From positions 1,736,001-1,800,000 of the forward strand of contig NZ_CP053836.1 of NCBI RefSeq assembly GCF_013201825.1: a stretch of 64,000 nt of DNA, in the 5' to 3' direction. Source of the DNA: Halarcobacter ebronensis. GTDB lineage: Bacteria; Campylobacterota; Campylobacteria; Campylobacterales; Arcobacteraceae. The position numbers were made by a program, and so were the translations under genes. This document shows positions 1 through 64,000 of this stretch, one piece after another. The notes beneath the pieces are model-generated. The model did not search any database, was not told the origin of the DNA, and saw only the letters and a list, made by a program, of their open reading frames with translations. How positions within the stretch are numbered: the first letter of the stretch is position 1; every line of letters begins with the position of its first letter.

Positions 1-483
1 ATTTTTTGGCAATTATGGCTATTTTTGGCTCCAGGGCTTTATGACCATGAGAAAAAACTTGTAATTCCATTTGTATTCTTTGCAACACTTATGTTTTTAA
101 TAGGTGCTTCATTTGCATATTGGGTTGTTGTTCCTTTTGGATTTGATTTTCTTATCAACTTTGGTTCAGCTGTTGTAACAGTTCTTCCTAGTATTGGAAA
201 ATATGTGGGCTTTTTTACAAAACTTCTATTTGGTTTTGGAGTAGCTTTTGAGTTACCAGTTATTACATTTTTCTTGGCAAAAATTGGACTTGTTGATGAT
301 AAGATGTTAAAAGATTTCTTTAAATATGCAGTTGTTCTTATCTTTATATTAGCTGCACTTTTAACTCCACCTGATGTATTAACACAATTTTTAATGGCTG
401 GTCCACTAATCTTACTATATATAGTATCAATCTATATTGCAAAAATATTCAATCCAGCAGCACCTGTTGATGATGAAGAATAA
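1..483 (+). CDS. tatC: Sec-independent protein translocase TatC, 3' part
   Basis: C-terminal part of the multi-spanning TatC subunit, which recognises twin-arginine signal peptides of folded exported proteins in the inner membrane. The frame is open from base 1 and reads IFWQLWLFLAPGLYDHEKK, the conserved periplasmic-loop region of TatC ('FWQIWxFxAPGLYxxE'), so the gene is cut by the window edge rather than starting at the internal TTG at 25. Four hydrophobic segments follow, then a short acidic tail. It overlaps queA by about 10 bases; tatC-queA adjacency is known in Campylobacterota and suggests co-transcription. TatA/TatB lie outside the window if present. Confidence 0.95.
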   Translation: MFWQLWLFLAPGLYDHEKKLVIPFVFFATLMFLIGASFAYWVVVPFGFDFLINFGSAVVTVLPSIGKYVGFFTKLLFGFGVAFELPVITFFLAKIGLVDDKMLKDFFKYAVVLIFILAALLTPPDVLTQFLMAGPLILLYIVSIYIAKIFNPAAPVDDEE

Positions 484-1507
484 GGAACTAAACCCTCTAA
501 AGACTTCAAGCTATGATTACTCTTTACCAAAAGAGCTCATAGCAACCCATCCTGTATATCCAGCTGATAGTGCAAAACTTTTAGTCTATAATAGAGTAGA
601 AAATAAAATCACTCATACTACATTTAAAAATCTTCTTGATTTTATACCAAAAGATAGTTCTATTTTTTTAAATGACACAAAAGTTATAAAAGCAAGAATA
701 TTTGGAACAAAAGAGTCAGGGGGAAGAGTTGAACTATTGTTTAATAAACCTCTTTTTATGGATAGATATCTTGTAATGATAAGAGGAAAAGTAAAAGTCG
801 GTACAAAACTATTTTTTGAGTATGATTTAAGTGTAGAAGTTCTTGAAGTAAACGAAGATGGAAGTAGAGTTGTACACTTTTTTCAAAAAGATAAAAAGCT
901 TGATTTTCTATCACTTGTGGAGATTTTAAATAAAATTGGACATCTTCCTCTTCCTCCATATATGAATAGAGAAGATGAAGATAAAGATAATCAAGACTAT
1001 CAAACTCTTTTTGCAAAAAATTATGGAGCAGTTGCCGCACCAACTGCATCTTTACATTTTACTGAAGAGTTATTAGAGAAAATTAATCAAAATTTTCCTA
1101 TAAATTATCTAACTTTACATGTGGGAGCTGGTACTTTTAAACCTGTAGATGTGGATGAAATACTTTCACATCCAATGCATAGTGAATATTTTGAGATAGG
1201 AATTGAAGCAAAAAAAGCTTTAGATAAAGCAAAAAAAGTTTTGGCAGTTGGAACAACAGTTACAAGAACAATTGAATATTATGCAAGAACAAATAAAATT
1301 CAAGGTGAGTGTGATCTATTTTTAAATCCACTAAACAAGCCAATAAAAGTTGATTATTTGCTTACTAATTTTCACTTGCCAAAATCAACACTAATAATGC
1401 TTATTGCCTCATTTGTAGGATTAGAAAAGACTTTAGAAATCTATAATGAAGCCATTAAAGAGAGATATAGATTCTACTCTTATGGTGATGGAATGTTAAT
1501 TATATAA
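473..1507 (+). CDS. queA: tRNA preQ1(34) S-adenosylmethionine ribosyltransferase-isomerase QueA
   Basis: Transfers and isomerises the ribosyl group of SAM onto preQ1 at the wobble base of GUN-anticodon tRNAs, giving epoxyqueuosine. The protein begins PLKTSSYDYSLPKELIA, the standard QueA N-terminus, and carries the family signatures AAPTASLHFT, LHVGAGTFKPV and LLTNFHLPKSTLIML. About 344 residues, normal for the family. The start is uncertain: ATG at 470 or 473 inside the end of tatC are the closest to family N-termini; the TTG at 437 would add a tail not expected in the family. Translational coupling to tatC is likely. Confidence 0.93.
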   Translation: MKNKELNPLKTSSYDYSLPKELIATHPVYPADSAKLLVYNRVENKITHTTFKNLLDFIPKDSSIFLNDTKVIKARIFGTKESGGRVELLFNKPLFMDRYLVMIRGKVKVGTKLFFEYDLSVEVLEVNEDGSRVVHFFQKDKKLDFLSLVEILNKIGHLPLPPYMNREDEDKDNQDYQTLFAKNYGAVAAPTASLHFTEELLEKINQNFPINYLTLHVGAGTFKPVDVDEILSHPMHSEYFEIGIEAKKALDKAKKVLAVGTTVTRTIEYYARTNKIQGECDLFLNPLNKPIKVDYLLTNFHLPKSTLIMLIASFVGLEKTLEIYNEAIKERYRFYSYGDGMLII

Positions 1508-1519
1508 AAAGGAGATATT

Positions 1520-2257
1520 ATGCCATATTACGTACTATTTGATACAGAAACTACAGGAAATCAAGAGGAAGACAGAGTAATCCAGTTTGGAGCTATGGTA
1601 GTTGACCAAAAAGGAAATGTAGAAGCTTTTGATGAATTTTGTTCTACAGATGTTGAAATTAAGATTGAGGCAATGGAAGTTCATAATATCACTCCAAATT
1701 TGCTTGAAGGAAAATCAAAAGCTAATGAAACCTCTTTTTTTAAAAAATTAGAAGAGCTTAACTCACCAGAAAACTATCTAATTGCACATAATATAAGTTT
1801 TGATATGGCAATGATAGAAAAAGAGGGATTTGTAAATGCTTACCAAGTTATTGATACTTTAAGATGTGCAAAACATCTTTTTCCCCAAATGCCATACCAT
1901 AGACTTCAATATTTAAGATATGCTTTAGAGCTTTATAAAACTGAAGAGAAAGAGGCGGCAAAACATAATATAACTATTAAAGCCCATGATGCAATTGGTG
2001 ATGTACTTGTTATGAAACTCTTTTTATCAAAACTTGTTAGTAAATGTAGAGAGATCTATCCAGATTATAATCCAATGGAAAAACTTGTAACTTTAACCAA
2101 AACTCCTGTTTTTATTAAAACATTCAAATTTGGTAAATATAAAAATAGAGATATTGCAGAGGTTGCAAATGAGGATCCAGGTTATCTAAATTGGATGAGA
2201 ACAAATTTAGAGCTTGATGAAGATATGAAATATAGTTTAGATAAAGTTTTAGGTTAA
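1520..2257 (+). CDS. 3'-5' exonuclease of the DnaQ/ExoX type
   Basis: DEDDh-family 3'-5' exonuclease that should remove nucleotides from DNA ends using two metal ions. Motif Exo I is FDTETTG (residues 7-13), Exo II is AHNISFDMAMI near residue 93, and Exo III is HDAIGDV near residue 158, so all acidic ligands and the catalytic His are present. The last 45 residues (FKFGKYKNRDIAEVANEDPGYLNWM) resemble the C-terminal module of ExoX-like proteins. A clear ribosome site (AAAAGGAG) precedes the ATG. It follows queA by 12 bases and probably shares its transcript. Cytoplasmic; repair or mismatch-repair role is inferred from the family only. Confidence 0.85.
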   Translation: MPYYVLFDTETTGNQEEDRVIQFGAMVVDQKGNVEAFDEFCSTDVEIKIEAMEVHNITPNLLEGKSKANETSFFKKLEELNSPENYLIAHNISFDMAMIEKEGFVNAYQVIDTLRCAKHLFPQMPYHRLQYLRYALELYKTEEKEAAKHNITIKAHDAIGDVLVMKLFLSKLVSKCREIYPDYNPMEKLVTLTKTPVFIKTFKFGKYKNRDIAEVANEDPGYLNWMRTNLELDEDMKYSLDKVLG

Positions 2258-2322
2258 AATAAGTTACATAAAACTTTCATAAATATTATACTATAATTAC
2301 AAAAAAGTATTAAGGAATTGTT

Positions 2323-3660
2323 GTGAATAAATTTTCACGTTTAGGATTTATCTTCGCAGCAGCGGGATCTGCTGTTGGATTAGGTAATATTTGGAAGTTT
2401 CCATATATTACTGGTGAGTATGGTGGTGGAGCATTTGTTATTGTGTATCTGCTTTGTATTGTATTTATTGGACTTGTAGTTTTTATTGCTGAATCATATT
2501 TAGGACAAACTTCAGAAGCAAATGTGTCTTCAACTTTTGTAAAGCTCTCAAAAAGTAAAAATTCAAATTGGAAATATAGTGGTTTTATGGTATTTGGAGG
2601 TTTAATTATACTCTCTTTTTACTCTGTTGTATTAGGTTGGATTTTAAACTATATTTTTATCTCTTTTGCTTCATTGCCAGAGAGTAGTGAATTAGCAGGG
2701 AGCTACTTTAATAGCCTTGTTTCTGAAAAAATTGAATTACAAATCTTTTTCCATACTATTATTGCACTTATTACTATTTTTATAGTTTTAAGAGGAGTTA
2801 AAGAGGGAATTGAAAAGATAAATCTAATTTTAATGCCTCTTCTTGGTATAATCCTTTTTGGACTTTTAATATATGCAGTAAATTTAGATAGTTTCTCAAA
2901 GTCAGTGGAGTTTATGTTTAGTGCAAATTGGAATAAAATAGATGAGAATGCTCTTCTTGCAGCTCTTGGACAAGCATTTTTTACACTTTCTCTTGGAATA
3001 GGTACAATCATAACATATGCCGCTTCATTACCAAAAAATGAAAACTTTATAAAGTCATCTCTTTATGTTGCAATTGTTGATACGATTATAGCTATTATTG
3101 CTGGTCTTATAATTTTTGCTTTCCTTTTTGAAGCGGGAGCAGAAAGTAGTGCTGGACCAGGACTTGTTTTTATCTCACTACCTGTTATTTTTCAACAATG
3201 GGGCGTTTTAGGAAATATTATTGCTATTGCATTTTTTACTGCTCTTCTTTTTGCAGGAATAACTTCTGCTGTATCTATGATAGAGCCACCTTTAATGCTC
3301 TTTATAGAAAGATTTAATATGACAAGAAAAAAAGCTGTAGTAATTTGTGGTTCAATTTTCTACTCACTTGGTATTATTGCACTTTTATCAATGTCAAACT
3401 CATTTAAAGATTCACTTACATTTTTTGGAAAAAATGCCTTTGATTGGATGGACTTTTTAACATCATCAATTTCAATGCCAATTGCGGCAATTATGACTTG
3501 TATCTTTTTAGGATACTTTGTAGATAAAAATAAAATGAGGGATAAATTTACTCAACATGCACCTAAGATTGTATTTGATATTTGGTATTTTCTAGTTAAA
3601 TACCTAGTACCTTTTGCAATTGCTATACTCCTTCTTAATAAAATAGGAGTGATTAAATAA
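2323..3660 (+). CDS. Sodium-dependent transporter, NSS (SNF) family, copy 1
   Basis: Inner-membrane sodium symporter of the neurotransmitter:sodium symporter family, normally importing an amino acid or other small amine. The N-terminus carries the family hallmark AAAGSAVGLGNIWKFPY followed by GEYGGGAF (unwound TM1 and TM2 region). 445 residues with roughly 11 hydrophobic segments, as in bacterial NSS proteins. It starts at GTG with TAAGGA eight bases upstream. Its stop overlaps the start of a second NSS gene of identical length (TAATG), so both are translated together. Substrate cannot be told from sequence. Upstream 60 bases are AT-rich and could hold the promoter. Confidence 0.92.
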   Translation: MNKFSRLGFIFAAAGSAVGLGNIWKFPYITGEYGGGAFVIVYLLCIVFIGLVVFIAESYLGQTSEANVSSTFVKLSKSKNSNWKYSGFMVFGGLIILSFYSVVLGWILNYIFISFASLPESSELAGSYFNSLVSEKIELQIFFHTIIALITIFIVLRGVKEGIEKINLILMPLLGIILFGLLIYAVNLDSFSKSVEFMFSANWNKIDENALLAALGQAFFTLSLGIGTIITYAASLPKNENFIKSSLYVAIVDTIIAIIAGLIIFAFLFEAGAESSAGPGLVFISLPVIFQQWGVLGNIIAIAFFTALLFAGITSAVSMIEPPLMLFIERFNMTRKKAVVICGSIFYSLGIIALLSMSNSFKDSLTFFGKNAFDWMDFLTSSISMPIAAIMTCIFLGYFVDKNKMRDKFTQHAPKIVFDIWYFLVKYLVPFAIAILLLNKIGVIK

Positions 3661-4997
3661 TGAATAATTTTTCAAGAATTGGTTTTATACTTGCAGCTGC
3701 TGGTTCAGCTGTTGGATTAGGTAATATTTGGAAGTTTCCATATATTACTGGTGAGTATGGCGGTGGAGCTTTTGTTCTTATCTATTTAATTGCAGTTAGT
3801 CTAATTGGTCTTACAATTTTTATTGCTGAATCATATATAGGGAAAGAAGCAAGAGTTAATGCTGCAGATGCCTATCAAATAGTATCAAAAAGTAAAAATA
3901 GCTCATGGAAGTTTGCTGGGTTTCAAATTGTTACAGGTATTGTAATTCTCTCTTTCTATGCATTTATCATAGGTTGGATTTTAAACTATATTCTAATCTC
4001 TTTTACTGGTTTCCCTAATGATATACAAAAAGCAGAAAATCTATTTAATAACTTAGTTACAAAGGAAATTGGCAAGCAAATTTTATTTCATACAATAGTT
4101 ACTTTAACTGTTGCATATATTATTGTAAAAGGTGTTAAAGAGGGAATTGAGAAACTCAATCTTATTTTAATGCCACTACTTGGACTTATTTTATTTGGAC
4201 TTTTAATATACTCATTTACTCTTGATTCATTTTCAAAAGCTCTTGAGTTTATGTTTATGCCTAACTGGGATAAAGTTAATGAAAACTCTATCCTTGCAGC
4301 AGTTGGACAAGCATTTTTTACACTATCTTTAGGGATGGCTATTGTAATAACATATTCAGCATCAATGGATAAAAAAACAAATTTCGTAAAATCTTCTATT
4401 ATGGTTGCTGTTGTTGATACAGCTGTAGCACTTGTTGCTGGTATTATAATTTTTGCATTTTTATTTTCAGCTGGAGCTAAAAGTACAGCTGGTCCTGGAC
4501 TTGTATTTATCTCTCTTCCTTTAATCTTCTCTACATGGGGTATTTTTGGACAAATAGTTGGATGTGCCTTCTTTGTAGCTCTTCTTTTTGCTGGTATTAC
4601 TTCTGCTGTATCTTTGCTAGAGCCACCTTTGATGTATTTAATGGAGAGATATAAAGTAAGTAGAGTAAAAGGAACTATTCTTTGTAGCCTATTTTTCTAC
4701 ATTTTAGGGATTTTTGCTCTATTATCAATGAGTGAAGATTTTGGAAAATTTTTAACTTTCTTTGAAAAAAATCTATTTGATTGGTTAGATTATTTAACTT
4801 CATCAATTGCAATGCCGATTTCAGGTTTTATTACTTGTATCTTTTTAGGATATTTTGTTGATCAACAAGAGTTAGAAAAGAAGTTTACAATCCATATAAA
4901 CAAAATTGTATTTAAAATTTGGCTTGCTCTAATTAGATATATTGTTCCAATTGCAATTATAATACTATTTTTAAATAAATTAGGAATTATAAAATAG
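3660..4997 (+). CDS. Sodium-dependent transporter, NSS (SNF) family, copy 2
   Basis: Second NSS symporter, 445 residues, the same length as the preceding gene and colinear with it from the first residue (MNNFSRIGFILAAAGSAVGLG against MNKFSRLGFIFAAAGSAVGLG). The two share most membrane segments and differ mainly in loops, so this is a tandem duplication that has diverged. Start ATG overlaps the upstream stop by one base. A bidirectional hairpin follows the stop. Whether the two act as separate transporters of different specificity or together is unknown. Confidence 0.92.
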   Translation: MNNFSRIGFILAAAGSAVGLGNIWKFPYITGEYGGGAFVLIYLIAVSLIGLTIFIAESYIGKEARVNAADAYQIVSKSKNSSWKFAGFQIVTGIVILSFYAFIIGWILNYILISFTGFPNDIQKAENLFNNLVTKEIGKQILFHTIVTLTVAYIIVKGVKEGIEKLNLILMPLLGLILFGLLIYSFTLDSFSKALEFMFMPNWDKVNENSILAAVGQAFFTLSLGMAIVITYSASMDKKTNFVKSSIMVAVVDTAVALVAGIIIFAFLFSAGAKSTAGPGLVFISLPLIFSTWGIFGQIVGCAFFVALLFAGITSAVSLLEPPLMYLMERYKVSRVKGTILCSLFFYILGIFALLSMSEDFGKFLTFFEKNLFDWLDYLTSSIAMPISGFITCIFLGYFVDQQELEKKFTIHINKIVFKIWLALIRYIVPIAIIILFLNKLGIIK

Positions 4998-4998
4998 A

Positions 4999-5024
4999 AA
5001 AAGTAGGTTTAACCTACTTCTTTC
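4999..5024. terminator. Bidirectional rho-independent terminator
   Basis: Perfect inverted repeat AAGTAGGTT-T-AACCTACTT at 5001-5019 between convergent genes, with A/T runs on both sides. It would end the NSS transporter transcript on the plus strand and the helicase transcript on the minus strand, where the T-rich tail is stronger. It overlaps the last codons of the helicase. Confidence 0.75.
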
Positions 5025-6288
5025 TAAAGTTTCTATTTGCATCTCTTTTTGTAGTTTTCTTTGATTTTGGAGGCTCTTTTTTTACAGGAGTTTTTTTACC
5101 CTTTATTTCACTAAGTTTCTTTTTAGCTTGAGCTTTTTGTCTTGGTTGTCTATCTTTTAATGGGAATTCATCATGAACCAATCTTTTTACATTTAGTCTT
5201 AAATCTCTCTCAATTTTTGTAAACCTATTATAATCCTCAGTAGTTAAAATAGTAATAACCTCACCTCTGTTCCCTGCTCTTCCTGTTCTCCCAGTTCTGT
5301 GCGTAAAATCGTCTGTTGTTTCAGGTAAAGAGTAGTTTATAACCAAAGGGAGTTTTTCTATGTCAAGCCCTCTTCCAGCAATATCTGTAGCAATTAAGAC
5401 TTGAACTTTTTTATTCTTAAAATCTTTAATTGATTGAACTCTTTGTTTATATTCAATTCCACCATGAATAGCAGCAGCTTTTATTTTAAACTGTCCAAAA
5501 TACTCAATTGCAGAATCAACACTATCTTTTTTGTTTACAAAAAGAAGTATTTGTTCATATCCAGATTCAAGGATAAGTTTTGCAACTAGCTCTTTTTTCT
5601 TCGTTTTATCAATTTTATATGCAAAATGCTCTATTAGATGAACAGTGTCTCTTCTATCATGAACTTGTACAGTAACAGGATCTTTTAAAAACTCTTTTGC
5701 AAGTTTGTTTATATTTTGAGAAATTGTTGCCGAACACATAACCATTTGTCTATAAGGAGAGCATAAAGATAATACCTTTTCTATCTCTTCAATAAAACCC
5801 ATCTCAAGCATAGTATCAGCTTCATCTAAAACTATAAAATTTACTGATTCTAAGTTTATAAACCCTTCACCTACTAAATCCAATAATCTCCCTGTTGTTG
5901 CTACAACAATATCAACTCCAGAAGATAAAACTTGAATCTGTTTAGTTCTACTTGTTCCACCAATTACTTTTGTATGTTTTAGTTTTAAAAATTCTCCTAA
6001 ATCTGCAAGTGTTTTAGATACTTGTTCAGCCAACTCTCTAGTTGGAACTAAAATAAGCCCTCTTAAAACTCTATTTTTATAATTTAGATTTGAATTTATC
6101 TTTTTTATCATTGGCAGAATATAAGCTGCTGTTTTCCCTGTACCAGATTTTGAGGCTGCTACTACATCTATACCTTTGTCAATAATTGGTATAACTTTTT
6201 TTTGAACTTTTGTAGGAGAATCATACCCTTGCTTTTCAATAGCTTTTAGTATTAATTCGTTTAGGTTAAATTCACTAAATTTATTTAT
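5014..6288 (-). CDS. DEAD-box ATP-dependent RNA helicase with candidate ATA start
   Basis: RNA helicase for ribosome assembly or mRNA turnover. The frame contains all core motifs: Q-motif region (SPTKVQ), motif I ASKSGTGKT, Ia PTRELAEQ, II LDEADTM, III CSATIS, and VI HRTGRTGRAG, plus a lysine-rich tail. The first ATG at 6111 lies after motif I and would remove the ATP-binding site. The frame stays open to a TAA just upstream of 6288 and has no ATG, GTG or TTG there. An ATA at 6288-6286 sits six bases after AAAGGA and is followed by Asn-Lys-Phe-Ser, as expected for such an N-terminus. I therefore place the start at ATA. A sequencing error or a loss of the start are alternatives. The upstream small gene ends 11 bases before it, so coupling is possible. 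Confidence 0.82.
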   Translation of the reverse strand: MNKFSEFNLNELILKAIEKQGYDSPTKVQKKVIPIIDKGIDVVAASKSGTGKTAAYILPMIKKINSNLNYKNRVLRGLILVPTRELAEQVSKTLADLGEFLKLKHTKVIGGTSRTKQIQVLSSGVDIVVATTGRLLDLVGEGFINLESVNFIVLDEADTMLEMGFIEEIEKVLSLCSPYRQMVMCSATISQNINKLAKEFLKDPVTVQVHDRRDTVHLIEHFAYKIDKTKKKELVAKLILESGYEQILLFVNKKDSVDSAIEYFGQFKIKAAAIHGGIEYKQRVQSIKDFKNKKVQVLIATDIAGRGLDIEKLPLVINYSLPETTDDFTHRTGRTGRAGNRGEVITILTTEDYNRFTKIERDLRLNVKRLVHDEFPLKDRQPRQKAQAKKKLSEIKGKKTPVKKEPPKSKKTTKRDANRNFRKK

Positions 6289-6299
6289 CTTTTATCCTT

Positions 6300-6626
6300 T
6301 TAAAATGAGCTAGACATAATCTCGTCATCTAAGTATTCATCAATTTTTTTTACTAAATCTTCATAAGAGATTTTACCATCTTTGTTAAATAGAACTATCT
6401 CTTCACCAAAATCATTTTTTATGAAGTGCTCTTTTTCAATAACCTTTTCATATAATCTTCTAATATCTGTTGGAGAGTCTAAATCATTGTACAAAAACCA
6501 ATTTGCAGTTGTATTTTCATATCTTATTAGACCATAAGTATTCTCTTTATTGACATAGTCTTGAATTGTACCATTTTCAAAAATAGCACCAACAACCATA
6601 TCACTATCATTTAAAATCATTTCCAT
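6300..6626 (-). CDS. Conserved-looking hypothetical protein, 108 aa
   Basis: Acidic soluble protein that I do not recognise. No signal peptide or membrane segment. The C-terminal part (FNKDGKISYEDLVKKID, about residues 80-97) resembles the second half of an EF-hand calcium loop and helix, but a full DxDxDG loop is not present, so this is only a resemblance. It lies directly upstream of the DEAD-box helicase on the same strand with 11 bases between, suggesting one transcript. The ATG start is the first Met; MEMIL offers an alternative Met two codons on. Confidence 0.6.
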   Translation of the reverse strand: MEMILNDSDMVVGAIFENGTIQDYVNKENTYGLIRYENTTANWFLYNDLDSPTDIRRLYEKVIEKEHFIKNDFGEEIVLFNKDGKISYEDLVKKIDEYLDDEIMSSSF

Positions 6627-6657
6627 TAAAAAGCACCTTGATTTATTATATCAATGC

Positions 6658-6681
6658 AATAATAACAAGATTTTCATTAAA
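6658..6681 (+). repeat. 24-bp direct repeat, copy 1, upstream of the first coiled-coil gene
   Basis: The 24 bases here are identical to 7372-7395 (core AACAAGATTTTCATTAAA). Each copy sits about 88-89 bases before the start codon of one of two related genes (6770 and 7485). Conserved position as well as sequence suggests a shared regulatory site or promoter part rather than random similarity. It contains no clear inverted symmetry. Confidence 0.7.
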
Positions 6682-6769
6682 TCAAATGAAGTCTATATTT
6701 AATACTTATCATTTATATTTATAAAAGCTTTGTAGTGCTAGTATCTTTTTATCTACTAAAGGAGTCTCC

Positions 6770-7318
6770 ATGGCAATGACTATTGATGAAACTTCAAACC
6801 AAAATAAGAATCTTTCTAGCTCTACACAAAATGAGACAACAAAAAACAATAGCTCTTTTTTAAATGATTTAGAAAATACATTAAGAGATAAAATAAAAGA
6901 TGAAAATGGTGTACAAGAGCAGATAAATGGCAATAATGAACTAATTAACATTATGAAAAATGAGATTGAAGAGTTATCAAAAGATAGAGCCTATAAAGTA
7001 CCTCAAGAAAAAATTGACCAAATTTTACAAAAAATTAAAAGTAGTATTCAAAACAGTATAAGAAATGAGTTCTCAAGCTTCACAAACAGTAGTAGCACTG
7101 CTCAAGATATTCAAAAAAGAGTTGAAGAATTTAATGAAAAAATATCAAATATTGAACCATCAAACTATTTACAACTGCAAGATGAACTCTACTCTATTTT
7201 AAATGATAGTATGGACTTGTTATATAATTTAAATAGAAATAGCAAAAATAAAAGTAGTCTAAATAGCTACAGTAGTTATAACAGAGCTTTTTTTGAAGCC
7301 CAACTAGGAAAGTATTAG
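6770..7318 (+). CDS. Asn/Ser-rich coiled-coil protein of unknown function, 182 aa
   Basis: Not recognised. Hydrophilic protein without signal peptide or membrane segment: a disordered Asn/Ser/Thr-rich N-terminus (residues 1-30), helical heptad-like stretches (about 30-60 and 75-155), then a Ser/Tyr-rich tail (NSYSSYNRAF). The central segment EKIDQILQKIKSSIQ matches EKLNEIIDQIKKNLE of the gene at 7485, and the C-terminal DELYSILNDSMDLL region matches DKLKDIFKLSQELV, so the two are probably diverged paralogues. Strong ribosome site AAAGGAG before the ATG. A disordered polar N-terminus is typical of flagellar type III export substrates, but that is a guess. Confidence 0.65.
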   Translation: MAMTIDETSNQNKNLSSSTQNETTKNNSSFLNDLENTLRDKIKDENGVQEQINGNNELINIMKNEIEELSKDRAYKVPQEKIDQILQKIKSSIQNSIRNEFSSFTNSSSTAQDIQKRVEEFNEKISNIEPSNYLQLQDELYSILNDSMDLLYNLNRNSKNKSSLNSYSSYNRAFFEAQLGKY

Positions 7319-7333
7319 GGTTTTAAAGTGTTC

Positions 7334-7360
7334 AATAATCTTTTATGATAGATTATTTTG
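7334..7360 (+). terminator. Weak AT-rich hairpin after the first coiled-coil gene
   Basis: AATAATC (7334-7340) and GATTATT (7351-7357) form a seven-pair stem with a ten-base loop, followed by TTG. It could attenuate read-through into the second coiled-coil gene. With only A/T-rich pairs it is a weak candidate. Confidence 0.3.
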
Positions 7361-7371
7361 ATGAAGTTAAA

Positions 7372-7395
7372 AATAATAACAAGATTTTCATTAAA
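7372..7395 (+). repeat. 24-bp direct repeat, copy 2, upstream of the second coiled-coil gene
   Basis: Identical over 24 bases to 6658-6681 and at the same distance from the following start codon. The surrounding sequence differs, so the conservation is local to this element. Confidence 0.7.
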
Positions 7396-7484
7396 GCTTA
7401 AAAGGGTTTATAAAATGGCACATCTTTAAACTTTTTAAAAGTTATTTGTGTTAATATTAAGATATTCTACATAAAGGGGAGTTT

Positions 7485-8000
7485 ATGGAAATATCTAACA
7501 ATAAAATGATAAATCAAAATTACGAGATGATAAATAATAATAAAAGTGAATCAGAACAAAAAGACGCTTCTTTTGCAGAAGCACTAAAGGAAAGTCAAAA
7601 GAATAGTTCAAATAATGTAAACACTAAAAAAGAAGAAAGTCCTGTTGAACAAATGCTTAAAGAAATAAAAAAAATTATAAATTCAGGTATAAATGAAATT
7701 ACAGAAGAGAAGCTGAATGAAATTATAGATCAAATAAAAAAGAATCTTGAAAAAGCTAGTAAAAGAAACTTCTCAGCAGATAAAATGCAAGAACTTTTCA
7801 AAGAGTTGCAAAATTTAATAAAAGATATAACAAATAATATGAGTGGAACTATTTTTGATAAAGCAAAGATTGAAGATAAACTGAAAGATATTTTTAAACT
7901 AAGTCAAGAATTAGTTGAAGAATCAAAAAGTTTATTGGATTATGGAAAAAATTCTATAGGTATGGAATTACAAAAATACCAAAATATCAAAATAAATTAA
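7485..8000 (+). CDS. Lys/Asn-rich coiled-coil protein of unknown function, 171 aa
   Basis: Not recognised. Soluble, highly charged, no signal peptide. An N-terminal polar segment includes DASFAEALKESQK (about residues 28-40), a pattern also seen near N-termini of flagellar hook-associated regulators, then three amphipathic helices to the end. It resembles the 182-aa protein at 6770 in its middle and C-terminal thirds. Good ribosome site AAAGGGGAG. Eighteen bases separate its stop from the MltC-type transglycosylase, which may be co-transcribed. Confidence 0.65.
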   Translation: MEISNNKMINQNYEMINNNKSESEQKDASFAEALKESQKNSSNNVNTKKEESPVEQMLKEIKKIINSGINEITEEKLNEIIDQIKKNLEKASKRNFSADKMQELFKELQNLIKDITNNMSGTIFDKAKIEDKLKDIFKLSQELVEESKSLLDYGKNSIGMELQKYQNIKIN

Positions 8001-8018
8001 ATGAAGTTCTAAAATATT

Positions 8019-9179
8019 TTGACAAGATTAAAAGTATTAATATTTTTCTCTATTTTTTTATTTACAGGATGTGGAGTCAATGATGTTTATAACATCACAA
8101 GGGCTGCAATTAGTAAAGATCCCTCTGCTGCACTACAATCTCTTGCTACTTCAAAAGCAATAAATTATGCTTCAAACCCAACAAAATTATCAAAAGATAT
8201 TAAAGCATTATCTTCATTTATTGAAAAAATAAGCAATAATTGGGGAAATGATAATGTTAAAATTCCAAAACAAAAAGAGTATGTAAAGTATATGCAAAAC
8301 TACAAAAGTAGAGCATTGATTGATTTTGATAATGGAATTGTAACAGTAGAGACAATAGATGAAAAAAATCCAAAAGATAGTCTGCAAAATGCAATTGTAA
8401 CTACACTTTTACTTCCTGATGATCCAAGAGCTGCTGATTTGTTTGGGGCAAGTGAGATAAAACTTGGTTCTACTCCTTATTTACTAGGAGAGATAAAAGA
8501 TGATCAAAACAAAGATATTCGATATGAGTGGAGAGCAAATAGATTTGCAGAGGTACTAATAAAAAATAGTTTCAAACAAAAAAAGGTAAAAGTAGAATCA
8601 AAAGAGGTAAATGTCTCTTATGTAACTATCCCTATGGTTAAAGACCATACTTCAATTAGAGTTGCAAAAGTAAAACCAATCGTTGAAAAATATTCACAAA
8701 AATATGGTGTAAGTAGAAACTTAATTTATGCAATAATAAAAACAGAGAGTAATTTTAATCAATTTGCAGTAAGTAATGCAGGAGCTTATGGACTTATGCA
8801 AATAGTTCCAAGTAGTGCAGGAAAAGACGCCTATGAATATGTAAAAGGGAAAAATTCAGAACCATCTACTTCATATCTTTTTAATGCACAAAATAATATT
8901 GAATTGGGCACTGCTTATTTAAAAATGTTAAATAATCAATATCTTGGAAATATACAAAATGAAGTATCAAAAGAGTATTGTGTAATAAGTGCATATAATA
9001 CAGGAAGTGGTAACGTACTTAGAACATTTTCAGAAAATAGAACAAAAGCAGTAAATATAATAAATAGTAAATCTGCCCTTGAGGTTTATAATACATTAAA
9101 GAGTGATTTACCTTATGAGGAGACAAGAAGATACTTAAAAAAAGTAATAGACTCTAAAAAAGAGTTTACTAATATTTAA
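8019..9179 (+). CDS. mltC: Membrane-bound lytic murein transglycosylase, MltC type
   Basis: Outer-membrane lipoprotein that cleaves the glycan strands of peptidoglycan. A lipobox LFTGC ends the signal peptide at about Cys18. The N-terminal half matches MltC (KEYVKYMQNYKSRALIDFDNGIVTVET, split here only by description; TTLLLPDDPRAADLFG). The SLT domain holds the catalytic Glu in KTESNFN, then GLMQIVP and SAYNTGSGNVLR. 386 residues, slightly longer than E. coli MltC. It starts at TTG 8019; an ATG overlapping the upstream stop is out of frame. The upstream neighbours are the two coiled-coil proteins. Ribosome site is weak, so coupling to the upstream gene is possible. Confidence 0.88.
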   Translation: MTRLKVLIFFSIFLFTGCGVNDVYNITRAAISKDPSAALQSLATSKAINYASNPTKLSKDIKALSSFIEKISNNWGNDNVKIPKQKEYVKYMQNYKSRALIDFDNGIVTVETIDEKNPKDSLQNAIVTTLLLPDDPRAADLFGASEIKLGSTPYLLGEIKDDQNKDIRYEWRANRFAEVLIKNSFKQKKVKVESKEVNVSYVTIPMVKDHTSIRVAKVKPIVEKYSQKYGVSRNLIYAIIKTESNFNQFAVSNAGAYGLMQIVPSSAGKDAYEYVKGKNSEPSTSYLFNAQNNIELGTAYLKMLNNQYLGNIQNEVSKEYCVISAYNTGSGNVLRTFSENRTKAVNIINSKSALEVYNTLKSDLPYEETRRYLKKVIDSKKEFTNI

Positions 9180-9183
9180 AGTG

Positions 9184-10245
9184 CTATCTCCCACTCATAA
9201 TAGTTGCTTGAAATTCTTCAAATCTTTTTTCTTGAATTTTGAGTTTATCTCTTAAAATAGCATTTTGTTTTTTTAATTCATATACTTCAAAAAGATTTTT
9301 TTGTGCATTATTTACATTTTCATCCATTTGACTTTGTAAATTATGTGCAATATTATAGTAGTGTTCTCTCTCTTTTCTTAACTCAGAATTATTCTTCAAA
9401 TTTTCACTTTTTAGTAAAAAGATATGCTTCCGTAAAGACTGTATCTCATTTTCATATTTTGAGATAAGAGTTGAGAACTCAACAAATTTTTTAATTCTTC
9501 CATCATTAAAGAAAATTGGAAGTATTGTTGAATGAGTATAGTAAAACTCACCAGCTTTTGTCATTTTTTTACTAAAACCTACCCATGTTTTACCATTTAC
9601 CAAAATCTCTTTTATTTTAATATCTGGAACATCTGAATGTCTAAAGATATTTTTATTATTAAAATGCAATCCAATCAACTCATCAAGTTCAAAACCTGAA
9701 TTCATAAGAAAAGAGTCGTTTGCTAAAGTGATTTTAAAATTCAGATCCAACTCACATATAATATTATAAGAGTCTAAAATAGACATAAACTGTCTTAACT
9801 CATTATTTTTTATTGCTAACTCTTTTTGTTGTTGCTTCTTTAGCATAATATCTGACATGATTTTCAAAGTTGTATTTAATTGTATTGGTTTAACAATATA
9901 GTTAGTAAGATTAAATTTAATAGCTTTTAACAAGATATTAGGATCAGAAAAGTTTGAAGATATTAGAACTGGTATATCCCAATCAATCTTCCTTAATTCA
10001 GCTAGCAGGACAATTCCACCAAAATCTGGCATATCAATATCAGTTAAAATAATATCAATATCCATTCTATTTGCTTTAAAAATATTTATAGCATCATTAA
10101 TATCAGTTGCTACTAAAACTTTTCTGAAAAAAGCAGTAAAAATCTCTGTGGCTTCTGACCTTATTTTCTCATTATTTTCAATAAATAGAATTGTTGCAGC
10201 AGATAAATAATCTTTGTTAAATGTACACTCATGTAACTGAGACAT
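9184..10245 (-). CDS. Response-regulator receiver protein with PAS domain and coiled coil
   Basis: Two-component signalling protein of 353 residues. The receiver domain (about 15-135) has phospho-acceptor Asp69 in LTDIDMP, Ser in LISSN and the conserved Lys in IVKP; the usual acidic pair is ENN, thus partly changed. A PAS domain follows (about 150-265; LDSYNIICELDLNFKI, GFELDELIG, then MTKAGEFYYTHSTI), and a long coiled coil (about 275-350). No DNA-binding, kinase or cyclase output domain is present. Such receiver-PAS proteins are common in Arcobacter-group genomes, but the partner cannot be named. It converges on the mltC gene with a four-base gap. Confidence 0.8.
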   Translation of the reverse strand: MSQLHECTFNKDYLSAATILFIENNEKIRSEATEIFTAFFRKVLVATDINDAINIFKANRMDIDIILTDIDMPDFGGIVLLAELRKIDWDIPVLISSNFSDPNILLKAIKFNLTNYIVKPIQLNTTLKIMSDIMLKKQQQKELAIKNNELRQFMSILDSYNIICELDLNFKITLANDSFLMNSGFELDELIGLHFNNKNIFRHSDVPDIKIKEILVNGKTWVGFSKKMTKAGEFYYTHSTILPIFFNDGRIKKFVEFSTLISKYENEIQSLRKHIFLLKSENLKNNSELRKEREHYYNIAHNLQSQMDENVNNAQKNLFEVYELKKQNAILRDKLKIQEKRFEEFQATIMSGR

Positions 10246-10379
10246 AATCCCCTCCTTACTTCAAAAAAAGGAAAAAATTTCCTATACAAAGAAATAATTT
10301 TTATTGTAGCATAAACTTTTATTATTTTTCAAAAATAAATATTATTTTTTATACAGATTTAAAAAAATAACCAAAACCT

Positions 10380-11618
10380 CTAAATATAAATATTAATATT
10401 GAATATCAATAAAAGCAAGTTTAGTATTATAAAGAATTTTTTACTGAAAATACTTAAAATGGAACATAAAATATAAAAAATGAAAAAAAATAGTTTACTC
10501 TCTTTCTCAAAAATTATAAATTTGTAATCAAATAATATAACAATATAATCATTAAGAATATCACCAAAACCAAGCAAATGTAAAAATAATTCAAGGGGAT
10601 AAAAAATAGTAAAAAGTATAGTAATAAGGGGAGAAAGTAACTGTTCATAGGTTGTATTATAAAAGAAAAAATGAACAACTGGATTAAAAACAAAAAAAAT
10701 CCAGAAATTAAAAAAGATTATTGACAAAATTTTTGGAAAATTATTAAAATATTTTATGTATAAAAAGATATAAAATACTCCAGCAATTGAAAACCATAAA
10801 GAGATTGAGAATAAAAATTTAGGAAAAATTGCCAAAATTAATAAAAGCGTTAAAAAAAGAGTCTTAAAAGATAAAAGTTTTATATTTGCTCGAAGGAATA
10901 AAATTCCCAATAAAAACATTACAAAACTTCTTAATAAAGAGGGTACTAAATCTGTCAAATAAAGATAAAAAAGAGCAAAAAAAGTTGAAATAAGCAGTAC
11001 ATCAAATTTAATATTTCTATATATAAAATACTTTTTATGTATTTGAAAATAGATTAGATATATAAACCAATAGGAGATAAAAAGAAGGATAGCTAAATGA
11101 AACCCTGAAATTGCAATTAGATGGCTAATTCCCCAATTTGTATAAAATTCCCTACTCTGCTTAGATGCCGGAATTGCTAAAAAAAGTGCAGCAAAAAGCT
11201 CTGATAATTTACTGTTTTTATGAATTTGATTTATTTTGTCATATAGAATTGTTTTAATGCTAGGCTTTGAAAAAGGCTCTTCATGATATATACTTTTACT
11301 GTAAAATCCTTTTAGGTAATCTATAAACTCTATATTCAAAGTTACAAAAGTTATATCAATATAATCAAGTTTGTGTAAATTTTCTAAAAGTTCAAGTGAA
11401 GTAAAAAAAGAGAAATTGGAGTTTTGAAGTTTTACAACAAAAAAATCATCTTTTTTATAAATATTAACAATCTGAAAAGTCCCTGAATATATCTCTTCGG
11501 ATTTAAACTCTTTATATTTAAAATATTCATGAAAATAGTTAAAAAAAGCCAAAAATGTAAGAAGAATAATTAGTAAAGAAGTCTCTTTTTTATTGTTAAA
11601 AAGCTGTAAACTATTCAT
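10380..11618 (-). CDS. comEC: ComEC/Rec2-family DNA uptake channel protein
   Basis: Multi-spanning inner-membrane protein of the ComEC/Rec2 family, which carries single-stranded DNA across the membrane during natural transformation. The diagnostic Competence-domain sequence GISHLIAISGFHLAI lies near residue 170, preceded by FAALFLAIPAS and followed by about seven hydrophobic segments including LVPSLLRSFVMF. At 412 residues it is short compared with ComEC of Bacillus (about 780) because the C-terminal metallo-beta-lactamase domain is absent; short forms are usual in Campylobacterota. Very AT-rich coding sequence. No other competence gene is adjacent. Confidence 0.85.
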   Translation of the reverse strand: MNSLQLFNNKKETSLLIILLTFLAFFNYFHEYFKYKEFKSEEIYSGTFQIVNIYKKDDFFVVKLQNSNFSFFTSLELLENLHKLDYIDITFVTLNIEFIDYLKGFYSKSIYHEEPFSKPSIKTILYDKINQIHKNSKLSELFAALFLAIPASKQSREFYTNWGISHLIAISGFHLAILLFISYWFIYLIYFQIHKKYFIYRNIKFDVLLISTFFALFYLYLTDLVPSLLRSFVMFLLGILFLRANIKLLSFKTLFLTLLLILAIFPKFLFSISLWFSIAGVFYIFLYIKYFNNFPKILSIIFFNFWIFFVFNPVVHFFFYNTTYEQLLSPLITILFTIFYPLELFLHLLGFGDILNDYIVILFDYKFIIFEKESKLFFFIFYILCSILSIFSKKFFIILNLLLLIFNINIYI

Positions 11619-11661
11619 TCAAATAGTTTACAGTAAAATAATTAAATAGATTATTATATAG

Positions 11662-13752
11662 CTATTTTCTTTTCCAAATACTCATTTGAGATATTGTATG
11701 TTGAAACTTTCTATTTGTCTCTTTAATTACAAAAGGTACATCAAGAATATCAAGAAGCTCAAACTCTTTTTCTAGATTTGTTTTTAATGTATCAAGAGTT
11801 TTAACCTCTTTATTATCTTTTAGATATCCTCCAAGCCAATTTGCTTTTGGTGTATAATCCTCAAGCCAAGTATAAGGACTAAGAAGCACTAAAAGCCCAT
11901 CTTTATTAACTCTTTTTGGAATATCATCTAAAAACTTTTGAGGATAATATAATCTATCAATAAGATTTGAGCAAAAAATTAAATCATATCCACTATATAA
12001 ATCTTTTAAATTACAAGCATCCCCTTGCATAAAAGTTACCCTATCTTTTGTCTCTTCTAAGTCAAAATCTTTTAGAGAAATAGTCTTTTCATCAAATAGA
12101 CTACCTTCTGTTGTAACCTTATAAGTTAGAGAATCATATTTTTTAAGTTTAACTCCCACATTTATAAAATTTGCACTAAAGTCAATACCTAAAACCTCAT
12201 CATAATGTTTAGCCAACTCAAAAGAACTTCTTCCAACAGAACATCCTAAATCAAGTGCTTTTTGTTTTTTCAAATCTTTTATATATGGTTTTAGAAGTTC
12301 AACAGAGTTTTTAGGGAAGTTTTTAACCCCATAATACTCTGCTCCATAATGAAACTCACAATATTGTGAAATTTGTTCATCTGTTTCATATACATTATCA
12401 TTTAGTTTAGTTCTATAATCATTGTTTGATTGAACATATCTAAAACCTGCATGTTGAAAAAAGTGTTTTCTAAAAGCATATCTTGCACTTCTTAAAATCT
12501 CATTTCCTAAACTAATAAAAGAACCACCTTTTATTAAAGCGTGTCTATCATCAAAGGTTGGAGTTGTAAAATCATCATAAGCTGGATGGGTTTTAAAACC
12601 ATCAAATGGATAAATTGGAGTTATACTCCACTGCCAAACATTTCCAATAACATCATAAAACTCTCCCATTTTATACTTATCAACAGGGGTTTGATTAAAG
12701 AACTTAAGACCAATATTTGCCTCACTCTCTTGAGCTTTAACATAATCATTTAATCTATAAAATTCATCTTCACTTGGAAGTCTAACCTCAAAGCCCAATT
12801 TTTCACTTTTATATTTACAAAAAGCTTCTGCTTCATATACATTTATATCAACTGGATAGTTTAAAGGTAGAGGTACAACCCTATTAATCTCTCTTAAATA
12901 GAATCTGCCATCTTTTTTTATCCAAAAAGTTGGATGTTTTGCTTTACTAAAATCAAGCCATTTAAGACCATCTTTACTAAAGTAATGAAGTTTTGTATAT
13001 CCACCCTCTTTTACAAACTCCATAAACTCGCCATTTGATACTAAATATTTACTTGCTTTAAATGCTTTAATGTATGATTTATGAAAAGAAAATTCATTAT
13101 CCCAACCATAATATACAGGATTTTCATGATTCTTTTCAAGAATAACTTCCCCTTCTTGTACTTCAACTAACTCATTTTTAGGATATTTATTACTAAACTC
13201 ATTACAGTACAATAAAAGTTCATCTTCTATTAAATATTTTATATTTAATTCTCTAAGTAGAACAGAAGAGGTCTCTATATGTATATTTTCATGCTCTATT
13301 CCCATTAGAATAATCCACATAGGACTTTCCCAATTAATAGGCATACTAAATTGCATATTATCTATTAAATCAAGTATAATCTCTTTTACTTCATCTCTAT
13401 AAGCCTTTGTTTGTTCATAGGTTGGCCAAGAGTAGTTTTCACTATTTAAATCATCCCAACTCATTTCATCTACACCAATTGCAAATATTGCTTCAAGATT
13501 CTTATCTACTCTCTTTTTTATAATATTAGCAATATTTAGTTTGTTCATAAAAAATGTAGCAGTATGTCCATAATAGAAAATCAAAGGGTGTCTTAATCTA
13601 TTTGGTTGTTTATATAAGTACTCTTTGTCTTTTAATAAATCAAAAATTTTTTCATCTAATTCATAGGTTTGGAGGAAATATTCCCTAATCTCTGCTCTTT
13701 TTTCCTCAACACTGCCTTCAGTCAAATTTATCGTATTTTTTCTATAATTCAT
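11662..13752 (-). CDS. ovoA: OvoA: 5-histidylcysteine sulfoxide synthase / mercaptohistidine methyltransferase
   Basis: Iron enzyme that joins cysteine to histidine with oxygen to give 5-histidylcysteine sulfoxide, the first step of ovothiol A synthesis, and carries the N-methyltransferase for the last step. The DinB-like domain supplies the iron ligands: His63 (YGHTATF) and HxxxHxE as H154, H158, E160. The FGE-sulfatase domain follows (about 180-440; ends SARYAFRKHFFQHAGFRYV). The C-terminal SAM-methyltransferase domain (about 465-690) has LDLGCSVGRSS; this fusion separates OvoA from EgtB. About 696 residues. Start chosen at 13752, six bases after GAGGGGAT; an earlier ATG at 13779 lies inside the upstream gene. 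The PLP lyase OvoB is not in the window. Confidence 0.9.
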   Translation of the reverse strand: MNYRKNTINLTEGSVEEKRAEIREYFLQTYELDEKIFDLLKDKEYLYKQPNRLRHPLIFYYGHTATFFMNKLNIANIIKKRVDKNLEAIFAIGVDEMSWDDLNSENYSWPTYEQTKAYRDEVKEIILDLIDNMQFSMPINWESPMWIILMGIEHENIHIETSSVLLRELNIKYLIEDELLLYCNEFSNKYPKNELVEVQEGEVILEKNHENPVYYGWDNEFSFHKSYIKAFKASKYLVSNGEFMEFVKEGGYTKLHYFSKDGLKWLDFSKAKHPTFWIKKDGRFYLREINRVVPLPLNYPVDINVYEAEAFCKYKSEKLGFEVRLPSEDEFYRLNDYVKAQESEANIGLKFFNQTPVDKYKMGEFYDVIGNVWQWSITPIYPFDGFKTHPAYDDFTTPTFDDRHALIKGGSFISLGNEILRSARYAFRKHFFQHAGFRYVQSNNDYRTKLNDNVYETDEQISQYCEFHYGAEYYGVKNFPKNSVELLKPYIKDLKKQKALDLGCSVGRSSFELAKHYDEVLGIDFSANFINVGVKLKKYDSLTYKVTTEGSLFDEKTISLKDFDLEETKDRVTFMQGDACNLKDLYSGYDLIFCSNLIDRLYYPQKFLDDIPKRVNKDGLLVLLSPYTWLEDYTPKANWLGGYLKDNKEVKTLDTLKTNLEKEFELLDILDVPFVIKETNRKFQHTISQMSIWKRK

Positions 13753-13763
13753 TATATCCCCTC

Positions 13764-15968
13764 TTAAATGGTTAACCACTCTACTCTTTTTACTATATTT
13801 TTTCCTTCATAAAGTGAATATATACTATATGCTTGAGTTTTTTCATAGTTATTCATATTTATCCAATGTTTTTCTAATTCTTCCAGCTCTTTTGAATATG
13901 GTTCATTTTTAATTGCTTTTAGAAGAATCAACTCAGTAAGTATCATACCTAAACGTTTTTTAGATTTTGTTTCACTTAATATCGCATATGCCTTTAAAAC
14001 TAAAAGCATAGCACTATCTAATAGTTTTTTGTCCTCAAAATATACCAGTTTATACAAAATATTTAAACATTGATTATGTAAAACAACAGGCATTTCATCT
14101 CTGTCTCCAACTGACTCTTTTAGTTTTATACCTATAAAGCCCAACTCAATAGATTTAGATATAAGCTCTATATTTTTGTCTTTACTTTTTATATAGTTTA
14201 ATCTATAAGCAATAGATGTGTTTACAAAAGTTGCACCATATTCAAAAGCTCCTAAAGCAGGAATACTTAAACATTTTAAATAGTTATCAATTGTTAAATC
14301 AAAGTTTTCATCCCACTCTTCATAATTTGCTTTAATATTATAATAATGCCAAAGCCAGAGTGGTTCATTGAACTCTTTATGAGAGAAGAGTAATTCATAT
14401 AGTTTTCCTAATGCCTCTTTCCCCTCCTCTCTCTTCTCTTCTTTTCTCTGACTTACAACTATCCATGATTTTCTTTGATAATATCTAACTTCCACATCAT
14501 TTGGTTTAGTATTATCTTTTGCATTATAGACTAAAGAGTTATATGCCTTATCAAACTCCCCTAGTCTCTCATATAAAGATGAAATATCTATTGAGTATTT
14601 ATTTGGATTTATTTCGTAAAGATATTTTGCAATAAGTAAAGCTTGTTCAAACTTACCATTTCTCTCAAACAAAAATATCAAACTATTTAGTGTCTCAATT
14701 GAAAGTTTTCTATATATAGAGTTATTTGTCAAAATAAAACTGTCTAAATCATTTGAATCAAACATCTCTCCTGCAATTTTAAACCAATAGTTATTTATTA
14801 AATCATACTGTTGTTTTCTTTTTATTGAATCAATTAATTTTTCTAATATAGCTATTGTTCTCTTTTCATCAAGAACTATATCTTTTACATAATAATATAA
14901 AATCAGTAATGAAATTGGATTGTCAAAATACTCTAAACACTCTTCAATATGATTTCTTAGATAGTAAGAAAGCCTTCTTCTTTCATCTTCCAGCTCCTCT
15001 ATTTTGACCCATTTTTGGAAAAATATCTGATTTGATTTATGCTGATTTAAAAGCTTAAAATCATCAAAACATCTATTTACAAAATTTTGGAACCCTGAAA
15101 TTAATTGATTTTTTTCACTCTTTTGATCATAAAAATTTCGTCCACAATACTCAAAAAGTTCTAAAGAGATATAGATATCTTGTTCATCTTTACCTATTAT
15201 CTTAGTAGAACTTAATTGCATTAAAGAGTATAGAGTCTCCTCTTTTTGTGAGAAAAAAAGCTCATAGTTTAAAAAGGGTTTATCTACACCATTTGTTGTT
15301 TTTATATCTGAACTTAAACAACCTAAAGCTTTAACTCTCTTTTGGGTTCTCTTTTTTAAATCATTTCTTACATAGATTTCAATATAAGAAAAGTGATTAA
15401 TCACTATTGGCATAACTAAACGCCACATCCAATGATTCTCTTCCAATAAGTCAATGTTATAGATTTTTATTTTATATTTCTTATCCAAAGAGTTTAAAGC
15501 CACTTTCAAACGTTTTAATACTCTTATATCTTTATTTATCCACGCCTTTAGACTCTCTTTAAACTCTGAACCTTCTCCATCTAAAATGGAAGGCATTAAA
15601 ATAAGTCCAAAAAAGAAAAGCAAAACAAATAAAATAGAGATTGTATCATTTGAACTCCAAGGAAAAGGTGACTCAAAGATTACCTTTTTAACAATATCTT
15701 CATATAAAGAAGAGGAAATCAATGCAAAAAGAATTACAACAACAGAGATAAAACTCAAAAAATAAGCTGAACCTCTTTTTTTCATCTTATAGAAAAAAGA
15801 GGAATTTCCACACAACTCATTTAGTGAATATTCAAACTCTTCTAAAGTATCATTATAGTTATAAACTATCTCCAAAGAGTTTGAAGTTTTTTGTACTAAA
15901 CTGTTTTTCTCCTCTTCTCTACTATTTGTTTGTAACTCTTTACTTATTACTAAACAACTAGCTTTCAT
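13764..15968 (-). CDS. Large membrane protein with C-terminal TPR-like helices, unknown function
   Basis: Not recognised. About 734 residues. Two hydrophobic segments (roughly residues 65-85 and 100-122) anchor it in the inner membrane; the remaining 600 residues are soluble, beginning with a region rich in charged residues and ending in repeated helix pairs that look like tetratricopeptide-type repeats (for instance LIFLFERNGKFEQALLIAKYL then LYERLGEFDKAYNSL). The ATG at 15968 has GGA seven bases upstream and overlaps the end of the cyclotransferase-like gene; ATGs at 15989 and 15980 are alternatives. It lies between that gene and ovoA, 11 bases from ovoA, so it may be part of an ovothiol-related operon. 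Confidence 0.7.
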   Translation of the reverse strand: MKASCLVISKELQTNSREEEKNSLVQKTSNSLEIVYNYNDTLEEFEYSLNELCGNSSFFYKMKKRGSAYFLSFISVVVILFALISSSLYEDIVKKVIFESPFPWSSNDTISILFVLLFFFGLILMPSILDGEGSEFKESLKAWINKDIRVLKRLKVALNSLDKKYKIKIYNIDLLEENHWMWRLVMPIVINHFSYIEIYVRNDLKKRTQKRVKALGCLSSDIKTTNGVDKPFLNYELFFSQKEETLYSLMQLSSTKIIGKDEQDIYISLELFEYCGRNFYDQKSEKNQLISGFQNFVNRCFDDFKLLNQHKSNQIFFQKWVKIEELEDERRRLSYYLRNHIEECLEYFDNPISLLILYYYVKDIVLDEKRTIAILEKLIDSIKRKQQYDLINNYWFKIAGEMFDSNDLDSFILTNNSIYRKLSIETLNSLIFLFERNGKFEQALLIAKYLYEINPNKYSIDISSLYERLGEFDKAYNSLVYNAKDNTKPNDVEVRYYQRKSWIVVSQRKEEKREEGKEALGKLYELLFSHKEFNEPLWLWHYYNIKANYEEWDENFDLTIDNYLKCLSIPALGAFEYGATFVNTSIAYRLNYIKSKDKNIELISKSIELGFIGIKLKESVGDRDEMPVVLHNQCLNILYKLVYFEDKKLLDSAMLLVLKAYAILSETKSKKRLGMILTELILLKAIKNEPYSKELEELEKHWINMNNYEKTQAYSIYSLYEGKNIVKRVEWLTI

Positions 15969-16530
15969 CTTTAAATCCATCTTTTGCAAATCTATTTTGT
16001 ATTGGGTCTGAAAATTTATAAGTACCCTCTTTTATTTTAAAAGGATAATTTGAATAAGACTTTACAAACTCTTCTTGAAACTCTTTTGAGTAATTTTTTA
16101 AGCCCTCTTCCAATAAAAATATGTAGTTTTTAGGAATAAAACAATTTTCATCACCCAAAGTTGCAATTTTCTCTTTGTTTGTAGTACTAAAAGTATAAAT
16201 CTTCTCTTTTGTTTTTAAACCTATAAAATCTTCACTATTTAGCTTTATACATGAATAGTTTTTTTCTCTTAATTTTAAAAGCTCAAACTCTTCTTGACTA
16301 ATATGTAGTAAAACTCCATTTGTAGAGCTTTTTTCATCCTTTTGCAGATTCAAAAATATACCATTTGAAATCTGCTTTTCATCTTCAAAAAGAATATACT
16401 CTATTGAGTTCCAAACCTTTTTGAAGCCTTTTAAAACCACTGGAATAAAATCCTCTTGTTTTAATACTCTTTTAAAAGATTTTTGAGCACTATTAATATT
16501 AACTAAAGAGCCATATCCAAATATATACAT
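15958..16530 (-). CDS. Gamma-glutamylcyclotransferase-like protein
   Basis: 190-residue protein of the gamma-glutamylcyclotransferase (AIG2/BtrG-like) fold. The N-terminus MYIFGYGSLVN carries the family YGSL substrate loop, and the catalytic Glu is probably that of KLREKNY near residue 95. Members cleave gamma-glutamyl amides, releasing 5-oxoproline, in glutathione and related thiol turnover. It starts one base after the stop of the rraA-like gene and overlaps the next gene by 11 bases, so it belongs to the operon ending in ovoA. Substrate is unknown. Confidence 0.75.
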   Translation of the reverse strand: MYIFGYGSLVNINSAQKSFKRVLKQEDFIPVVLKGFKKVWNSIEYILFEDEKQISNGIFLNLQKDEKSSTNGVLLHISQEEFELLKLREKNYSCIKLNSEDFIGLKTKEKIYTFSTTNKEKIATLGDENCFIPKNYIFLLEEGLKNYSKEFQEEFVKSYSNYPFKIKEGTYKFSDPIQNRFAKDGFKDES

Positions 16531-17010
16531 TTATACAATTTTCTCTTTTGTTAATATTACTCCATCACTATCTGCATAAATATAATCCCCTTGGCAAAAT
16601 TTTACTCCACCAAAAGATAGTTCAATTCCTCTTTCAGCTTTTGTTACAGGAATATATTTTCTAGGGCAAGTTCCCCTAGCAAATAGTGCCACAGGAATAT
16701 CTTTTATTTGAAAGGTATCTCTTATATAACCATTTACGATTATTCCCTCATAGCCATTTTTATGGGCAAATTTCATTAAATTTTCACCTACAACGGCAAA
16801 ATATTCATCTTCCACATCAACAACTACAATTTTTCCTTTACCCTCTTCATCTCTTAATATTTTAATTAACTCTGAGTTGTTTTTATCTAACTTAACAGTT
16901 ACAACTGTTCCACATATTTTCTCTTTTGCACCATAATTTTTAAAAGCACCATCAAGTACATATACTCTATCAGGATATTCATCACATAAATCTGCAGTAA
17001 AAAAATCCAT
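16531..17010 (-). CDS. rraA: RraA-family protein
   Basis: About 159 residues, colinear with RraA: ADLCDEYPDRVYVLD near the start, GKIVVVDVEDEYFAVVGENL, the ring-forming region GIIVNGYIRD, and ELSFGGVKFCQGDYIYADSDG at the end. RraA trimers inhibit RNase E in E. coli; many relatives are instead aldolases for 4-hydroxy-4-methyl-2-oxoglutarate. Campylobacterota lack a classical RNase E, so the role here is open. The ATG at 17010 has AAGGA eight bases upstream and is preferred over the ATG at 17019, which abuts that site. First gene of the minus-strand operon toward ovoA. Confidence 0.82.
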   Translation of the reverse strand: MDFFTADLCDEYPDRVYVLDGAFKNYGAKEKICGTVVTVKLDKNNSELIKILRDEEGKGKIVVVDVEDEYFAVVGENLMKFAHKNGYEGIIVNGYIRDTFQIKDIPVALFARGTCPRKYIPVTKAERGIELSFGGVKFCQGDYIYADSDGVILTKEKIV

Positions 17011-17127
17011 TTTATCCATCCTTTTTATTCTTAAAGAATAATTATCTCAAAATAGCTTTAATTTTTACTTATTAATACTTTTTTTATAGAAATTAACTGT
17101 AAAATATATTCAATAAAGGATTACATA

Positions 17128-18111
17128 ATGAAACAATACTTACTTTTAATACTCCCTTTTTTATTTATTGGCTGCTCAAATAAATATGTCTCTATAAAAT
17201 CTTTGCAACCTTCAGAGATAAGTGGAACAAATATAAGCAATGTTTTCTTAGAACAATTTACAAATGATGATATAAACCAAACAAACTATTTGGAAACCCA
17301 ACTTGTAAATGCAAAAGTTGACAATAAAAAAATATTTACAATAAAACCTACCCATGAAGGTGTTGATGCAATAATTTCAGGGGAAGTATTAGAGTCATCT
17401 TTTGATTTTAGAATCTATTATGATGAAAGCCTTAGTTCAAGATGTGTAAGATATGAGTATGTAAATGGTGCAAGAACAGGTAACTGTATTGAATATAGAC
17501 GATTATTGATACCTTGTGAAAGAAGAGATTATAGAGTTAAAACCCAAGTAAAAGTTTTAAATATGAAACATGAAGTTATATTCTCTAAAATCTACTCAAA
17601 AAGTGATTATAAAAACGAGTGTTACAGATATAATGAACCATATTTTGGTTTTATGCTTTATAATAATTTAAACTATGAGAAAGAGAAAAAAAGAGTAAAT
17701 ACCCAACTTGCAAATATAATTGCAAAAGAGATGATTGAAGACCTCTCTCCTCACTATATATATCAAAAAGCAACCTTGATAGAGGAGTTAGCTGAGAGTT
17801 TTGGAGAAAAAAATCAAAAAGAGTTTGAACAGATAGTTGAACTACTGAATAAACAACAAATATCTTTAGCACAAGATAAGCTACAGGAGTTAAATAAAAA
17901 ATTGGATTCTAAAAGTTATGAAACTCTTTATAATTTAGCTCTTACTTATGAAGCTCAACATAATAATTTTATGGCTAGAACTTACTTATTAAAGGCTCAG
18001 AAGATATGTAAAGAGTCTGATGATTTGGAACTTATAGAAAATGCTTTAATACGTATTAAAAGCAATGAACTACAAGAGAGAAAAGCAAAATCTCAGTTAA
18101 GTGATATATAA
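17128..18111 (+). CDS. Lipoprotein with C-terminal TPR-like region, unknown function
   Basis: 327 residues. Signal peptide ends in lipobox FIGC (Cys16), so it is exported and lipid-anchored. The middle part (about 75-190) is beta-rich and holds four close cysteines around RCVRYEYVNG, NCIEYRRL, CERRDY and ECYRYN, which may form disulfides in the periplasm. The C-terminus (about 215-320) is helical, with one TPR-like pair (LYNLALTYEAQHNNFMARTYL). It precedes an NlpC/P60 lipoprotein by 26 bases on the same strand, suggesting a joint envelope role. Family not recognised. Confidence 0.7.
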   Translation: MKQYLLLILPFLFIGCSNKYVSIKSLQPSEISGTNISNVFLEQFTNDDINQTNYLETQLVNAKVDNKKIFTIKPTHEGVDAIISGEVLESSFDFRIYYDESLSSRCVRYEYVNGARTGNCIEYRRLLIPCERRDYRVKTQVKVLNMKHEVIFSKIYSKSDYKNECYRYNEPYFGFMLYNNLNYEKEKKRVNTQLANIIAKEMIEDLSPHYIYQKATLIEELAESFGEKNQKEFEQIVELLNKQQISLAQDKLQELNKKLDSKSYETLYNLALTYEAQHNNFMARTYLLKAQKICKESDDLELIENALIRIKSNELQERKAKSQLSDI

Positions 18112-18137
18112 TTACCAATAAATTTTAAAGGTATATT

Positions 18138-19409
18138 TTGAAGTCAACACTACTACTAATTGCAGTTATTTTACTCTTTTCTGCTTGTTCATATAAAGAG
18201 GTACAAATTGAAGATGAATTAAATTATTCGCAAAGCCCTAAAACATATATAAATAATTTGCAAGAAATCACACTTGACCAAAATACCCTTTCAAAAGAGT
18301 TTATTAAAAAGTTCTACTCTCCTTGGGATTTAAGCTCGCTAAAATATCCAAAAGATGAAGCAATGTGGGGGGAAACCTATGCAAAAAGAGAGATTTTTTT
18401 AGAAAATCATAGAGTTGCACAAAAAGAGTGGTTCAAAAAACTAACTGATAATTCAAATTTTAATCAATACAATAGTGTTTTAAAAAAAGCTATTACTACA
18501 AAAAATTGTGACTTTAGGGTAATGCCAACAAATAGTAATTTCTTTTATAATCCAAGTGTTGCAGGAGAAGGTTATCCCTTTGATTATAACCAAAACTCAA
18601 GGGTAAAAATCAATACTCCCGTTATGGTTTCTCATTTTTCAAAGGATAAAGCTTGGGCTTTTGTACAAGCTAATTATGTTTTAGGATGGGTTAGGGTTGA
18701 TAATCTATATTTTGTAAATGAAAAAGAGATTGAAGAGTTTAAAAATCAAGAGTTATATGTTATAAAAAAAGAGGGTTATCAAAGTTTTGATATAAATTTA
18801 GTTGAAGAGCTTAAAGTTGGAACCTTTTTCCCAAAAGTTGAAGATAAATTTCTAGTTGCTACAAATAATGGTTTTAAAAAAGTTTCTTTAAAAGAGGAGA
18901 CTATTACACCTTTCCCTTTAAAATTCAACTCTTCAAATATTGTTGAACTTCTAAATGAGTTTATAGGAGAGCCTTATGGGTGGGGAGGATTAAACAATCA
19001 TAGGGATTGTTCAAGTTTTACCCAAGACTTTTTTACTCCCTTTGGACTCTACTTAAATAGAAACTCAAAAGCACAAACTTTTGGACATAAATATCTTGAT
19101 GTCTCAAAATTAAATGACAAAGAGAAAAAAGAGTTTATAGTTAAAAATGGAACCCCTTTTTTAACATTGGTTTATCTAAGTGGTCATATTATGCTCTATA
19201 TTGGAACTTTTAATAACGAACCTTTAGTAATGCATAATATGTGGGGAGTTAGAACTTGGAGATCACTTTTTAGTCAAGGAAGAAAAGTAGTTGGGAAAAC
19301 AGTTATTACAACACTAGAACCTGGAATAGAGCTTGAAAGTGCTAAAAATAGCACTATTTTAAAAAGAGTAAAAGGGATAGTTTTATTAAATGAAAAAGCA
19401 CAAAAGTAG
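18138..19409 (+). CDS. SH3 and NlpC/P60 domain lipoprotein, probable peptidoglycan endopeptidase
   Basis: Exported lipoprotein (lipobox FSAC, Cys17) of 423 residues. The N-terminal region matches the cap seen in NlpC/P60 proteins of this type (SPWDLSSLKYPKDEAMWGETY), followed by SH3-like segments (about 105-240), then a C-terminal NlpC/P60 domain: catalytic Cys in NNHRDCSSFTQD, His in YLSGHIMLYIG, third polar residue in MHNMWG. It should hydrolyse stem-peptide bonds in peptidoglycan. Start is TTG at 18138 with AAAGG seven bases upstream. It pairs with the preceding lipoprotein and converges on the RND gene with only two bases between. Confidence 0.85.
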   Translation: MKSTLLLIAVILLFSACSYKEVQIEDELNYSQSPKTYINNLQEITLDQNTLSKEFIKKFYSPWDLSSLKYPKDEAMWGETYAKREIFLENHRVAQKEWFKKLTDNSNFNQYNSVLKKAITTKNCDFRVMPTNSNFFYNPSVAGEGYPFDYNQNSRVKINTPVMVSHFSKDKAWAFVQANYVLGWVRVDNLYFVNEKEIEEFKNQELYVIKKEGYQSFDINLVEELKVGTFFPKVEDKFLVATNNGFKKVSLKEETITPFPLKFNSSNIVELLNEFIGEPYGWGGLNNHRDCSSFTQDFFTPFGLYLNRNSKAQTFGHKYLDVSKLNDKEKKEFIVKNGTPFLTLVYLSGHIMLYIGTFNNEPLVMHNMWGVRTWRSLFSQGRKVVGKTVITTLEPGIELESAKNSTILKRVKGIVLLNEKAQK

Positions 19410-19411
19410 TT

Positions 19412-22400
19412 TTACAATTGTGCTCTTCTTAAATATATAATTCTATAAAGCATTGGAACATAATATAGATTTAATATTGTTGCCCATAATACTCCAAATC
19501 CCAAAGATAAAGCCATTGGTTGCAAAATCAAAGCTTGTCCTGATGGAAAAAAGATAAGAGTAAAAAGTCCCAATACTGTTGTTATAGAGGTTAATAAAAT
19601 AGGTCTTAATCTTAAAAGTGCTAAATCTACCATCTCCTCTAAAGATTTGGCTTTTTTAATAAAATCCATCATAATAATTCCATCATTTACAATAACTCCA
19701 GCAAGTCCAACCATCCCAATAAGACTTGGCATTGTTATATTAACACCCATAATAAAGTGCCCAAAATAGACTCCCAAAATTGATAAAGGTATTGTACTTA
19801 TGATTATTAATGATTTTACCATTGAATCAAACATCCAAACAAGGGCAATAAAAATCAAAATAATAGCCATAGCTGCAGCTTGAGCCATCTCATACTGAAC
19901 TTTCTCATTCTCCTCTTGTTCACCTTTTATATCAATATTTACACTTTTTTTCAAAGTTTGTAAAGTTGAGTTTAGTTTTTGAAAAATCTCATTTGAAGTT
20001 ACATCTTTAATAGAAGCAGTTACACTTGTAACTCTTTTATTATTCTCTTTAAAAATTTGAGAATAAGCAGGAATTTTTATAAAATCAACAACCTCAGATA
20101 AAAGAACTTTTTTCTGGCTATTTGGAATAGTTACTTCAAAATTTTGTAAAGAACTTAATATATCTCTATTTTCACTTTTAAAGACTATATCAATAATACC
20201 TTTGTCATCAAACATCTTAGAGTATGTACCTTTTAAATATAAAGGTCTTAATTCTGAAAGTATTGATTCTTCTGAAAACCCCAACTCATATCCATAAGAG
20301 TTTACTTTAAATTTCAAATCAAAATTACCAAAGAGTGAGTCATCTGCTATATTATATACCCCTTCTATCTTTGAAAGTTCATCTTTTAAAATTTTAACTG
20401 CACTTTTTACCTCTTTTTCATCTCCCCAAATAGCCAACTCTAAATCATTTTTTACAATTCCTGCCTTTGGAACAAAGACTTTAAACTCTTCAAACTCTTT
20501 TGAATCAATAAATTTTTTAAGTTTCTCTTTTACAAGTAGCTCTACATCCTGAGCTCTTAGTTCTCTTTTCATATTTTCATCATCATATTTAGGAGATAAA
20601 TGTGGATTTATATATTTATCAAAAAAGTTTTGAGGAGCTCTTTCAAAAAGATTTACAAAGAGTTGGAAATAGAACTCTTCATACTGAGGTTGATTTTTCC
20701 CATCTAATTTCATACCAGTAACTGAACTTATTGATTGAATTTCAGTCTCAAAATTTAGACTATTTAAAAGTTCTTTCTCTATTTTACTAACAATCTCTTC
20801 AGTTTGTTCAATCTTTTTACCAACTCCAACAGAACCTGTTATATAAACTTGTGTAGAGTCAAAATCTGGCAAAAACTTAAATTTAGAAGAGCCTATTAAT
20901 ATGACACTTGCAAATATTATAAAAAACAGAAGTGCCGCTAGAGTTAAATATTTTCCTTTTAATAAAAACTGTAAAATATTTTTATATAAATTTTTATTAA
21001 AATCCCAAATTTTATGTGATTTTCTATTTTCATGGCTAACTTTAAAAATCTGCATTGCGTGTAAAGGAAGGAAGAAAAATGCCTCCAAAAGTGAACTTAA
21101 CAGAAGAATGGAGATCATAATAGGAACAATTTGCATAAATTTACCAGTTTCTCCTGTCATTAAAAGAATTGGCAAAAAAGCAAAAATTGTTGTGGCAGTT
21201 GCAGTTAAAACAGCAGGATACATCTCCAAAGCTCCATCTCTAGCAGCACTATATCTATCTTTTCCCATCTCCATATGTCTATAGATATTTTCCCCAACAA
21301 CAATAGCTTCATCAACAAGCATACCTAATGCAATTAATGCTCCTAGCAATGAGAGCATATTTAAACTGTATCCTAAAGCTTCTGTTGAGATAAGTCCAAT
21401 CATAAATGAAGTTGGTATTCCTATTGCAATAACTATGGCTATTCTCACATTTATAAAGAGTAATAGAGCAATAAAAAGAAGTATTAATCCAAATAGAATA
21501 TTTGATACAACCGTATTAAGTCTGTTTTTAATCCATATTGAAGTATCTATATATGTATCAAACTTTAAATTTGTGTATCTTTTCTCAAAATCTTTAGTAA
21601 TTGTTTTTATCTGTTTAACTAAATCTATTGCATCACCATGCTCACTCTTGCTTATATTTATTGCAATATTTGTTTTTCCATTAAAATGGGAAGTATCTGT
21701 AACATCACTAAAGGTATATTCTATATTTGCAATATCTTTTAAATATAGTGTTTTACCATTGACTTTTATTTTGATATTTCTAATTTTTTCAATATCTTTT
21801 TCACCATTAAAGGTACTTAAATAATAGTGTCTTGTTTTATCTTTGATAATCCCAACAGGAAAAATTGAACTTATATTTTGAACAGCAGAGACAACCTCTA
21901 TATTTGATAAACCCAAAGCTTCTATTTTGTCCTCATTAAAAGAGATAAGAAGTTCTTTATCACTATCTCCTAAAATTCTAACACTATCTAAATCTTTTAG
22001 TTGTTGGATTTTTGATTTTACTTCATCAGCAATATCAAGCATATACTCCTTTGAATCTTTTGTTTTTGAATATACAGCAACAGTAATCAAAGGAAAATTA
22101 TATACAAGAGCTTTTACTGTTGGTTCATCCATATCTGAAGGAAGATTTGTTTTGATTTTTGTAATAATATCTTTTACATCATCAATAACAAAATTTGGAT
22201 TTTCACCATCTTTTAATTCAGCAGTTATAGAAAAAGTTCCATTTTTTATAATAGAAGTTATCTTTTTAACTTCACTAACACTAAAAAGTTCATCCTCTAT
22301 CTCTTCAACTGCAATTTTATCTAAGATATCAGAACTTGCCCCTGCATATTCCCCTGAAATAAGAATTGCTTCCATATTTGAAGGGGGAAATATCTCTTTT

Positions 22401-22504
22401 GGAACTTTTAAATATGCAAAAATTGATAAAACAAAAATAAATAATAAAAGCATATGATTTAAAAGGCTTTTATTTAAACTAAACTCAATTACTCTTTGTA
22501 CCAT
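19412..22504 (-). CDS. RND-family efflux transporter permease
   Basis: Inner-membrane proton-driven pump of the AcrB/AcrD/AcrF superfamily, 1030 residues. TM1 at about 12-32, a large periplasmic loop with the early motif PKEIFPPSN, TM4 motif GMLVDEAIVVGENIYRH (one of the paired Asp is replaced by Glu), a second periplasmic loop and a C-terminal set of membrane helices (MVGLAGVIVNDGIIMMDFI). No membrane-fusion adaptor or outer-membrane factor lies next to it. Its start overlaps the end of the ftsL-like gene by 20 bases, so it is probably co-transcribed with rsmH and ftsL. Substrate unknown. Confidence 0.9.
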   Translation of the reverse strand: MVQRVIEFSLNKSLLNHMLLLFIFVLSIFAYLKVPKEIFPPSNMEAILISGEYAGASSDILDKIAVEEIEDELFSVSEVKKITSIIKNGTFSITAELKDGENPNFVIDDVKDIITKIKTNLPSDMDEPTVKALVYNFPLITVAVYSKTKDSKEYMLDIADEVKSKIQQLKDLDSVRILGDSDKELLISFNEDKIEALGLSNIEVVSAVQNISSIFPVGIIKDKTRHYYLSTFNGEKDIEKIRNIKIKVNGKTLYLKDIANIEYTFSDVTDTSHFNGKTNIAINISKSEHGDAIDLVKQIKTITKDFEKRYTNLKFDTYIDTSIWIKNRLNTVVSNILFGLILLFIALLLFINVRIAIVIAIGIPTSFMIGLISTEALGYSLNMLSLLGALIALGMLVDEAIVVGENIYRHMEMGKDRYSAARDGALEMYPAVLTATATTIFAFLPILLMTGETGKFMQIVPIMISILLLSSLLEAFFFLPLHAMQIFKVSHENRKSHKIWDFNKNLYKNILQFLLKGKYLTLAALLFFIIFASVILIGSSKFKFLPDFDSTQVYITGSVGVGKKIEQTEEIVSKIEKELLNSLNFETEIQSISSVTGMKLDGKNQPQYEEFYFQLFVNLFERAPQNFFDKYINPHLSPKYDDENMKRELRAQDVELLVKEKLKKFIDSKEFEEFKVFVPKAGIVKNDLELAIWGDEKEVKSAVKILKDELSKIEGVYNIADDSLFGNFDLKFKVNSYGYELGFSEESILSELRPLYLKGTYSKMFDDKGIIDIVFKSENRDILSSLQNFEVTIPNSQKKVLLSEVVDFIKIPAYSQIFKENNKRVTSVTASIKDVTSNEIFQKLNSTLQTLKKSVNIDIKGEQEENEKVQYEMAQAAAMAIILIFIALVWMFDSMVKSLIIISTIPLSILGVYFGHFIMGVNITMPSLIGMVGLAGVIVNDGIIMMDFIKKAKSLEEMVDLALLRLRPILLTSITTVLGLFTLIFFPSGQALILQPMALSLGFGVLWATILNLYYVPMLYRIIYLRRAQL

Positions 22505-22754
22505 AATTTCCTTCTATACTATAAATAATAAGAGAGTCTTCTATTTGGTTTTTAAATTTCATATCCTCAAGCTGTTGTGCTAAAAATTTATTCTCTTCTT
22601 TCAAAGAGATATAGTGAGAATACATCTTATTAATATCTTTACTTACATAATATATATTGTTAATTAAATATATCTTTGGGAAATAAAGAACCAAAGTTAT
22701 AAGTAATAAACTTAAAACTATCAAAAGAGATTTTTTAGGATTGAGTTTAATCAA
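22485..22754 (-). CDS. ftsL: FtsL-like small bitopic cell-division protein
   Basis: 89 residues: short cytoplasmic N-terminus (MIKLNPKKS), one membrane helix (about 10-29), then a periplasmic coiled coil (YVSKDINKMYSHYISLKEENKFLAQQ in part). Size, topology and position directly after rsmH match FtsL, which links FtsB/FtsQ to septal peptidoglycan synthesis. FtsL sequences are poorly conserved, so the name rests mainly on position and shape. It overlaps rsmH by 8 bases and the RND gene by 20. Confidence 0.7.
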   Translation of the reverse strand: MIKLNPKKSLLIVLSLLLITLVLYFPKIYLINNIYYVSKDINKMYSHYISLKEENKFLAQQLEDMKFKNQIEDSLIIYSIEGNYGTKSN

Positions 22755-23649
22755 ACTTAAACACCCTTAATTTAGAACTTCTGCTCCTTGGATTCTTTTT
22801 AATCTCCTCTTTTGTTGGAGTTATAGGTTTTTTTGTTAAAATTTTTCCTAAAGCATGATTATTACCACAAGTACATTTAAATGAGTCTGGTGGACAGATA
22901 CAAGATTGTTTCCATTTTTTAAAATAGTTTTTTACAATTCTATCTTCTAAAGAGTGAAAAGAGATAATTGCAACAATACAGTTTTTTGGTTTTAACTCTT
23001 CAATTGATTGAAAAAGTCTTTCCAAAACACCTAACTCATCATTTACTTCTATTCTAATCCCTTGAAATGGAAGAGTCGCAGGATGAATCTTACCCTTATG
23101 TAAATGTTTATATAAAAAATCTGAAAGTTCTTTTGCTGAACTAAAAGGTCTGTTGTTTACTATTAAAGAAGCAACCTTTTTATATTCCCTTACTTCACCA
23201 TAGTCTCTAAAAACTCTCTCTAATTCATTTTGTGAGTAAGTATTAACCACAACTGAAGCATCTAAACTTTTTGTTTGATCCATTCTCATATCTAATGTAT
23301 CACTATCAAAACCAAAACCTCTTTCAGTTTTATCAAGTTGTAAAGATGAAACACCAATATCTGCTAAGATACCTCTTATTTTAAAGCCTCTAAAAGTTTC
23401 AATTACATGCTCAAAATTTCCTTGATTGAATAAAACTCTTGTTTTATAATCAATCAATCTTTTCTTTGAAAAAAGTAAAGCTTCTTGGTCTTGATCATTA
23501 CATATTAATTGTATATTTTCATTTTGTTTTAAAAGTCCCAAGCTATGACCTGCATAACCTGTAGTGCAATCAATAATATATCCCTCATTAATATTTCTAA
23601 AAGTTTCTAAAACTTCTTCATATAAGACAGGAATATGGGGCACATCCAT
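22747..23649 (-). CDS. rsmH: 16S rRNA (cytosine-1402-N4)-methyltransferase RsmH
   Basis: SAM-dependent methyltransferase for C1402 of 16S rRNA in the decoding centre. Family signatures: HIPVLYEEVLE at the start, the SAM loop DCTTGYAGHS, ADIGVSSLQLD, RGFGFDSDTLDMRMD, and IISFHSLEDRIVKNYF near the end. 300 residues, usual length. A CPPDSFKCTCG cluster in the C-terminal part is also typical. First gene of the rsmH-ftsL-RND series on the minus strand. Confidence 0.95.
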   Translation of the reverse strand: MDVPHIPVLYEEVLETFRNINEGYIIDCTTGYAGHSLGLLKQNENIQLICNDQDQEALLFSKKRLIDYKTRVLFNQGNFEHVIETFRGFKIRGILADIGVSSLQLDKTERGFGFDSDTLDMRMDQTKSLDASVVVNTYSQNELERVFRDYGEVREYKKVASLIVNNRPFSSAKELSDFLYKHLHKGKIHPATLPFQGIRIEVNDELGVLERLFQSIEELKPKNCIVAIISFHSLEDRIVKNYFKKWKQSCICPPDSFKCTCGNNHALGKILTKKPITPTKEEIKKNPRSRSSKLRVFKFD

Positions 23650-23722
23650 AATATATCCTTATTGTAGTTCTTTTATTTGCGATTGGATATAATATCTAAA
23701 AAATAATTTAAGGCTTTTTAAA

Positions 23723-24304
23723 ATGCTAGATAAAAATACAGTAAAGCTTTTAAGTGATTTATCATTAACAATGTTTAGAAAAAACTTTTTTGGTATATAT
23801 CATGGTGCCATCTCGGCAAAACTTGATTATAATTCATTTATTATTAATACAGCCGATGCTATCTTTGATGAGATGAATGAAAAATCTTTTTGTGCTTTAA
23901 ATATGACAAAAAAAGATTATAGATGGAAAATTGCAAGTATTGAGTCTGATATTCACTCTACTATATATAATAATATACATGAAGCAAAATATATTGCTTT
24001 TGGTGTTCCCATATATACTACAGCTTATACATTTGAACATGACGAAATAATCTTAGATGATTTTTTTGGAAAAACAACTTTAGGTGGAAAAGTTCCTGTT
24101 TATGATCCAGGAGATTTTTCTACTTGGTATGATAGAAATGCTTTAGAGATAACAAAATATCTAAAAGAGAGTAGTGAACATATTATGGTTATAAGAGGGA
24201 TTGGTACTTATGTATATGATAGAGATATAAATAATTTGGTAAAAAGAGTAGCAATTTTAGAGAATTCGTGTCGTCTTTTAAGTATAAAATCGTCATATAA
24301 ATAA
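23723..24304 (+). CDS. Class II aldolase/adducin-family protein
   Basis: 193 residues with the class II aldolase/adducin fold: the phosphate-binding segment near residue 25-32 (GIYHGAISAKL in place of GNISVR), and the C-terminal helical part (HIMVIRGIGTYVYDRDINNLVKRVAILENSCRLL) where enzymes normally have HG and zinc-binding His residues. The usual His pair is only partly visible (FEHDEI), so catalytic activity is uncertain. Related stand-alone proteins are found across Campylobacterota without a known substrate. Divergent from rsmH. Confidence 0.7.
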   Translation: MLDKNTVKLLSDLSLTMFRKNFFGIYHGAISAKLDYNSFIINTADAIFDEMNEKSFCALNMTKKDYRWKIASIESDIHSTIYNNIHEAKYIAFGVPIYTTAYTFEHDEIILDDFFGKTTLGGKVPVYDPGDFSTWYDRNALEITKYLKESSEHIMVIRGIGTYVYDRDINNLVKRVAILENSCRLLSIKSSYK

Positions 24305-24418
24305 CAAAAATAAGATTTTTCATATAATAATCGTTTAAAATTCCCTAATTTTAGCTATTTTAAAGCTTAAATACTATAAAGTTTTTAAATATTTTAATCT
24401 TACACAAGGAGTTCTTCT

Positions 24419-24694
24419 ATGAACAAAGCTGAATTTATTGACGCAGTTGCAGCAAAGGCTGGTTTATCTAAAAAAGATGCTAAATGTGCAGTTGATGCAG
24501 TATTAGATACTATTACTGAGACTTTAGTAAAAAAAGAGTCTGTTAGTTTTATTGGGTTTGGTACATTTAGTACAGCTGATAGAGCTGAAAGAACAGCAAA
24601 AGTTCCAGGAACTGACAAAACTGTTAAAGTACCTGCTACAACTGTAGCAAAATTCAAAGTTGGAAAAGCTTTAAAAGAAGCTGTAGCTAAATAA
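24419..24694 (+). CDS. hup: HU-family DNA-binding protein
   Basis: Nucleoid protein of 91 residues that bends and compacts DNA as a dimer. Starts MNKAEFIDAVAAKAGLSKKDA and has the conserved FIGFGTF turn; the DNA-binding arm is ERTAKVPGTDKTVKVPA, in which the usual RxGRNPxTG is modified to KVPGTDKT, losing some arginines. Strong AAGGAG site. Followed by a strong terminator, so it is a single-gene unit. Confidence 0.92.
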   Translation: MNKAEFIDAVAAKAGLSKKDAKCAVDAVLDTITETLVKKESVSFIGFGTFSTADRAERTAKVPGTDKTVKVPATTVAKFKVGKALKEAVAK

Positions 24695-24717
24695 TTTAAC
24701 TTCCAAATTTTTATAAG

Positions 24718-24749
24718 AAAAAGGGGCTTTGTATAAGGCCCCTTTTTTT
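24718..24749 (+). terminator. Rho-independent terminator of hup
   Basis: Stem AAAAAGGGGC (24718-24727) pairs with GCCCC plus T-run (24738-24749), loop about ten bases, followed by seven T. This is one of the strongest GC hairpins of the window and lies 24 bases after the HU stop. Confidence 0.9.
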
Positions 24750-24804
24750 ATGCATAAATTTCTCGAAATTGAAAAATTTAAACAAAAAATTATATTCTTT
24801 CTTG

Positions 24805-24810
24805 TATAAT
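24805..24810 (+). promoter_or_regulatory. -10 element of tRNA-Leu promoter
   Basis: TATAAT preceded by TTG, 18 bases before the tRNA 5' end. No good -35 is visible, which is normal for vegetative promoters of this phylum. Confidence 0.55.
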
Positions 24811-24828
24811 TTCAACTCTTTTTTAGAT

Positions 24829-24911
24829 GCCCGTGTGGTGAAACTGGTAAACACGCCGGATTCAAAATCCGGTGCTCCGGCTTGTCGGTTCGAGTCCGAC
24901 CACGGGTACCA
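24829..24911 (+). tRNA. tRNA-Leu (anticodon CAA)
   Basis: Seven-pair acceptor stem GCCCGTG / CACGGGT (first pair G-U), anticodon stem CCGGA / TCCGG enclosing the loop TTCAAAA with anticodon CAA, a long variable arm as expected of class II tRNAs, T-arm GGTTCGAGTCC, and encoded CCA at 24909-24911. Reads UUG leucine codons. Confidence 0.95.
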
Positions 24912-25028
24912 CCACTTTTTTCTTTATATCAATATTTTAATTTAATTCATCTATTTATTACAACAAATAAATTTTTTATGGCTTATGGTATAGTTTTTGT
25001 ATATTAAATTAAGAAATAAAGGATTTTT

Positions 25029-25358
25029 ATGAATTGTAAATTTGAACATATAATTGATTTTTTTCATAAGTACCCACAACTTTTAAAAACAAATAATGAA
25101 CAAGATTTAAAAAAACTATTTGAAACATTTCCCCATGCATGTAAATTTGTTAAAGCACTAAATGAGGATATTGTTGATTGTAATAATCTAGAAGTTGTAT
25201 CAAAAAAAACTTTGGAATTACTTGATAATGCCTATGACCATGAATATAAGATAGAGGATATTACAGATTTTGCAAAGGCTATATGTAAAGTATTTGATAT
25301 TGTTGATGCTCCTAAAAATCATGTTCCATTTATTTTAGTTATGTTATCAAGACTTTAA
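25029..25358 (+). CDS. Hypothetical protein, 109 aa
   Basis: Not recognised. Small soluble, probably all-helical protein with several Cys (Cys3, Cys38, Cys51 and one near 86) and His residues but no CxxC motif. No signal peptide. AAGGA ribosome site precedes the ATG by about six bases, which supports translation. Monocistronic by position, between tRNA-Leu and a convergent glycosyltransferase gene. Confidence 0.6.
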   Translation: MNCKFEHIIDFFHKYPQLLKTNNEQDLKKLFETFPHACKFVKALNEDIVDCNNLEVVSKKTLELLDNAYDHEYKIEDITDFAKAICKVFDIVDAPKNHVPFILVMLSRL

Positions 25359-25396
25359 TATTGATTTAATGTTACTTATAAGATATTTTTATAAAA

Positions 25397-26146
25397 TTAC
25401 TGCTTTTTTAAAGTTTTAGAATTTTTAAATTTTAAGTATTTTAATGCTTTACTCCCATAATTAAAGTTTAAAAAAGCAAGATTAAGTAACTGTTTTGATC
25501 TTAAATGTGAAATTTTTTCCAATTGACAAAATCTTGCAACAGTTTGAATATGTCTTAGTCTATGACTAAGAGGAGAGGATGAACTCTGAATAGAGTTTTC
25601 TCTTTTTGTATATATGTAATTAACTTCTGGGAAAACAGTAAAAGAGTATTTATTATTTAAAAGCTGCAATACAAACAGCACATCACCATAAACATTTGAA
25701 TCTGTTGCAAAAGGATGTTTCAAAAATATCTCTTTTTTTGCGACCAATGCATTACATATTGCTCTTGGTGCTAAAATTAACTGTTCAATTGTTATATTAT
25801 CAGCAGGTCTTACTCTATCTGGTCTTCCAAAACAAATATCTGTATGCATAAAAGTAGGAAGAGCAAGTAAAATATCATCTGAATCTATTCTACAAATATA
25901 ATCCCCTGTTGCATTTTTTACACCAATATTTACAGGCAAACCATCATGTCCTGATTGATATGGAGTCTTATAATATTTATATCCTGAGTTCAAAGCTTCC
26001 AAAATCACCTCTTCATTAGTTGAACAGTCATCAACTAATATAACCTCATATGGATTGATTTTTTTCAATCCTTCTATACACTTTTTAAAATATGTTATAG
26101 GAGTATTATAAAAGGGTACTACAACAGATATTTTTAATTTATTCAA
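25397..26146 (-). CDS. Family 2 glycosyltransferase
   Basis: 249-residue GT-A glycosyltransferase. N-terminal Rossmann-like region ISVVVPFYNTP, then VILVDDCSTNE (nucleotide-sugar binding), NIGVKNATGDYICRIDSDD with the metal-binding DxD, and a downstream acceptor region NVYGDVLFVLQLL. It should add a sugar to a lipid-linked or surface glycan. Start is TTG at 26146 with GGAGAAA upstream. No other glycan genes are adjacent, so the target (LPS, flagellin or other) is not determinable. Confidence 0.88.
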   Translation of the reverse strand: MNKLKISVVVPFYNTPITYFKKCIEGLKKINPYEVILVDDCSTNEEVILEALNSGYKYYKTPYQSGHDGLPVNIGVKNATGDYICRIDSDDILLALPTFMHTDICFGRPDRVRPADNITIEQLILAPRAICNALVAKKEIFLKHPFATDSNVYGDVLFVLQLLNNKYSFTVFPEVNYIYTKRENSIQSSSSPLSHRLRHIQTVARFCQLEKISHLRSKQLLNLAFLNFNYGSKALKYLKFKNSKTLKKQ

Positions 26147-26252
26147 TATATTTCTCCTATATTTTTTAAATGGTAATAACTTATTACATTATAATAATTT
26201 TATAATAAAAGCTTTATGAAAATATCTATTTACGCTTAATCAAAATATATAT

Positions 26253-26317
26253 TTTTGTTTTATTTTATATTTTATTTATATTAATTATGATATATTTTGT
26301 TTTATTTTTGTTTTATT
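26253..26317 (+). repeat. Three in-phase copies of TTTTGTTTTATT before an HTH-like gene
   Basis: The 12-mer occurs at 26253-26264, 26295-26306 and 26306-26317. Spacings are 42 and 11 bases, close to whole helical turns, and the last copy ends just before the AAGGA ribosome site of the next gene. The region is very T-rich, so chance repetition is possible, but position and phasing fit an operator or a bent-DNA element. Confidence 0.45.
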
Positions 26318-26328
26318 AAGGATATAAT

Positions 26329-27279
26329 ATGGAAAATGAGTTATATGACCTTGCAGACTTTTTAGATGATATTGAGATAAAAAGTTTAAAAGATAGATAC
26401 ACAATTCTTCTAGAGAATAGGGATAAAATTAAATTTTTTCTAGATACAAACTTTAGTTTGAAACAACAAATTAATGAAATAAAAAAAGAGTTTGAATTAG
26501 AAATTTCAGTTTTTAGTTATAGAAATTTTCTAATTAAATATTTTCAAAAAAGTTATGAAGAACATACTATCAATAAAGTTTTTCTAAACTGCAAAGTTTC
26601 TATTTTGGATTTGGTATTAAATAAAAAATATAATGACTCAATTGAACTTTATAAATATTTACTCTCTTCTGGTGTTTTAAAAAAAGTAAAAAATGATGAT
26701 AATAGTGTAATTACATACAAACAGTTTATACAAAAATTAAAAGAATACATAACAGTCAAACATCTCCCTATTAAAATTGTAGAAGAGATTGAAGAAGATA
26801 AAATTAAAGAAGAGATAAAAGAGAATACTCCTATTGAAACAAATACTAAAGAGAGAAAAGAGATTAACTATGATATGAGAGTAGATATAGAATTACTTGA
26901 TGGAACTTTAGATCCATATAACTTAGGATTTCTTACATACTCTTATATATTTAAAAAGCATAGTAAGAAAAAATATGATTTTGATGAAAAGAACTACATT
27001 GTTATCCCTTCATCATACCAAAATCTAACATTTGATTTTGAAAAGATAAAAAATTTTATTTTTGAAAAAGATTTAGTCAAAAATTACTCTTTGGTATTTC
27101 ATGATAATAAATTAAATGATGGATTTATCTATATTTATAGATTAATAAATAGTAAATTTCACCTTTTAGAAAAGATAGCTTCAAGAGAATCAAGTGATTT
27201 TGAAGAGTATTATAAAAATGGAATTAGAAACTATCTTAATATTTTTAATGATATTTTAGATAGTTGTATAAAAAATTAG
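26329..27279 (+). CDS. Unknown protein with possible N-terminal helix-turn-helix, 316 aa
   Basis: Not recognised as a family. Residues about 42-70 (FSLKQQINEIKKEFELEISVFSYRNFL, overlapping segments) have the pattern of a helix-turn-helix like those at the N-termini of plasmid and mobilisation proteins. A charged Glu/Lys linker (about 145-180) separates this from a C-terminal domain of about 130 residues of mixed alpha/beta character. No signal peptide or membrane segment. The gene is preceded by phased direct repeats, which would suit autoregulation. It stands alone between divergent and convergent neighbours. Confidence 0.6.
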   Translation: MENELYDLADFLDDIEIKSLKDRYTILLENRDKIKFFLDTNFSLKQQINEIKKEFELEISVFSYRNFLIKYFQKSYEEHTINKVFLNCKVSILDLVLNKKYNDSIELYKYLLSSGVLKKVKNDDNSVITYKQFIQKLKEYITVKHLPIKIVEEIEEDKIKEEIKENTPIETNTKERKEINYDMRVDIELLDGTLDPYNLGFLTYSYIFKKHSKKKYDFDEKNYIVIPSSYQNLTFDFEKIKNFIFEKDLVKNYSLVFHDNKLNDGFIYIYRLINSKFHLLEKIASRESSDFEEYYKNGIRNYLNIFNDILDSCIKN

Positions 27280-27286
27280 TAAAAAC

Positions 27287-27306
27287 ATCCCATCAATTGA
27301 TGGGAT
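27287..27306 (-). terminator. Perfect 20-bp palindrome, probable terminator
   Basis: ATCCCATCAA/TTGATGGGAT between convergent genes. On the minus strand it is followed by GTTTTTAC and a further T-run, so it would end the nuclease-like gene; on the plus strand the tail is weak. Confidence 0.65.
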
Positions 27307-27312
27307 CTATCA

Positions 27313-27942
27313 CTATTTAGAAGAAGCTAAAATAAATAACTCTTCTTTTTGATAACTTGTTGGTAAATGAGCTTTCAACTCTTCTAGTACTTCATTTTTT
27401 GTTAAACCAAGATTGATTTTTGAATTTTTCCATCCACACATATGAATATCTTTATTAACTAAAGCAAGCATTGAAACAGAACTATCTTTCCAAAGTCCTA
27501 ACTTTTTCTCTTTTGCATAGTTCATTGCAATTGACATTCTATTTTTAAAAACTGTTGGTAAAAATTTATCTTTCATATTTACAATTGCATAACCCTCTTT
27601 TACCATTAAATAGTTTAATTCATAATTATCAATCCAAACTTTTTCAACTCCATATGAGTCTTTTGCTACAACAAAATAATTAATATTTGAACCTATTTTA
27701 ATTTTTGTTTTCATATATGAAATAGTTTTCTCTTTCAAAATATCTCTTATTTTATAAGACACATTTTTATTACTATTATTTACAGTTGCAAAAAGTTCAA
27801 TACCACTCAAATGAATATTTTTAACAACTCCACTACTCTCTTTAACTTTAATTATATTTTCACTAACAATATCAACAACTTGAGCACTTTTGGCAAATGC
27901 AAAACTACAAATCAATGTAATAAGAATCAATAACTTTTTCAT
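27313..27942 (-). CDS. Exported thermonuclease-fold protein, catalytic residues lost
   Basis: 209 residues with a signal peptide (MKKLLILITLICSFAFA). The body aligns by eye with staphylococcal-nuclease-like domains: IHLSGIELFAT corresponds to the RLxGIDAPE strand, YGVEKVWID to the YGRxLAYI strand, NYLMVKEGYA to NxxLVxxGLA, and AKEKKLGLW to the final helix. At the three catalytic positions Arg, Glu and Arg it has His, Ala and Val, and the calcium-binding Asp40 position is Glu. It is therefore probably a non-catalytic SNase-fold protein of the periplasm. A C-terminal extension of 45 residues contains a single Cys. Confidence 0.75.
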   Translation of the reverse strand: MKKLLILITLICSFAFAKSAQVVDIVSENIIKVKESSGVVKNIHLSGIELFATVNNSNKNVSYKIRDILKEKTISYMKTKIKIGSNINYFVVAKDSYGVEKVWIDNYELNYLMVKEGYAIVNMKDKFLPTVFKNRMSIAMNYAKEKKLGLWKDSSVSMLALVNKDIHMCGWKNSKINLGLTKNEVLEELKAHLPTSYQKEELFILASSK

Positions 27943-28262
27943 TTTTCCCTCTTCTCATATTATTTTTAATCAATCATATGACCTTTGTATTAATTATTTG
28001 TTAAATACCTGAAGTTACAATTTACTTACTAATATTTATTATACTTATAAAATAAAGAGTAACAACAAAATAATTGAATTTTATATAAAAACAATATTAA
28101 ACATAAAGTGACCTAAAATGGCAATACTCAACTATTAACATAAGCAAATAATTTTATTTATATCTCTTAATAAATAGGTTATATAAAACTAATTTCTATG
28201 ATTAATAATTTTTTAAAAAAGAAAATAATAAAATTAAGTAAATACTCAGGAAGGAGTAAGTT
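27943..28262. other. Intergenic region upstream of flagellin
   Basis: 320 bases, strongly AT-rich, between the divergent nuclease-like and flagellin genes. No ORF with a credible start was seen. The last 15 bases hold a strong ribosome site (AGGAAGGAG). I could not identify a convincing sigma-28 or sigma-54 promoter by eye; TGGCA at 28119 lacks the matching -12 GC element. Confidence 0.5.
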
Positions 28263-29093
28263 ATGCAAGTAGAAAACAATGTACTATATGACCAATCGGT
28301 ATATTTAAATACTACCCAGTCTTTAAATAAAATTGCCACAGGGAAAGAATTAAATAGTGCTGCTGATAATGCTGCATCATTAGCTATTTCAGAAGAGTTA
28401 ATTGCTCAAACAAGCGGTATTTCACAAGCTATTGATAATACAAATAGTGCAATTGCAACAATGCAAATTGGTGATCAAGCGTTTAATGAACAATCAAAAA
28501 TTTTAGATCAAGTTAAAGAGAAACTATTACAAGCTTCTACATCTACAACTTCGCAAGAAGGTAGAGAATCTTTGTTAAATGATATTCAAGGACTTATGGA
28601 TAATCTAAATAATATTGCAAGTAGTACAAACTATAATGGACAAACTCTACTTCAAAATGGAATAAATGATTCTTCTGCTACAACTGGACTTCAATTCCAA
28701 TCAGGAGAAGATTCTTCATCACTTATTGAGACAGACTCTATCCAATCTAATACAACAGGACTTGGTTTAGATTCTTTAGTTTCACAAGATGCAAGTACTT
28801 TTACAATAGATGCTGCAAGAAGTTTTTTAGATCAAGTTGATAATGCATTAAACACACTAAATGATTATAGATCAAACTTTGGTTCATCACAAGTGCAACT
28901 AGAAAGTAATGGAAGAAGTCTTCTTTCAGACTATACACAAACAAGTAATTCTTCATCTATATTAACTGATGTTGATTATTCAAAAGAAGTAGCAAATTTT
29001 AGTAAACAAAATATTTTAGCTCAAATTGGTGCTTATGCTGCTGCACAATCTAATAATATAAACCAAAGTATTGTAACAAGAGCACTATCTTAA
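28263..29093 (+). CDS. Flagellin, short form
   Basis: Filament subunit of 276 residues, exported by the flagellar type III system. The N-terminal domain has SLNKIATGKELNSAADNAASLAISE, matching the conserved SLxKLSSGxRINxAxDDAAGLAI, and the C-terminal domain ends DYSKEVANFSKQNILAQIGAYAAAQSNN (shown in part). The variable central region is very short (about residues 135-180), rich in Ser, Thr, Asn. The usual first motif MxINTNxxxLxAQ is replaced by MQVENNVLYDQSVYLN. Gene symbol is withheld because flaA and flaB cannot be told apart. Followed by a hairpin terminator; no second flagellin is adjacent. Confidence 0.9.
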   Translation: MQVENNVLYDQSVYLNTTQSLNKIATGKELNSAADNAASLAISEELIAQTSGISQAIDNTNSAIATMQIGDQAFNEQSKILDQVKEKLLQASTSTTSQEGRESLLNDIQGLMDNLNNIASSTNYNGQTLLQNGINDSSATTGLQFQSGEDSSSLIETDSIQSNTTGLGLDSLVSQDASTFTIDAARSFLDQVDNALNTLNDYRSNFGSSQVQLESNGRSLLSDYTQTSNSSSILTDVDYSKEVANFSKQNILAQIGAYAAAQSNNINQSIVTRALS

Positions 29094-29103
29094 AAACCGC
29101 ATT

Positions 29104-29128
29104 AAACCTAAGTTTAAAACTTAGGTTT
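29104..29128. terminator. Hairpin terminator between flagellin and glycine-zipper gene
   Basis: AAACCTAAG (29104-29112) and CTTAGGTTT (29120-29128) with loop TTTAAAA, flanked by A/T runs; likely acts for the flagellin mRNA and possibly for the convergent gene, whose stop it touches. Confidence 0.75.
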
Positions 29129-29693
29129 AAAAATCTATTGTATGTGTAATCTGTACTCTTTTTATAGGTTCATTTGTAATTTTATAGTGTTTTATTCCAT
29201 TATAAACAAAATAGTTTTTGTATCCAGAAAGAACTCTTGTTTTAGTTTGTCTAGTAGGTTCATCATAGCACTCAGTTCTAACTTCATATCTATAATTATC
29301 ATATTTTTGAGGTCTATAATTATTTCTAATTTCATGAGAAATTTTTGCGCCAAGTAATCCACCAACTATTTGTGCAGCTACTCTTCCATTTCCTTTTCCT
29401 ATTTGACTACCTATTACTACACCTGTTGTTGCACCAACTAAAGTGTCAAGACCTAAACTATCATCACGTCTTGATGCGTAATATCCATCATCGTAATCAT
29501 CTCTTACTTTATATCTAACTTCTTTACAAATTCTATTAGGGTGATTGTCATATACATAGTCATAAATAGGTTCTGAGTAGGTTACTTTTGCATATTCGTA
29601 ATATCTATCTCCTCCTGCAAATAAAAAAGAAGATAGAGAAAGAGAGATTATAACTGCTCTTTTCCCATGTTTTAAAAGATTTAATTTACTCAT
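29127..29693 (-). CDS. Exported glycine-zipper protein
   Basis: About 188 residues. An N-terminal signal segment (HGKRAVIISLSLSSFLFAGG) precedes a tyrosine-rich part, then the Gly-zipper membrane-associated motif (about residues 85-115: LVGATTGVVIGSQIGKGNG, VAAQIVGGLLGAKI), as in the 17-kDa surface antigen/SlyB-like proteins of Gram-negative envelopes. No lipobox Cys. Start taken at ATG 29693, five bases after AAAGGA; the TTG at 29708 lies upstream of that site. Function unknown, probably outer-membrane associated. Confidence 0.75.
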   Translation of the reverse strand: MSKLNLLKHGKRAVIISLSLSSFLFAGGDRYYEYAKVTYSEPIYDYVYDNHPNRICKEVRYKVRDDYDDGYYASRRDDSLGLDTLVGATTGVVIGSQIGKGNGRVAAQIVGGLLGAKISHEIRNNYRPQKYDNYRYEVRTECYDEPTRQTKTRVLSGYKNYFVYNGIKHYKITNEPIKRVQITHTIDF

Positions 29694-29728
29694 AATTAAT
29701 CCTTTCAAAAACTGGAAACTTCCAGTTT

Positions 29729-30031
29729 TTATTTCATTGCAGAGATATATCCTGCTAATGCTTTAATATCAGCATCTGAAAGTCTAGTTGTTTGACCTTT
29801 CATTACACCTTTCATTGCTCCACCATAAGATCCATCTTTGTAACCTTTTAATGCAGCTTCGATTTTTGCAGCATCCCACCCCTTAATTACTTGAGATTTA
29901 CCTAATGCTTGTTTTTCTGCATTTGCACCATGACATGTTGCACATGTTTTAAATAGTGTTGCACCATCTGCAGCAAAAAGAGATGTTAAACCTAAAATTG
30001 CCATAGTTGCTGTAATTTTTGTAATTTTCAT
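29729..30031 (-). CDS. Small periplasmic c-type cytochrome (c553-like)
   Basis: 100 residues: signal peptide (about 1-20, ending LFAAD), one haem site CATCH near residue 30, and a C-terminal Met ligand region (YGGAMKGVMKGQT). This is the class I monohaem cytochrome c553 type used in Campylobacterota to carry electrons to terminal oxidases. Good ribosome site (AAGGAG). Separated by 70 bases from the next upstream gene, likely its own promoter. Confidence 0.9.
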   Translation of the reverse strand: MKITKITATMAILGLTSLFAADGATLFKTCATCHGANAEKQALGKSQVIKGWDAAKIEAALKGYKDGSYGGAMKGVMKGQTTRLSDADIKALAGYISAMK

Positions 30032-30101
30032 TTTATACTCCTTATTTTGATTATATTAGTATAAAATCTAATTGTGAATTGATTGTGTATATAAAAAACA
30101 G

Positions 30102-30431
30102 TTATTTTAACTTTCCAAAAACTTTATATTCTTCCCAATATTTGTCAATTGCCTCTGTAAGTTCTTTTTCAGAAAGTGTTGTTTTCTTTTTAACGCCAAA
30201 CCTTTTAATAAAGGCTTCTGGCATTATAGTATTCTCTTTAGTTGGATTGAGTAAATAGTCTTTCATCGCTTTTTTAACAGCTCTTTCACTGCTATATTTA
30301 AGAAGATATCTATAAAAATATTTATCAATAGATACAGGCAATTTATTATGACAATGCAAACAGTTTGTTTCATAAACATCTGAATATAAAAAATTAAAAA
30401 AAAGAGAACAAATAAAGATATATTTTACCAT
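30102..30431 (-). CDS. Small exported haem c protein
   Basis: 109 residues with a short signal peptide (MVKYIFICSLFFNFLYS) and one haem c site CLHCH near residue 24. The rest is helical and charged; a Met (TIMPEAF) could be the sixth ligand. Resembles monohaem cytochromes but is not clearly a c553. It overlaps the end of the histidine kinase by 7 bases, so it belongs to that operon and could be a target or an accessory of the two-component system. Confidence 0.8.
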   Translation of the reverse strand: MVKYIFICSLFFNFLYSDVYETNCLHCHNKLPVSIDKYFYRYLLKYSSERAVKKAMKDYLLNPTKENTIMPEAFIKRFGVKKKTTLSEKELTEAIDKYWEEYKVFGKLK

Positions 30432-31612
30432 TTTACCACCATTTTACTACCCTCATCCAACTTAGATATAACTTCAATTTTGAAGTCATACTCTTTGGCA
30501 ATTAATGAAACTATATTAAGCCCTATTCCAAAACCTCCAACACTTTTATCAAATCTCATATATCTTTCAAAAAGATTGTCAATTTGATTTTGTGTCATAC
30601 CTTTTCCACTATCTTCTATACTTAAATAGTGCTCTTTTAATATCACTTCAATTTTTCCATTTATTTTATTATATTTTATTGCATTTGATAAAAAATTGTC
30701 TATTAGTTTTATTATCTTTTTTTTATCACAAAAAATTGTTATATCTTTATCAATATATGGAATAAATGTAATCTTTTTAACATCTGCCAAAGTTTTAAAA
30801 TACTCTATTCTTTGAATTAATATTGTTGATAAATCTAAATTCTCATTTTGAGAGATAATTTTATTATTAAGCGTCAAAAATGTTAAATCTTCATAAATAT
30901 TTGAGATTGTTTTTGCCCCAATATCAATTCTTTTTATTTTTTTAGCAAGTTTTTCATCTAAGGTAGAAGTGTCAATCATCTCAATGTTTGATATTATTGC
31001 TGTAACAGGAGTATTTAGCTCATGGGTAGTATCTTTTATAAATCTATCTAAAAGATGTAAAGCCTCTCTCATTGGCTTTAATAATATTTTTAGAAGAAAA
31101 TATCCCAAGATAGTCATAAAAACAAAGGCAATAATTACAAAAATTGTAATTTCATCTTTTAAATCTCTCAACCAATGTTTATCATCGGGAATTTCCAAAA
31201 CTATATATTTTGCCCCTAAATAAAAAGATTCTGGTTCTTCAACAAAATGTATTTTAGAGTTTGAAATATAAGCAACTTCATCCAAATCAACTTTTTTTGA
31301 TTCAAGAGTAGAAAAGATCATCTTTTTATCACTATCATATATTGCAGAATTAAATTTTTCATCTCTTGGATAATACTTATATTTATCAAAGTTGATATGC
31401 AAATCTTTTAATCTAAAAACAAAATCATTAGCATACTCTTGCATAATAAGTCTTTTCTTTTGAAGCATTAAATCTTTTTGAAAACTAAAGTATAAAAAAG
31501 AGACAAAGAAGAGTATAACTATGGTAAAAAAAGAGTATACGAATAAAAAGCTCAAAAGAGTCTTTTTTTCACTTTGAGTTAAATCTATATCCAAACTTTT
31601 TAAGACTAACAA
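30425..31612 (-). CDS. Sensor histidine kinase
   Basis: Inner-membrane kinase of about 395 residues: TM1 (about 20-45), a periplasmic sensor domain of roughly 110 residues, TM2 (about 155-175), then HisKA with the phosphorylated His in FIKDTTHELNTPVTAI and the ATPase domain (N box NFLSNAIKYN, G1 DSGKGM, G2 GGFGIGLNIV). The start is uncertain: TTG at 31612 lies inside the response-regulator gene, and another TTG 18 bases on is possible. It pairs with the regulator at 31569-32240; both overlap, typical for cognate pairs. Signal unknown. Confidence 0.88.
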   Translation of the reverse strand: MLVLKSLDIDLTQSEKKTLLSFLFVYSFFTIVILFFVSFLYFSFQKDLMLQKKRLIMQEYANDFVFRLKDLHINFDKYKYYPRDEKFNSAIYDSDKKMIFSTLESKKVDLDEVAYISNSKIHFVEEPESFYLGAKYIVLEIPDDKHWLRDLKDEITIFVIIAFVFMTILGYFLLKILLKPMREALHLLDRFIKDTTHELNTPVTAIISNIEMIDTSTLDEKLAKKIKRIDIGAKTISNIYEDLTFLTLNNKIISQNENLDLSTILIQRIEYFKTLADVKKITFIPYIDKDITIFCDKKKIIKLIDNFLSNAIKYNKINGKIEVILKEHYLSIEDSGKGMTQNQIDNLFERYMRFDKSVGGFGIGLNIVSLIAKEYDFKIEVISKLDEGSKMVVKW

Positions 31613-32240
31613 TTTTCTCTTTTCCTAAAACTTTTCTCAAATTTTTTATGTATGTACGAAGTGAATTATCACTATACTGTTCATCATAATCCCATATATT
31701 GTCATAAATTCTCTCATGAGTCAATAACTCATCACTATTTTGAAGGAAAAATTTAAGCAATTTTTGTTCTTTGAAGTTTAATTGTACAACTTTTCCATCT
31801 TTTTTTAATTCATTTGTAACACTATTAAAAGTTATATTAGCATCAATATCAATCAGTGTTTCCCTACTTTTTGAAAACTCCCTTTTGATTATTGTTTGGA
31901 TTCTTAAAAGTAGTTCTTTTAGCGCAAAAGGTTTTCTAATGTAATCATCACAACCACTTTCAAAACCTTTTTCTAAAGACTCCATTGAGTTTAAAGAAGT
32001 GATAAATATTGCAGGTGTAAAATTCCCCTCTTCTCTAAGGGATTTTAAAAGCTCAAACCCATTTATATTAGGAACATTTACATCAAATAAAAAAAGATCA
32101 AACTTTTTTTCATAAATTAAATCTTGTGCTTCACTACCATCATATACACTAGATACTTCATACCCTTGCTCTTCTAGATACTCAATAATGGTTTCACTTA
32201 AAGTTAACTCATCTTCTAAAAGTAGTACCCTAGTTTTCAT
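31569..32240 (-). CDS. Response regulator, OmpR family
   Basis: 223 residues. Receiver domain with acidic Glu9-Asp10-Glu11, phospho-acceptor Asp53 (LFDVNVP), Thr/Ser in FITS and Lys in IRKPF, then a winged-helix Trans_reg_C domain (about 130-222; TYIKNLRKVLG and SLKKFGYRF). DNA-binding transcription regulator. It overlaps the kinase gene by 44 bases and follows the small periplasmic protein by 8 bases. Confidence 0.92.
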   Translation of the reverse strand: MKTRVLLLEDELTLSETIIEYLEEQGYEVSSVYDGSEAQDLIYEKKFDLFLFDVNVPNINGFELLKSLREEGNFTPAIFITSLNSMESLEKGFESGCDDYIRKPFALKELLLRIQTIIKREFSKSRETLIDIDANITFNSVTNELKKDGKVVQLNFKEQKLLKFFLQNSDELLTHERIYDNIWDYDEQYSDNSLRTYIKNLRKVLGKEKIVSLKKFGYRFNSK

Positions 32241-32248
32241 AATAAACT

Positions 32249-32470
32249 CTAATTTTTAATTTTTTTGAGATTTTGAAGATATTTATCTCTCTCTTTTTGC
32301 GTCATTGTTGGTACTCTACTTTTTAGCTCTTTTTCAAATTTATGAAGGTTTTCTTTTTCAACATAGCCCATTATTTCTATTAATTCTTGTGTACTCATTT
32401 CAGTATAATCTACTGCAAAAAGTGGGCATGTCATAATTAAAAATAAAAAAGAAATTAAAAGTTTTTGCAT
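32249..32470 (-). CDS. Small periplasmic protein, DUF1104-like
   Basis: 73 residues, signal peptide (about 1-19, PLFA), mature part YTEMSTQELIEIMGYVEKENLHKFEKELKSR in part, ending in a KxxxLxxLKK helix. The pattern 'MSxEELIxLxGxV' resembles the Campylobacterota family DUF1104. It heads the operon with the two-component pair, 8 bases upstream, so it could be a small sensor accessory comparable in logic to CpxP; that role is inference. Confidence 0.65.
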   Translation of the reverse strand: MQKLLISFLFLIMTCPLFAVDYTEMSTQELIEIMGYVEKENLHKFEKELKSRVPTMTQKERDKYLQNLKKIKN

Positions 32471-32596
32471 CTGTTTTCTCTATAAAAAATTTCAATAATA
32501 ATAACATAAAATTGTAGAAAAAATGTAAAGCGAATATCGTTTTATCGTGAACAAATTATATTTATAATAAAATCTTCAAAAAAATAGAGAGTAAAA

Positions 32597-32884
32597 ATGA
32601 AAAAGACAATTATAATTTCTTCCCTAGCAATTTTTGTACTATCAGGGTGTTTTGGTGGAGGGGACCAAAAACAAGAGTGGACAGCGTTAATCTATCCAGA
32701 TAAAAACAATACCAAAAGAAGTAAAAAGCATGGTATTTACCCAACATTAGAAGAGTGTAAAAAAGAGTCATTATTAGAATTAGAAAGATTAGAACTCTCT
32801 TCAAGAGGCGATTATCAATGTGGATTAAATTGCACTTATAATGAAGGTGCACAAATGGAAGTTTGTGAAAAATTGAGTAAATAA
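32597..32884 (+). CDS. Small lipoprotein of unknown function
   Basis: 95 residues. Signal peptide with lipobox LSGC (Cys18) followed by a Gly-rich stretch FGGG. The mature part begins a WTALIYPDKNNTKR segment typical of small Campylobacterota lipoproteins and carries four further Cys (one in LEECKKE, two in QCGLNC, one near the end), probably forming disulfides. It precedes the ABC exporter by 13 bases on the same strand. Confidence 0.7.
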   Translation: MKKTIIISSLAIFVLSGCFGGGDQKQEWTALIYPDKNNTKRSKKHGIYPTLEECKKESLLELERLELSSRGDYQCGLNCTYNEGAQMEVCEKLSK

Positions 32885-32897
32885 TTTACTCTTTGAT

Positions 32898-34667
32898 ATG
32901 AATAAAATAGATTTAAAATATATTTGGAAACTACTTTTAGATAATAAAAAGAGTTTGATTTTTGGGCAGTTTGTAACTATTGTTGCCATTATAATTAGTA
33001 TCCCTATTCCTTTAATGCTTCCTGCACTTGTTGATGAAGTATTATTAAATAAACCAAATTTTTTTGTTAATACAATAGATAACTATTTTGGTATAGGAAA
33101 TACTCTTTATTATATAAGTATAGTAACTTTAGTAGTAGTAACATTAAGAGTTCTTCACTTTTTAGCAACAGTTTTAAATACAAAAATTTTTACAAAAATA
33201 TCAAAATATGTTACATATAAAATAAGAGAAAGATTAATACTTCATTTAAAAGAAGTTTCAATGAACGAATATGAAACTATTGGAAGTGGAGCAATTACAG
33301 CAAATCTAATTACTGATGTTAATACTTTAGATAATTTTATAGTTTCAGGTGCAAGTAAATTTGTTGCTTCAGTGTTAACTTTAATTGCAGTATCTTTTGT
33401 AATGATTGCAATACACCCTATTTTGGGATTACTTATTTTAGTTATTCAACCAATAATTATAATTTTGTCAAAAAAAATCTCTAAACAAGTTGGAACACTA
33501 AAAAAAATTGAAAATCAAGCTGTTGAAAAATTCCAGGATAATATTGGAGAATCTTTAGAGCTATTTGGACAAATAAAAGCTAGTAATAAAGAAGAATATT
33601 TCTTTAATGATGCAATAAAAAAGGCTCAAAATATTCAAAAAACTTCAAATGAATACAATTATAAAAGTATTGCTTATGAAAGATTCTCTTTTACAATTTT
33701 TTTAGTTGCCTTTGAAGTTTTAAGGGCAAGTGGTCTAGTTATGGTAGCATATTCAGATTTATCAATAGGTATGATGTTTGCAATGTTTGGATATATCTGG
33801 TTTATAATGACTCCAGTACAAGATATTCTTTCAATGCAATATGCATACACTACTGCAAATGCCGCAATTGGCAGAATAAATAAAATATTGGAACTACAAA
33901 CAGAAAAACAAGGAGAACAAAAACTTTTAAAAAATAGTTTAGGTGTATCAATTTGTATAAAGAATCTCTTCTTCTCATATAATGAAACAAAAGAACTTTT
34001 AAAAGATATAAATATAGAGATTAAAGAGAGAGAAAAAATTGCATTAATTGGAGCAAGTGGTAGTGGGAAAACAACTCTTGCACAGATTATTGCGGGGTTT
34101 TATGAGAAAAAAAGTGGAGAGATAAAATACAATAATATTAATATTGATCAAATTGATAAAAATACATTAAGAGATGAAGTTTTTCTTGTATTGCAAATGC
34201 CAATTCTTTTTAACAATACTCTTAGATTTAATATAACCATGGGAAATGAAAATATAGAAGATGAAGAGATAGATAAAGCATTAGAGATTGCTCAATTAAC
34301 TGAGTATGTAAAAAAAATGCCAAATGGTTTAGATACAATAGTAGGTAAACACGGGATAAGATTAAGTGGAGGACAAAGACAAAGACTCTCTATTGCAAGA
34401 ATGATAATTGCAAATCCTTCTGTTATAATATTAGATGAATCCACATCCGCTTTAGATGTTCATACTGAGGCAAAACTCTTTAATGGTTTAAAAGATATAT
34501 TAAAAGATAAAACTGTAATAACAATTGCTCACAGATTAAGTACAGTTAAAAATGCAAATATGATATATGTACTAGAAGATGGAAAAATTGTTCAAAGTGG
34601 AACTCACAAAAAACTAGAAGAGGAAGAGGGACACTACTTAGAGTTCGTAAAGAATCAGCTTTTATAA
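32898..34667 (+). CDS. ABC exporter, fused membrane and ATPase domains
   Basis: 589-residue half-transporter. The N-terminal part has six membrane helices (about 15-310); the ATPase domain has Walker A GASGSGKTT, Q-loop LVLQMP, signature LSGGQRQRLS, Walker B VIILDEST and switch His in IAHRLST. Functions as a dimer exporting a lipid, peptide or drug; MsbA-like fold, but sequence alone does not show that it is MsbA. No clear ribosome site; the preceding lipoprotein gene may provide coupling. Confidence 0.9.
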   Translation: MNKIDLKYIWKLLLDNKKSLIFGQFVTIVAIIISIPIPLMLPALVDEVLLNKPNFFVNTIDNYFGIGNTLYYISIVTLVVVTLRVLHFLATVLNTKIFTKISKYVTYKIRERLILHLKEVSMNEYETIGSGAITANLITDVNTLDNFIVSGASKFVASVLTLIAVSFVMIAIHPILGLLILVIQPIIIILSKKISKQVGTLKKIENQAVEKFQDNIGESLELFGQIKASNKEEYFFNDAIKKAQNIQKTSNEYNYKSIAYERFSFTIFLVAFEVLRASGLVMVAYSDLSIGMMFAMFGYIWFIMTPVQDILSMQYAYTTANAAIGRINKILELQTEKQGEQKLLKNSLGVSICIKNLFFSYNETKELLKDINIEIKEREKIALIGASGSGKTTLAQIIAGFYEKKSGEIKYNNINIDQIDKNTLRDEVFLVLQMPILFNNTLRFNITMGNENIEDEEIDKALEIAQLTEYVKKMPNGLDTIVGKHGIRLSGGQRQRLSIARMIIANPSVIILDESTSALDVHTEAKLFNGLKDILKDKTVITIAHRLSTVKNANMIYVLEDGKIVQSGTHKKLEEEEGHYLEFVKNQLL

Positions 34668-34747
34668 AAGGATTTCCTATTATTTATTATCTAACCTTAG
34701 AAGACTTAAACAACGAAGAGCTACTTAATAATGAAATTTATTCAAAT

Positions 34748-35377
34748 ATGAATGAAAATTACTATTGGAGTGATGATTTCTCAAATGAATTTTATATTAA
34801 AGCAGCTCAATGTGGTTTTATAACAACATCAATGTACACAAAAGATAATTTGTTTATTCTTCTTCCTGAAATACAATATGAATATGCAATCTTAAATTTT
34901 GAAGATATAAAAATAGATAAAAAAGTAAAAAAAATTCTTGAAAAAAAAGAGTACAAGTTTACCATAAATGAGAGCTTTGACGAAGTATTAAATAAAATCC
35001 AAGTGTACCATAAAAACTCTTGGATAAATGATAATTATATTAAAATAATCAATAATATTAAAAATACAAAATTAAATAGCAACTTTAAGTTTATAACTAT
35101 TGAAGTGAGTGATTTAGTAACAAATAAGCTAATTTCTGGCGAAATTGGGTATAAAATAGGAAAAACATACACTTCTTTATCTGGATTTACTACAAGAGAG
35201 AAAAAATATAATTGTTGGGGTAAACTTCAGCTGGTTTTATTAAATGATTTTTTAAAAAATAATGATTACAAATTATGGAATTTAGGACATCCTCAACTTC
35301 AATACAAAATAGATTTAGGTGCAAAAATATATAACCGAAAAGATTTTATTGATAGATGGAAGAGTTCAATAAAATAA
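34748..35377 (+). CDS. Aat-like (leucyl/phenylalanyl-tRNA protein transferase fold) protein
   Basis: At least 209 residues. Segments agree with the Aat family: CGFITTSMYTKDNLFILLPEIQ near the start, HKNSWINDNYIKII (family WITxxMIxAY), the central LISGEIGYKIGKTYTSLSGF (family LVGGxYGVxxGxxFxxESMF, here with Ser-Gly for ES), and QYKIDLGAKIYNRKDFI at the end. Aat moves Leu/Phe to N-terminal Lys/Arg of proteins for ClpAP degradation. The changed acceptor motif makes the activity doubtful. The frame is open upstream for more than 170 bases; AAAAGGA is six bases before ATT 34679 in frame, while ATG 34748 has no ribosome site, so the true start may be ATT, adding 23 residues. Confidence 0.65.
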   Translation: MNENYYWSDDFSNEFYIKAAQCGFITTSMYTKDNLFILLPEIQYEYAILNFEDIKIDKKVKKILEKKEYKFTINESFDEVLNKIQVYHKNSWINDNYIKIINNIKNTKLNSNFKFITIEVSDLVTNKLISGEIGYKIGKTYTSLSGFTTREKKYNCWGKLQLVLLNDFLKNNDYKLWNLGHPQLQYKIDLGAKIYNRKDFIDRWKSSIK

Positions 35378-35420
35378 TCTTTTAATTTTCCATTTATTAT
35401 TTATTAAATTTCAATAAGAT

Positions 35421-35439
35421 TTGTCTCAAAATTGTCTCA
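35421..35439 (+). promoter_or_regulatory. Direct repeat TTGTCTCA x2, candidate operator
   Basis: TTGTCTCA occurs at 35421-35428 and 35432-35439, an 11-base period that puts both copies on the same face of the helix. It lies 60-78 bases upstream of a small DNA-binding protein gene and may be its own operator. Confidence 0.5.
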
Positions 35440-35498
35440 TTTTTAAGTTTTATCATAATATAATGTGTTATAATTAAAATAAAAAAAGTGAGATATAC

Positions 35499-35912
35499 AT
35501 GAGTAGCAATATTTTAACAATAGATTTAACTAAAGATATGGAAAGATTCTTAAAAAGTAAATCAAAAGAATTTAATTTATCTGTTGAAGATACATTAAAA
35601 GAGATTTTAAATCAACAAATTGATAGTAGAATTGATTTAGGTAAAGGTTTTTATTACGACAAAGTACTAAAAAAAGTTTATGATAGAAAAAATCAAGATG
35701 TTGGTCTAACAAAGACTCAAATGTCAATTTTCAACACTATCCTTAAAAGTCAAGGGACAATTGTTGATGTAGACACAATCAAAAAGAATGCATGGAAAGA
35801 TAAAAGTACTTCAATTTTTACTCTTAGAAACATGATTAAACAAATAAGAGATAAAACTTATTATGGTCTAATTAAAAGTCATTCAAGTAGAGGTTACTCT
35901 GCAGGATTCTAA
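35499..35912 (+). CDS. Small regulator: RHH-like N-terminus plus winged-helix C-terminus
   Basis: 137 residues. Residues 5-45 (ILTIDLTKDMERFLKSKSKE, then SVEDTLKEILNQQID) have the strand-helix-helix pattern of ribbon-helix-helix proteins. Residues about 68-137 (LTKTQMSIFNTILKS, TLRNMIKQIRDK, SHSSRGYSAGF) match the winged-helix Trans_reg_C domain of OmpR-type regulators, including the closing RGYxxx hairpin. No receiver domain lies between them. It may be an orphan one-component regulator. Flanked by direct repeats upstream and a hairpin downstream, so it is a single-gene unit. Confidence 0.72.
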   Translation: MSSNILTIDLTKDMERFLKSKSKEFNLSVEDTLKEILNQQIDSRIDLGKGFYYDKVLKKVYDRKNQDVGLTKTQMSIFNTILKSQGTIVDVDTIKKNAWKDKSTSIFTLRNMIKQIRDKTYYGLIKSHSSRGYSAGF

Positions 35913-35914
35913 AT

Positions 35915-35943
35915 AAAAGAAGTTAGCGTAAGCTAACTCTTTT
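35915..35943 (+). terminator. Rho-independent terminator
   Basis: AAAAGAAGTTAGC (35915-35927), loop GTAA, GCTAACTCTTTT (35932-35943): twelve or more pairs, directly after the stop of the winged-helix gene and followed by further T/A. Confidence 0.85.
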
Positions 35944-36098
35944 ATAATTAATAATTTTTTTATTTATATAAAATAATTTTTAAATCTACCCTTTTTTATT
36001 AGCAAACAATTTTATTTTATTTTTTAAAATATATAAATCATATTTTTAGTTTTTTTATTGTGATTAATTAATGATTATGAAGAAAAATAATTTTAATA

Positions 36099-36962
36099 TT
36101 AACTAACTTTATTATTAGAAAGAAACTCTTTTCTATACTCTATAGCAGAAATATTTGCAGCTTTTTTAAAAAATCTACTAAAATAAGCCACATCATCAAA
36201 ACCTAAAGCATAAGCAATCTCTTTTACAGTTAAAGATGTATAACATAACAATCTTTGTGCTTCAAAAATTGTTTTTGATTTTATATATTCTCCAGCTGCA
36301 AAGCCTGTATTTCTTTTAGTGATATCATTTAGTGATCTTGAAGAGATTCTTAACTCTTCTGCATAATAACTTGGTTTTGCTATTTTAAATTCATTTTCAA
36401 CAATAAGATAATTAAATTTTGAAAAAACATCCTCTACACTCTTTTCTGAAGTATCCTCAGGGATAGATCTTTGTAGTGCGATTAAAAAGTTTTTTAATAA
36501 ATTACCTATAGCAATATTTTTTAGTGGTAAATCACTATTAAACTCTTCAATTAACTCTTTTAAAACTGTTTTACATTTATTAAAATACTCTTCATTTAAA
36601 GAGATTAGGTCATAATTAAATACGCTAATATCTTTTAGAAAATCTGCACTCTCAAATAATATAGGATAGAATCTAATTAAAACACAAGTATATTTTTTTG
36701 TAACTTTTTCCGGATGATGAATTTGCAAAGGGGAGAAAAGTAATATTGAACCCTCTTTTACAAAATGTTTTTTAAAATCAACTTCAATAGTCAGCTCACC
36801 TTGAGTTACGAAAATCATTTCATAAAAAGGGTGTCTATGTATATTTCTAGTTACTAAATCTTCATTTTTAGGGGCATGCTCTATTTCCATAATAAAAAAT
36901 GGATTTTTATTACCCTCTTCTGAAACATTTATTTTGTCGTGAAAGCCGACTTCTTTATCCAT
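36099..36962 (-). CDS. AraC-family transcription regulator with cupin sensor domain
   Basis: About 287 residues. N-terminal cupin-like ligand domain (about 10-150; NIHRHPFYEMIFVTQGELTI and ILLFSPLQIHHPE), then a C-terminal AraC domain with two helix-turn-helix motifs (AEELRISSRSLNDITKR and SLTVKEIAYALGFDDVAYFSRFFKK). Start set at ATG 36962, nine bases after AAAGGT; the upstream ATG at 36995 has no such site. It is followed on the same strand by the YceI/porin pair after a gap of over 160 bases... the order of transcription places those genes upstream, so joint regulation is possible but not shown. Ligand unknown. Confidence 0.88.
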   Translation of the reverse strand: MDKEVGFHDKINVSEEGNKNPFFIMEIEHAPKNEDLVTRNIHRHPFYEMIFVTQGELTIEVDFKKHFVKEGSILLFSPLQIHHPEKVTKKYTCVLIRFYPILFESADFLKDISVFNYDLISLNEEYFNKCKTVLKELIEEFNSDLPLKNIAIGNLLKNFLIALQRSIPEDTSEKSVEDVFSKFNYLIVENEFKIAKPSYYAEELRISSRSLNDITKRNTGFAAGEYIKSKTIFEAQRLLCYTSLTVKEIAYALGFDDVAYFSRFFKKAANISAIEYRKEFLSNNKVS

Positions 36963-37126
36963 AATATAAATACCTTTAAATTTAAAAATTAACAATTTAT
37001 TCTATAAAATATAAATAAACTTGGCAACATTTTTTTTTATTAGTTGCCAAGTTTTATAAAAATTATATAAATATATAAAATAGATACTTATTGTATAAGG
37101 GAGAACAAATGCAATTTCTTATCTAT

Positions 37127-37612
37127 TTATTTCTCGATGTTATAGCTTACAGTTACTTCATCTCCTGATTTAATAGCTCCAAACATTACTGAAGGAACTT
37201 CCAAACCAAAATCAGTCATTTTAACTTTAAAACTTCCTTTTACTTGATTTAAAGTTAAAATTTCAGGTTTTAAAACAACCTCTTTCTCTTTATCCAAAAC
37301 TCTAAATACACCTTTTATTTCTCCAGCTTTTAAGTTCGCGTTTTCAAGCTCGAAAATAATATTGTTTTTTCTATCAATTTTTAGTGTCTCATAAGCTTTT
37401 TCATCAAGACCTTCATCACCACTTTTTAATGTATCAATTTTAACAGACACATTTAATTTAGTGATATCTGAATCATCACTTTCAAACTCAGTATCAATTT
37501 TTTCTGAAACCATCTTCCAGTCATGAAGGGTAGATGTTCCATCTATAGTTATTGAACTGTTAGCAAAAAGAAATGAAGTTAATAATGTTGCTGTTAATAT
37601 TACTTTTTTCAT
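37127..37612 (-). CDS. Periplasmic YceI-family protein
   Basis: 161 residues: signal peptide (about 1-17, ending LFANS) and a lipocalin-like YceI beta-barrel: STLHDWKMVSEKIDTEFE, LKSGDEGLDEKAYETLKIDR and a C-terminal GLEVPSVMFGAIKSGDEVTV. YceI proteins bind polyisoprenoids in the periplasm. It follows the porin gene by 9 bases on the same strand, so they form an operon. Confidence 0.88.
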   Translation of the reverse strand: MKKVILTATLLTSFLFANSSITIDGTSTLHDWKMVSEKIDTEFESDDSDITKLNVSVKIDTLKSGDEGLDEKAYETLKIDRKNNIIFELENANLKAGEIKGVFRVLDKEKEVVLKPEILTLNQVKGSFKVKMTDFGLEVPSVMFGAIKSGDEVTVSYNIEK

Positions 37613-37621
37613 AATCTATCC

Positions 37622-38830
37622 TTAAAAACTTAATGCAGCAGAGAACATAAATCCATCAAATTTGATATCTTTACCATATTTAGCTATATTTTCTCTCTCT
37701 TGTTTGATATACTCTAATTTCATCATTGCATTTTTAGATAAGAACCAACCTAATGCAAGTTGATATTGAGTTAACTCATCATCAGCAGAATCTCCATCTC
37801 TTTCTACAGTAGCATTTTCGTATCTTGCAGCTGCATAGAATTCATCCCCACCAAATCTTTGAATAACTTCACCAGAGTAGTGAAGCATATTAAAGTCTTG
37901 ATCAGTTTGATTTTTCCCATCTACATACTCAACTAATCCAAAAAATTCTGTACCATTATGTTTGAAAAATATATTTGTCATACCTGCAGTTAAATCTTTA
38001 TATCCACTAACAGGATCCCATACTGCATTAAACTCTCCGTTTGGATTAGAGTCTGTACTAAAGGCAAACACTTTTGTTGGAATATTTCCTGCCTTATCCC
38101 CCATATATAATCTATTTTTTGATGTATTTCTTACAATAAAACCAGATTGAGACACTCTTAATCTTGTATTTTCACTAAGTTGAGAATCATAACCAAATTT
38201 TCCATAATATGAATATGCCCCTTTACCATTTCCAGCAGAAACATCATCTGGATTAACCTCACCATTTGTAACACCTGTCACAAAAAATGAATCTATAGAT
38301 GGCAATCTATACATTAATTCAACAAATCCAGCTTGCATGTAAGCTTCAACTCCCATATTATTAACAAATGGATTTCTAAAGACATCAGCATTATCAGTTC
38401 TTCTAAAATGGTAATCACCATAGTTAATATCATTAACCCCTACTTTGATTGTTGCATGATCCATAAAGTCTTTTGCAAAACCTTTATAAACAAAGTCAAG
38501 ATTATCCATAGAAGCATATCCACCTTTTACAAATGTTTCATGGTGGTGGTGAGATGATAACATAGTTTCAAGTTTTACATTAAAACCACTCATAATCTTA
38601 GCATTAATATCTAAATTTGCTGTAGGCAAAGATAAACCAGATTTAATTGGATCACCATAATTGTCACTTAACCCTTGATAAGTAAATGTTAAATCTCCGT
38701 TAAAATTAAACTCAACTTTATCAAATCCAGAAGTATCTTTTTCTGGTTCAAACACATGTTTTATTTTTTCAGCATTTGCAAGTGAAGCACAAACTGCCAC
38801 TGATAAAATAATATTTGTAAATCTTTTCAT
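37622..38830 (-). CDS. Outer-membrane porin-like beta-barrel protein
   Basis: 402 residues with a signal peptide (1-20, ANA). Alternating beta-strand pattern throughout and a final aromatic residue (FSAALSF), both expected of outer-membrane barrels. A HHHH cluster (residues 94-97, in SSHHHHETF) followed by VKGGYASMD is notable; related porin-like proteins of Campylobacterota have HH at this place. It is first in an operon with the YceI gene. Substrate unknown. Confidence 0.78.
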   Translation of the reverse strand: MKRFTNIILSVAVCASLANAEKIKHVFEPEKDTSGFDKVEFNFNGDLTFTYQGLSDNYGDPIKSGLSLPTANLDINAKIMSGFNVKLETMLSSHHHHETFVKGGYASMDNLDFVYKGFAKDFMDHATIKVGVNDINYGDYHFRRTDNADVFRNPFVNNMGVEAYMQAGFVELMYRLPSIDSFFVTGVTNGEVNPDDVSAGNGKGAYSYYGKFGYDSQLSENTRLRVSQSGFIVRNTSKNRLYMGDKAGNIPTKVFAFSTDSNPNGEFNAVWDPVSGYKDLTAGMTNIFFKHNGTEFFGLVEYVDGKNQTDQDFNMLHYSGEVIQRFGGDEFYAAARYENATVERDGDSADDELTQYQLALGWFLSKNAMMKLEYIKQERENIAKYGKDIKFDGFMFSAALSF

Positions 38831-39150
38831 TTTTGTTTCCTTATATTAGATTTACCTTAATTGTAACAACTAATATTTTTTTTTAAAATGGATTTTTTTA
38901 CCAAAATATTGGACAAATTGTCAAAATTTGAATATTCATTCAATTTTTTTAACTAATTTTGTTAATTAATATCATTTTCAGTTTAAAGGTATAAAAAATA
39001 AAAAATAATTTTTTATTATATCTATTATATTAGTTGTTTTGGGGTTGAAATTTTAAAAAAACCTAACAAATAAAATTTGTATATAAGTATAAGATTTACA
39101 TATATATAAGAAAAAATGTGGTTTAGAATTTATAAGACTTTTAATAAGAA
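38831..39150. other. Intergenic region between RNase P RNA and porin gene
   Basis: 320 bases of very AT-rich DNA with no credible ORF. It must contain the end of the RNase P RNA transcript and the promoter of the porin-YceI operon (both minus strand). No strong hairpin terminator was found after the RNA; a run of A/T at 39105-39118 may serve. Confidence 0.5.
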
Positions 39151-39472
39151 TAGGTACATCTGTAAGCTGGGTTATGTATTTGACAATAATTTATCTAGTT
39201 GTTAAATTACTTTAACAATCATGCAAAGAACAAAAATGTGAAGTTTATTACCACGTTCTTCTTGCTGCTGGTTGGGTTTACATAGCCATTAAGATTGCTC
39301 AAAATGCTGGTAGGCTCTTACTCTACCGTTTCACCCTTACCTATATAAATAGGCGGTCTACTCTCTGTTGCACTATCCCTTAGATTACTCTAGCCATTCT
39401 TTAAATGGAACCATACTTCACTGCAGCCCAGACTTTCCTCTTGAGTTAACAAGCTATTGTCTGATGTACCTA
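39151..39472 (-). ncRNA. rnpB: RNase P RNA (bacterial type A)
   Basis: Catalytic RNA that trims tRNA 5' leaders. On the minus strand: conserved GAGGAAAGTCTGGGCT near the 5' end, the GGTAAGGGTGAAACGGT block in the middle, AGAGTAAGAGCCTACCAGC, and ACCCAGCTTA near the 3' end. The ends form a perfect P1 helix (TAGGTACATC with GATGTACCTA), which fixes the limits at about 322 bases. A TATAAT lies 7 bases upstream of the 5' end. Confidence 0.95.
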
Positions 39473-39479
39473 AGTTGCA

Positions 39480-39485
39480 ATTATA
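39480..39485 (-). promoter_or_regulatory. -10 element of rnpB
   Basis: TATAAT on the minus strand, 7 bases before the first base of the P1 helix, which agrees with transcription starting at the mature RNA 5' end. Confidence 0.7.
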
Positions 39486-39497
39486 ATAAATTAATAC

Positions 39498-40028
39498 TTA
39501 GTATTTCTCTATAATGTCATAAGAGTTTGACGGAAGAAAAACAAAAAGAGTATCATCAAGCTCATCTTTAGTATCTACATTTTTAAAATCTATTTCAATA
39601 CTATTTGATAAACCATCTTTAAAACTTATCTTATTTATTTTTTGATCTTTTATCTCTAAAAAATATTCAACATCATAAAGTTTTGTTTTATATAAATCTG
39701 CACTAACTTTTACTGCATTACTAAGAAGTGTAGTAATATCAATATTTTTATCTAAATGAGTATATATTGCTTGTTCTAACTCTGGTTCATCAATAATAAC
39801 CTCTTTATCCAAAACATAAACATTTTTCTTTATGGGAGTTAAATATTGCCATAAAACTTTTTTATTATCTTTTATATAAATAACTCCTGTGTATTGTATA
39901 ACCTTCCCTGCTTCATTTTTGATTGTTTGAGTAAACTCCGCTTTAAGGGTTTTCATATCATTAAAATTAAAATCTGCCAATAGTGTTGTAGTTACAAAGA
40001 GGAGACCTAGAATTAGTTTATAAACCAT
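39498..40028 (-). CDS. lolA: Periplasmic outer-membrane lipoprotein carrier LolA
   Basis: 176 residues with a signal peptide (about 1-18, LLAD). Conserved pattern LKAEFTQTIKNEAGKVIQYTGVIYI (in part), then VLWQYLTPIKKNVYVLDKEV, typical of LolA, which carries lipoproteins from the LolCDE complex through the periplasm. Divergent from secA, as in other Campylobacterota. Confidence 0.88.
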   Translation of the reverse strand: MVYKLILGLLFVTTTLLADFNFNDMKTLKAEFTQTIKNEAGKVIQYTGVIYIKDNKKVLWQYLTPIKKNVYVLDKEVIIDEPELEQAIYTHLDKNIDITTLLSNAVKVSADLYKTKLYDVEYFLEIKDQKINKISFKDGLSNSIEIDFKNVDTKDELDDTLFVFLPSNSYDIIEKY

Positions 40029-40124
40029 TCTTTAACCTTTATTTTTATATAATCTTGCGATTATAACTAATACCAAATTAAAAAAATTAATCAATAGCTA
40101 TTTGGTATAAAAGGAACTTATTTT

Positions 40125-42743
40125 ATGATAAACATATTTTCAAAGATTTTTGGAACATCTAACGATAGAGAAGTAAAGAGATACAGAAAAAAAGCTGAAG
40201 CTATTACTGCATTGGAAGAAAAATATCAATCTCTTAGTGATGAAGAGTTGCAAAATATATTTAATGAATTAAAAAGTAAAGTACAAAATGGTGAAATAGA
40301 GTTAAAAGATGTTTTAAATGATTCTTTTGCAATTACAAGGGAAGCTAGTAAAAGAGTTCTAAATATGAGACACTATGATGTGCAACTTATTGGTGGAATG
40401 GTTCTAAATGATGGAAGAATTGCAGAGATGAAAACGGGGGAAGGAAAGACTTTAGTAGCTACCTTACCTGTTGTTTTAAATGCAATGACAGGGAAAAGTG
40501 TACATGTAGTTACAGTTAACGATTACCTAGCTTCAAGAGATGCTACAGAGTTAAAACCACTTTACAACTTTTTAGGTTTTAGTGTGGGGTCTATTACTGG
40601 TGACTTAAGAGATGACACTTTAAGAAAAGAGCAATATGATGCTGATATTACTTATGGTACAAATAATGAATTTGGTTTTGACTTTTTAAGAGATAATATG
40701 GGTTATGATTTGGCAGATAAAGTTCAAAGAGGTCACTACTTTGTAATTGTTGATGAAGTTGACTCTATTTTAATTGATGAAGCTAGAACACCTTTAATTA
40801 TTTCAGGTCCAACAAACCATAAAAGTGCAGATTATGCAAAAGCAAATCAAATTGCATTAAGCTTAGAAAAAGGGGAAGTAATTACTCCTAAATCTGCAGA
40901 AGAAAGACCTTATTCAACTGGTGATTTTACTGTTGATGAAAAAAACAGATCAGTTCTAATTACTGAAAAAGGGATTGAAAAAGCAGAGCAACTTTTTGGT
41001 GTTGACAACCTATACTCTTTAGAAAATGCAATACTTTCTCACCATCTTGACCAAGCACTTAAAGCAAACTATATTTTTGTAAAAGATGTTGATTATGTTG
41101 TAAAAGACAATGAAGTAATTATTGTTGATGAGTTTACAGGAAGACTTAGTGAAGGGAGAAGATTTTCTGAAGGTTTACACCAAGCATTAGAAGCAAAAGA
41201 AGGTGTTAGCATTAAAGAGGAGTCTCAAACTTTAGCGGATATCACTTTCCAAAACTATTTTAGAATGTATAATAAACTAGCAGGTATGACTGGTACTGCT
41301 CAAACAGAAGCAACTGAATTTGCAGAGATTTATAATCTTGATGTTGTATCAATTCCTACAAATGTTCCTGTTCAAAGAATTGACAAAAATGACCTTATAT
41401 ATAAAAGTGAAAGAGAAAAATTTGAGGCAGTAAGTAATAAAATCAAATACTACCATGAAAAAGGACAACCAGTTCTTGTTGGTACTGCTTCAATTGAAAA
41501 ATCTGAAAAACTTCATGAATTACTTACAAAATTAAAAATTCCTCACACTGTTTTAAATGCAAAACAACACGAAAAAGAGGGGAAAATTATTGCTGATGCA
41601 GGTCAAAAAGGTGCTGTTACTATTGCTACAAATATGGCAGGACGGGGAGTTGATATTAAATTAACTAAAGAGACTCTTGATCTTGGCGGTTTAGCAATTA
41701 TTGGTACAGAAAGACATGAAAGTAGAAGAATTGATAACCAATTAAGAGGGAGAGCAGGAAGACAAGGAGATATTGGTGAATCTCAATTCTATCTATCTTT
41801 GGAAGATAATCTTTTAAGAATCTTTGGAAGTGATAAAATCAAAGGTATTATGGAGAGAATTGGAATTGAAGAGGGAGAGCACATTGAATCTAAAATGGTA
41901 ACAAGAGCAGTTGAAAATGCTCAGAAAAAAGTAGAATCAATGCACTTTGAACAAAGAAAATATATTTTAGAGTATGATGATGTTGCAAATCAACAAAGAA
42001 AAGTAATCTACAACTTTAGAAATGATCTTCTAAACCCTGATTATGACATAACTTCAAAACTAGATGAACATAGAGCTGACTATATTCAAAATCTACTTTT
42101 AGATGGTGAAATTATAGATGGAATGCCTGCTGAAGATTTTAACTACGAATATATTATTGTTAAATTTAAAGAGGAATTAAACTTAATTGTTGAAAAAGAG
42201 CATATTGTAAGTGATGATTACCAAAGTTTAGAAGATAAATTAATCTCAATAATAAAAGAGGTTTATGAAGGTAAAATGAGTGTTGCAGCTCCTGAACAAA
42301 AAAGTGAGATTGAAAGAGTTCTTTATCTACAAATTTTGGATAAAGCATGGAGAGAACACTTATATGCAATGGATACATTAAAAACAGGTATAGGACTTAG
42401 AGGATATAATCAAAAAGATCCACTTGTTGAGTATAAAAAAGAATCATATAATATGTTTATTGAGCTTATTTCAAATATTAAAACTGAAATTATAAAAGTT
42501 CTATTTACAATTCAACTTCAAAGCAAAGAAGATGCTCAAAAAGAGCAAGAGGCTTTAGAGAGAATGAAAGAGAAGATGGAAGAAGCAACAGAAAACCTTG
42601 TAACAAATCTTGATCAAGATGAATTTTCATCAAATGAGAAAAAAATTGCAAGAAATGAGCCTTGTCCTTGTGGTTCAGGGAAAAAGTATAAACAATGTTG
42701 CGGGAAAAGTGGACCTAAAAGAGGTTTAGCAGCAGGAAACTAG
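40125..42743 (+). CDS. secA: Preprotein translocase ATPase SecA
   Basis: 872-residue motor that drives unfolded preproteins through SecYEG. Walker [12 protein letters not shown] (about 100-112), [16 protein letters not shown], Walker [29 protein letters not shown], and [12 protein letters not shown]. The C-terminus has the zinc motif [13 protein letters not shown] that binds SecB/ribosome. ATG with AAGGAA upstream. One base separates it from the permease gene. Confidence 0.98.
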
Positions 42744-42744
42744 T

Positions 42745-43950
42745 TTGAATAAAAAATTAGTTAACTTTATTGTCAAAAAATATCTAAAATTTGACAAAAA
42801 AAATCCTTTTATATCAATAAGTGCTATTTTAGCATTTATTGGAGTTGCCATTGGAGTTATGGTTCTAATAATCTCTATGGCAATTATGAATGGTACAGCA
42901 AAAGAGTTTGAAAGTAAACTCTTTACAATGAACTACCCACTTTCTATCTATCCTAGATTTGAAAACTCAATAAATAACTCTATTTTAGAAGATTTAAAAA
43001 AAGAGTTCCCAAAATTTAAATTCTCTGCTTATCTTAGTTCACAAATTATTTTACAACATGGTGATAATATGAATGGAGGAATTATTTTTGGTGTAAATCA
43101 AGAGGATGAAGCTCAAATTAACTCAATCTATAAAAAAGCAGTAGAGAATACAAAACTTTCAAAATATGATATTGTTGTTGGAAAAGGGATAGAAGAGAAT
43201 TTGTATCTAACACCAAATAGTAAAGTTACACTCTATTTTACTTCTCTTAATCCAACTGGTTTATCTATGCTTCCAAAGATGAAAAGATTTAACTACAAAA
43301 CTTTCTTTGAGTCAGGACTTCATGCCTATGATAAAGCCTATGTTTATACTTCAATTGAAGCTTTACAAACCCTTCTTAACAAAAATAAAAATAGCTATGA
43401 TGGTATTCATGTTTATTCTGATAATGCAATGGAAGATATAAAAAAATTAAAAGAGTTTTTACTTCCTTATGGAGCTGGTGTTACTGGTTGGTGGCAACAA
43501 AATGGAAACTTTTTTGCTGCAATGCAAATGGAAAAAAGAGCTCTTTTTATTGTATTAATGCTTATTATATTAGTAGCTTCTTTAAATATTATCTCTTCTC
43601 TTCTTATGACTGTTATGAGCAGAAGAAAAGAGATTGCTCTACTTCTTTCAATGGGAACTTCTGAAAAAGAGATAAAAAATATTTTTTTAAAACTTGGAAT
43701 AATAATTGGTTTTTCAGGGATTGTAACTGGAATTGCATTAGGTTTTAGTGGAATGTGGTTGTTAGATACTTTTGATATTATTTCACTACCAGCAGATGTA
43801 TATGGTACATCTAAACTTCCTTTAGATTTATCTACTGTTGATTTTGTATCAATAGTTATTGGAGCTATTATTATTGTTTTATTATCATCATATTATCCAG
43901 CTAAAAAAGCTACAAATATTGATGTTATAGATGTACTAAGAAATGAGTAA
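42745..43950 (+). CDS. LolC/LolE-like ABC permease
   Basis: 401-residue membrane protein of the MacB/LolC/LolE type: TM1 (about 18-42), a large periplasmic domain, and three C-terminal membrane helices (about 270-400) with the FtsX-like motif SRRKEIALLLSMGTSEKEI and the ending YYPAKKATNIDVIDVLRNE. Should extract lipoproteins from the inner membrane with a LolD ATPase, not found in this window. The neighbouring lolA gene supports this. Start TTG 42745, right after the secA stop; coupled translation likely. Confidence 0.85.
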   Translation: MNKKLVNFIVKKYLKFDKKNPFISISAILAFIGVAIGVMVLIISMAIMNGTAKEFESKLFTMNYPLSIYPRFENSINNSILEDLKKEFPKFKFSAYLSSQIILQHGDNMNGGIIFGVNQEDEAQINSIYKKAVENTKLSKYDIVVGKGIEENLYLTPNSKVTLYFTSLNPTGLSMLPKMKRFNYKTFFESGLHAYDKAYVYTSIEALQTLLNKNKNSYDGIHVYSDNAMEDIKKLKEFLLPYGAGVTGWWQQNGNFFAAMQMEKRALFIVLMLIILVASLNIISSLLMTVMSRRKEIALLLSMGTSEKEIKNIFLKLGIIIGFSGIVTGIALGFSGMWLLDTFDIISLPADVYGTSKLPLDLSTVDFVSIVIGAIIIVLLSSYYPAKKATNIDVIDVLRNE

Positions 43951-43955
43951 AACTA

Positions 43956-46898
43956 CTACTCACTCTTAGGGATTTCTTCCTCTTCTTTATTACTACTTCC
44001 TATGGATTTAATTAAGTCAAATGGTGTTGTAAAGACTCTTTTTAAGAAATTAACAGGTGCACTAACACCCTCTTCTATAAAATTTGTTTTATATTTTGGC
44101 TCTTCTAAAGTACCATAAATAGTAACTTCTGTATCAACTCTTTTTTCATCTCCAAGTAAAATATAGTTTATAACAGGAATATAGTTTACCAATTTTGAGT
44201 AATCTTTAAAGAAAATCATTTTAAGCTTTGCATCAACTGCTGATGTTTTAAAATCTATTGTAGTATAACCATCAAAATCAATACCATTTCCTTCTGTATT
44301 AAGCTTATTCATATTTAAGAATTTATCAACAAAACTATAAGAGAACTCAACTTTACCCTCAGTGATTCTATATCCATTTAAATTAAATCCACCATTTGTT
44401 GCCATTCCAACAACAGAAGGAATTGCCAAAAATGGATTTATAATAGCAGGAGAAGTATTTACTAAAATAATCAAGTTATTTAAAATTGCCAAATCAACTA
44501 TTTTTGTTTCGTTAAAATATGCATTTCCACTTATATAAGTATCTTTTCCTTTGGCAAGGACATTTACATATCCGCCTTTAATCAAATTTTTTCCAATTAA
44601 TGGATTTAAAAAGTTATCAGTCATATTAGTTGCAGAGAGTGTTATATTATCGTTTCTATCTTTTTCATAAAAGAAACTTGTTGCACCATTATTTAAATCT
44701 ATACGAGTATGTTTTTTTTCAAAGACAAAACTATAATTTGTTGCTTTTGCTATATGTTTTTCATTGATAATTATATTTGAATTTTCACCTTTTACATAAT
44801 AGCTTGTTTTAATATTTTCTTTCTCTTCATCATTTGTGTTATATACAATATCATAAGCTTTTAGCTTTAAATCAATTCTCTCTTTAGGGATATCATACTT
44901 TAAAGACAAGCCTTTATCTTTACTCTTTAATTCAACCAAATTATCTTTATAAACACCTCTAATTTGAAGATTTGTTACAATTTTCCCATTTTTAGAAATT
45001 GGTAAATCTAAATCTAATCCTTCTCCTTCAAACTCAACTACTTTTTTATTCAAATAGAGATTTGCCCATAAAGCATTAAAAATATGCTCTTTATCTAACT
45101 CAATTTTGGAACCTCTTAATTCAATATTTACAGTTGGATACTCTTTACTTTCAAAACCTGTCCCCTCAGATAAAATCAAATCCACTTTTTTTAGTTTTAT
45201 AATAGGTGTTTTATTACTCTCTAATACAATACTAATACTATCATCGTTTGTTTTAATAAGAATTGCTTCATTTCTAAGAACCCCTGTAGCAGTTAAATTT
45301 TCAATCTTTTTATTCTCTTTTTTGAAAGGAAGATTTAACCCTATTGCATTTACCTTAAAATCAATTTTATTTTCATCATAAATATCAACAGTTAAATCTC
45401 CTTTTGATAAACCTATCTCTTTTAATAGAGTTGAATAGTCATACAAAGAGTTTAAATCATTAACTACTATTTGAAGATAGTCATCTTTTACCTCAATATC
45501 ACTTTTAAAATCATCTAATTTTATTTTTGTTTTATCACTAAAATCAATATCAATTTTAGAGAGTTTGTCTTTTATAAAAAGAATCTCTTTATTATCACTT
45601 TTTATATTTAGTTCATCAATTTTTATTTCACCTTGTGCAACTTCTTTTTTAGTATCAATTTTTAACTTTAAATTACCACTTAACATCTCTTTGTGTTTTA
45701 TGTATGAATTATTTATATATACATCATTATCTTTTAAACTCACATCAGCAGTACTTGCAAAGAAATCAAAATTTCCTAGTTTAAAATCTGCATTTATAGC
45801 TTTGAACTCTCCATCTACATGCATCTCTTTTGAAGCTAAATATGGTATTGTAAGTAGTAGTTTTGAATCCAAAGTTCCACTTGTTTGAATTAAAGGCAAA
45901 TTGATTTCATAAGCTTTTAATATCTCTAAAACATCACTATTAAGTATTGAATCAGATTTCAAATCAACAAATACAGTACCCTTTTGCATGCTTGTCAAAT
46001 CAGTTATATATACATTACTACCATAGATTTTGCTTGTGTTATAGATTGGATTTTCTAAATTAAAAGAGAGTTTATCATTTTCATAATCAATTGTTAAAGT
46101 AGGAGTATCAACTGTTTTTGCAGCTTTATTAAATCTAATTTTGGCATTTTTTATTACAGCTTGACCTTTTATAGAGTTGATTATTGGTTCATAATTTTTT
46201 AAATCAACTTTTCCATAAAGATAGTTTAATTTTATATCTCCTTCAACATTATCATACATCCACTCTTCTGCAACACTATCAAGTCTAAAATACTCTTTTA
46301 AAAAACCAATTGATTTAATACTATTAGCTGTATCAATATAAAAATCTAAATATTTTTTTGAAAATTTTGCATTTATTTCACCTTTAATATCTCTATAATC
46401 ATATTTACCTAAAAAACTTGCAACTTTTTCATTTAAATCTACTTTTATATTTCCAAAAAATGCAAGGTCCTCTTTTTTTAGATAGATTGAATAGATATCC
46501 ATTTTTATTAAATGATCTTCTACTTTTAAATCTGAAGCTATATTTATAAATTTATTATCCAAATACAAAAAGCTATTATCCAAATGGATTGATATGGAAC
46601 TATCATTAACTTTAAGCTCTTTTATATCAATCTCTTTAAATAGTTTCAAAAGAATATTTAAATTAGATAATTTTTGATAAAGGCCCTTTAAAGAGTTGTC
46701 TTCTGAAGAAGATTTGAAATTTGTTACTATTTTTTCAGTCTTTAAAATAAGCTTTTTATCCAATTTTAAATAAAATTTCGAAATTGTAAAATTACTAAAT
46801 GAAAAAGAATCAATTTTAATACCATAAAAGAGTGAAATTCCTGAAATAATGAAAAAGAGTACAAAAAACAGACTAATAGCCTTAACGATTTTTAACAT
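43956..46898 (-). CDS. AsmA/YhdP-like membrane-anchored protein
   Basis: 980 residues: one N-terminal membrane helix (about 5-27), then a very long periplasmic region made of repeated beta-strands, and a C-terminal part (NGFNLNGYRITEGKVEFSYSF, YTTIDFKTSAVDAKLKMIF, IPVINYILLGD) like the DUF3971/AsmA-like C-terminal domain of YhdP. Such bridge-like proteins move phospholipids between the inner and outer membranes. The start codon lies 50 bases inside the divergent mltG gene, so their 5' ends overlap. Confidence 0.82.
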   Translation of the reverse strand: MLKIVKAISLFFVLFFIISGISLFYGIKIDSFSFSNFTISKFYLKLDKKLILKTEKIVTNFKSSSEDNSLKGLYQKLSNLNILLKLFKEIDIKELKVNDSSISIHLDNSFLYLDNKFINIASDLKVEDHLIKMDIYSIYLKKEDLAFFGNIKVDLNEKVASFLGKYDYRDIKGEINAKFSKKYLDFYIDTANSIKSIGFLKEYFRLDSVAEEWMYDNVEGDIKLNYLYGKVDLKNYEPIINSIKGQAVIKNAKIRFNKAAKTVDTPTLTIDYENDKLSFNLENPIYNTSKIYGSNVYITDLTSMQKGTVFVDLKSDSILNSDVLEILKAYEINLPLIQTSGTLDSKLLLTIPYLASKEMHVDGEFKAINADFKLGNFDFFASTADVSLKDNDVYINNSYIKHKEMLSGNLKLKIDTKKEVAQGEIKIDELNIKSDNKEILFIKDKLSKIDIDFSDKTKIKLDDFKSDIEVKDDYLQIVVNDLNSLYDYSTLLKEIGLSKGDLTVDIYDENKIDFKVNAIGLNLPFKKENKKIENLTATGVLRNEAILIKTNDDSISIVLESNKTPIIKLKKVDLILSEGTGFESKEYPTVNIELRGSKIELDKEHIFNALWANLYLNKKVVEFEGEGLDLDLPISKNGKIVTNLQIRGVYKDNLVELKSKDKGLSLKYDIPKERIDLKLKAYDIVYNTNDEEKENIKTSYYVKGENSNIIINEKHIAKATNYSFVFEKKHTRIDLNNGATSFFYEKDRNDNITLSATNMTDNFLNPLIGKNLIKGGYVNVLAKGKDTYISGNAYFNETKIVDLAILNNLIILVNTSPAIINPFLAIPSVVGMATNGGFNLNGYRITEGKVEFSYSFVDKFLNMNKLNTEGNGIDFDGYTTIDFKTSAVDAKLKMIFFKDYSKLVNYIPVINYILLGDEKRVDTEVTIYGTLEEPKYKTNFIEEGVSAPVNFLKRVFTTPFDLIKSIGSSNKEEEEIPKSE

Positions 46899-47940
46899 AA
46901 TTGAGATAATCCTTATTTTAATAATAGCACTCCTTTTCTATTTGAATATTCCATTAAGCTCAACAAAAGTGATTTTTATACCTAAAGGTAGTACCAACAG
47001 CATTATATCTCAATTAAATAAAAAGGGTTATGAAACAAATGGCATAGATAAGTTTGTTGTAAGACTTTTTGGTTATCCACAAAATGGCTGGATTGATTTA
47101 AAAACAAACTATATGACAAAGGCTGATTTCCTCTATAAAATCACAAAATCAAAAGCAGCGCTTAAAACTGTAACTTTGATTCCAGGAGAGACCTCTTATG
47201 TCTTTTTATTAGACCTTGCAGAGAAGTTTAATCTCTCAATAGATAAATTAAGAGAAATATATGATACCCATGCCTATAAAGAGGATGGAAATATTTTAGC
47301 AGAGAGCTACTCATTACCATATGGAATGAAAGAGGATCATCTCCTTTTTTATCTATTTTCACAAACAAACAAACAGTATGAAGAGTTTTCAAGAAAGATT
47401 TTTGGTTATTATGATAAGAAAAAGTGGTATTTTTATTTAACAATTGCTTCAATCATTCAAAAAGAGGCAGCAAGTGTTGATGAAATGCCAATAGTATCAA
47501 GTGTAATATATAACAGACTAAGAAAAAAAATGGCACTGCAGATGGATGGAACTTTAAACTATGGGAAATATTCCCATGTTAAAATCACTGCCCAAAGAAT
47601 CAGAGAAGATAATAGCTCTTATAATACATACAAAAATAGAGGAATCCCATCAAGTCCAGTATGTGCAGTTAGTTTAAATGCAATAAAAGCTGCAATTTTC
47701 CCTGTAAAGAGTGATTATTTATATTTTGTCAAAGATAATACAACTGGTCTTCATAAGTTTACAAGCTCATATACAGAACATGTAAATAATATTAACGCGA
47801 ATAGAGGTGTTAAGAAAAGTTACACAAAAATAAAAGAGGAAGAAACAGAACTTGATTTAGAGGCTAAAAAGATTATGGATACCGATGTAAGCGAACAAAA
47901 GCCCTCTTCTATAAAAGATTTATGGAACAATGTTAAATAA
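46849..47940 (+). CDS. mltG: Endolytic murein transglycosylase MltG
   Basis: 363-residue inner-membrane enzyme that cuts nascent glycan strands and limits their length. TM helix at about 13-32, LysM-like region IPKGSTNSIISQLNKKG, GETSYVFLLDLAEKF, catalytic Glu in ASIIQKEAA, VSSVIYNRLRKKMALQMD, and GIPSSPVCAVSLNAIKAAIFP. The ATG at 46849 lies inside the first 50 bases of the AsmA-like gene on the other strand; the next Met is far downstream, so the overlap looks real. A C-terminal acidic extension follows the domain. Confidence 0.92.
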   Translation: MKKSTKNRLIALTIFNIIEIILILIIALLFYLNIPLSSTKVIFIPKGSTNSIISQLNKKGYETNGIDKFVVRLFGYPQNGWIDLKTNYMTKADFLYKITKSKAALKTVTLIPGETSYVFLLDLAEKFNLSIDKLREIYDTHAYKEDGNILAESYSLPYGMKEDHLLFYLFSQTNKQYEEFSRKIFGYYDKKKWYFYLTIASIIQKEAASVDEMPIVSSVIYNRLRKKMALQMDGTLNYGKYSHVKITAQRIREDNSSYNTYKNRGIPSSPVCAVSLNAIKAAIFPVKSDYLYFVKDNTTGLHKFTSSYTEHVNNINANRGVKKSYTKIKEEETELDLEAKKIMDTDVSEQKPSSIKDLWNNVK

Positions 47941-48008
47941 TTTTATGTGAATTATTGAAACAGTAAAATTTTTGTAATAAATTAAATATAAAAATTCAAT
48001 TATCATAA

Positions 48009-50255
<2,247 letters not shown>

Positions 50256-50268
50256 TTGACTTTAAATT

Positions 50269-50305
50269 AAGGCAGGAGGGAGATTCTCCCTCTTGCCTTT
50301 TTTTA
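50269..50305 (+). terminator. Strong rho-independent terminator of icd
   Basis: AAGGCAGGAGGGAGA, loop TTC, TCCCTCTTGCC and a run of seven T; about 12 pairs, mostly GC. Separates icd from mdh transcription. Confidence 0.93.
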
Positions 50306-50384
50306 TTAAAAAATATACAGATATTTTAATCATACTAAAAACTATTTTGATATAATTAAAATATCTTAATTAAAAGGTCATATA

Positions 50385-51326
50385 TTGATTAATAAAAAAG
50401 TTGGAATTATTGGTGTAGGAAATGTGGGTTCTACACTTGCTTATACATTAGCCCACAAAGGTATATGCTCATCAATAATATTAAAAGATATTAGAGAGAA
50501 CATAGTTGAAGCTATGGCTTTGGATATCTCTCAATCTGCAAATGCTGCAAAATCACACACTACAGTTCATGCGGCTAAAAATGCCAATGATTTAGAAGGT
50601 TGTGATGTTATTGTTATAACTGCTGGAATCCCTAGAAAACCAGGAATGAGTAGAGACGACCTCCTTTTAACAAATGCAAAAATTCTAAAATCTGTAATTG
50701 ATGAGATAAAAGTTTATTCTCCAGATGCAATTATAATTGTTGTTTCAAATCCATTAGATGCGATGGTTTATGCAGCACTAAAAACTTCAGGATTTAAAAA
50801 AGAACAAGTTTTAGGAATGGCAGGAATTTTAGATAGTGCAAGAATGAGCCACTTTATACTTGAAAAACTAGGATTTGGAGCAGGTCAAATTGAGTCTTCT
50901 GTTATGGGAGGACATGGTGATGATATGGTTCCTCTGCCAAATCACTCAACTGTTGCAGGAGTTGCTTTAAATGAACTATTAAGCCAAGAAGAGATTGAAC
51001 AAATAATTGAAAAAACTAAAAATGGTGGACTTCAAATAGTTAAACTACTAGAAACAGGTTCAGCATATTATGCCCCTGCCCATGCCACATCACTTATGGT
51101 TGAAGCAATATTGGATAATAAGAAAAAAATCTATCCTTGTTCAGTTATGCTTGATGGTGAGTATGGATACAAAAATGTTGTAGCAGGAGTTCCTGTAATG
51201 CTTGGAAGCAAAGGAGTTGAAAAGATAATGGAACTAAAACTAACAGATGAACAAAAAAGACTTTTTGCAAACTCAGTTGATTCAGTTCAATCACTGATTA
51301 ATGTATTAGAAGAGAGATTCTTCTAA
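50385..51326 (+). CDS. mdh: Malate dehydrogenase
   Basis: 313-residue NAD-dependent dehydrogenase of the LDH-like MDH group; oxidises malate to oxaloacetate. N-terminal nucleotide loop GVGNVGSTLA, substrate loop AGIPRKPGMSRDDLL with the malate-specific Arg, VSNPLDAMV and catalytic His in MGGHGDDMVPL. Start TTG 50385 with AAAAGG about ten bases upstream. It has its own promoter region after the icd terminator. sucCD do not follow here, unlike in Campylobacter jejuni. Confidence 0.92.
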   Translation: MINKKVGIIGVGNVGSTLAYTLAHKGICSSIILKDIRENIVEAMALDISQSANAAKSHTTVHAAKNANDLEGCDVIVITAGIPRKPGMSRDDLLLTNAKILKSVIDEIKVYSPDAIIIVVSNPLDAMVYAALKTSGFKKEQVLGMAGILDSARMSHFILEKLGFGAGQIESSVMGGHGDDMVPLPNHSTVAGVALNELLSQEEIEQIIEKTKNGGLQIVKLLETGSAYYAPAHATSLMVEAILDNKKKIYPCSVMLDGEYGYKNVVAGVPVMLGSKGVEKIMELKLTDEQKRLFANSVDSVQSLINVLEERFF

Positions 51327-51406
51327 TACAATTAATATACACTCTCTTTAACACATCCTATATTACTTTACGATATACTAAACAAAAAAAATCAAGGTAA
51401 TATGAT

Positions 51407-51697
51407 ATGAAAAAAACATTAGAAGTTCACAATGTTAAATGCGGAGGATGCGCAAATACTCTTATAAATGGTCTAAAAGAAGAGTTTGGAGAAGTAGAAG
51501 TTAACTTAGATGTACATCCAAGACAAATAACTTTAGATATAGAAGATGATAAAGTTGAAACTCTAAAAATGAAACTAAGAGGACTAGGTTATCCTTTAAC
51601 AACTGACGAGCTAAGTGGTTTTGAAAAAGCAGCAACTACAGCAAAAAGTTTTGTCTCTTGTGCTGTTGGTAAATTTAATGTAGCAACAGGGAAATAG
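51407..51697 (+). CDS. Heavy-metal-associated (HMA) domain protein with C-terminal extension
   Basis: 96 residues. HMA fold with metal-binding CGGC at Cys12 and Cys15 (NVKCGGCANTLINGL), followed by a typical beta-alpha-beta core to about residue 68 and an extension with another Cys (SFVSCAVGKFN). Likely binds copper(I). First of three neighbouring HMA genes. Confidence 0.82.
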   Translation: MKKTLEVHNVKCGGCANTLINGLKEEFGEVEVNLDVHPRQITLDIEDDKVETLKMKLRGLGYPLTTDELSGFEKAATTAKSFVSCAVGKFNVATGK

Positions 51698-51776
51698 CTT
51701 TTAATTTAATAGCAATTATCAATTACATATTCTCTCCACATAAATATGATACTATTTATAACAAAAAGGATTTAAT

Positions 51777-51983
51777 ATGAAAAAAACATATAAAGCAGAA
51801 AATATTTCATGCAATAACTGTGCAAATATGATTAAAGCATCACTTGGGGATGAGTTTGAAAATATTGAAGTAAATCTAAATGTAACACCCAAAGAGGTTA
51901 CATTAGATATTAAAGATGAAGCTGATGAAAAAAGATTCAAAGAAGAGATGGCTGATATTGGTTTTCCTGTAATAAACGATTAA
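51777..51983 (+). CDS. CopZ-like copper chaperone
   Basis: 68 residues, complete HMA domain with CNNC at Cys12 and Cys15 and the usual GFPV ending. Probably passes copper(I) to the ATPase encoded 9 bases downstream. It is similar to the 96-aa HMA protein upstream (IEVNLNVTPKEVTLDI against VEVNLDVHPRQITLDI), so the two arose by duplication. Confidence 0.85.
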   Translation: MKKTYKAENISCNNCANMIKASLGDEFENIEVNLNVTPKEVTLDIKDEADEKRFKEEMADIGFPVIND

Positions 51984-51992
51984 GGAAGATTT

Positions 51993-54170
51993 ATGTCAAA
52001 AGAGACAATACACCTTAATATCTCAGGGATGACTTGTGTAAACTGCTCCAATGGAATTGAAAAATTCTTAAAAAAACAAAAAGGTGTTGAAGCTTGTAAA
52101 GTAAGCTTCGCATCAAATGAGGGAGAGTTTGAAATTGATAACGAAATCTTCTCTAAACAAAAACTTATAGATAAGATTGAACTACTTGGATACAAAGTAG
52201 AAGATGATTTCAAACATCTAGAACTTGCTCAAAAAAAAGATTTTGAAAAACTAAAAAGACTTTTTTCTATCTCAATTGTTTTAACCCTTGCAATTTTTAT
52301 TTTGGCTTTTACAAATATTGTTGATGAATCTATCAAAAAATATATTATATTTATAATAGCCACTGCTGTGCAATTCTTTTGTGGGATGAGATTTTATAAA
52401 TTAGGATACAAGGCTCTTAGCAATAGAAATTATGATATGAATGTTTTGGTTGCCATAGGAACTAGTGCAGCCTATTTTTATTCAACCTTTGTTCTATTTT
52501 TTCCAAACTTATTTCCTGAAAATTTAAGATTTTTATACTTTGATGGAGCAGCTGTAATTATTACTTTTGTTTTACTTGGAAGATATTTAGAAGAGCGTTC
52601 AAAACAAAAAGCAAGTGATTTCTTAAAAAAACTAATGAATCTAACTCCACAAAATGCAACTCTTCTAAAAAAGAGCAATGAGTCAGAAGTAGTACTAGCA
52701 AAACTTTTAAATATTGGTGATAAAATATTAGTTAAAACAGGTGAAAAAATTGCTGCTGATGGAGTAATTATAACAGGTAATGCAGATATTGATACTTCAA
52801 TGATTACTGGGGAATCAATGCCTCAATTTAAACAAAAGGGGGATGAAGTTCTCTCTGGGACTTTAAATACAAATGGAGTTATAACCGTAGAGGTTACAAA
52901 ACTTGCAAGTGATACAACTATATCTAAAATCATTAATCTTCTAAAAACAGCACAAAGTAAGCAGATACCAATTAGTAGGTTTGCAGATAAAATAGCAAAT
53001 ATTTTTGTACCATCTGTTATTACAATCTCTATTTTAACTTTTATTATTTGGGCATTTGTAGGAAATATGCAAAATGCAATTTTAGCTAGTATTAGTGTAC
53101 TAATTATCTCTTGCCCTTGTGCTCTTGGACTTGCTACACCTATTGCAATAGTAAGTTCTGTTAGTCGAGGAGCAAAAGAGGGAATACTAATTAAAAATCC
53201 TGAAATACTCGAAATAATTAAAGATATTAAATATTCAGTTTTTGATAAAACAGGAACACTTACAAAAGGTGAAATAGTTGTAAAAGAGACAAATATAGAA
53301 CCTAAATATTTTGAAATGATTTTAAGTGTTGAAAGCTTAAGTGAACACCCTATTTCAAAAGCAATTGTTAATTATCTAGAAGACTTAAATACAAACTCAA
53401 AATTGGAAGTAACTGATTTAGAGATAATCCCAGGAAGAGGAATAAAAGCAATAGTCGAAAATAAAAAACTTATACTTGGAAATAAACAACTTCTTGATGA
53501 AAATGGTATAGAAATATCACCTATACATTTAAAAGCCTATGAAAATCATTTAAATATGTCTAATGGCGTAATCCTAGCTTCAATTGATAATAATTCAATT
53601 GGTCTGTTTAGTTTAGAAGATCAACTAAAAGAACATGCTAGAGAATTAATAGAGAGTTTAAAAGCACTTAATATAAAACCTGTACTTCTTACAGGAGATA
53701 ATAGTATAACTGCAAAAAATATTGCAGAAACAATTGGAATAGATGAAGTCTATAGTGAAGTAATTCCAACCCAAAAATATGAAGTAATTAAGAATATACA
53801 AGAAAAAGGTAGAGTGATGTTTGTGGGAGATGGGATAAATGATGCTTTATCTATAAAACAAGCAGATATTGGTATTACATTAAACTCAGGTTCTGATATT
53901 ACAAAAGATGCTGGTGATATTATTCTAATAAATAATGACCTTGAAGCAATAAGTAAAAGTATAAAACTCTCAAAAGAGACAATGAAAATTATAAAAGAGA
54001 ATCTTTTTTGGGCTTTTATTTATAATGCAATTGGAATACCTCTTGCCGCTGGTATTTTATATCCAATAAATGGACTTATGTTAACGCCTATGTATGCAGG
54101 TATTGCAATGAGTTTTAGCTCTGTAACAGTTGTATTAAATTCATTAAGATTGAAATTAAAAAGATTATAA
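51993..54170 (+). CDS. copA: Copper-exporting P1B-type ATPase CopA
   Basis: 725 residues. N-terminal HMA domain (GMTCVNC, Cys15 and Cys18), eight membrane helices, the CPC motif ISCPCALGLATP that carries copper(I), phosphorylation site DKTGTLTKG, phosphatase TGES, His-Pro of SEHPISK, and hinge VGDGINDAL. Expels copper across the inner membrane. Last gene of the chaperone-ATPase pair. Confidence 0.95.
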   Translation: MSKETIHLNISGMTCVNCSNGIEKFLKKQKGVEACKVSFASNEGEFEIDNEIFSKQKLIDKIELLGYKVEDDFKHLELAQKKDFEKLKRLFSISIVLTLAIFILAFTNIVDESIKKYIIFIIATAVQFFCGMRFYKLGYKALSNRNYDMNVLVAIGTSAAYFYSTFVLFFPNLFPENLRFLYFDGAAVIITFVLLGRYLEERSKQKASDFLKKLMNLTPQNATLLKKSNESEVVLAKLLNIGDKILVKTGEKIAADGVIITGNADIDTSMITGESMPQFKQKGDEVLSGTLNTNGVITVEVTKLASDTTISKIINLLKTAQSKQIPISRFADKIANIFVPSVITISILTFIIWAFVGNMQNAILASISVLIISCPCALGLATPIAIVSSVSRGAKEGILIKNPEILEIIKDIKYSVFDKTGTLTKGEIVVKETNIEPKYFEMILSVESLSEHPISKAIVNYLEDLNTNSKLEVTDLEIIPGRGIKAIVENKKLILGNKQLLDENGIEISPIHLKAYENHLNMSNGVILASIDNNSIGLFSLEDQLKEHARELIESLKALNIKPVLLTGDNSITAKNIAETIGIDEVYSEVIPTQKYEVIKNIQEKGRVMFVGDGINDALSIKQADIGITLNSGSDITKDAGDIILINNDLEAISKSIKLSKETMKIIKENLFWAFIYNAIGIPLAAGILYPINGLMLTPMYAGIAMSFSSVTVVLNSLRLKLKRL

Positions 54171-54178
54171 GAAGTAAA

Positions 54179-54207
54179 GATAAAAAGAGGTTAAACCTCT
54201 TTTTATC
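54179..54207. terminator. Bidirectional terminator between copA and sodB
   Basis: Perfect 14-pair stem GATAAAAAGAGGTT / AACCTCTTTTTATC with a one-base formal loop; T-runs on both strands. Touches the sodB stop codon. Confidence 0.85.
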
Positions 54208-54782
54208 TATTTAAGATTTTGAGCTACAAAATCCCAATTAACTAAATTCCAAAAATTTTCTAAATATTTAGGTCTTGCATTTCTTGTATCAATATAATAA
54301 GCATGTTCCCAAACATCACATGTTAATAGTGGTGTCAATCCATCAGTAATAGGTGTTTTTGCATTAGCTGTTGCTACAATTTCAAGTTTCCCTGAACTAT
54401 TTTTTACAAGCCATGCCCAACCTGAACCAAAGTGGTTAACTGCTGCATTTGTAAAATCCTCTTTAAATTTATCTACAGAGCCAAAAGCTTGACTTAAAGT
54501 AGCTTCTACAGATGAAGGAATTTTTGAACCGTTTGGAGTCAATCCTTTCCAGAAAAAGTCGTGATTAAATACTTGAGCTGCGTTATTAAAAATACCACCT
54601 TCAGAACTTTTTATAATATCTTCTAAAGAGAGGTTTTCATATTTTGTACCTTCAATCAAACCATTTAATTTAGTTACATATGTTTGATGGTGTTTTCCAT
54701 AGTGATACTCAAGTGTCTCCTTTGACATAAGAGGCTCTAAAGCATCCAAAGAATAAGGTAGTTTCATTAATTCATGTGTCAT
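54207..54782 (-). CDS. sodB: Iron/manganese superoxide dismutase
   Basis: About 191 residues. Metal ligands: His in EYHYGKHHQTYV, His in QVFNHDFFWKGL, Asp and His in TCDVWEHAYYIDTRNARPKYLE (in part). The spacing and HFGSGWAWLV favour the iron type. Start at ATG 54782, behind AAAGGAGATATGA; the ATG at 54848 would add a non-family leader. Monocistronic or with the ankyrin gene upstream. Confidence 0.93.
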   Translation of the reverse strand: MTHELMKLPYSLDALEPLMSKETLEYHYGKHHQTYVTKLNGLIEGTKYENLSLEDIIKSSEGGIFNNAAQVFNHDFFWKGLTPNGSKIPSSVEATLSQAFGSVDKFKEDFTNAAVNHFGSGWAWLVKNSSGKLEIVATANAKTPITDGLTPLLTCDVWEHAYYIDTRNARPKYLENFWNLVNWDFVAQNLK

Positions 54783-54897
54783 TTCATATCTCCTTTTGTA
54801 AAAATTAATAACTAAATAAAATCTTACTCCTTTATTTTTAAGTATCAATAAGAGCTAAAGATTAGTTTTTAAATTAAGACTATTTTTGTCTTATTTA

Positions 54898-55467
54898 CTA
54901 AAGTTTTATATTATATTTTTTTGCCAGTTTTTGTGCACTATTACCAAAGACATCCTCTTTGTATCTATTTGCACCATTTTTAGAAAAGAACTCTATTAAA
55001 TCTTTATATTTATATAAAACTGCGTATAAAAAGCCATTGGCTTCTAAATTATCACAAATATCAATATCTACACCATAATCTAACATTACTTTGATAAATT
55101 CAACTCTTCCTCTATAAACACTATAGTGGAAAGCATGTAGCATATCTTTTTCAAAAACATTAAAATCTACACCCTTTGAAGCAAGTAGTTTAAAGGCTGT
55201 TAAGTTATTTGAATATATAGCCCAAAAGAGACCATTTCTTGTCTCTTTATCCCTTTGATTAACATCAACTCCAAGATCTATAACGTTTTTCAATCTGTCA
55301 TTATTATTTGAAAAAATTGCTTGAAACATTACTGACCAGCCATTGTTTGTCTGATAATTAATATTTGCTCCATTTAATAATAGATAGTCAAATTTTGCAT
55401 CATCATCTAAGCTATAAATTAGTAATTTCGACAATTCTTCATTTTGTGTTATATTATTTCTACTCAT
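54898..55467 (-). CDS. Ankyrin-repeat protein
   Basis: 189 residues with about four ankyrin repeats from residue 25 on (for instance DYLLLNGANINYQTNNGWSV, VIDLGVDVNQRDKETRNG, LLASKGVDFN, VMLDYGVDIDICDNLEANG). No signal peptide. Binding partner unknown. Small ankyrin proteins often sit beside oxidative-defence genes such as katA/katB in related bacteria; here sodB is immediately downstream on the same strand. Confidence 0.82.
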   Translation of the reverse strand: MSRNNITQNEELSKLLIYSLDDDAKFDYLLLNGANINYQTNNGWSVMFQAIFSNNNDRLKNVIDLGVDVNQRDKETRNGLFWAIYSNNLTAFKLLASKGVDFNVFEKDMLHAFHYSVYRGRVEFIKVMLDYGVDIDICDNLEANGFLYAVLYKYKDLIEFFSKNGANRYKEDVFGNSAQKLAKKYNIKL

Positions 55468-55543
55468 TATAAAATCCTTGAAATATTCTAACGAAAGAAT
55501 CTTAAACTAATTTGACCTAATTAAAATATAATATTTTTATATA

Positions 55544-56137
55544 CTAATTATTATTTAGAGATTCAACTAAAGGCTTTAATGTAGAGATTATCTCCTCTTT
55601 TGACATAGAACCATCAATAGCACCATTTTTAACTTCACCCTCATATATTTTAGAGATTGTTCCAACATCAGTTAGAAGAAAAGCAAAGAATTTAGTTTTT
55701 GAAGTATCATTAACTTTTAAACTATTTACCATATCACCGTTAAAATCATATATCATAGGAGTTTTACTATTTTCATTCAACTCTTCTAGTTTTCCTGGAA
55801 TAAACATTTTTTTAACAAACCAAGGAGCTGCTGATATATTTGCAACCATAACATAGGCAATATCAAGTTTAAAAAGATTAGGTAACTCTTTTACAACGGC
55901 AAGAGAATCATGACTTCCCATAACAATTAAATACTTTTTGTTTTTTTCAAAAAGATTTTCTTTTTTTACTAATTCATTTTTCCCAACTAATTCAAATGTA
56001 TCAGGCAAAGAATCATACTTGATTATATTTACAACATTTTCACTTGCAACTATTTGTTTAGGTTTATCTGCTGTGAAAAATACTAATAGTGAGAATCCAA
56101 CAAGTCCTAAAAAAACAATTTTTAATATGTTTGACAT
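55544..56137 (-). CDS. Membrane-anchored periplasmic protein, thioredoxin-like fold suspected
   Basis: 197 residues. N-terminal membrane helix or signal anchor (about 5-22). The remainder looks like a thioredoxin-type alpha/beta domain (KYLIVMGSHDSLAVVKELPNLF, IAYVMVANISAAPWFVK, TPMIYDFNGDM, TKFFAFLLTDVGTI, EEIISTLKPLVE), but there is no CxxC. Function not recognised. It stands alone on the minus strand with intergenic gaps either side. Confidence 0.6.
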   Translation of the reverse strand: MSNILKIVFLGLVGFSLLVFFTADKPKQIVASENVVNIIKYDSLPDTFELVGKNELVKKENLFEKNKKYLIVMGSHDSLAVVKELPNLFKLDIAYVMVANISAAPWFVKKMFIPGKLEELNENSKTPMIYDFNGDMVNSLKVNDTSKTKFFAFLLTDVGTISKIYEGEVKNGAIDGSMSKEEIISTLKPLVESLNNN

Positions 56138-56224
56138 TTAATTTCCTTTAATAAAAGTGGAGTAATTTTATCCTATTAAGGTTAATACTTCTTTAATAAA
56201 AAATATAGGAATAATTGATTTTAT

Positions 56225-57379
56225 TTAATTTAATTTTTTAACCCAACGGCTAAACATTCTATCAGTTTTTATATGTTTATTTATTTCAGTTTGATTTATT
56301 ATATGCTCCACTAAAGTATGTGCTAGATATGGAGATAAAACAAAACCTCTTCCCCCTACTCCATTTAAAACATAGAGATTATCATGAGCACTTAACATAC
56401 TACTTTTTACGTGAGATCCATTTTTTAAATGAGGATACTTTATTAAAGTAGTTTGAGAGTCTATAAGTTTACCAACCATTGGGAAATAATCAACACTTGA
56501 GGCTCTTGGCCCTATTTTAATATCACAAATTTCAATATTTTCAAGAATTTTTATGTCACTTGCAAGAGTTAAAAGTTTATTGCAATCCTCTTCAACTCTT
56601 TTTTTATTGTAAGATGTCTCATTTTTAAAAGAATCTAGGCAATGATTACATATTTTTAAATTCTCATCAATTCTATGATGAGTTGCACCAATTGAGCTTA
56701 AATATTTATTCTCTTTTTCTATATATTTTGAGTGTGATAAGGAGCACTCTTTATGATAATTAATTGTAGTTTTAGTTGAAGTTAATATATCAATTTTTTG
56801 TCCCCACACAGCTCTTATATTAAAATATTTTTCCCTTATTAATGAAATATCAGCACCAGTTGTCAAAATAAGATTTTTTGCTTTAAATTCATCATTAAGA
56901 GACCAGAATTCCTCTTCTTTTTCCACTTTGTTTACTTCATAATTTAAAAGTGTTTCAATATTTTTTGTTAAAAATTTGCATGTTTCGTATGGACTCACTT
57001 GTGAACCTATCTCAAAAAAATAGCCATCTTCCCTATTTTGATAAGGAAAATCCATATATGGTTTGTAACTCTCAAACTTTTCTCTATCTTCTTCATTTTT
57101 TGGAATTCTTAATACTCCACAATTTGTAATTGCATCTTTTATGTTTTCTAAGTAAAAGTTTGTAGAAAATTTTAAAGCTTTAGTTACTAACTCTTTAAAA
57201 TCATTTGGTTTTCCCAAAAGGGGAGAAAGAAAAGCACCAGCAGCTCCACTTGCCCCTTGGGCTATATCACAATTTCTATCTATTAAGAGTATTGATTTTG
57301 AATATTGTGAGAGGAAATAAGCTACACTACAGCCAGCAATTCCAGCTCCAACTATTATATAATCATAGTTTTTAGACAT
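56225..57379 (-). CDS. FAD-dependent oxidoreductase, stand-alone MnmC2-like
   Basis: 384 residues of the DAO family. FAD-binding IIVGAGIAGCSVAYFLS at the start, then QGASGAAGAFLSPLLGK, which is like the GASGNxQGALYPLL of MnmC; the C-terminal part has PRASSVDYFPMVGKLID and NGVGGRGFVLSPYLAHTLVEHI, as in the oxidoreductase half of MnmC. That enzyme removes the carboxymethyl group of cmnm5U34 in tRNA. The N-terminal methyltransferase half is missing here. It follows a rhodanese-like gene by 2 bases. Confidence 0.75.
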   Translation of the reverse strand: MSKNYDYIIVGAGIAGCSVAYFLSQYSKSILLIDRNCDIAQGASGAAGAFLSPLLGKPNDFKELVTKALKFSTNFYLENIKDAITNCGVLRIPKNEEDREKFESYKPYMDFPYQNREDGYFFEIGSQVSPYETCKFLTKNIETLLNYEVNKVEKEEEFWSLNDEFKAKNLILTTGADISLIREKYFNIRAVWGQKIDILTSTKTTINYHKECSLSHSKYIEKENKYLSSIGATHHRIDENLKICNHCLDSFKNETSYNKKRVEEDCNKLLTLASDIKILENIEICDIKIGPRASSVDYFPMVGKLIDSQTTLIKYPHLKNGSHVKSSMLSAHDNLYVLNGVGGRGFVLSPYLAHTLVEHIINQTEINKHIKTDRMFSRWVKKLN

Positions 57380-57381
57380 AA

Positions 57382-57705
57382 TTAATCCTCATTATGTGGT
57401 TGATAATTAGGTCTCCAATAACCTCTTCCACCTCTAAGTGAAACACATCTATGTTTTGGTAATTTTTTTCTATAAAATTCAAGTCTCTCTTTTGTAGTTT
57501 TACCAGTATCACAATAAAATACAAATACAGTGCTTTCTGGCATTTGTGCCATTTCATAAGGATTATAAGTAATTGTTTCAATGTTATTCAAAGGTTTTAA
57601 AATTGTATCAACTAATACAACTTTTATGCCCTCTTTTTCTAACTCTTTAGTATATTTATAAAGCTCTTGTTGAGTCCATTCATCTTTTTCAAACATAAGT
57701 AGCAT
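57382..57705 (-). CDS. Rhodanese-like protein, 107 aa
   Basis: Small soluble protein. The central part VFVFYCDTGKTTKERLEFYRKKL followed by HRCVSLRGGRGYW corresponds to the active-site loop and next strand of rhodanese domains (YCxSGxRSxxAA ... GYxxxxLxGGxxxW), with Cys near residue 68 as the persulfide candidate. Likely moves sulfur. It ends two bases before the MnmC2-like gene, so the pair could serve sulfur and methyl-type modification of wobble uridine; that link is inference. Confidence 0.68.
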   Translation of the reverse strand: MLLMFEKDEWTQQELYKYTKELEKEGIKVVLVDTILKPLNNIETITYNPYEMAQMPESTVFVFYCDTGKTTKERLEFYRKKLPKHRCVSLRGGRGYWRPNYQPHNED

Positions 57706-57747
57706 AATTACAAAAAACTAATTAAAATCTCTTAAAATTCATAAGCT

Positions 57748-57773
57748 TTAGCTCTTTAGTCAGCAAGTGCTAA
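57748..57773 (+). promoter_or_regulatory. CIRCE-like degenerate inverted repeat
   Basis: TTAGCTCTT-N8-AAGTGCTAA, compared with the HrcA site TTAGCACTC-N9-GAGTGCTAA. The right half matches 8 of 9, the left half 6 of 9, and the spacer is one base short. It lies upstream of the cbpA promoter. Weak evidence. Confidence 0.3.
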
Positions 57774-57786
57774 GAATAATATAAAA

Positions 57787-57807
57787 CTTGATTGACATTG
57801 ACTCAAG
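57787..57807 (+). promoter_or_regulatory. HAIR operator (HspR-binding site)
   Basis: CTTGATT-GACATTG-ACTCAAG matches the HspR-associated inverted repeat CTTGAGT-N7-ACTCAAG at 13 of 14 bases; the palindrome extends by AA/TT on each side (57785-57809). The hspR gene is second in the downstream operon, so this gives autorepression that is relieved by heat. Confidence 0.9.
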
Positions 57808-57820
57808 TTTATGATAAAAT
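57792..57820 (+). promoter_or_regulatory. Vegetative promoter of cbpA-hspR
   Basis: -35 TTGACA (57792-57797), 17-base spacer, -10 TAAAAT (57815-57820). The HAIR operator covers the -35 and half of the spacer, so bound HspR would exclude RNA polymerase. A good -35 is unusual for this phylum. Confidence 0.8.
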
Positions 57821-57856
57821 AATATTTAAAAATTAGAATAATATATAGGAAAAAAA

Positions 57857-58744
57857 ATGTCAAAAAGTTTATATGAAACACTTGAGGTAAATGAAGGTGC
57901 CTCAGCAGATGAAATAAAAAAAGCATACAGAAAATTAGCAAGAAAATATCACCCTGACGTTAATAAAGACCCAAAAGCAGAAGATAAATTCAAAGAGATA
58001 AACGCTGCTTATGAGGTATTAAGTGATCCAGAGAAAAAAAGACAATATGATCAATATGGTGATAATATGTTTGGAGGTCAAAACTTCCATGACTTTGCAA
58101 GAGGTCAAGGACATGGAGTTGATTTGGATGAGATTTTAAGACAAATGTTTGGAGGTGGCGGAGGATTTAGCTCTTCTGGCTTCTCTCAAGGTGGTTTTAG
58201 TGGTTTTAACGGATTTGGTAATCAAGGATTTTCAGAACCAGATTTAGATACCCACGCACAAATAACAATTCCATTTGATGTCTCAATTATAGGTGGAAAA
58301 CAACATATCTCTTTAAATAGTGACTCTTTTGATATTAAAATACCAGAAGGGATTAAAGATGGACAAAAAATAAGAGCTAAGGGAAAAGGAAAATCATATC
58401 AAGGTAAAAGAGGAGATATGATTATCAAAATAAATGTTGCTGCTAGTCCAGAATATACAAGAGAGGGATCAACACTAACTAAATATTTTGATTTACCTCT
58501 AAAAACTGCTCTTTTTGGTGGAAAAATTGAAATTAAAACAATTCACAAAACTATTACACTAAAAGTACCAGAAAACACAAAACAAAACCAAAAATTTAGG
58601 GTAAAAGAGTTAGGAGTACAAGATAGAGCTTTAGGAGGAAGAGGAGATCTCTTCTTAAAAGCAAATATAGTCCTACCTAAAGTTGAAGATTTAGATAAAG
58701 ATTTAGTTGAATCATTAAAAGAAAAACTTCCTGAAACTCTATAA
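57857..58744 (+). CDS. cbpA: DnaJ-type co-chaperone CbpA
   Basis: 295 residues. J domain at 1-70 with HPD at 32-34, a Gly/Phe linker (about 75-130; [18 protein letters not shown]), then two DnaJ C-terminal substrate-binding domains. The Cys-rich zinc finger of DnaJ is absent, which makes it CbpA type. Stimulates the ATPase of DnaK. First gene of a heat-shock operon with hspR, 13 bases downstream. Confidence 0.92.
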
Positions 58745-58757
58745 AAGGAGCTAAATT

Positions 58758-59138
58758 ATGGATACAAATGCATACAATGAACCTGTTTATCTAATCTCAG
58801 CCGTTGCAGAGATTTTAAATATTCATCCACAAACATTAAGACAATATGAGAGAGAGGGTTTAATTAAACCCTCTAGAACAAATGGTAAAATTAGACTATA
58901 TTCACAAAAAGATATTGATCATATTAGATATGTTTTAACACTAACAAGGGAGTTAGGAATTAATCTTGCTGGTGTAGATTTAATTTTACAGCTTAATGAT
59001 AAAATTGCCAATTTAGAAGATGAAATTGAGCTTTATAAGAAAAAATTAAAAGATATAAATAAATTTGGTTTAGTTCCAAATTCAAAAGCTTTGGTCATTA
59101 AAAAAAGTTCTTATGATGTAGTAATTTTTGAAGAGTAG
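58758..59138 (+). CDS. hspR: Heat-shock repressor HspR
   Basis: 126-residue MerR-family regulator. Winged-helix region (about 10-75; YLISAVAEILNIHPQTLRQYEREGLIKPSR) and a C-terminal coiled coil. HspR binds HAIR elements and represses chaperone genes. A matching site sits in front of this operon. A hairpin terminator overlaps its stop. Confidence 0.92.
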   Translation: MDTNAYNEPVYLISAVAEILNIHPQTLRQYEREGLIKPSRTNGKIRLYSQKDIDHIRYVLTLTRELGINLAGVDLILQLNDKIANLEDEIELYKKKLKDINKFGLVPNSKALVIKKSSYDVVIFEE

Positions 59139-59157
59139 AAAAACTACTCTTCTTTTT
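59130..59157. terminator. Terminator between hspR and ftsZ
   Basis: GAAGAGTAG, loop AAAAA, CTACTCTTC, then TTTTT: nine perfect pairs between convergent genes, overlapping the hspR stop. Confidence 0.85.
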
Positions 59158-60304
59158 ATCTTAGTTGATATTGTACTTTATAATCTCTCATTAGAGGTGG
59201 TATATCTAAATAGTTTTCATCATCAGGATTAATCTTTTTAGATGATGCTTTACTTGCATCTTCTTCAATTGTTCTATCGTCAAAAGAGACATCATTTTTT
59301 GATTCAAAACCAGTTGCTACTATTGTAATTTTAACTTCATCTGTTTCTAATGTATTATCAGAAGTTGTACCAAAAATAATCTCTGCATTTGAATCAATTG
59401 TCTCATGGATTTTTGACATAACATCATTAATTGCAAAAAGAGATACTTGAGGATGTATATTAAAATGAATCAAAATACCTTTTGCTCCACCTAAAGAGAG
59501 TTTATCTAAAAGAGGAGAATCAATTGCATCTTCCAATGCTCTTTGTGCAGCATTGTCACCTTTTGCTTTACCAATTCCCATAAGAGCCATACCCTTATGT
59601 TGCATAATTGTTTTAACATCTGCAAAGTCGGTATTAATATCTGAGTTTCCAGGGTTTAAAATAACCTCTGTCATACCATTTACTGCTTGATAAAGGATAT
59701 TATCTATAATTTTAAAAGCATCTTTCATCCCTACATGCTCATCAATTATCTCTAATAATCTATCATTTGGCACAACAATAATTGAATCAGAAACTTTTTT
59801 AATCTCTTCCAATCCAAGATTAGCTAGTCCTGCTCTTTTTTTACCTTCCCAAGTAAAAGGTTTAGTAACAACAGAAACAGTTAGTGCACCTATCTCTTTT
59901 GCAGCTTTTGCAATGATTGCGGCAGCTCCTGTTCCTGTACCCCCACCAAGTCCTGCAGCTATAAATACAATATCAGCACCTTTTAATGCCTCTTTTATAT
60001 CTTCATAACTCTCAACAGCAGAATCTCTACCAACTTCTGGTTTCATTCCTGCACCAAGACCTTTAGTAAGCTTAATTCCCAACTGGATTTTTTTAGGTGC
60101 TTTAGAGATTCTAAGTACTTGTAAATCTGTATTTGCAGCAATTAAATCTATCTTATGCGTTCCCTCATTTATCATGTGGTTGATCATATTACAACCACCT
60201 CCACCAACTCCAATTACTGAAATCTTTGCTACATTGTCCGAAAGAGTTTTATTAGGCATTTCCACTTTTATATCATCCACATTAAATAAATTTCCGTTAT
60301 TCAT
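59156..60304 (-). CDS. ftsZ: Cell-division GTPase FtsZ
   Basis: About 382 residues; forms the Z ring at mid-cell. GTP-binding GGGGGCNMINHM near residue 40, tubulin signature GLGGGTGTGAA near 115, and NPGNSDINTDFADV. The C-terminal peptide after the acidic linker is IPPLMRDY, a good match to the conserved peptide for FtsA binding. The ATG at 60304 overlaps the ftsA stop (TAATG); the upstream GTG/ATG-type extension lies inside ftsA. Confidence 0.96.
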   Translation of the reverse strand: MNNGNLFNVDDIKVEMPNKTLSDNVAKISVIGVGGGGCNMINHMINEGTHKIDLIAANTDLQVLRISKAPKKIQLGIKLTKGLGAGMKPEVGRDSAVESYEDIKEALKGADIVFIAAGLGGGTGTGAAAIIAKAAKEIGALTVSVVTKPFTWEGKKRAGLANLGLEEIKKVSDSIIVVPNDRLLEIIDEHVGMKDAFKIIDNILYQAVNGMTEVILNPGNSDINTDFADVKTIMQHKGMALMGIGKAKGDNAAQRALEDAIDSPLLDKLSLGGAKGILIHFNIHPQVSLFAINDVMSKIHETIDSNAEIIFGTTSDNTLETDEVKITIVATGFESKNDVSFDDRTIEEDASKASSKKINPDDENYLDIPPLMRDYKVQYQLR

Positions 60305-61704
60305 TAGAACCACTCCGTAATAGCGTTCCATAATTTTTTAACGCCAGTGTTCTTGTCCTTTTTAGTTAGTGTTGGTAAGAGTTTAGAATCATCTTCTTCA
60401 GTTAATTTCTTACTATTTACTTCCATTGCAGTTTTTTGTATATCTGCAGCTGCATTCAACCCAGTAGAAAAATTTTCTGGTTGCTCTTTTACTTGAGAAT
60501 TATCAACTATTTTTCTTTTTCTAATAAGATTTTTGTTTGAATCCAATTCAAAATTTCTATTTGTCTCTAAAGAGTAAAGAAGTAATCCAACAATTGTTGC
60601 CATTTTTGGATCATCAAAACTCATATAACCATTTTTTATATTTATTGGATTTGAGATTTTCACGGGTAAGTCATCAAAAACAAGGGTTGCAAGCTCTTTT
60701 ATTCCAACAAGTTTGCTCATACCACCAGTAATTACAATACCTGTTCCTAAACTCTCATTAATTCCACTTTTTTTAAGACTATTTTTTACTAAAATTAAAA
60801 TCTCTTCTACTCTTGCATGAATAATAGTTTGTATATGTTCTAAAGATACTTCAGAAGAGTTTTTTTCATCACCTATTCTTGGCGTTCTCACTTTTTTATT
60901 AGCAAGTTCTTCATCTGTTTTTAGTAAGTCTCCATACTCTGTCTTAATCTTTTCTGCTGCAATTGGAGGAGTATGTAACATTACAGAGATATCATTTGTA
61001 ATGTGGTTTGAGCCAACAGGAATAAAGCCATTATAAATAAGTGCATAACCTTTATAACATGCAACTTCTGTTGTTGTTGCTCCAATATTTATAACTGTAG
61101 CTCCAAACTTCTTTTGTTGTTCATCTAAAGTTGAGATTGCCGTTGCATAACCATCTAAGACAAAGTTATTTACATTTAGATTTGCCATTTTAAATGCAGA
61201 TTTTATATTTGTCAATGCAGTTTTCTTAGCTGTAACAACATAAACAGAAACTTCTAATCTTGAACCATTCATACTAAGTGGATTTTCTACATCTGCTGAA
61301 TCATCAATCTTAAAAAATATAGGAATTACATGAATTACATCATATTCTGGAATAATTGTAGCATTGTATAGTGCCATTTGAAGAACTTGATTTATCTCAT
61401 TCTCTGTAATAACTCCATTTGGAATATTTACACTACCTGAACTTCTTATTCCTTTAGTATATGCTCCTGAAATCGATACAACAGTTGATTCTATCTGCTC
61501 TGTTGTATTCTTTCTAGCAATAGAAACTGCCTCTTTTATACATTTTGAAGCTAACTCAATATTTGAGATAACTCCTTTATTTATACCAGCACTTTTATAT
61601 GACCCTGTACCTAAAATATTTATTTTATAATCTAGATTATTTCTAGCAATTACAGCAGTTATATTTGACGATCCAATATCAATTGCTAAAAGAGTCTTAT
61701 TCAA
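60304..61704 (-). CDS. ftsA: Cell-division protein FtsA
   Basis: 466-residue actin-fold protein that anchors FtsZ to the membrane. AIDIGSSNITAVIA at the start, ATTTEVACY-like phosphate loop (INIGATTTEV), GIVITGGMSKLVGI, and a C-terminal amphipathic helix (KLWNAITEWF). Overlaps ftsZ by one base and follows the PpiD-like gene by two bases. Confidence 0.93.
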   Translation of the reverse strand: MNKTLLAIDIGSSNITAVIARNNLDYKINILGTGSYKSAGINKGVISNIELASKCIKEAVSIARKNTTEQIESTVVSISGAYTKGIRSSGSVNIPNGVITENEINQVLQMALYNATIIPEYDVIHVIPIFFKIDDSADVENPLSMNGSRLEVSVYVVTAKKTALTNIKSAFKMANLNVNNFVLDGYATAISTLDEQQKKFGATVINIGATTTEVACYKGYALIYNGFIPVGSNHITNDISVMLHTPPIAAEKIKTEYGDLLKTDEELANKKVRTPRIGDEKNSSEVSLEHIQTIIHARVEEILILVKNSLKKSGINESLGTGIVITGGMSKLVGIKELATLVFDDLPVKISNPINIKNGYMSFDDPKMATIVGLLLYSLETNRNFELDSNKNLIRKRKIVDNSQVKEQPENFSTGLNAAADIQKTAMEVNSKKLTEEDDSKLLPTLTKKDKNTGVKKLWNAITEWF

Positions 61705-61706
61705 AA

Positions 61707-63170
61707 TTACTCCTCAAAAGTTATAGAAGATTGTACTTCATATCTATTTTGTAAATTTTTTACTAAATTATTCATTAATTCTTGATTTATTAAGGTATTT
61801 ACTGAACCTTTTACAACCTCATTTTTAGCTTCATCAAAAGAACCTAATGTTTGGTCAGTTATTTTATAAAGTACAATTTTATCACCGATTGTTATTTTAC
61901 CACTTTTTTCAGCACTTGAGAAAAGTCTATTTAAGAAAGTTAAAGAGTCATCTGGATTAAGACCAGTAACGCTATTTAAAGAGTCTCTTGAAACATAACC
62001 TATGTTTGTTCCTTCAAAAACTTTTAATCTCTTATCTGCAAGTTTTTCAAGCTCTAAACCTTTAGTTATTTTTTCATAATCAACTTTAACTAAAGCTTTT
62101 GCTTCTTCATATTCTAATGTTTTTGGTAAAATTTTGTTTAAAACTTTTACAATAACAAATTTATCATTGTTAAAAAATGGTTTAAGAACATCTCCAGGTA
62201 CTGAATTTATAACCTCTTGGTTGTTCTCTTCTGGAAATGCTAATTCTGATTGTTTTATATTTTCAGTTGAAACAAATTTAAGTTCACCTTTTTTTAATTG
62301 AAGGTACTTTTTAAGTGCAACTTTTTTTGTCTCTTTCTCATTTAAAGATTTGATAATATCATCTTTAGCTTCTTCTAAAGATTTAATTTTTCCATCCTCT
62401 TTTATAAATTCAGTTTTGAATTTATTGTAGTGATCTTCAATCTCTTCATTTGAAAAACTGTTTGAAACTAAAGGGATCTCATCAATTTGAAGTTCAAATG
62501 ATGTTTCTGATTTATAGTTATTTTTATTTATTTCCCAATATTTTTTCAAATCTTCATCACTATATTTTAAATCTATATCATTTTGGCTTAGAATCTCAAT
62601 ATTTATATTATCTTTTGAAAAGAAAAGTCTGTTTAATGCTTCAATTTCACTTTTTTGTGCATCTACTTTAAATATTTTCTCAACTTTTTGTAATAAGATA
62701 TCTCTTTTTAATGATGCTTCAAATACTATTGGTGTTGTTCTATTTTGATGTAGAACTTTGATATAAGTATCTTTATCAAATTTTCCATCTTTTATAAATC
62801 CTGGGATTTTTACAAGCTCTTTTGCAACTTCATCATCTGTTACACCCAAACCAATCTCATCTGCAAAAGATAAAATAAGATTTTTTTGAATAGCAGTATT
62901 GTATGCAACCTCTTTTAGTTTCAATTTATCAGCCATCTCTTGATTAAATTGTTGCCCAAAAACTCTTGAATATTGGTCATATAATGAAGAGTATTCTCTT
63001 TGATATTCTTCTACTGAAACTTCTCTATCACCTACAACAGCAACAACTCCACCTTTTGAACCATAGTTGTAAGATCCCCATCCCACAAATCCTGCTCCAA
63101 CAAAGGCTATTGTACTTATCCAAATAGTTATTACAAGCCATTTTTTATGTCTTTGCATCCAAGTAATCAT
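61707..63170 (-). CDS. PpiD/SurA-like membrane-anchored periplasmic chaperone
   Basis: 487 residues. One membrane helix (about 12-32), then SurA-type N-terminal domain (VVAVVGDREVSVEEYQREYSSL, GVTDDEVAKELVKIPGF, DGKFDKDTYIKVLHQ), a central region where a parvulin domain is expected, and a C-terminal helical part. PpiD of E. coli is 623 residues; this one is shorter and the parvulin motifs are not evident, so isomerase activity is doubtful. Assists outer-membrane protein folding. Leads into ftsA. Confidence 0.85.
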   Translation of the reverse strand: MITWMQRHKKWLVITIWISTIAFVGAGFVGWGSYNYGSKGGVVAVVGDREVSVEEYQREYSSLYDQYSRVFGQQFNQEMADKLKLKEVAYNTAIQKNLILSFADEIGLGVTDDEVAKELVKIPGFIKDGKFDKDTYIKVLHQNRTTPIVFEASLKRDILLQKVEKIFKVDAQKSEIEALNRLFFSKDNINIEILSQNDIDLKYSDEDLKKYWEINKNNYKSETSFELQIDEIPLVSNSFSNEEIEDHYNKFKTEFIKEDGKIKSLEEAKDDIIKSLNEKETKKVALKKYLQLKKGELKFVSTENIKQSELAFPEENNQEVINSVPGDVLKPFFNNDKFVIVKVLNKILPKTLEYEEAKALVKVDYEKITKGLELEKLADKRLKVFEGTNIGYVSRDSLNSVTGLNPDDSLTFLNRLFSSAEKSGKITIGDKIVLYKITDQTLGSFDEAKNEVVKGSVNTLINQELMNNLVKNLQNRYEVQSSITFEE

Positions 63171-63219
63171 AAAACATTATCCTCTATTAAATTTCGGATA
63201 TAATACTCAATAGTTGCTT

Positions 63220-64000
63220 TTAAATAGGTAAAGAGTTATTATTTTTATGCAATAAAAGGTCATTTATCACTGATTCCCTTTTAGTAGTTTCTATTTTTTT
63301 GCAAGCACTTTTAAATGCATCCTCTTCTCCAACAATAAAACACATCTTCTTAGCTCTTGTAATTGCTGTGTATAGAAGTTTGGTATTATGCATTATATAG
63401 TGAGAAAAACTCATTGGAATAAGTGCATTTTCATACTCCATTCCTTGAGTTTTATGAATCGTTAAACAATAAGCAAGAGATAAAAGAGAATTTAAGTCTT
63501 CAAAATCATAAAAAACAACCATATCATCATTGGGATATAAAACTATAGTTTGACTCTCATCAAAATCAAGTTTTATTATAAGACCTAATTGACCATTAAA
63601 AACCCTTTTTTCAAGATATTCTGTTGAATTTGATTTATACATTTGCATTGTTTGAGCTTTCATATTTTCATTTTTTATATGAATCACTTTATCACTCATT
63701 TTAAACTCATAAAGTTTTGTTTTATAACCTTTACCTTTTGTATGATTAAAAAGTGTTTGAAGTTGTATATTTATATTTTCAACGCCCAAAGGACCAGCTT
63801 TCATAGGAGTGATCACTTGAAAAAGAGTTAAAGCTTTTGAGATATCTTTTGCTTTAATATTGTCATAATATTTTTGTATATATGAAGTTGAAATATTAAG
63901 TATTGTATTTAAAATATTTTCACTTATTTGAGCTCTTATTCCTGAAAATTCACTCTGATTAAGAGAGTTTTTTACAGCATAATAGTTATTAATTGAGACA
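63220..64000 (-). CDS. RecD-like DNA helicase, C-terminal part
   Basis: Partial: the frame is open to the window edge. At least 259 residues. The C-terminal UvrD/RecD motifs are clear: LTIHKTQGMEYENALIPM (motif V) and NTKLLYTAITRAKKMCFIVGE (motif VI), after QVITPMKAGPLGVENINI. This fits the C-terminal helicase domain of RecD/RecD2 enzymes. The internal GTG at 63816 is not a start. Confidence 0.85.
   Translation of the reverse strand, partial: VSINNYYAVKNSLNQSEFSGIRAQISENILNTILNISTSYIQKYYDNIKAKDISKALTLFQVITPMKAGPLGVENINIQLQTLFNHTKGKGYKTKLYEFKMSDKVIHIKNENMKAQTMQMYKSNSTEYLEKRVFNGQLGLIIKLDFDESQTIVLYPNDDMVVFYDFEDLNSLLSLAYCLTIHKTQGMEYENALIPMSFSHYIMHNTKLLYTAITRAKKMCFIVGEEDAFKSACKKIETTKRESVINDLLLHKNNNSLPI

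Follow-up and report, generated by a model that had tools for sequence, protein, structure and literature searches.

Background

Where does translation begin in a gene whose reading frame offers no ordinary start codon ahead of its first conserved motifs? The question is raised by a helicase gene of Halarcobacter ebronensis, located within a 64,000-nucleotide stretch of contig NZ_CP053836.1 (hereafter the window; coordinates are those of the window). An earlier note on this DNA proposed that the frame starts at ATA, and left a choice between a genuine AUA start serving low or IF3-controlled synthesis, a start-codon mutation and a one-base sequence error. Initiation at AUA, AUU or AUC (collectively AUH, or ATH in DNA) is a documented but rarely described feature of bacterial genes. 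A survey of translational GTPases names infC and a second gene with AUU, and expects some lepA genes to use AUU as well, while work in a reconstituted system reports that IF3 disfavours mismatched third-base pairs. For A. butzleri, the genome paper describes open reading frames (ORFs) predicted with ATG, GTG and TTG only, and a cold-shock study deals with deaD (Abu_0042).

Methods

Orthologs of the helicase were gathered by a protein search of 100 relatives and of 104 genomes of the window's family. A match at E 1e-98 or better was obtained in 82 of the 104 family genomes, the other 22 being without a match at that threshold. G050 (locus L186), which groups with ATG-starting paralogs in the tree, was removed from these 82. 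The resulting set of 82 orthologs consists of 81 family genomes and one Sulfurovum-labelled metagenome-assembled genome (MAG; L093), and carries 16 genus labels. One row (L280) ends at a contig end, and another (L256, from G112) carries a TAA within the matched stretch, which points to a decayed gene copy or a mistake in the sequence. A quick tree was built from rows beginning at the invariant Phe4, with the start codon itself outside the tree data. A broad homolog set of 80 loci, L093 included, was also compiled, and rows were dropped if their match began past residue 25. Start codons of other genes were taken from a 464-kb sample of the window's genome.

Results

The helicase gene occupies positions 5014-6288 of the minus strand when read from the ATA codon at 6288-6286, and comprises 424 codons followed by TAA (5016-5014). 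Around the start, the minus strand reads AAAAGGA-TAAAAG-ATA-AAT-AAA-TTT-AGT-GAA-TTT. The Shine-Dalgarno (SD) sequence AAGGA (6299-6295) stands 6 nt upstream of ATA, and an in-frame TAA (6294-6292) closes the frame just 5' of the start, with AAG as the single codon between them. From this TAA down to an ATG at 6111-6109, which is helicase codon 60, the frame contains no ATG, GTG or TTG. The segments which we take to be the Q-motif region (residues 22-29; 6225-6202, minus strand) and motif I or P-loop (SGTGKT, residues 48-53; 6147-6130, minus strand) both lie 5' of that ATG. The earlier note's reading of the letters was thus accurate on three points: the placement of motifs Q and I ahead of the ATG at 6111, the frame open to a TAA without ATG, GTG or TTG, and the ATA six bases past AAAGGA.

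Judged from its domains (DEAD, PF00270, E 9.9e-46, 156 bits; Helicase_C, PF00271, E 1.7e-30, 105.9 bits), its motif I and its invariant residues, the predicted product is a DEAD-box RNA helicase. The best NCBIfam scores were close to one another (RhlE 344.2, RhlE1 343, CshA 341 and SrmB 337 bits) and all fell under the equivalog cut-offs; the RhlE model NF007882, for instance, needs 743 bits and gave 344. The protein shares core domains and motifs with RhlE, CshA, SrmB and DbpA, but scores below the cut-offs of such equivalogs and belongs to a clade of its own. In the quick tree, a branch divides the 82 orthologs from 16 paralogs, and the RhlE-like paralogs that these bacteria carry fall outside the ortholog clade. 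At the 3' end, a terminator-like hairpin (5022-4998, minus strand; a consensus match only) overlaps the helicase stop codon. Beyond it, on the plus strand, two adjacent and similar membrane transporter-like ORFs of 445 amino acids (2323-3660 and 3660-4997) overlap by one base and appear to stem from a tandem duplication.

Prediction of ORFs with ATG-type starts gives only a truncated helicase of 365 amino acids, because the first canonical start is the ATG at 6111. A protein begun there would be without Q motif and P-loop. Among 23 aligned orthologs, F4, Y22, P25, T26, Q29 and SGTGKT at 48-53 are invariant, and all precede codon 60. In 16 close ortholog pairs, differences at codon positions 1, 2 and 3 numbered 41, 16 and 114 over codons 2-56, and 50, 15 and 148 over codons 63-117. 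This resemblance implies selection at the protein level on the stretch that precedes the first ATG, and together with the conserved upstream residues it leads us to reject the truncated start at 6111.

The aligned start codon is ATC in 37, ATA in 26 and ATT in 19 of the 82 orthologs, and in none of them ATG, GTG or TTG. Its alignment to the window's ATA is exact in 79 and off by one to three codons in three. All 82 carry AAGGA, at 6 nt from the ATH codon in 75, at 5 nt in four and at 7 nt in three. In 78 orthologs, no ATG, GTG, TTG or CTG occurs on the way from the in-frame stop 5' of the start to Phe4, the exceptions being L031, L032, L214 and L256. Since ATH stands at the same place in every ortholog, chance is excluded as the origin of the window's pattern. 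A mutation or sequencing error in this genome alone could appeal to the single base that separates ATA from ATG, and to nothing more; with ATG in none of the 81 other orthologs and ATA in 25 of them, several congeners included, this explanation is refuted and its probability is negligible. Comparison of the base at 6286 among relatives, which the earlier note had suggested, never found G in the 82 orthologs. Of the interpretations offered in that note, a real AUA start is thus strongly supported, and mutation and one-base error fall away. The real finding is the family-wide conservation of AT(A/T/C) rather than the ATA of a single genome.

Initiation might still take place elsewhere, either at 6111 or, in other species, at nearby downstream canonical codons. 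The first canonical codon falls at index 54 or later, past the P-loop, in 47 of the 82 orthologs, at 29-53 in seven, at 10-28 in eight and at 9 or earlier in 20; a total of 28 thus have one within 28 codons downstream of the ATH start. The 20 with a canonical codon within nine codons are the counterpoint to an AUH start, as internal initiation there could yield a near-full-length helicase, though at codon +6 it would lie about 24 nt from the SD. Automatic ORF calling also picks 6111. Against such starts stand the invariant residues 5' of 6111, P-loop included, the coding-type substitutions in codons 2-56, the 47 orthologs without a canonical codon before codon 54, and an SD placed for AUH in every ortholog. 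We regard a start elsewhere as very improbable.

On the tree, the wobble base of the start codon requires no fewer than 14 substitutions among A, T and C, and none of them leads to G. By itself the absence of G is modest evidence, because G makes up 5.2% of fourfold sites (30 invariant fourfold columns) and three of those 30 columns also lack it; we have accordingly downgraded it as proof of selection. The excess of ATC is the stronger evidence: this codon accounts for 45% of helicase starts but for 10.8% of internal Ile codons (3,104 in all), and its share stays at or below 21% in every one of 16 Ile columns, all figures uncorrected for shared ancestry. The wobble base is thus not merely drifting, and what selection keeps is a degenerate AUH rather than one fixed codon.

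Among 408 coding-like ORFs in the 464-kb sample of the window's genome, the helicase alone has an SD-linked ATH at the start of its frame without a nearby canonical alternative. Coding signal 5' of the first canonical start was flagged in nine of the 408. Seven of these nine, most of them near stretch ends, have no SD-linked ATH or CTG candidate and are probably shadow ORFs; the ninth (L300, 6944-7723) has an ATT with SD at codon 34, adjoining its first canonical start. The near absence of ATH as a start elsewhere in the sample is the main point on codon selection. It also bears on the idea that AUH is read efficiently in these bacteria through special recognition, whether by a dedicated initiator tRNA, an altered IF3 or a trans factor. 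Nothing positive favours that idea, although the enrichment of ATC would be compatible with any specific recognition, and use of AUH by one of 408 sampled ORFs argues against it; we consider it highly unlikely. In the sample, 348 longer ORFs have ATG as their first canonical codon in 263 cases, TTG in 66 and GTG in 19. With this crude choice of start, AGGA lies at 5-7 nt in 115 of the 348, versus AAGGA in all 82 helicase orthologs.

Other helicases begin differently. The remaining DEAD-box helicases of the window's genome (L001, L002 and L003) have ATG or TTG starts; TTG is the apparent start in L002 and L003, two of four in the genome, so non-ATG starts are frequent within this small set. Thirteen tree rows hold RhlE-like paralogs from related bacteria, all of them with ATG starts, and helicase homologs of other phyla nearly all have ATG too. 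In the broad homolog set, two loci lack ATG, GTG and TTG at the expected place: L127, with ATG four codons on, and L160, with ATT. The latter belongs to a second, RhlE-like family, in which L207 and L216 (one gene of G075), L217 and L160, a small related clade, have no canonical start. In L207 (gene at 401-1516, minus strand), L217 and L160, ATT stands 7 nt past TTAGGA, and the other examined loci of this family start with ATG, TTG or GTG. L160 comes from a Sulfurimonas MAG and shares 82% identity with L207, from that order too; together with a GC content of 27.8%, this would fit an Arcobacteraceae-like family for the window. Within a comparison limited to helicases, the ATT of this family looks like an independent gain.

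Upstream of the helicase, an ORF of 108 amino acids (6300-6626, minus strand) ends with its stop 11 nt before ATA. Searches of Pfam and NCBIfam at E 0.001 gave no match for it. Congeners share the region, with matching DNA in 15 of the 16 genomes of the genus that were searched, a count that takes in the window's own. In this genus, coupling to the upstream ORF might serve the start and make a poor codon harmless, as the stop-to-start distance and the arrangement kept in congeners would allow. Outside genus labels g1 and g10, however, TATAAT lies 30-56 nt 5' of the start in 50 of 66 orthologs (at 80-106 nt in six), and AUH is kept there too. Coupling is therefore hardly probable as the explanation, and neither frameshifting nor coupling to an upstream gene can be the general cause, as most genera have a nearby TATAAT instead of that arrangement.

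The position of TATAAT implies a leader that is probably very short. The helicase leader gave no Rfam match, and three folded leaders were unremarkable (z-scores 0.46, -0.87 and -0.28), which rules out a riboswitch or structured leader. With a short leader, no Rfam match and no unusual fold, there is little else there to regulate translation, and in this otherwise ordinary leader the start codon is the sole odd element.

Discussion

From conservation we infer strongly that initiation takes place at AUH; at one further remove, precedents in other genes suggest that output may be low, that IF3 may control this start and that a physiological trigger may exist. The ordinary initiator tRNA (fMet) would read AUH, here AUA, and the strong SD AAGGA would position it from 6 nt upstream. 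A mispaired third base would make initiation inefficient and, as for infC, sigR and ccpN, sensitive to how rigorously IF3 checks the codon. Kept by selection, such a codon would hold the helicase low in normal cells and let output rise under a shortage of IF3 relative to 30S subunits or a loss of initiation fidelity. Low or IF3-controlled synthesis had been offered in the earlier note as the purpose of AUA, and the present analysis is consistent with that suggestion. That the AUH start is genuine, has a strong SD and is kept for low, IF3- and fidelity-dependent helicase synthesis is the account we favour, with a confidence somewhat better than even.

The same ortholog evidence also fits a static throttle, in which a real AUH start fixes a constant low level of a helicase harmful in excess, without conditional regulation. 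The AUU start of pcnB in E. coli (cited in PMC1780047 and PMC13009471) is described as limiting expression, and harm from excess product has been argued for that gene. In these descriptions pcnB resembles the present case as an RNA-metabolism enzyme throttled by AUU, and differs in encoding a poly(A) polymerase, not a helicase. A weak SD or a GTG or TTG codon would do equally well for a constant low level, yet a strong SD and AUH occur together in all 82 orthologs; this is an argument only. Because the SD is kept strong beside a weak codon, control specific to the start codon fits better than generally weak initiation, and for the same reason we prefer conditional control to a static throttle, which we regard as possible but less probable.

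A bolder extension of conditional control is that the AUH start may act as a homeostatic sensor of small-subunit quality, a feedback loop contained in one codon and shared by the family. A failure of ribosome assembly or of IF3 control, such as cold might bring, would lower fidelity and raise translation from AUH, and the extra helicase would help to remodel RNA or finish ribosomes. If so, ATT in the second helicase family would represent convergent use of the same logic. This is speculation, and we think it rather unlikely to hold; it is based on a cold effect reported for E. coli, where a review describes immature 30S subunits and lower initiation fidelity.

Several known systems are instructive. 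Like the helicase gene, infC (AUU in E. coli, AUA in S. aureus) joins a strong SD to AUH in a gene of the RNA and translation machinery, with the non-AUG choice conserved. It differs in being autoregulated by its own product, IF3; the window's product is a helicase and not IF3, hence autoregulation of the infC type does not apply to it. In the window's order, TTG rather than the AUH of E. coli and S. aureus opens infC, as each of the 31 loci examined shows (L063-L092 and L212; 60 found). In the window's genome, infC is located elsewhere and has TTG. The classic IF3 feedback codon is therefore not in use in these bacteria, a point against the account favoured above, and infC is ruled out as a companion AUH gene.

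In Streptomyces, sigR is reported to have a GTC start that is repressed by IF3 and to be of a kind that start callers miss (PMC5472188). Both sigR and the helicase gene keep a noncanonical codon behind a strong SD, and neither is infC; but the sigR codon is GTC, its product is a sigma factor and its conservation concerns one genus, whereas the helicase ATH spans 16 genus labels. In S. aureus, infC and ccpN are reported to start with AUA and cvfC1 with AUU; in poor medium, ccpN and cvfC1 gave about 10% of the output from AUG, and in rich medium ccpN gave up to 30% (PMC13009471). The ccpN and cvfC1 starts are also conserved and have strong SDs; they differ in that they belong to a transcription regulator and a small protein and were measured experimentally, whereas the evidence for the helicase start is from sequence. 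The pncA gene (BBE22) of Borrelia burgdorferi is reported to begin at AUU, the full length being known from a crystal structure, and PncA was truncated in databases because AUU was not considered as a start (PMC13398362). The truncated database protein is the likeness to our case; pncA, in contrast, encodes a single metabolic enzyme.

Conclusions

A conserved AUH start is a kind of element already known, to which the helicase adds a member; in the open-licence literature we found no DEAD-box helicase with an AUH start. Few bacterial genes are known to use an AUH start as control, and an RNA helicase now joins them. The breadth of conservation is unusual, with all 82 orthologs and 16 genus labels involved. 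For many of these genomes, gene callers restricted to ATG, GTG and TTG will report a helicase that lacks both Q motif and P-loop. A start codon that is ATA, ATT or ATC and never ATG suggests that the helicase is deliberately throttled or regulated at the first step of translation. Control by IF3, if shown, would tie an RNA-remodelling enzyme directly to the stringency of initiation.

Follow-up and report, generated by a model that had tools for sequence, protein, structure and literature searches.

Tandem duplicates of a candidate flagellar export-substrate family, with a copied 24-bp element, in Halarcobacter ebronensis

The window analysed here is the whole 64,000-nucleotide stretch of Halarcobacter ebronensis contig NZ_CP053836.1 (positions 1,736,001 to 1,800,000), and positions are given in window coordinates unless stated otherwise. 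Two plus-strand coiled-coil genes lie between a divergent gene and an mltC-like gene, and the features of the locus are as follows:

6300 to 6626, minus strand: divergent 108-aa gene (MEMILN...), with no curated family match and a weak DUF2714 match below cut-off.
6658 to 6681, minus strand: copy 1 of the 24-bp element, TTTAATgAAAATCTtGtTATTATT, putative sigma70-type promoter region of the 108-aa gene.
6659 to 6664, minus strand: TATTAT, read from the sequence as a putative extended -10 hexamer for the 108-aa gene, with G at position -14.
6736 to 6744, plus strand: TGCTAGTAT, putative extended -10 for coiled-coil gene 1; in the alignment of five leaders TG, TA and TAT do not vary.
6770 to 7318, plus strand: coiled-coil gene 1, 182 aa, diverged duplicate, with FxxxPhi motif F30-LNDL.
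7372 to 7395, no strand assigned: copy 2 of the 24-bp element, apparent tandem duplication product; the divergent gene is absent here.
7449 to 7457, plus strand: TGTTAATAT, putative extended -10 for coiled-coil gene 2, from the five-leader alignment.
7485 to 8000, plus strand: coiled-coil gene 2, 171 aa, orthologous to the single gene that the sister genomes carry, with FxxxPhi motif F30-AEAL.
8019 to 9179, plus strand: mltC-like lytic transglycosylase gene (TTG start) with Mltc_N and SLT domains, 18 bp after gene 2.

The 24-mer AATAATAACAAGATTTTCATTAAA was found at 6658-6681 and 7372-7395 with 24/24 identity between the copies, at 88 bp (6682-6769) from the start codon of gene 1 and 89 bp (7396-7484) from that of gene 2, which confirmed the identical elements described in an earlier, sequence-only reading of this DNA. 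The window held no other site with three or fewer mismatches to the 24-mer, and 100 dinucleotide shuffles of the window gave 0 such sites, excluding chance within the window. The same reading had described the surrounding DNA as different, which held only in part: the two leaders (element to start codon) were 57/95 identical (z 4.0; 0/1000 shuffles as good). By inspection, both leaders have extended -10 sigma70 layouts, and alignment of five leaders gave TGnTAnTAT as a common extended -10 and AAAGG as a common ribosome-binding site.

The two encoded proteins are related, as had been claimed, and the similarity is real but weak. BLASTP gave 24% identity over 42 aa (E 0.012), and a profile built from three sister-genome orthologues matched protein 2 with an E value of 2e-20; for protein 1 the value was 3e-5, against 0.24 for the best shuffle. 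Pairwise structure prediction, proposed earlier as a check, gave helix layouts that agree between the two proteins, with low model confidence (pLDDT just 54 and 53).

The two genes are tandem duplicates. Judged from the alignments, the single gene of the sister genomes has its orthologue in gene 2, and gene 1 is a fast-diverged copy; given the identity of the leaders, the simplest history would be that copy 2 of the element arose by tandem duplication of element, leader and gene together. At two positions both element copies carry the same base and the sister genomes another, an indication that the duplication took place in this lineage. Two-domain family members, in which tandem copies of the coiled-coil domain are fused (about 290 aa; L149:1453-2313 and L174:1453-2316), were also observed, and they indicate that duplication in the family is recurrent.

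Relatives of the pair were detected by profile search in 46 of 104 Arcobacteraceae genomes, covering 11 of 20 genera; a scan of genome contigs with protein 2 gave no relatives. Outside the Arcobacteraceae, a 299-genome sample across the order yielded one marginal match (E 9e-5, within a 676-aa protein). No Pfam or NCBIfam model scored above cut-off in the members scanned, PHROGs returned two isolated weak matches and nothing else, and the PDB profile matches, mostly designed helical bundles and coiled coils, were uninformative. At 30% mean column identity, the only invariant positions in 31 members were M1 and F30. The gene neighbours, named by eye, vary by genus (mltC, comEC/ovoA, rsmD/dppC, tlyA and GGDEF genes). 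The best reading of the sequence comparisons is an undescribed, fast-changing, lineage-specific Arcobacteraceae family of candidate early-type flagellar export substrates.

The assignment to export substrates was derived from the N-terminus. In Salmonella, the export of early flagellar subunits requires that the extreme N-terminus be hydrophobic and that a gate-recognition motif be present (residues 36-40 in FlgD), and is best with about 24-26 residues between the two (PMC8983047). The family N-terminus has MxI as its hydrophobic start, then a polar, disordered stretch of about 26 residues and then FxxxPhi from F30, a spacing that fits the one reported for early subunits. A phenylalanine at residues 29-41 followed by I, L, M or V at +4 was present in 36/40 members vs 9/63 other proteins of this genome, and the phenylalanine fell within 29-34 in most members; 39/40 members had one or more of ILMVFAC among residues 2-5, which is weak as a criterion by itself. 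Almost every Arcobacteraceae FlgD that was read carries FLKLM, or a motif close to it, at 31-34. Within the genus, FxxxPhi stands at 29-37 in FliE and FliK (32-37 in FliK).

An N-terminal profile was built from 26 members located away from the window's locus, a few of them other members from the genus, and was used to rank 447 proteins of this genome, drawn from the window itself, from the flagellar loci and from 20 stretches at even spacing. The flagellar loci were included deliberately, and the ranks therefore test discrimination, not discovery. FliE ranked first, followed by the two window proteins (2 and 3), FliK (7), FlgC (12), FlgE (42) and FlgD (111). When the three sister-genome orthologues were added, with the window pair still left out, FliE remained first (E 2.7e-5), with FliK at 5 and FlgC at 15; across profile versions, FlgE ranked 40-42 and FlgD 111-123. 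With a reversed-sequence profile as control, FliE fell to rank 372. In the reverse direction, the best non-FliE match of a FliE profile was window protein 2 (E 0.02; AUC 0.81), and a FliK profile did not recover the family (AUC 0.48). Among known early substrates, a resemblance to the family is seen just in FliE and FliK and, more faintly, in FlgC. A profile of the members without their first 45 residues matched FliE at E 0.029 only, for which reason derivation of the family from FliE is not claimed. Export by the flagellar apparatus, put forward in the sequence-only reading, thus gained in-silico support from the two-part early-substrate signal and from a profile that picks FliE and FliK of this genome. 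Such a profile can flag export candidates located outside flagellar gene clusters.

Co-occurrence with flagella was assessed with FlgD in 88 good genomes: the family was present in 40/79 FlgD-positive vs 0/9 FlgD-negative genomes (p 0.003, a statistic that ignores phylogeny), and one incomplete FlgD-negative genome carries a family member. The family genes sit outside flagellar clusters, beside genes that are not flagellar, and the curated models of Pfam and NCBIfam revealed no homology to rod or hook structural subunits. Since about half of the FlgD-positive genomes have no detectable family copy, the family would most likely be an exported accessory and not a core component of the flagellum. 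Two further genes were recorded: a flagellin-like gene (MQVENNVLYDQSVYLNTTQSLNKIATGKELNSAADNAA...) at 28263-29093 (plus strand) in the window, about 20 kb from the gene pair, and an EF-hand-like protein (NDTNSDGALSIDEVD...) at L210:1881-2756 (minus strand), encoded in this genome in the cluster that holds flgD and flgE.

The same observations bear on a different reading, in which the proteins are cytoplasmic coiled-coil proteins whose conserved FxxxL binds another partner and is not an export signal. Short F-based motifs serve many partners, and both the location of the genes and their absence from so many FlgD-positive genomes would suit such a role; however, the position and spacing of the motif match the flagellar signal, and the profile puts FliE first of the 447 proteins. 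We consider this reading a serious but somewhat doubtful contender.

The sequence-only reading had taken the 24-bp element for a shared regulator or sigma-factor site controlling the gene family. Against such a site, the 20-base core of the 24-mer has exactly two exact copies in the 3,170,683-base genome (3.17 Mb), both at this locus. The next-best sites for the core numbered 12, each with 3 mismatches, and a reversed control gave 4 sites. A regulon search with the 24-mer and a genus consensus added no strong site outside that locus, in the genome or across the genus, and the other family members that were examined have no copy of the element upstream. A genome-wide control switch or regulon site is not supported, and this false lead is removed by the present work. 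HP1043-type sites, which consist of two TTTAAG hexamers spaced 5 bp apart (PMC8345958), were also considered and rejected; such a pair is absent from the element.

The element instead accompanies the divergent 108-aa gene. In 13 of the 14 genus genomes with readable upstream sequence, the element can be recognised about 31-35 bp ahead of this gene; in the other (G004) it has decayed to 7 mismatches. The element is kept where a single coiled-coil gene is present (G001, G014, G015), where mltC is directly next (G003, G008, G009, G010) and where neither a coiled-coil gene nor mltC is adjacent (G002, G006, G011, G013). Read on the minus strand, TTTAATnAAAATCTnGnTATTATT, the element ends in GnTATTAT, which aligns with TATAAT before the 108-aa gene in other genera (GTTATAATTGCA, AAATATAATCC), and greA shows the same layout (TTTTATAAAAATTTCGGTATTATA). 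From this alignment and the greA layout, we infer that the element is a sigma70 promoter of the divergent 108-aa gene. In addition, a recurring 3-mismatch site, TTTTATNAAAATTTCGNTATTATA, precedes greA in the four genomes whose context was read, a position that suggested a promoter and not an operator. The greA promoter TTTTATAAAAATTTCGGTATTATA is itself strongly conserved (L129:988-1011, with matching sites in L130, L131 and L132).

The promoter reading leaves one observation unexplained, namely the 24/24 identity of copy 2, which lies in diverged surroundings and has no divergent gene. Its perfect preservation could mean that it was copied recently, that it serves gene 2 in some way or that it holds an antisense start. 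Another reading of the element is a regulator binding site that would coordinate the coiled-coil genes, and mltC where those are absent, acting on both sides of the divergent region. Besides the preservation of copy 2, such a site could draw on the 22/24 positions in common with the element before the single gene of three sister genomes. We nevertheless regard it as unlikely, because strong sites are confined to this locus, the element stays with the 108-aa gene where the coiled-coil gene and mltC are both non-adjacent, and other family members have no copy upstream. An antisense start, in which copy 2 would be a putative promoter whose RNA runs antisense to the end of gene 1 and so tunes that gene, appears improbable; copy 2 would fire toward gene 1, provided that the minus-strand reading is right. 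Least probable of all is the functional link once suggested with MltC, in which the coiled-coil proteins would act together with the enzyme encoded beside them: gene 2 ends 18 bp before mltC (21, 21 and 45 bp in three sister genomes) and the two are probably co-transcribed, but mltC, present in 13 of the 16 genus genomes, is preceded by a coiled-coil gene in just 4 of those 13, and family genes elsewhere have the other neighbours named above.

The best joint explanation, which we hold to be on balance probable, is that the two genes are tandem duplicates of an early-type export-substrate family and that the 24-bp element is the copied promoter of the 108-aa gene. The duplication would have copied this promoter together with the leader and the gene, and each coiled-coil gene would be transcribed from an extended -10 of its own (TGnTAnTAT), close to the start codon. 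If the family works as Salmonella FlgD does, FxxxPhi would dock the protein on the FlhB cytoplasmic domain, the hydrophobic start would then engage the export gate, and the helical protein would leave via the flagellar channel. Arcobacter is reported to have lost FliA, FlgM and RpoN, and how its flagellum is controlled and built without them has been described as unknown (PMC2147049, PMC9321776). An unannotated family with an early-type export signal provides named candidates for this question. It is a long shot that the fast-evolving exported family forms a lineage-specific part or checkpoint of Arcobacteraceae flagellar assembly, for example one in which export reports the assembly state.

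Among known systems, Fed and Cia of Campylobacter are flagellum-dependent secreted proteins and belong to the sigma28 regulon. Likened by description, the family would resemble them in flagellar export without being a flagellar part. In contrast to that sigma28 control, Arcobacter is reported to be without FliA and RpoN (PMC2147049, PMC9321776). The N-terminal layout of the family is like that of the hook-length protein FliK, in which FxxxPhi stands at 32-37 in the genus, whereas the Flg_hook domain (PF02120) of FliK is missing from both window proteins at E 1. With this domain absent and a canonical FliK encoded elsewhere in all 16 genus genomes, identity or shared origin with FliK is rejected. 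Each of the 16 genomes encodes two Flg_hook-match proteins, one adjoining fliR and one elsewhere; a second, weak Flg_hook (FliK C-terminal) protein of this genome lies just past the window end (L223:4725-6806; G000:C1 about 1802724-1804805). Compared with the early (rod/hook-type) substrates FliE, FliK and FlgD, the family differs in its location outside flagellar clusters, its patchy presence among Arcobacteraceae genomes (46/104), its very fast divergence and the lack of a detected rod or hook domain, but it is like them in its hydrophobic start, its polar N-terminus and an FxxxPhi at about residue 30, with FliE as the best profile match to the family in this genome.
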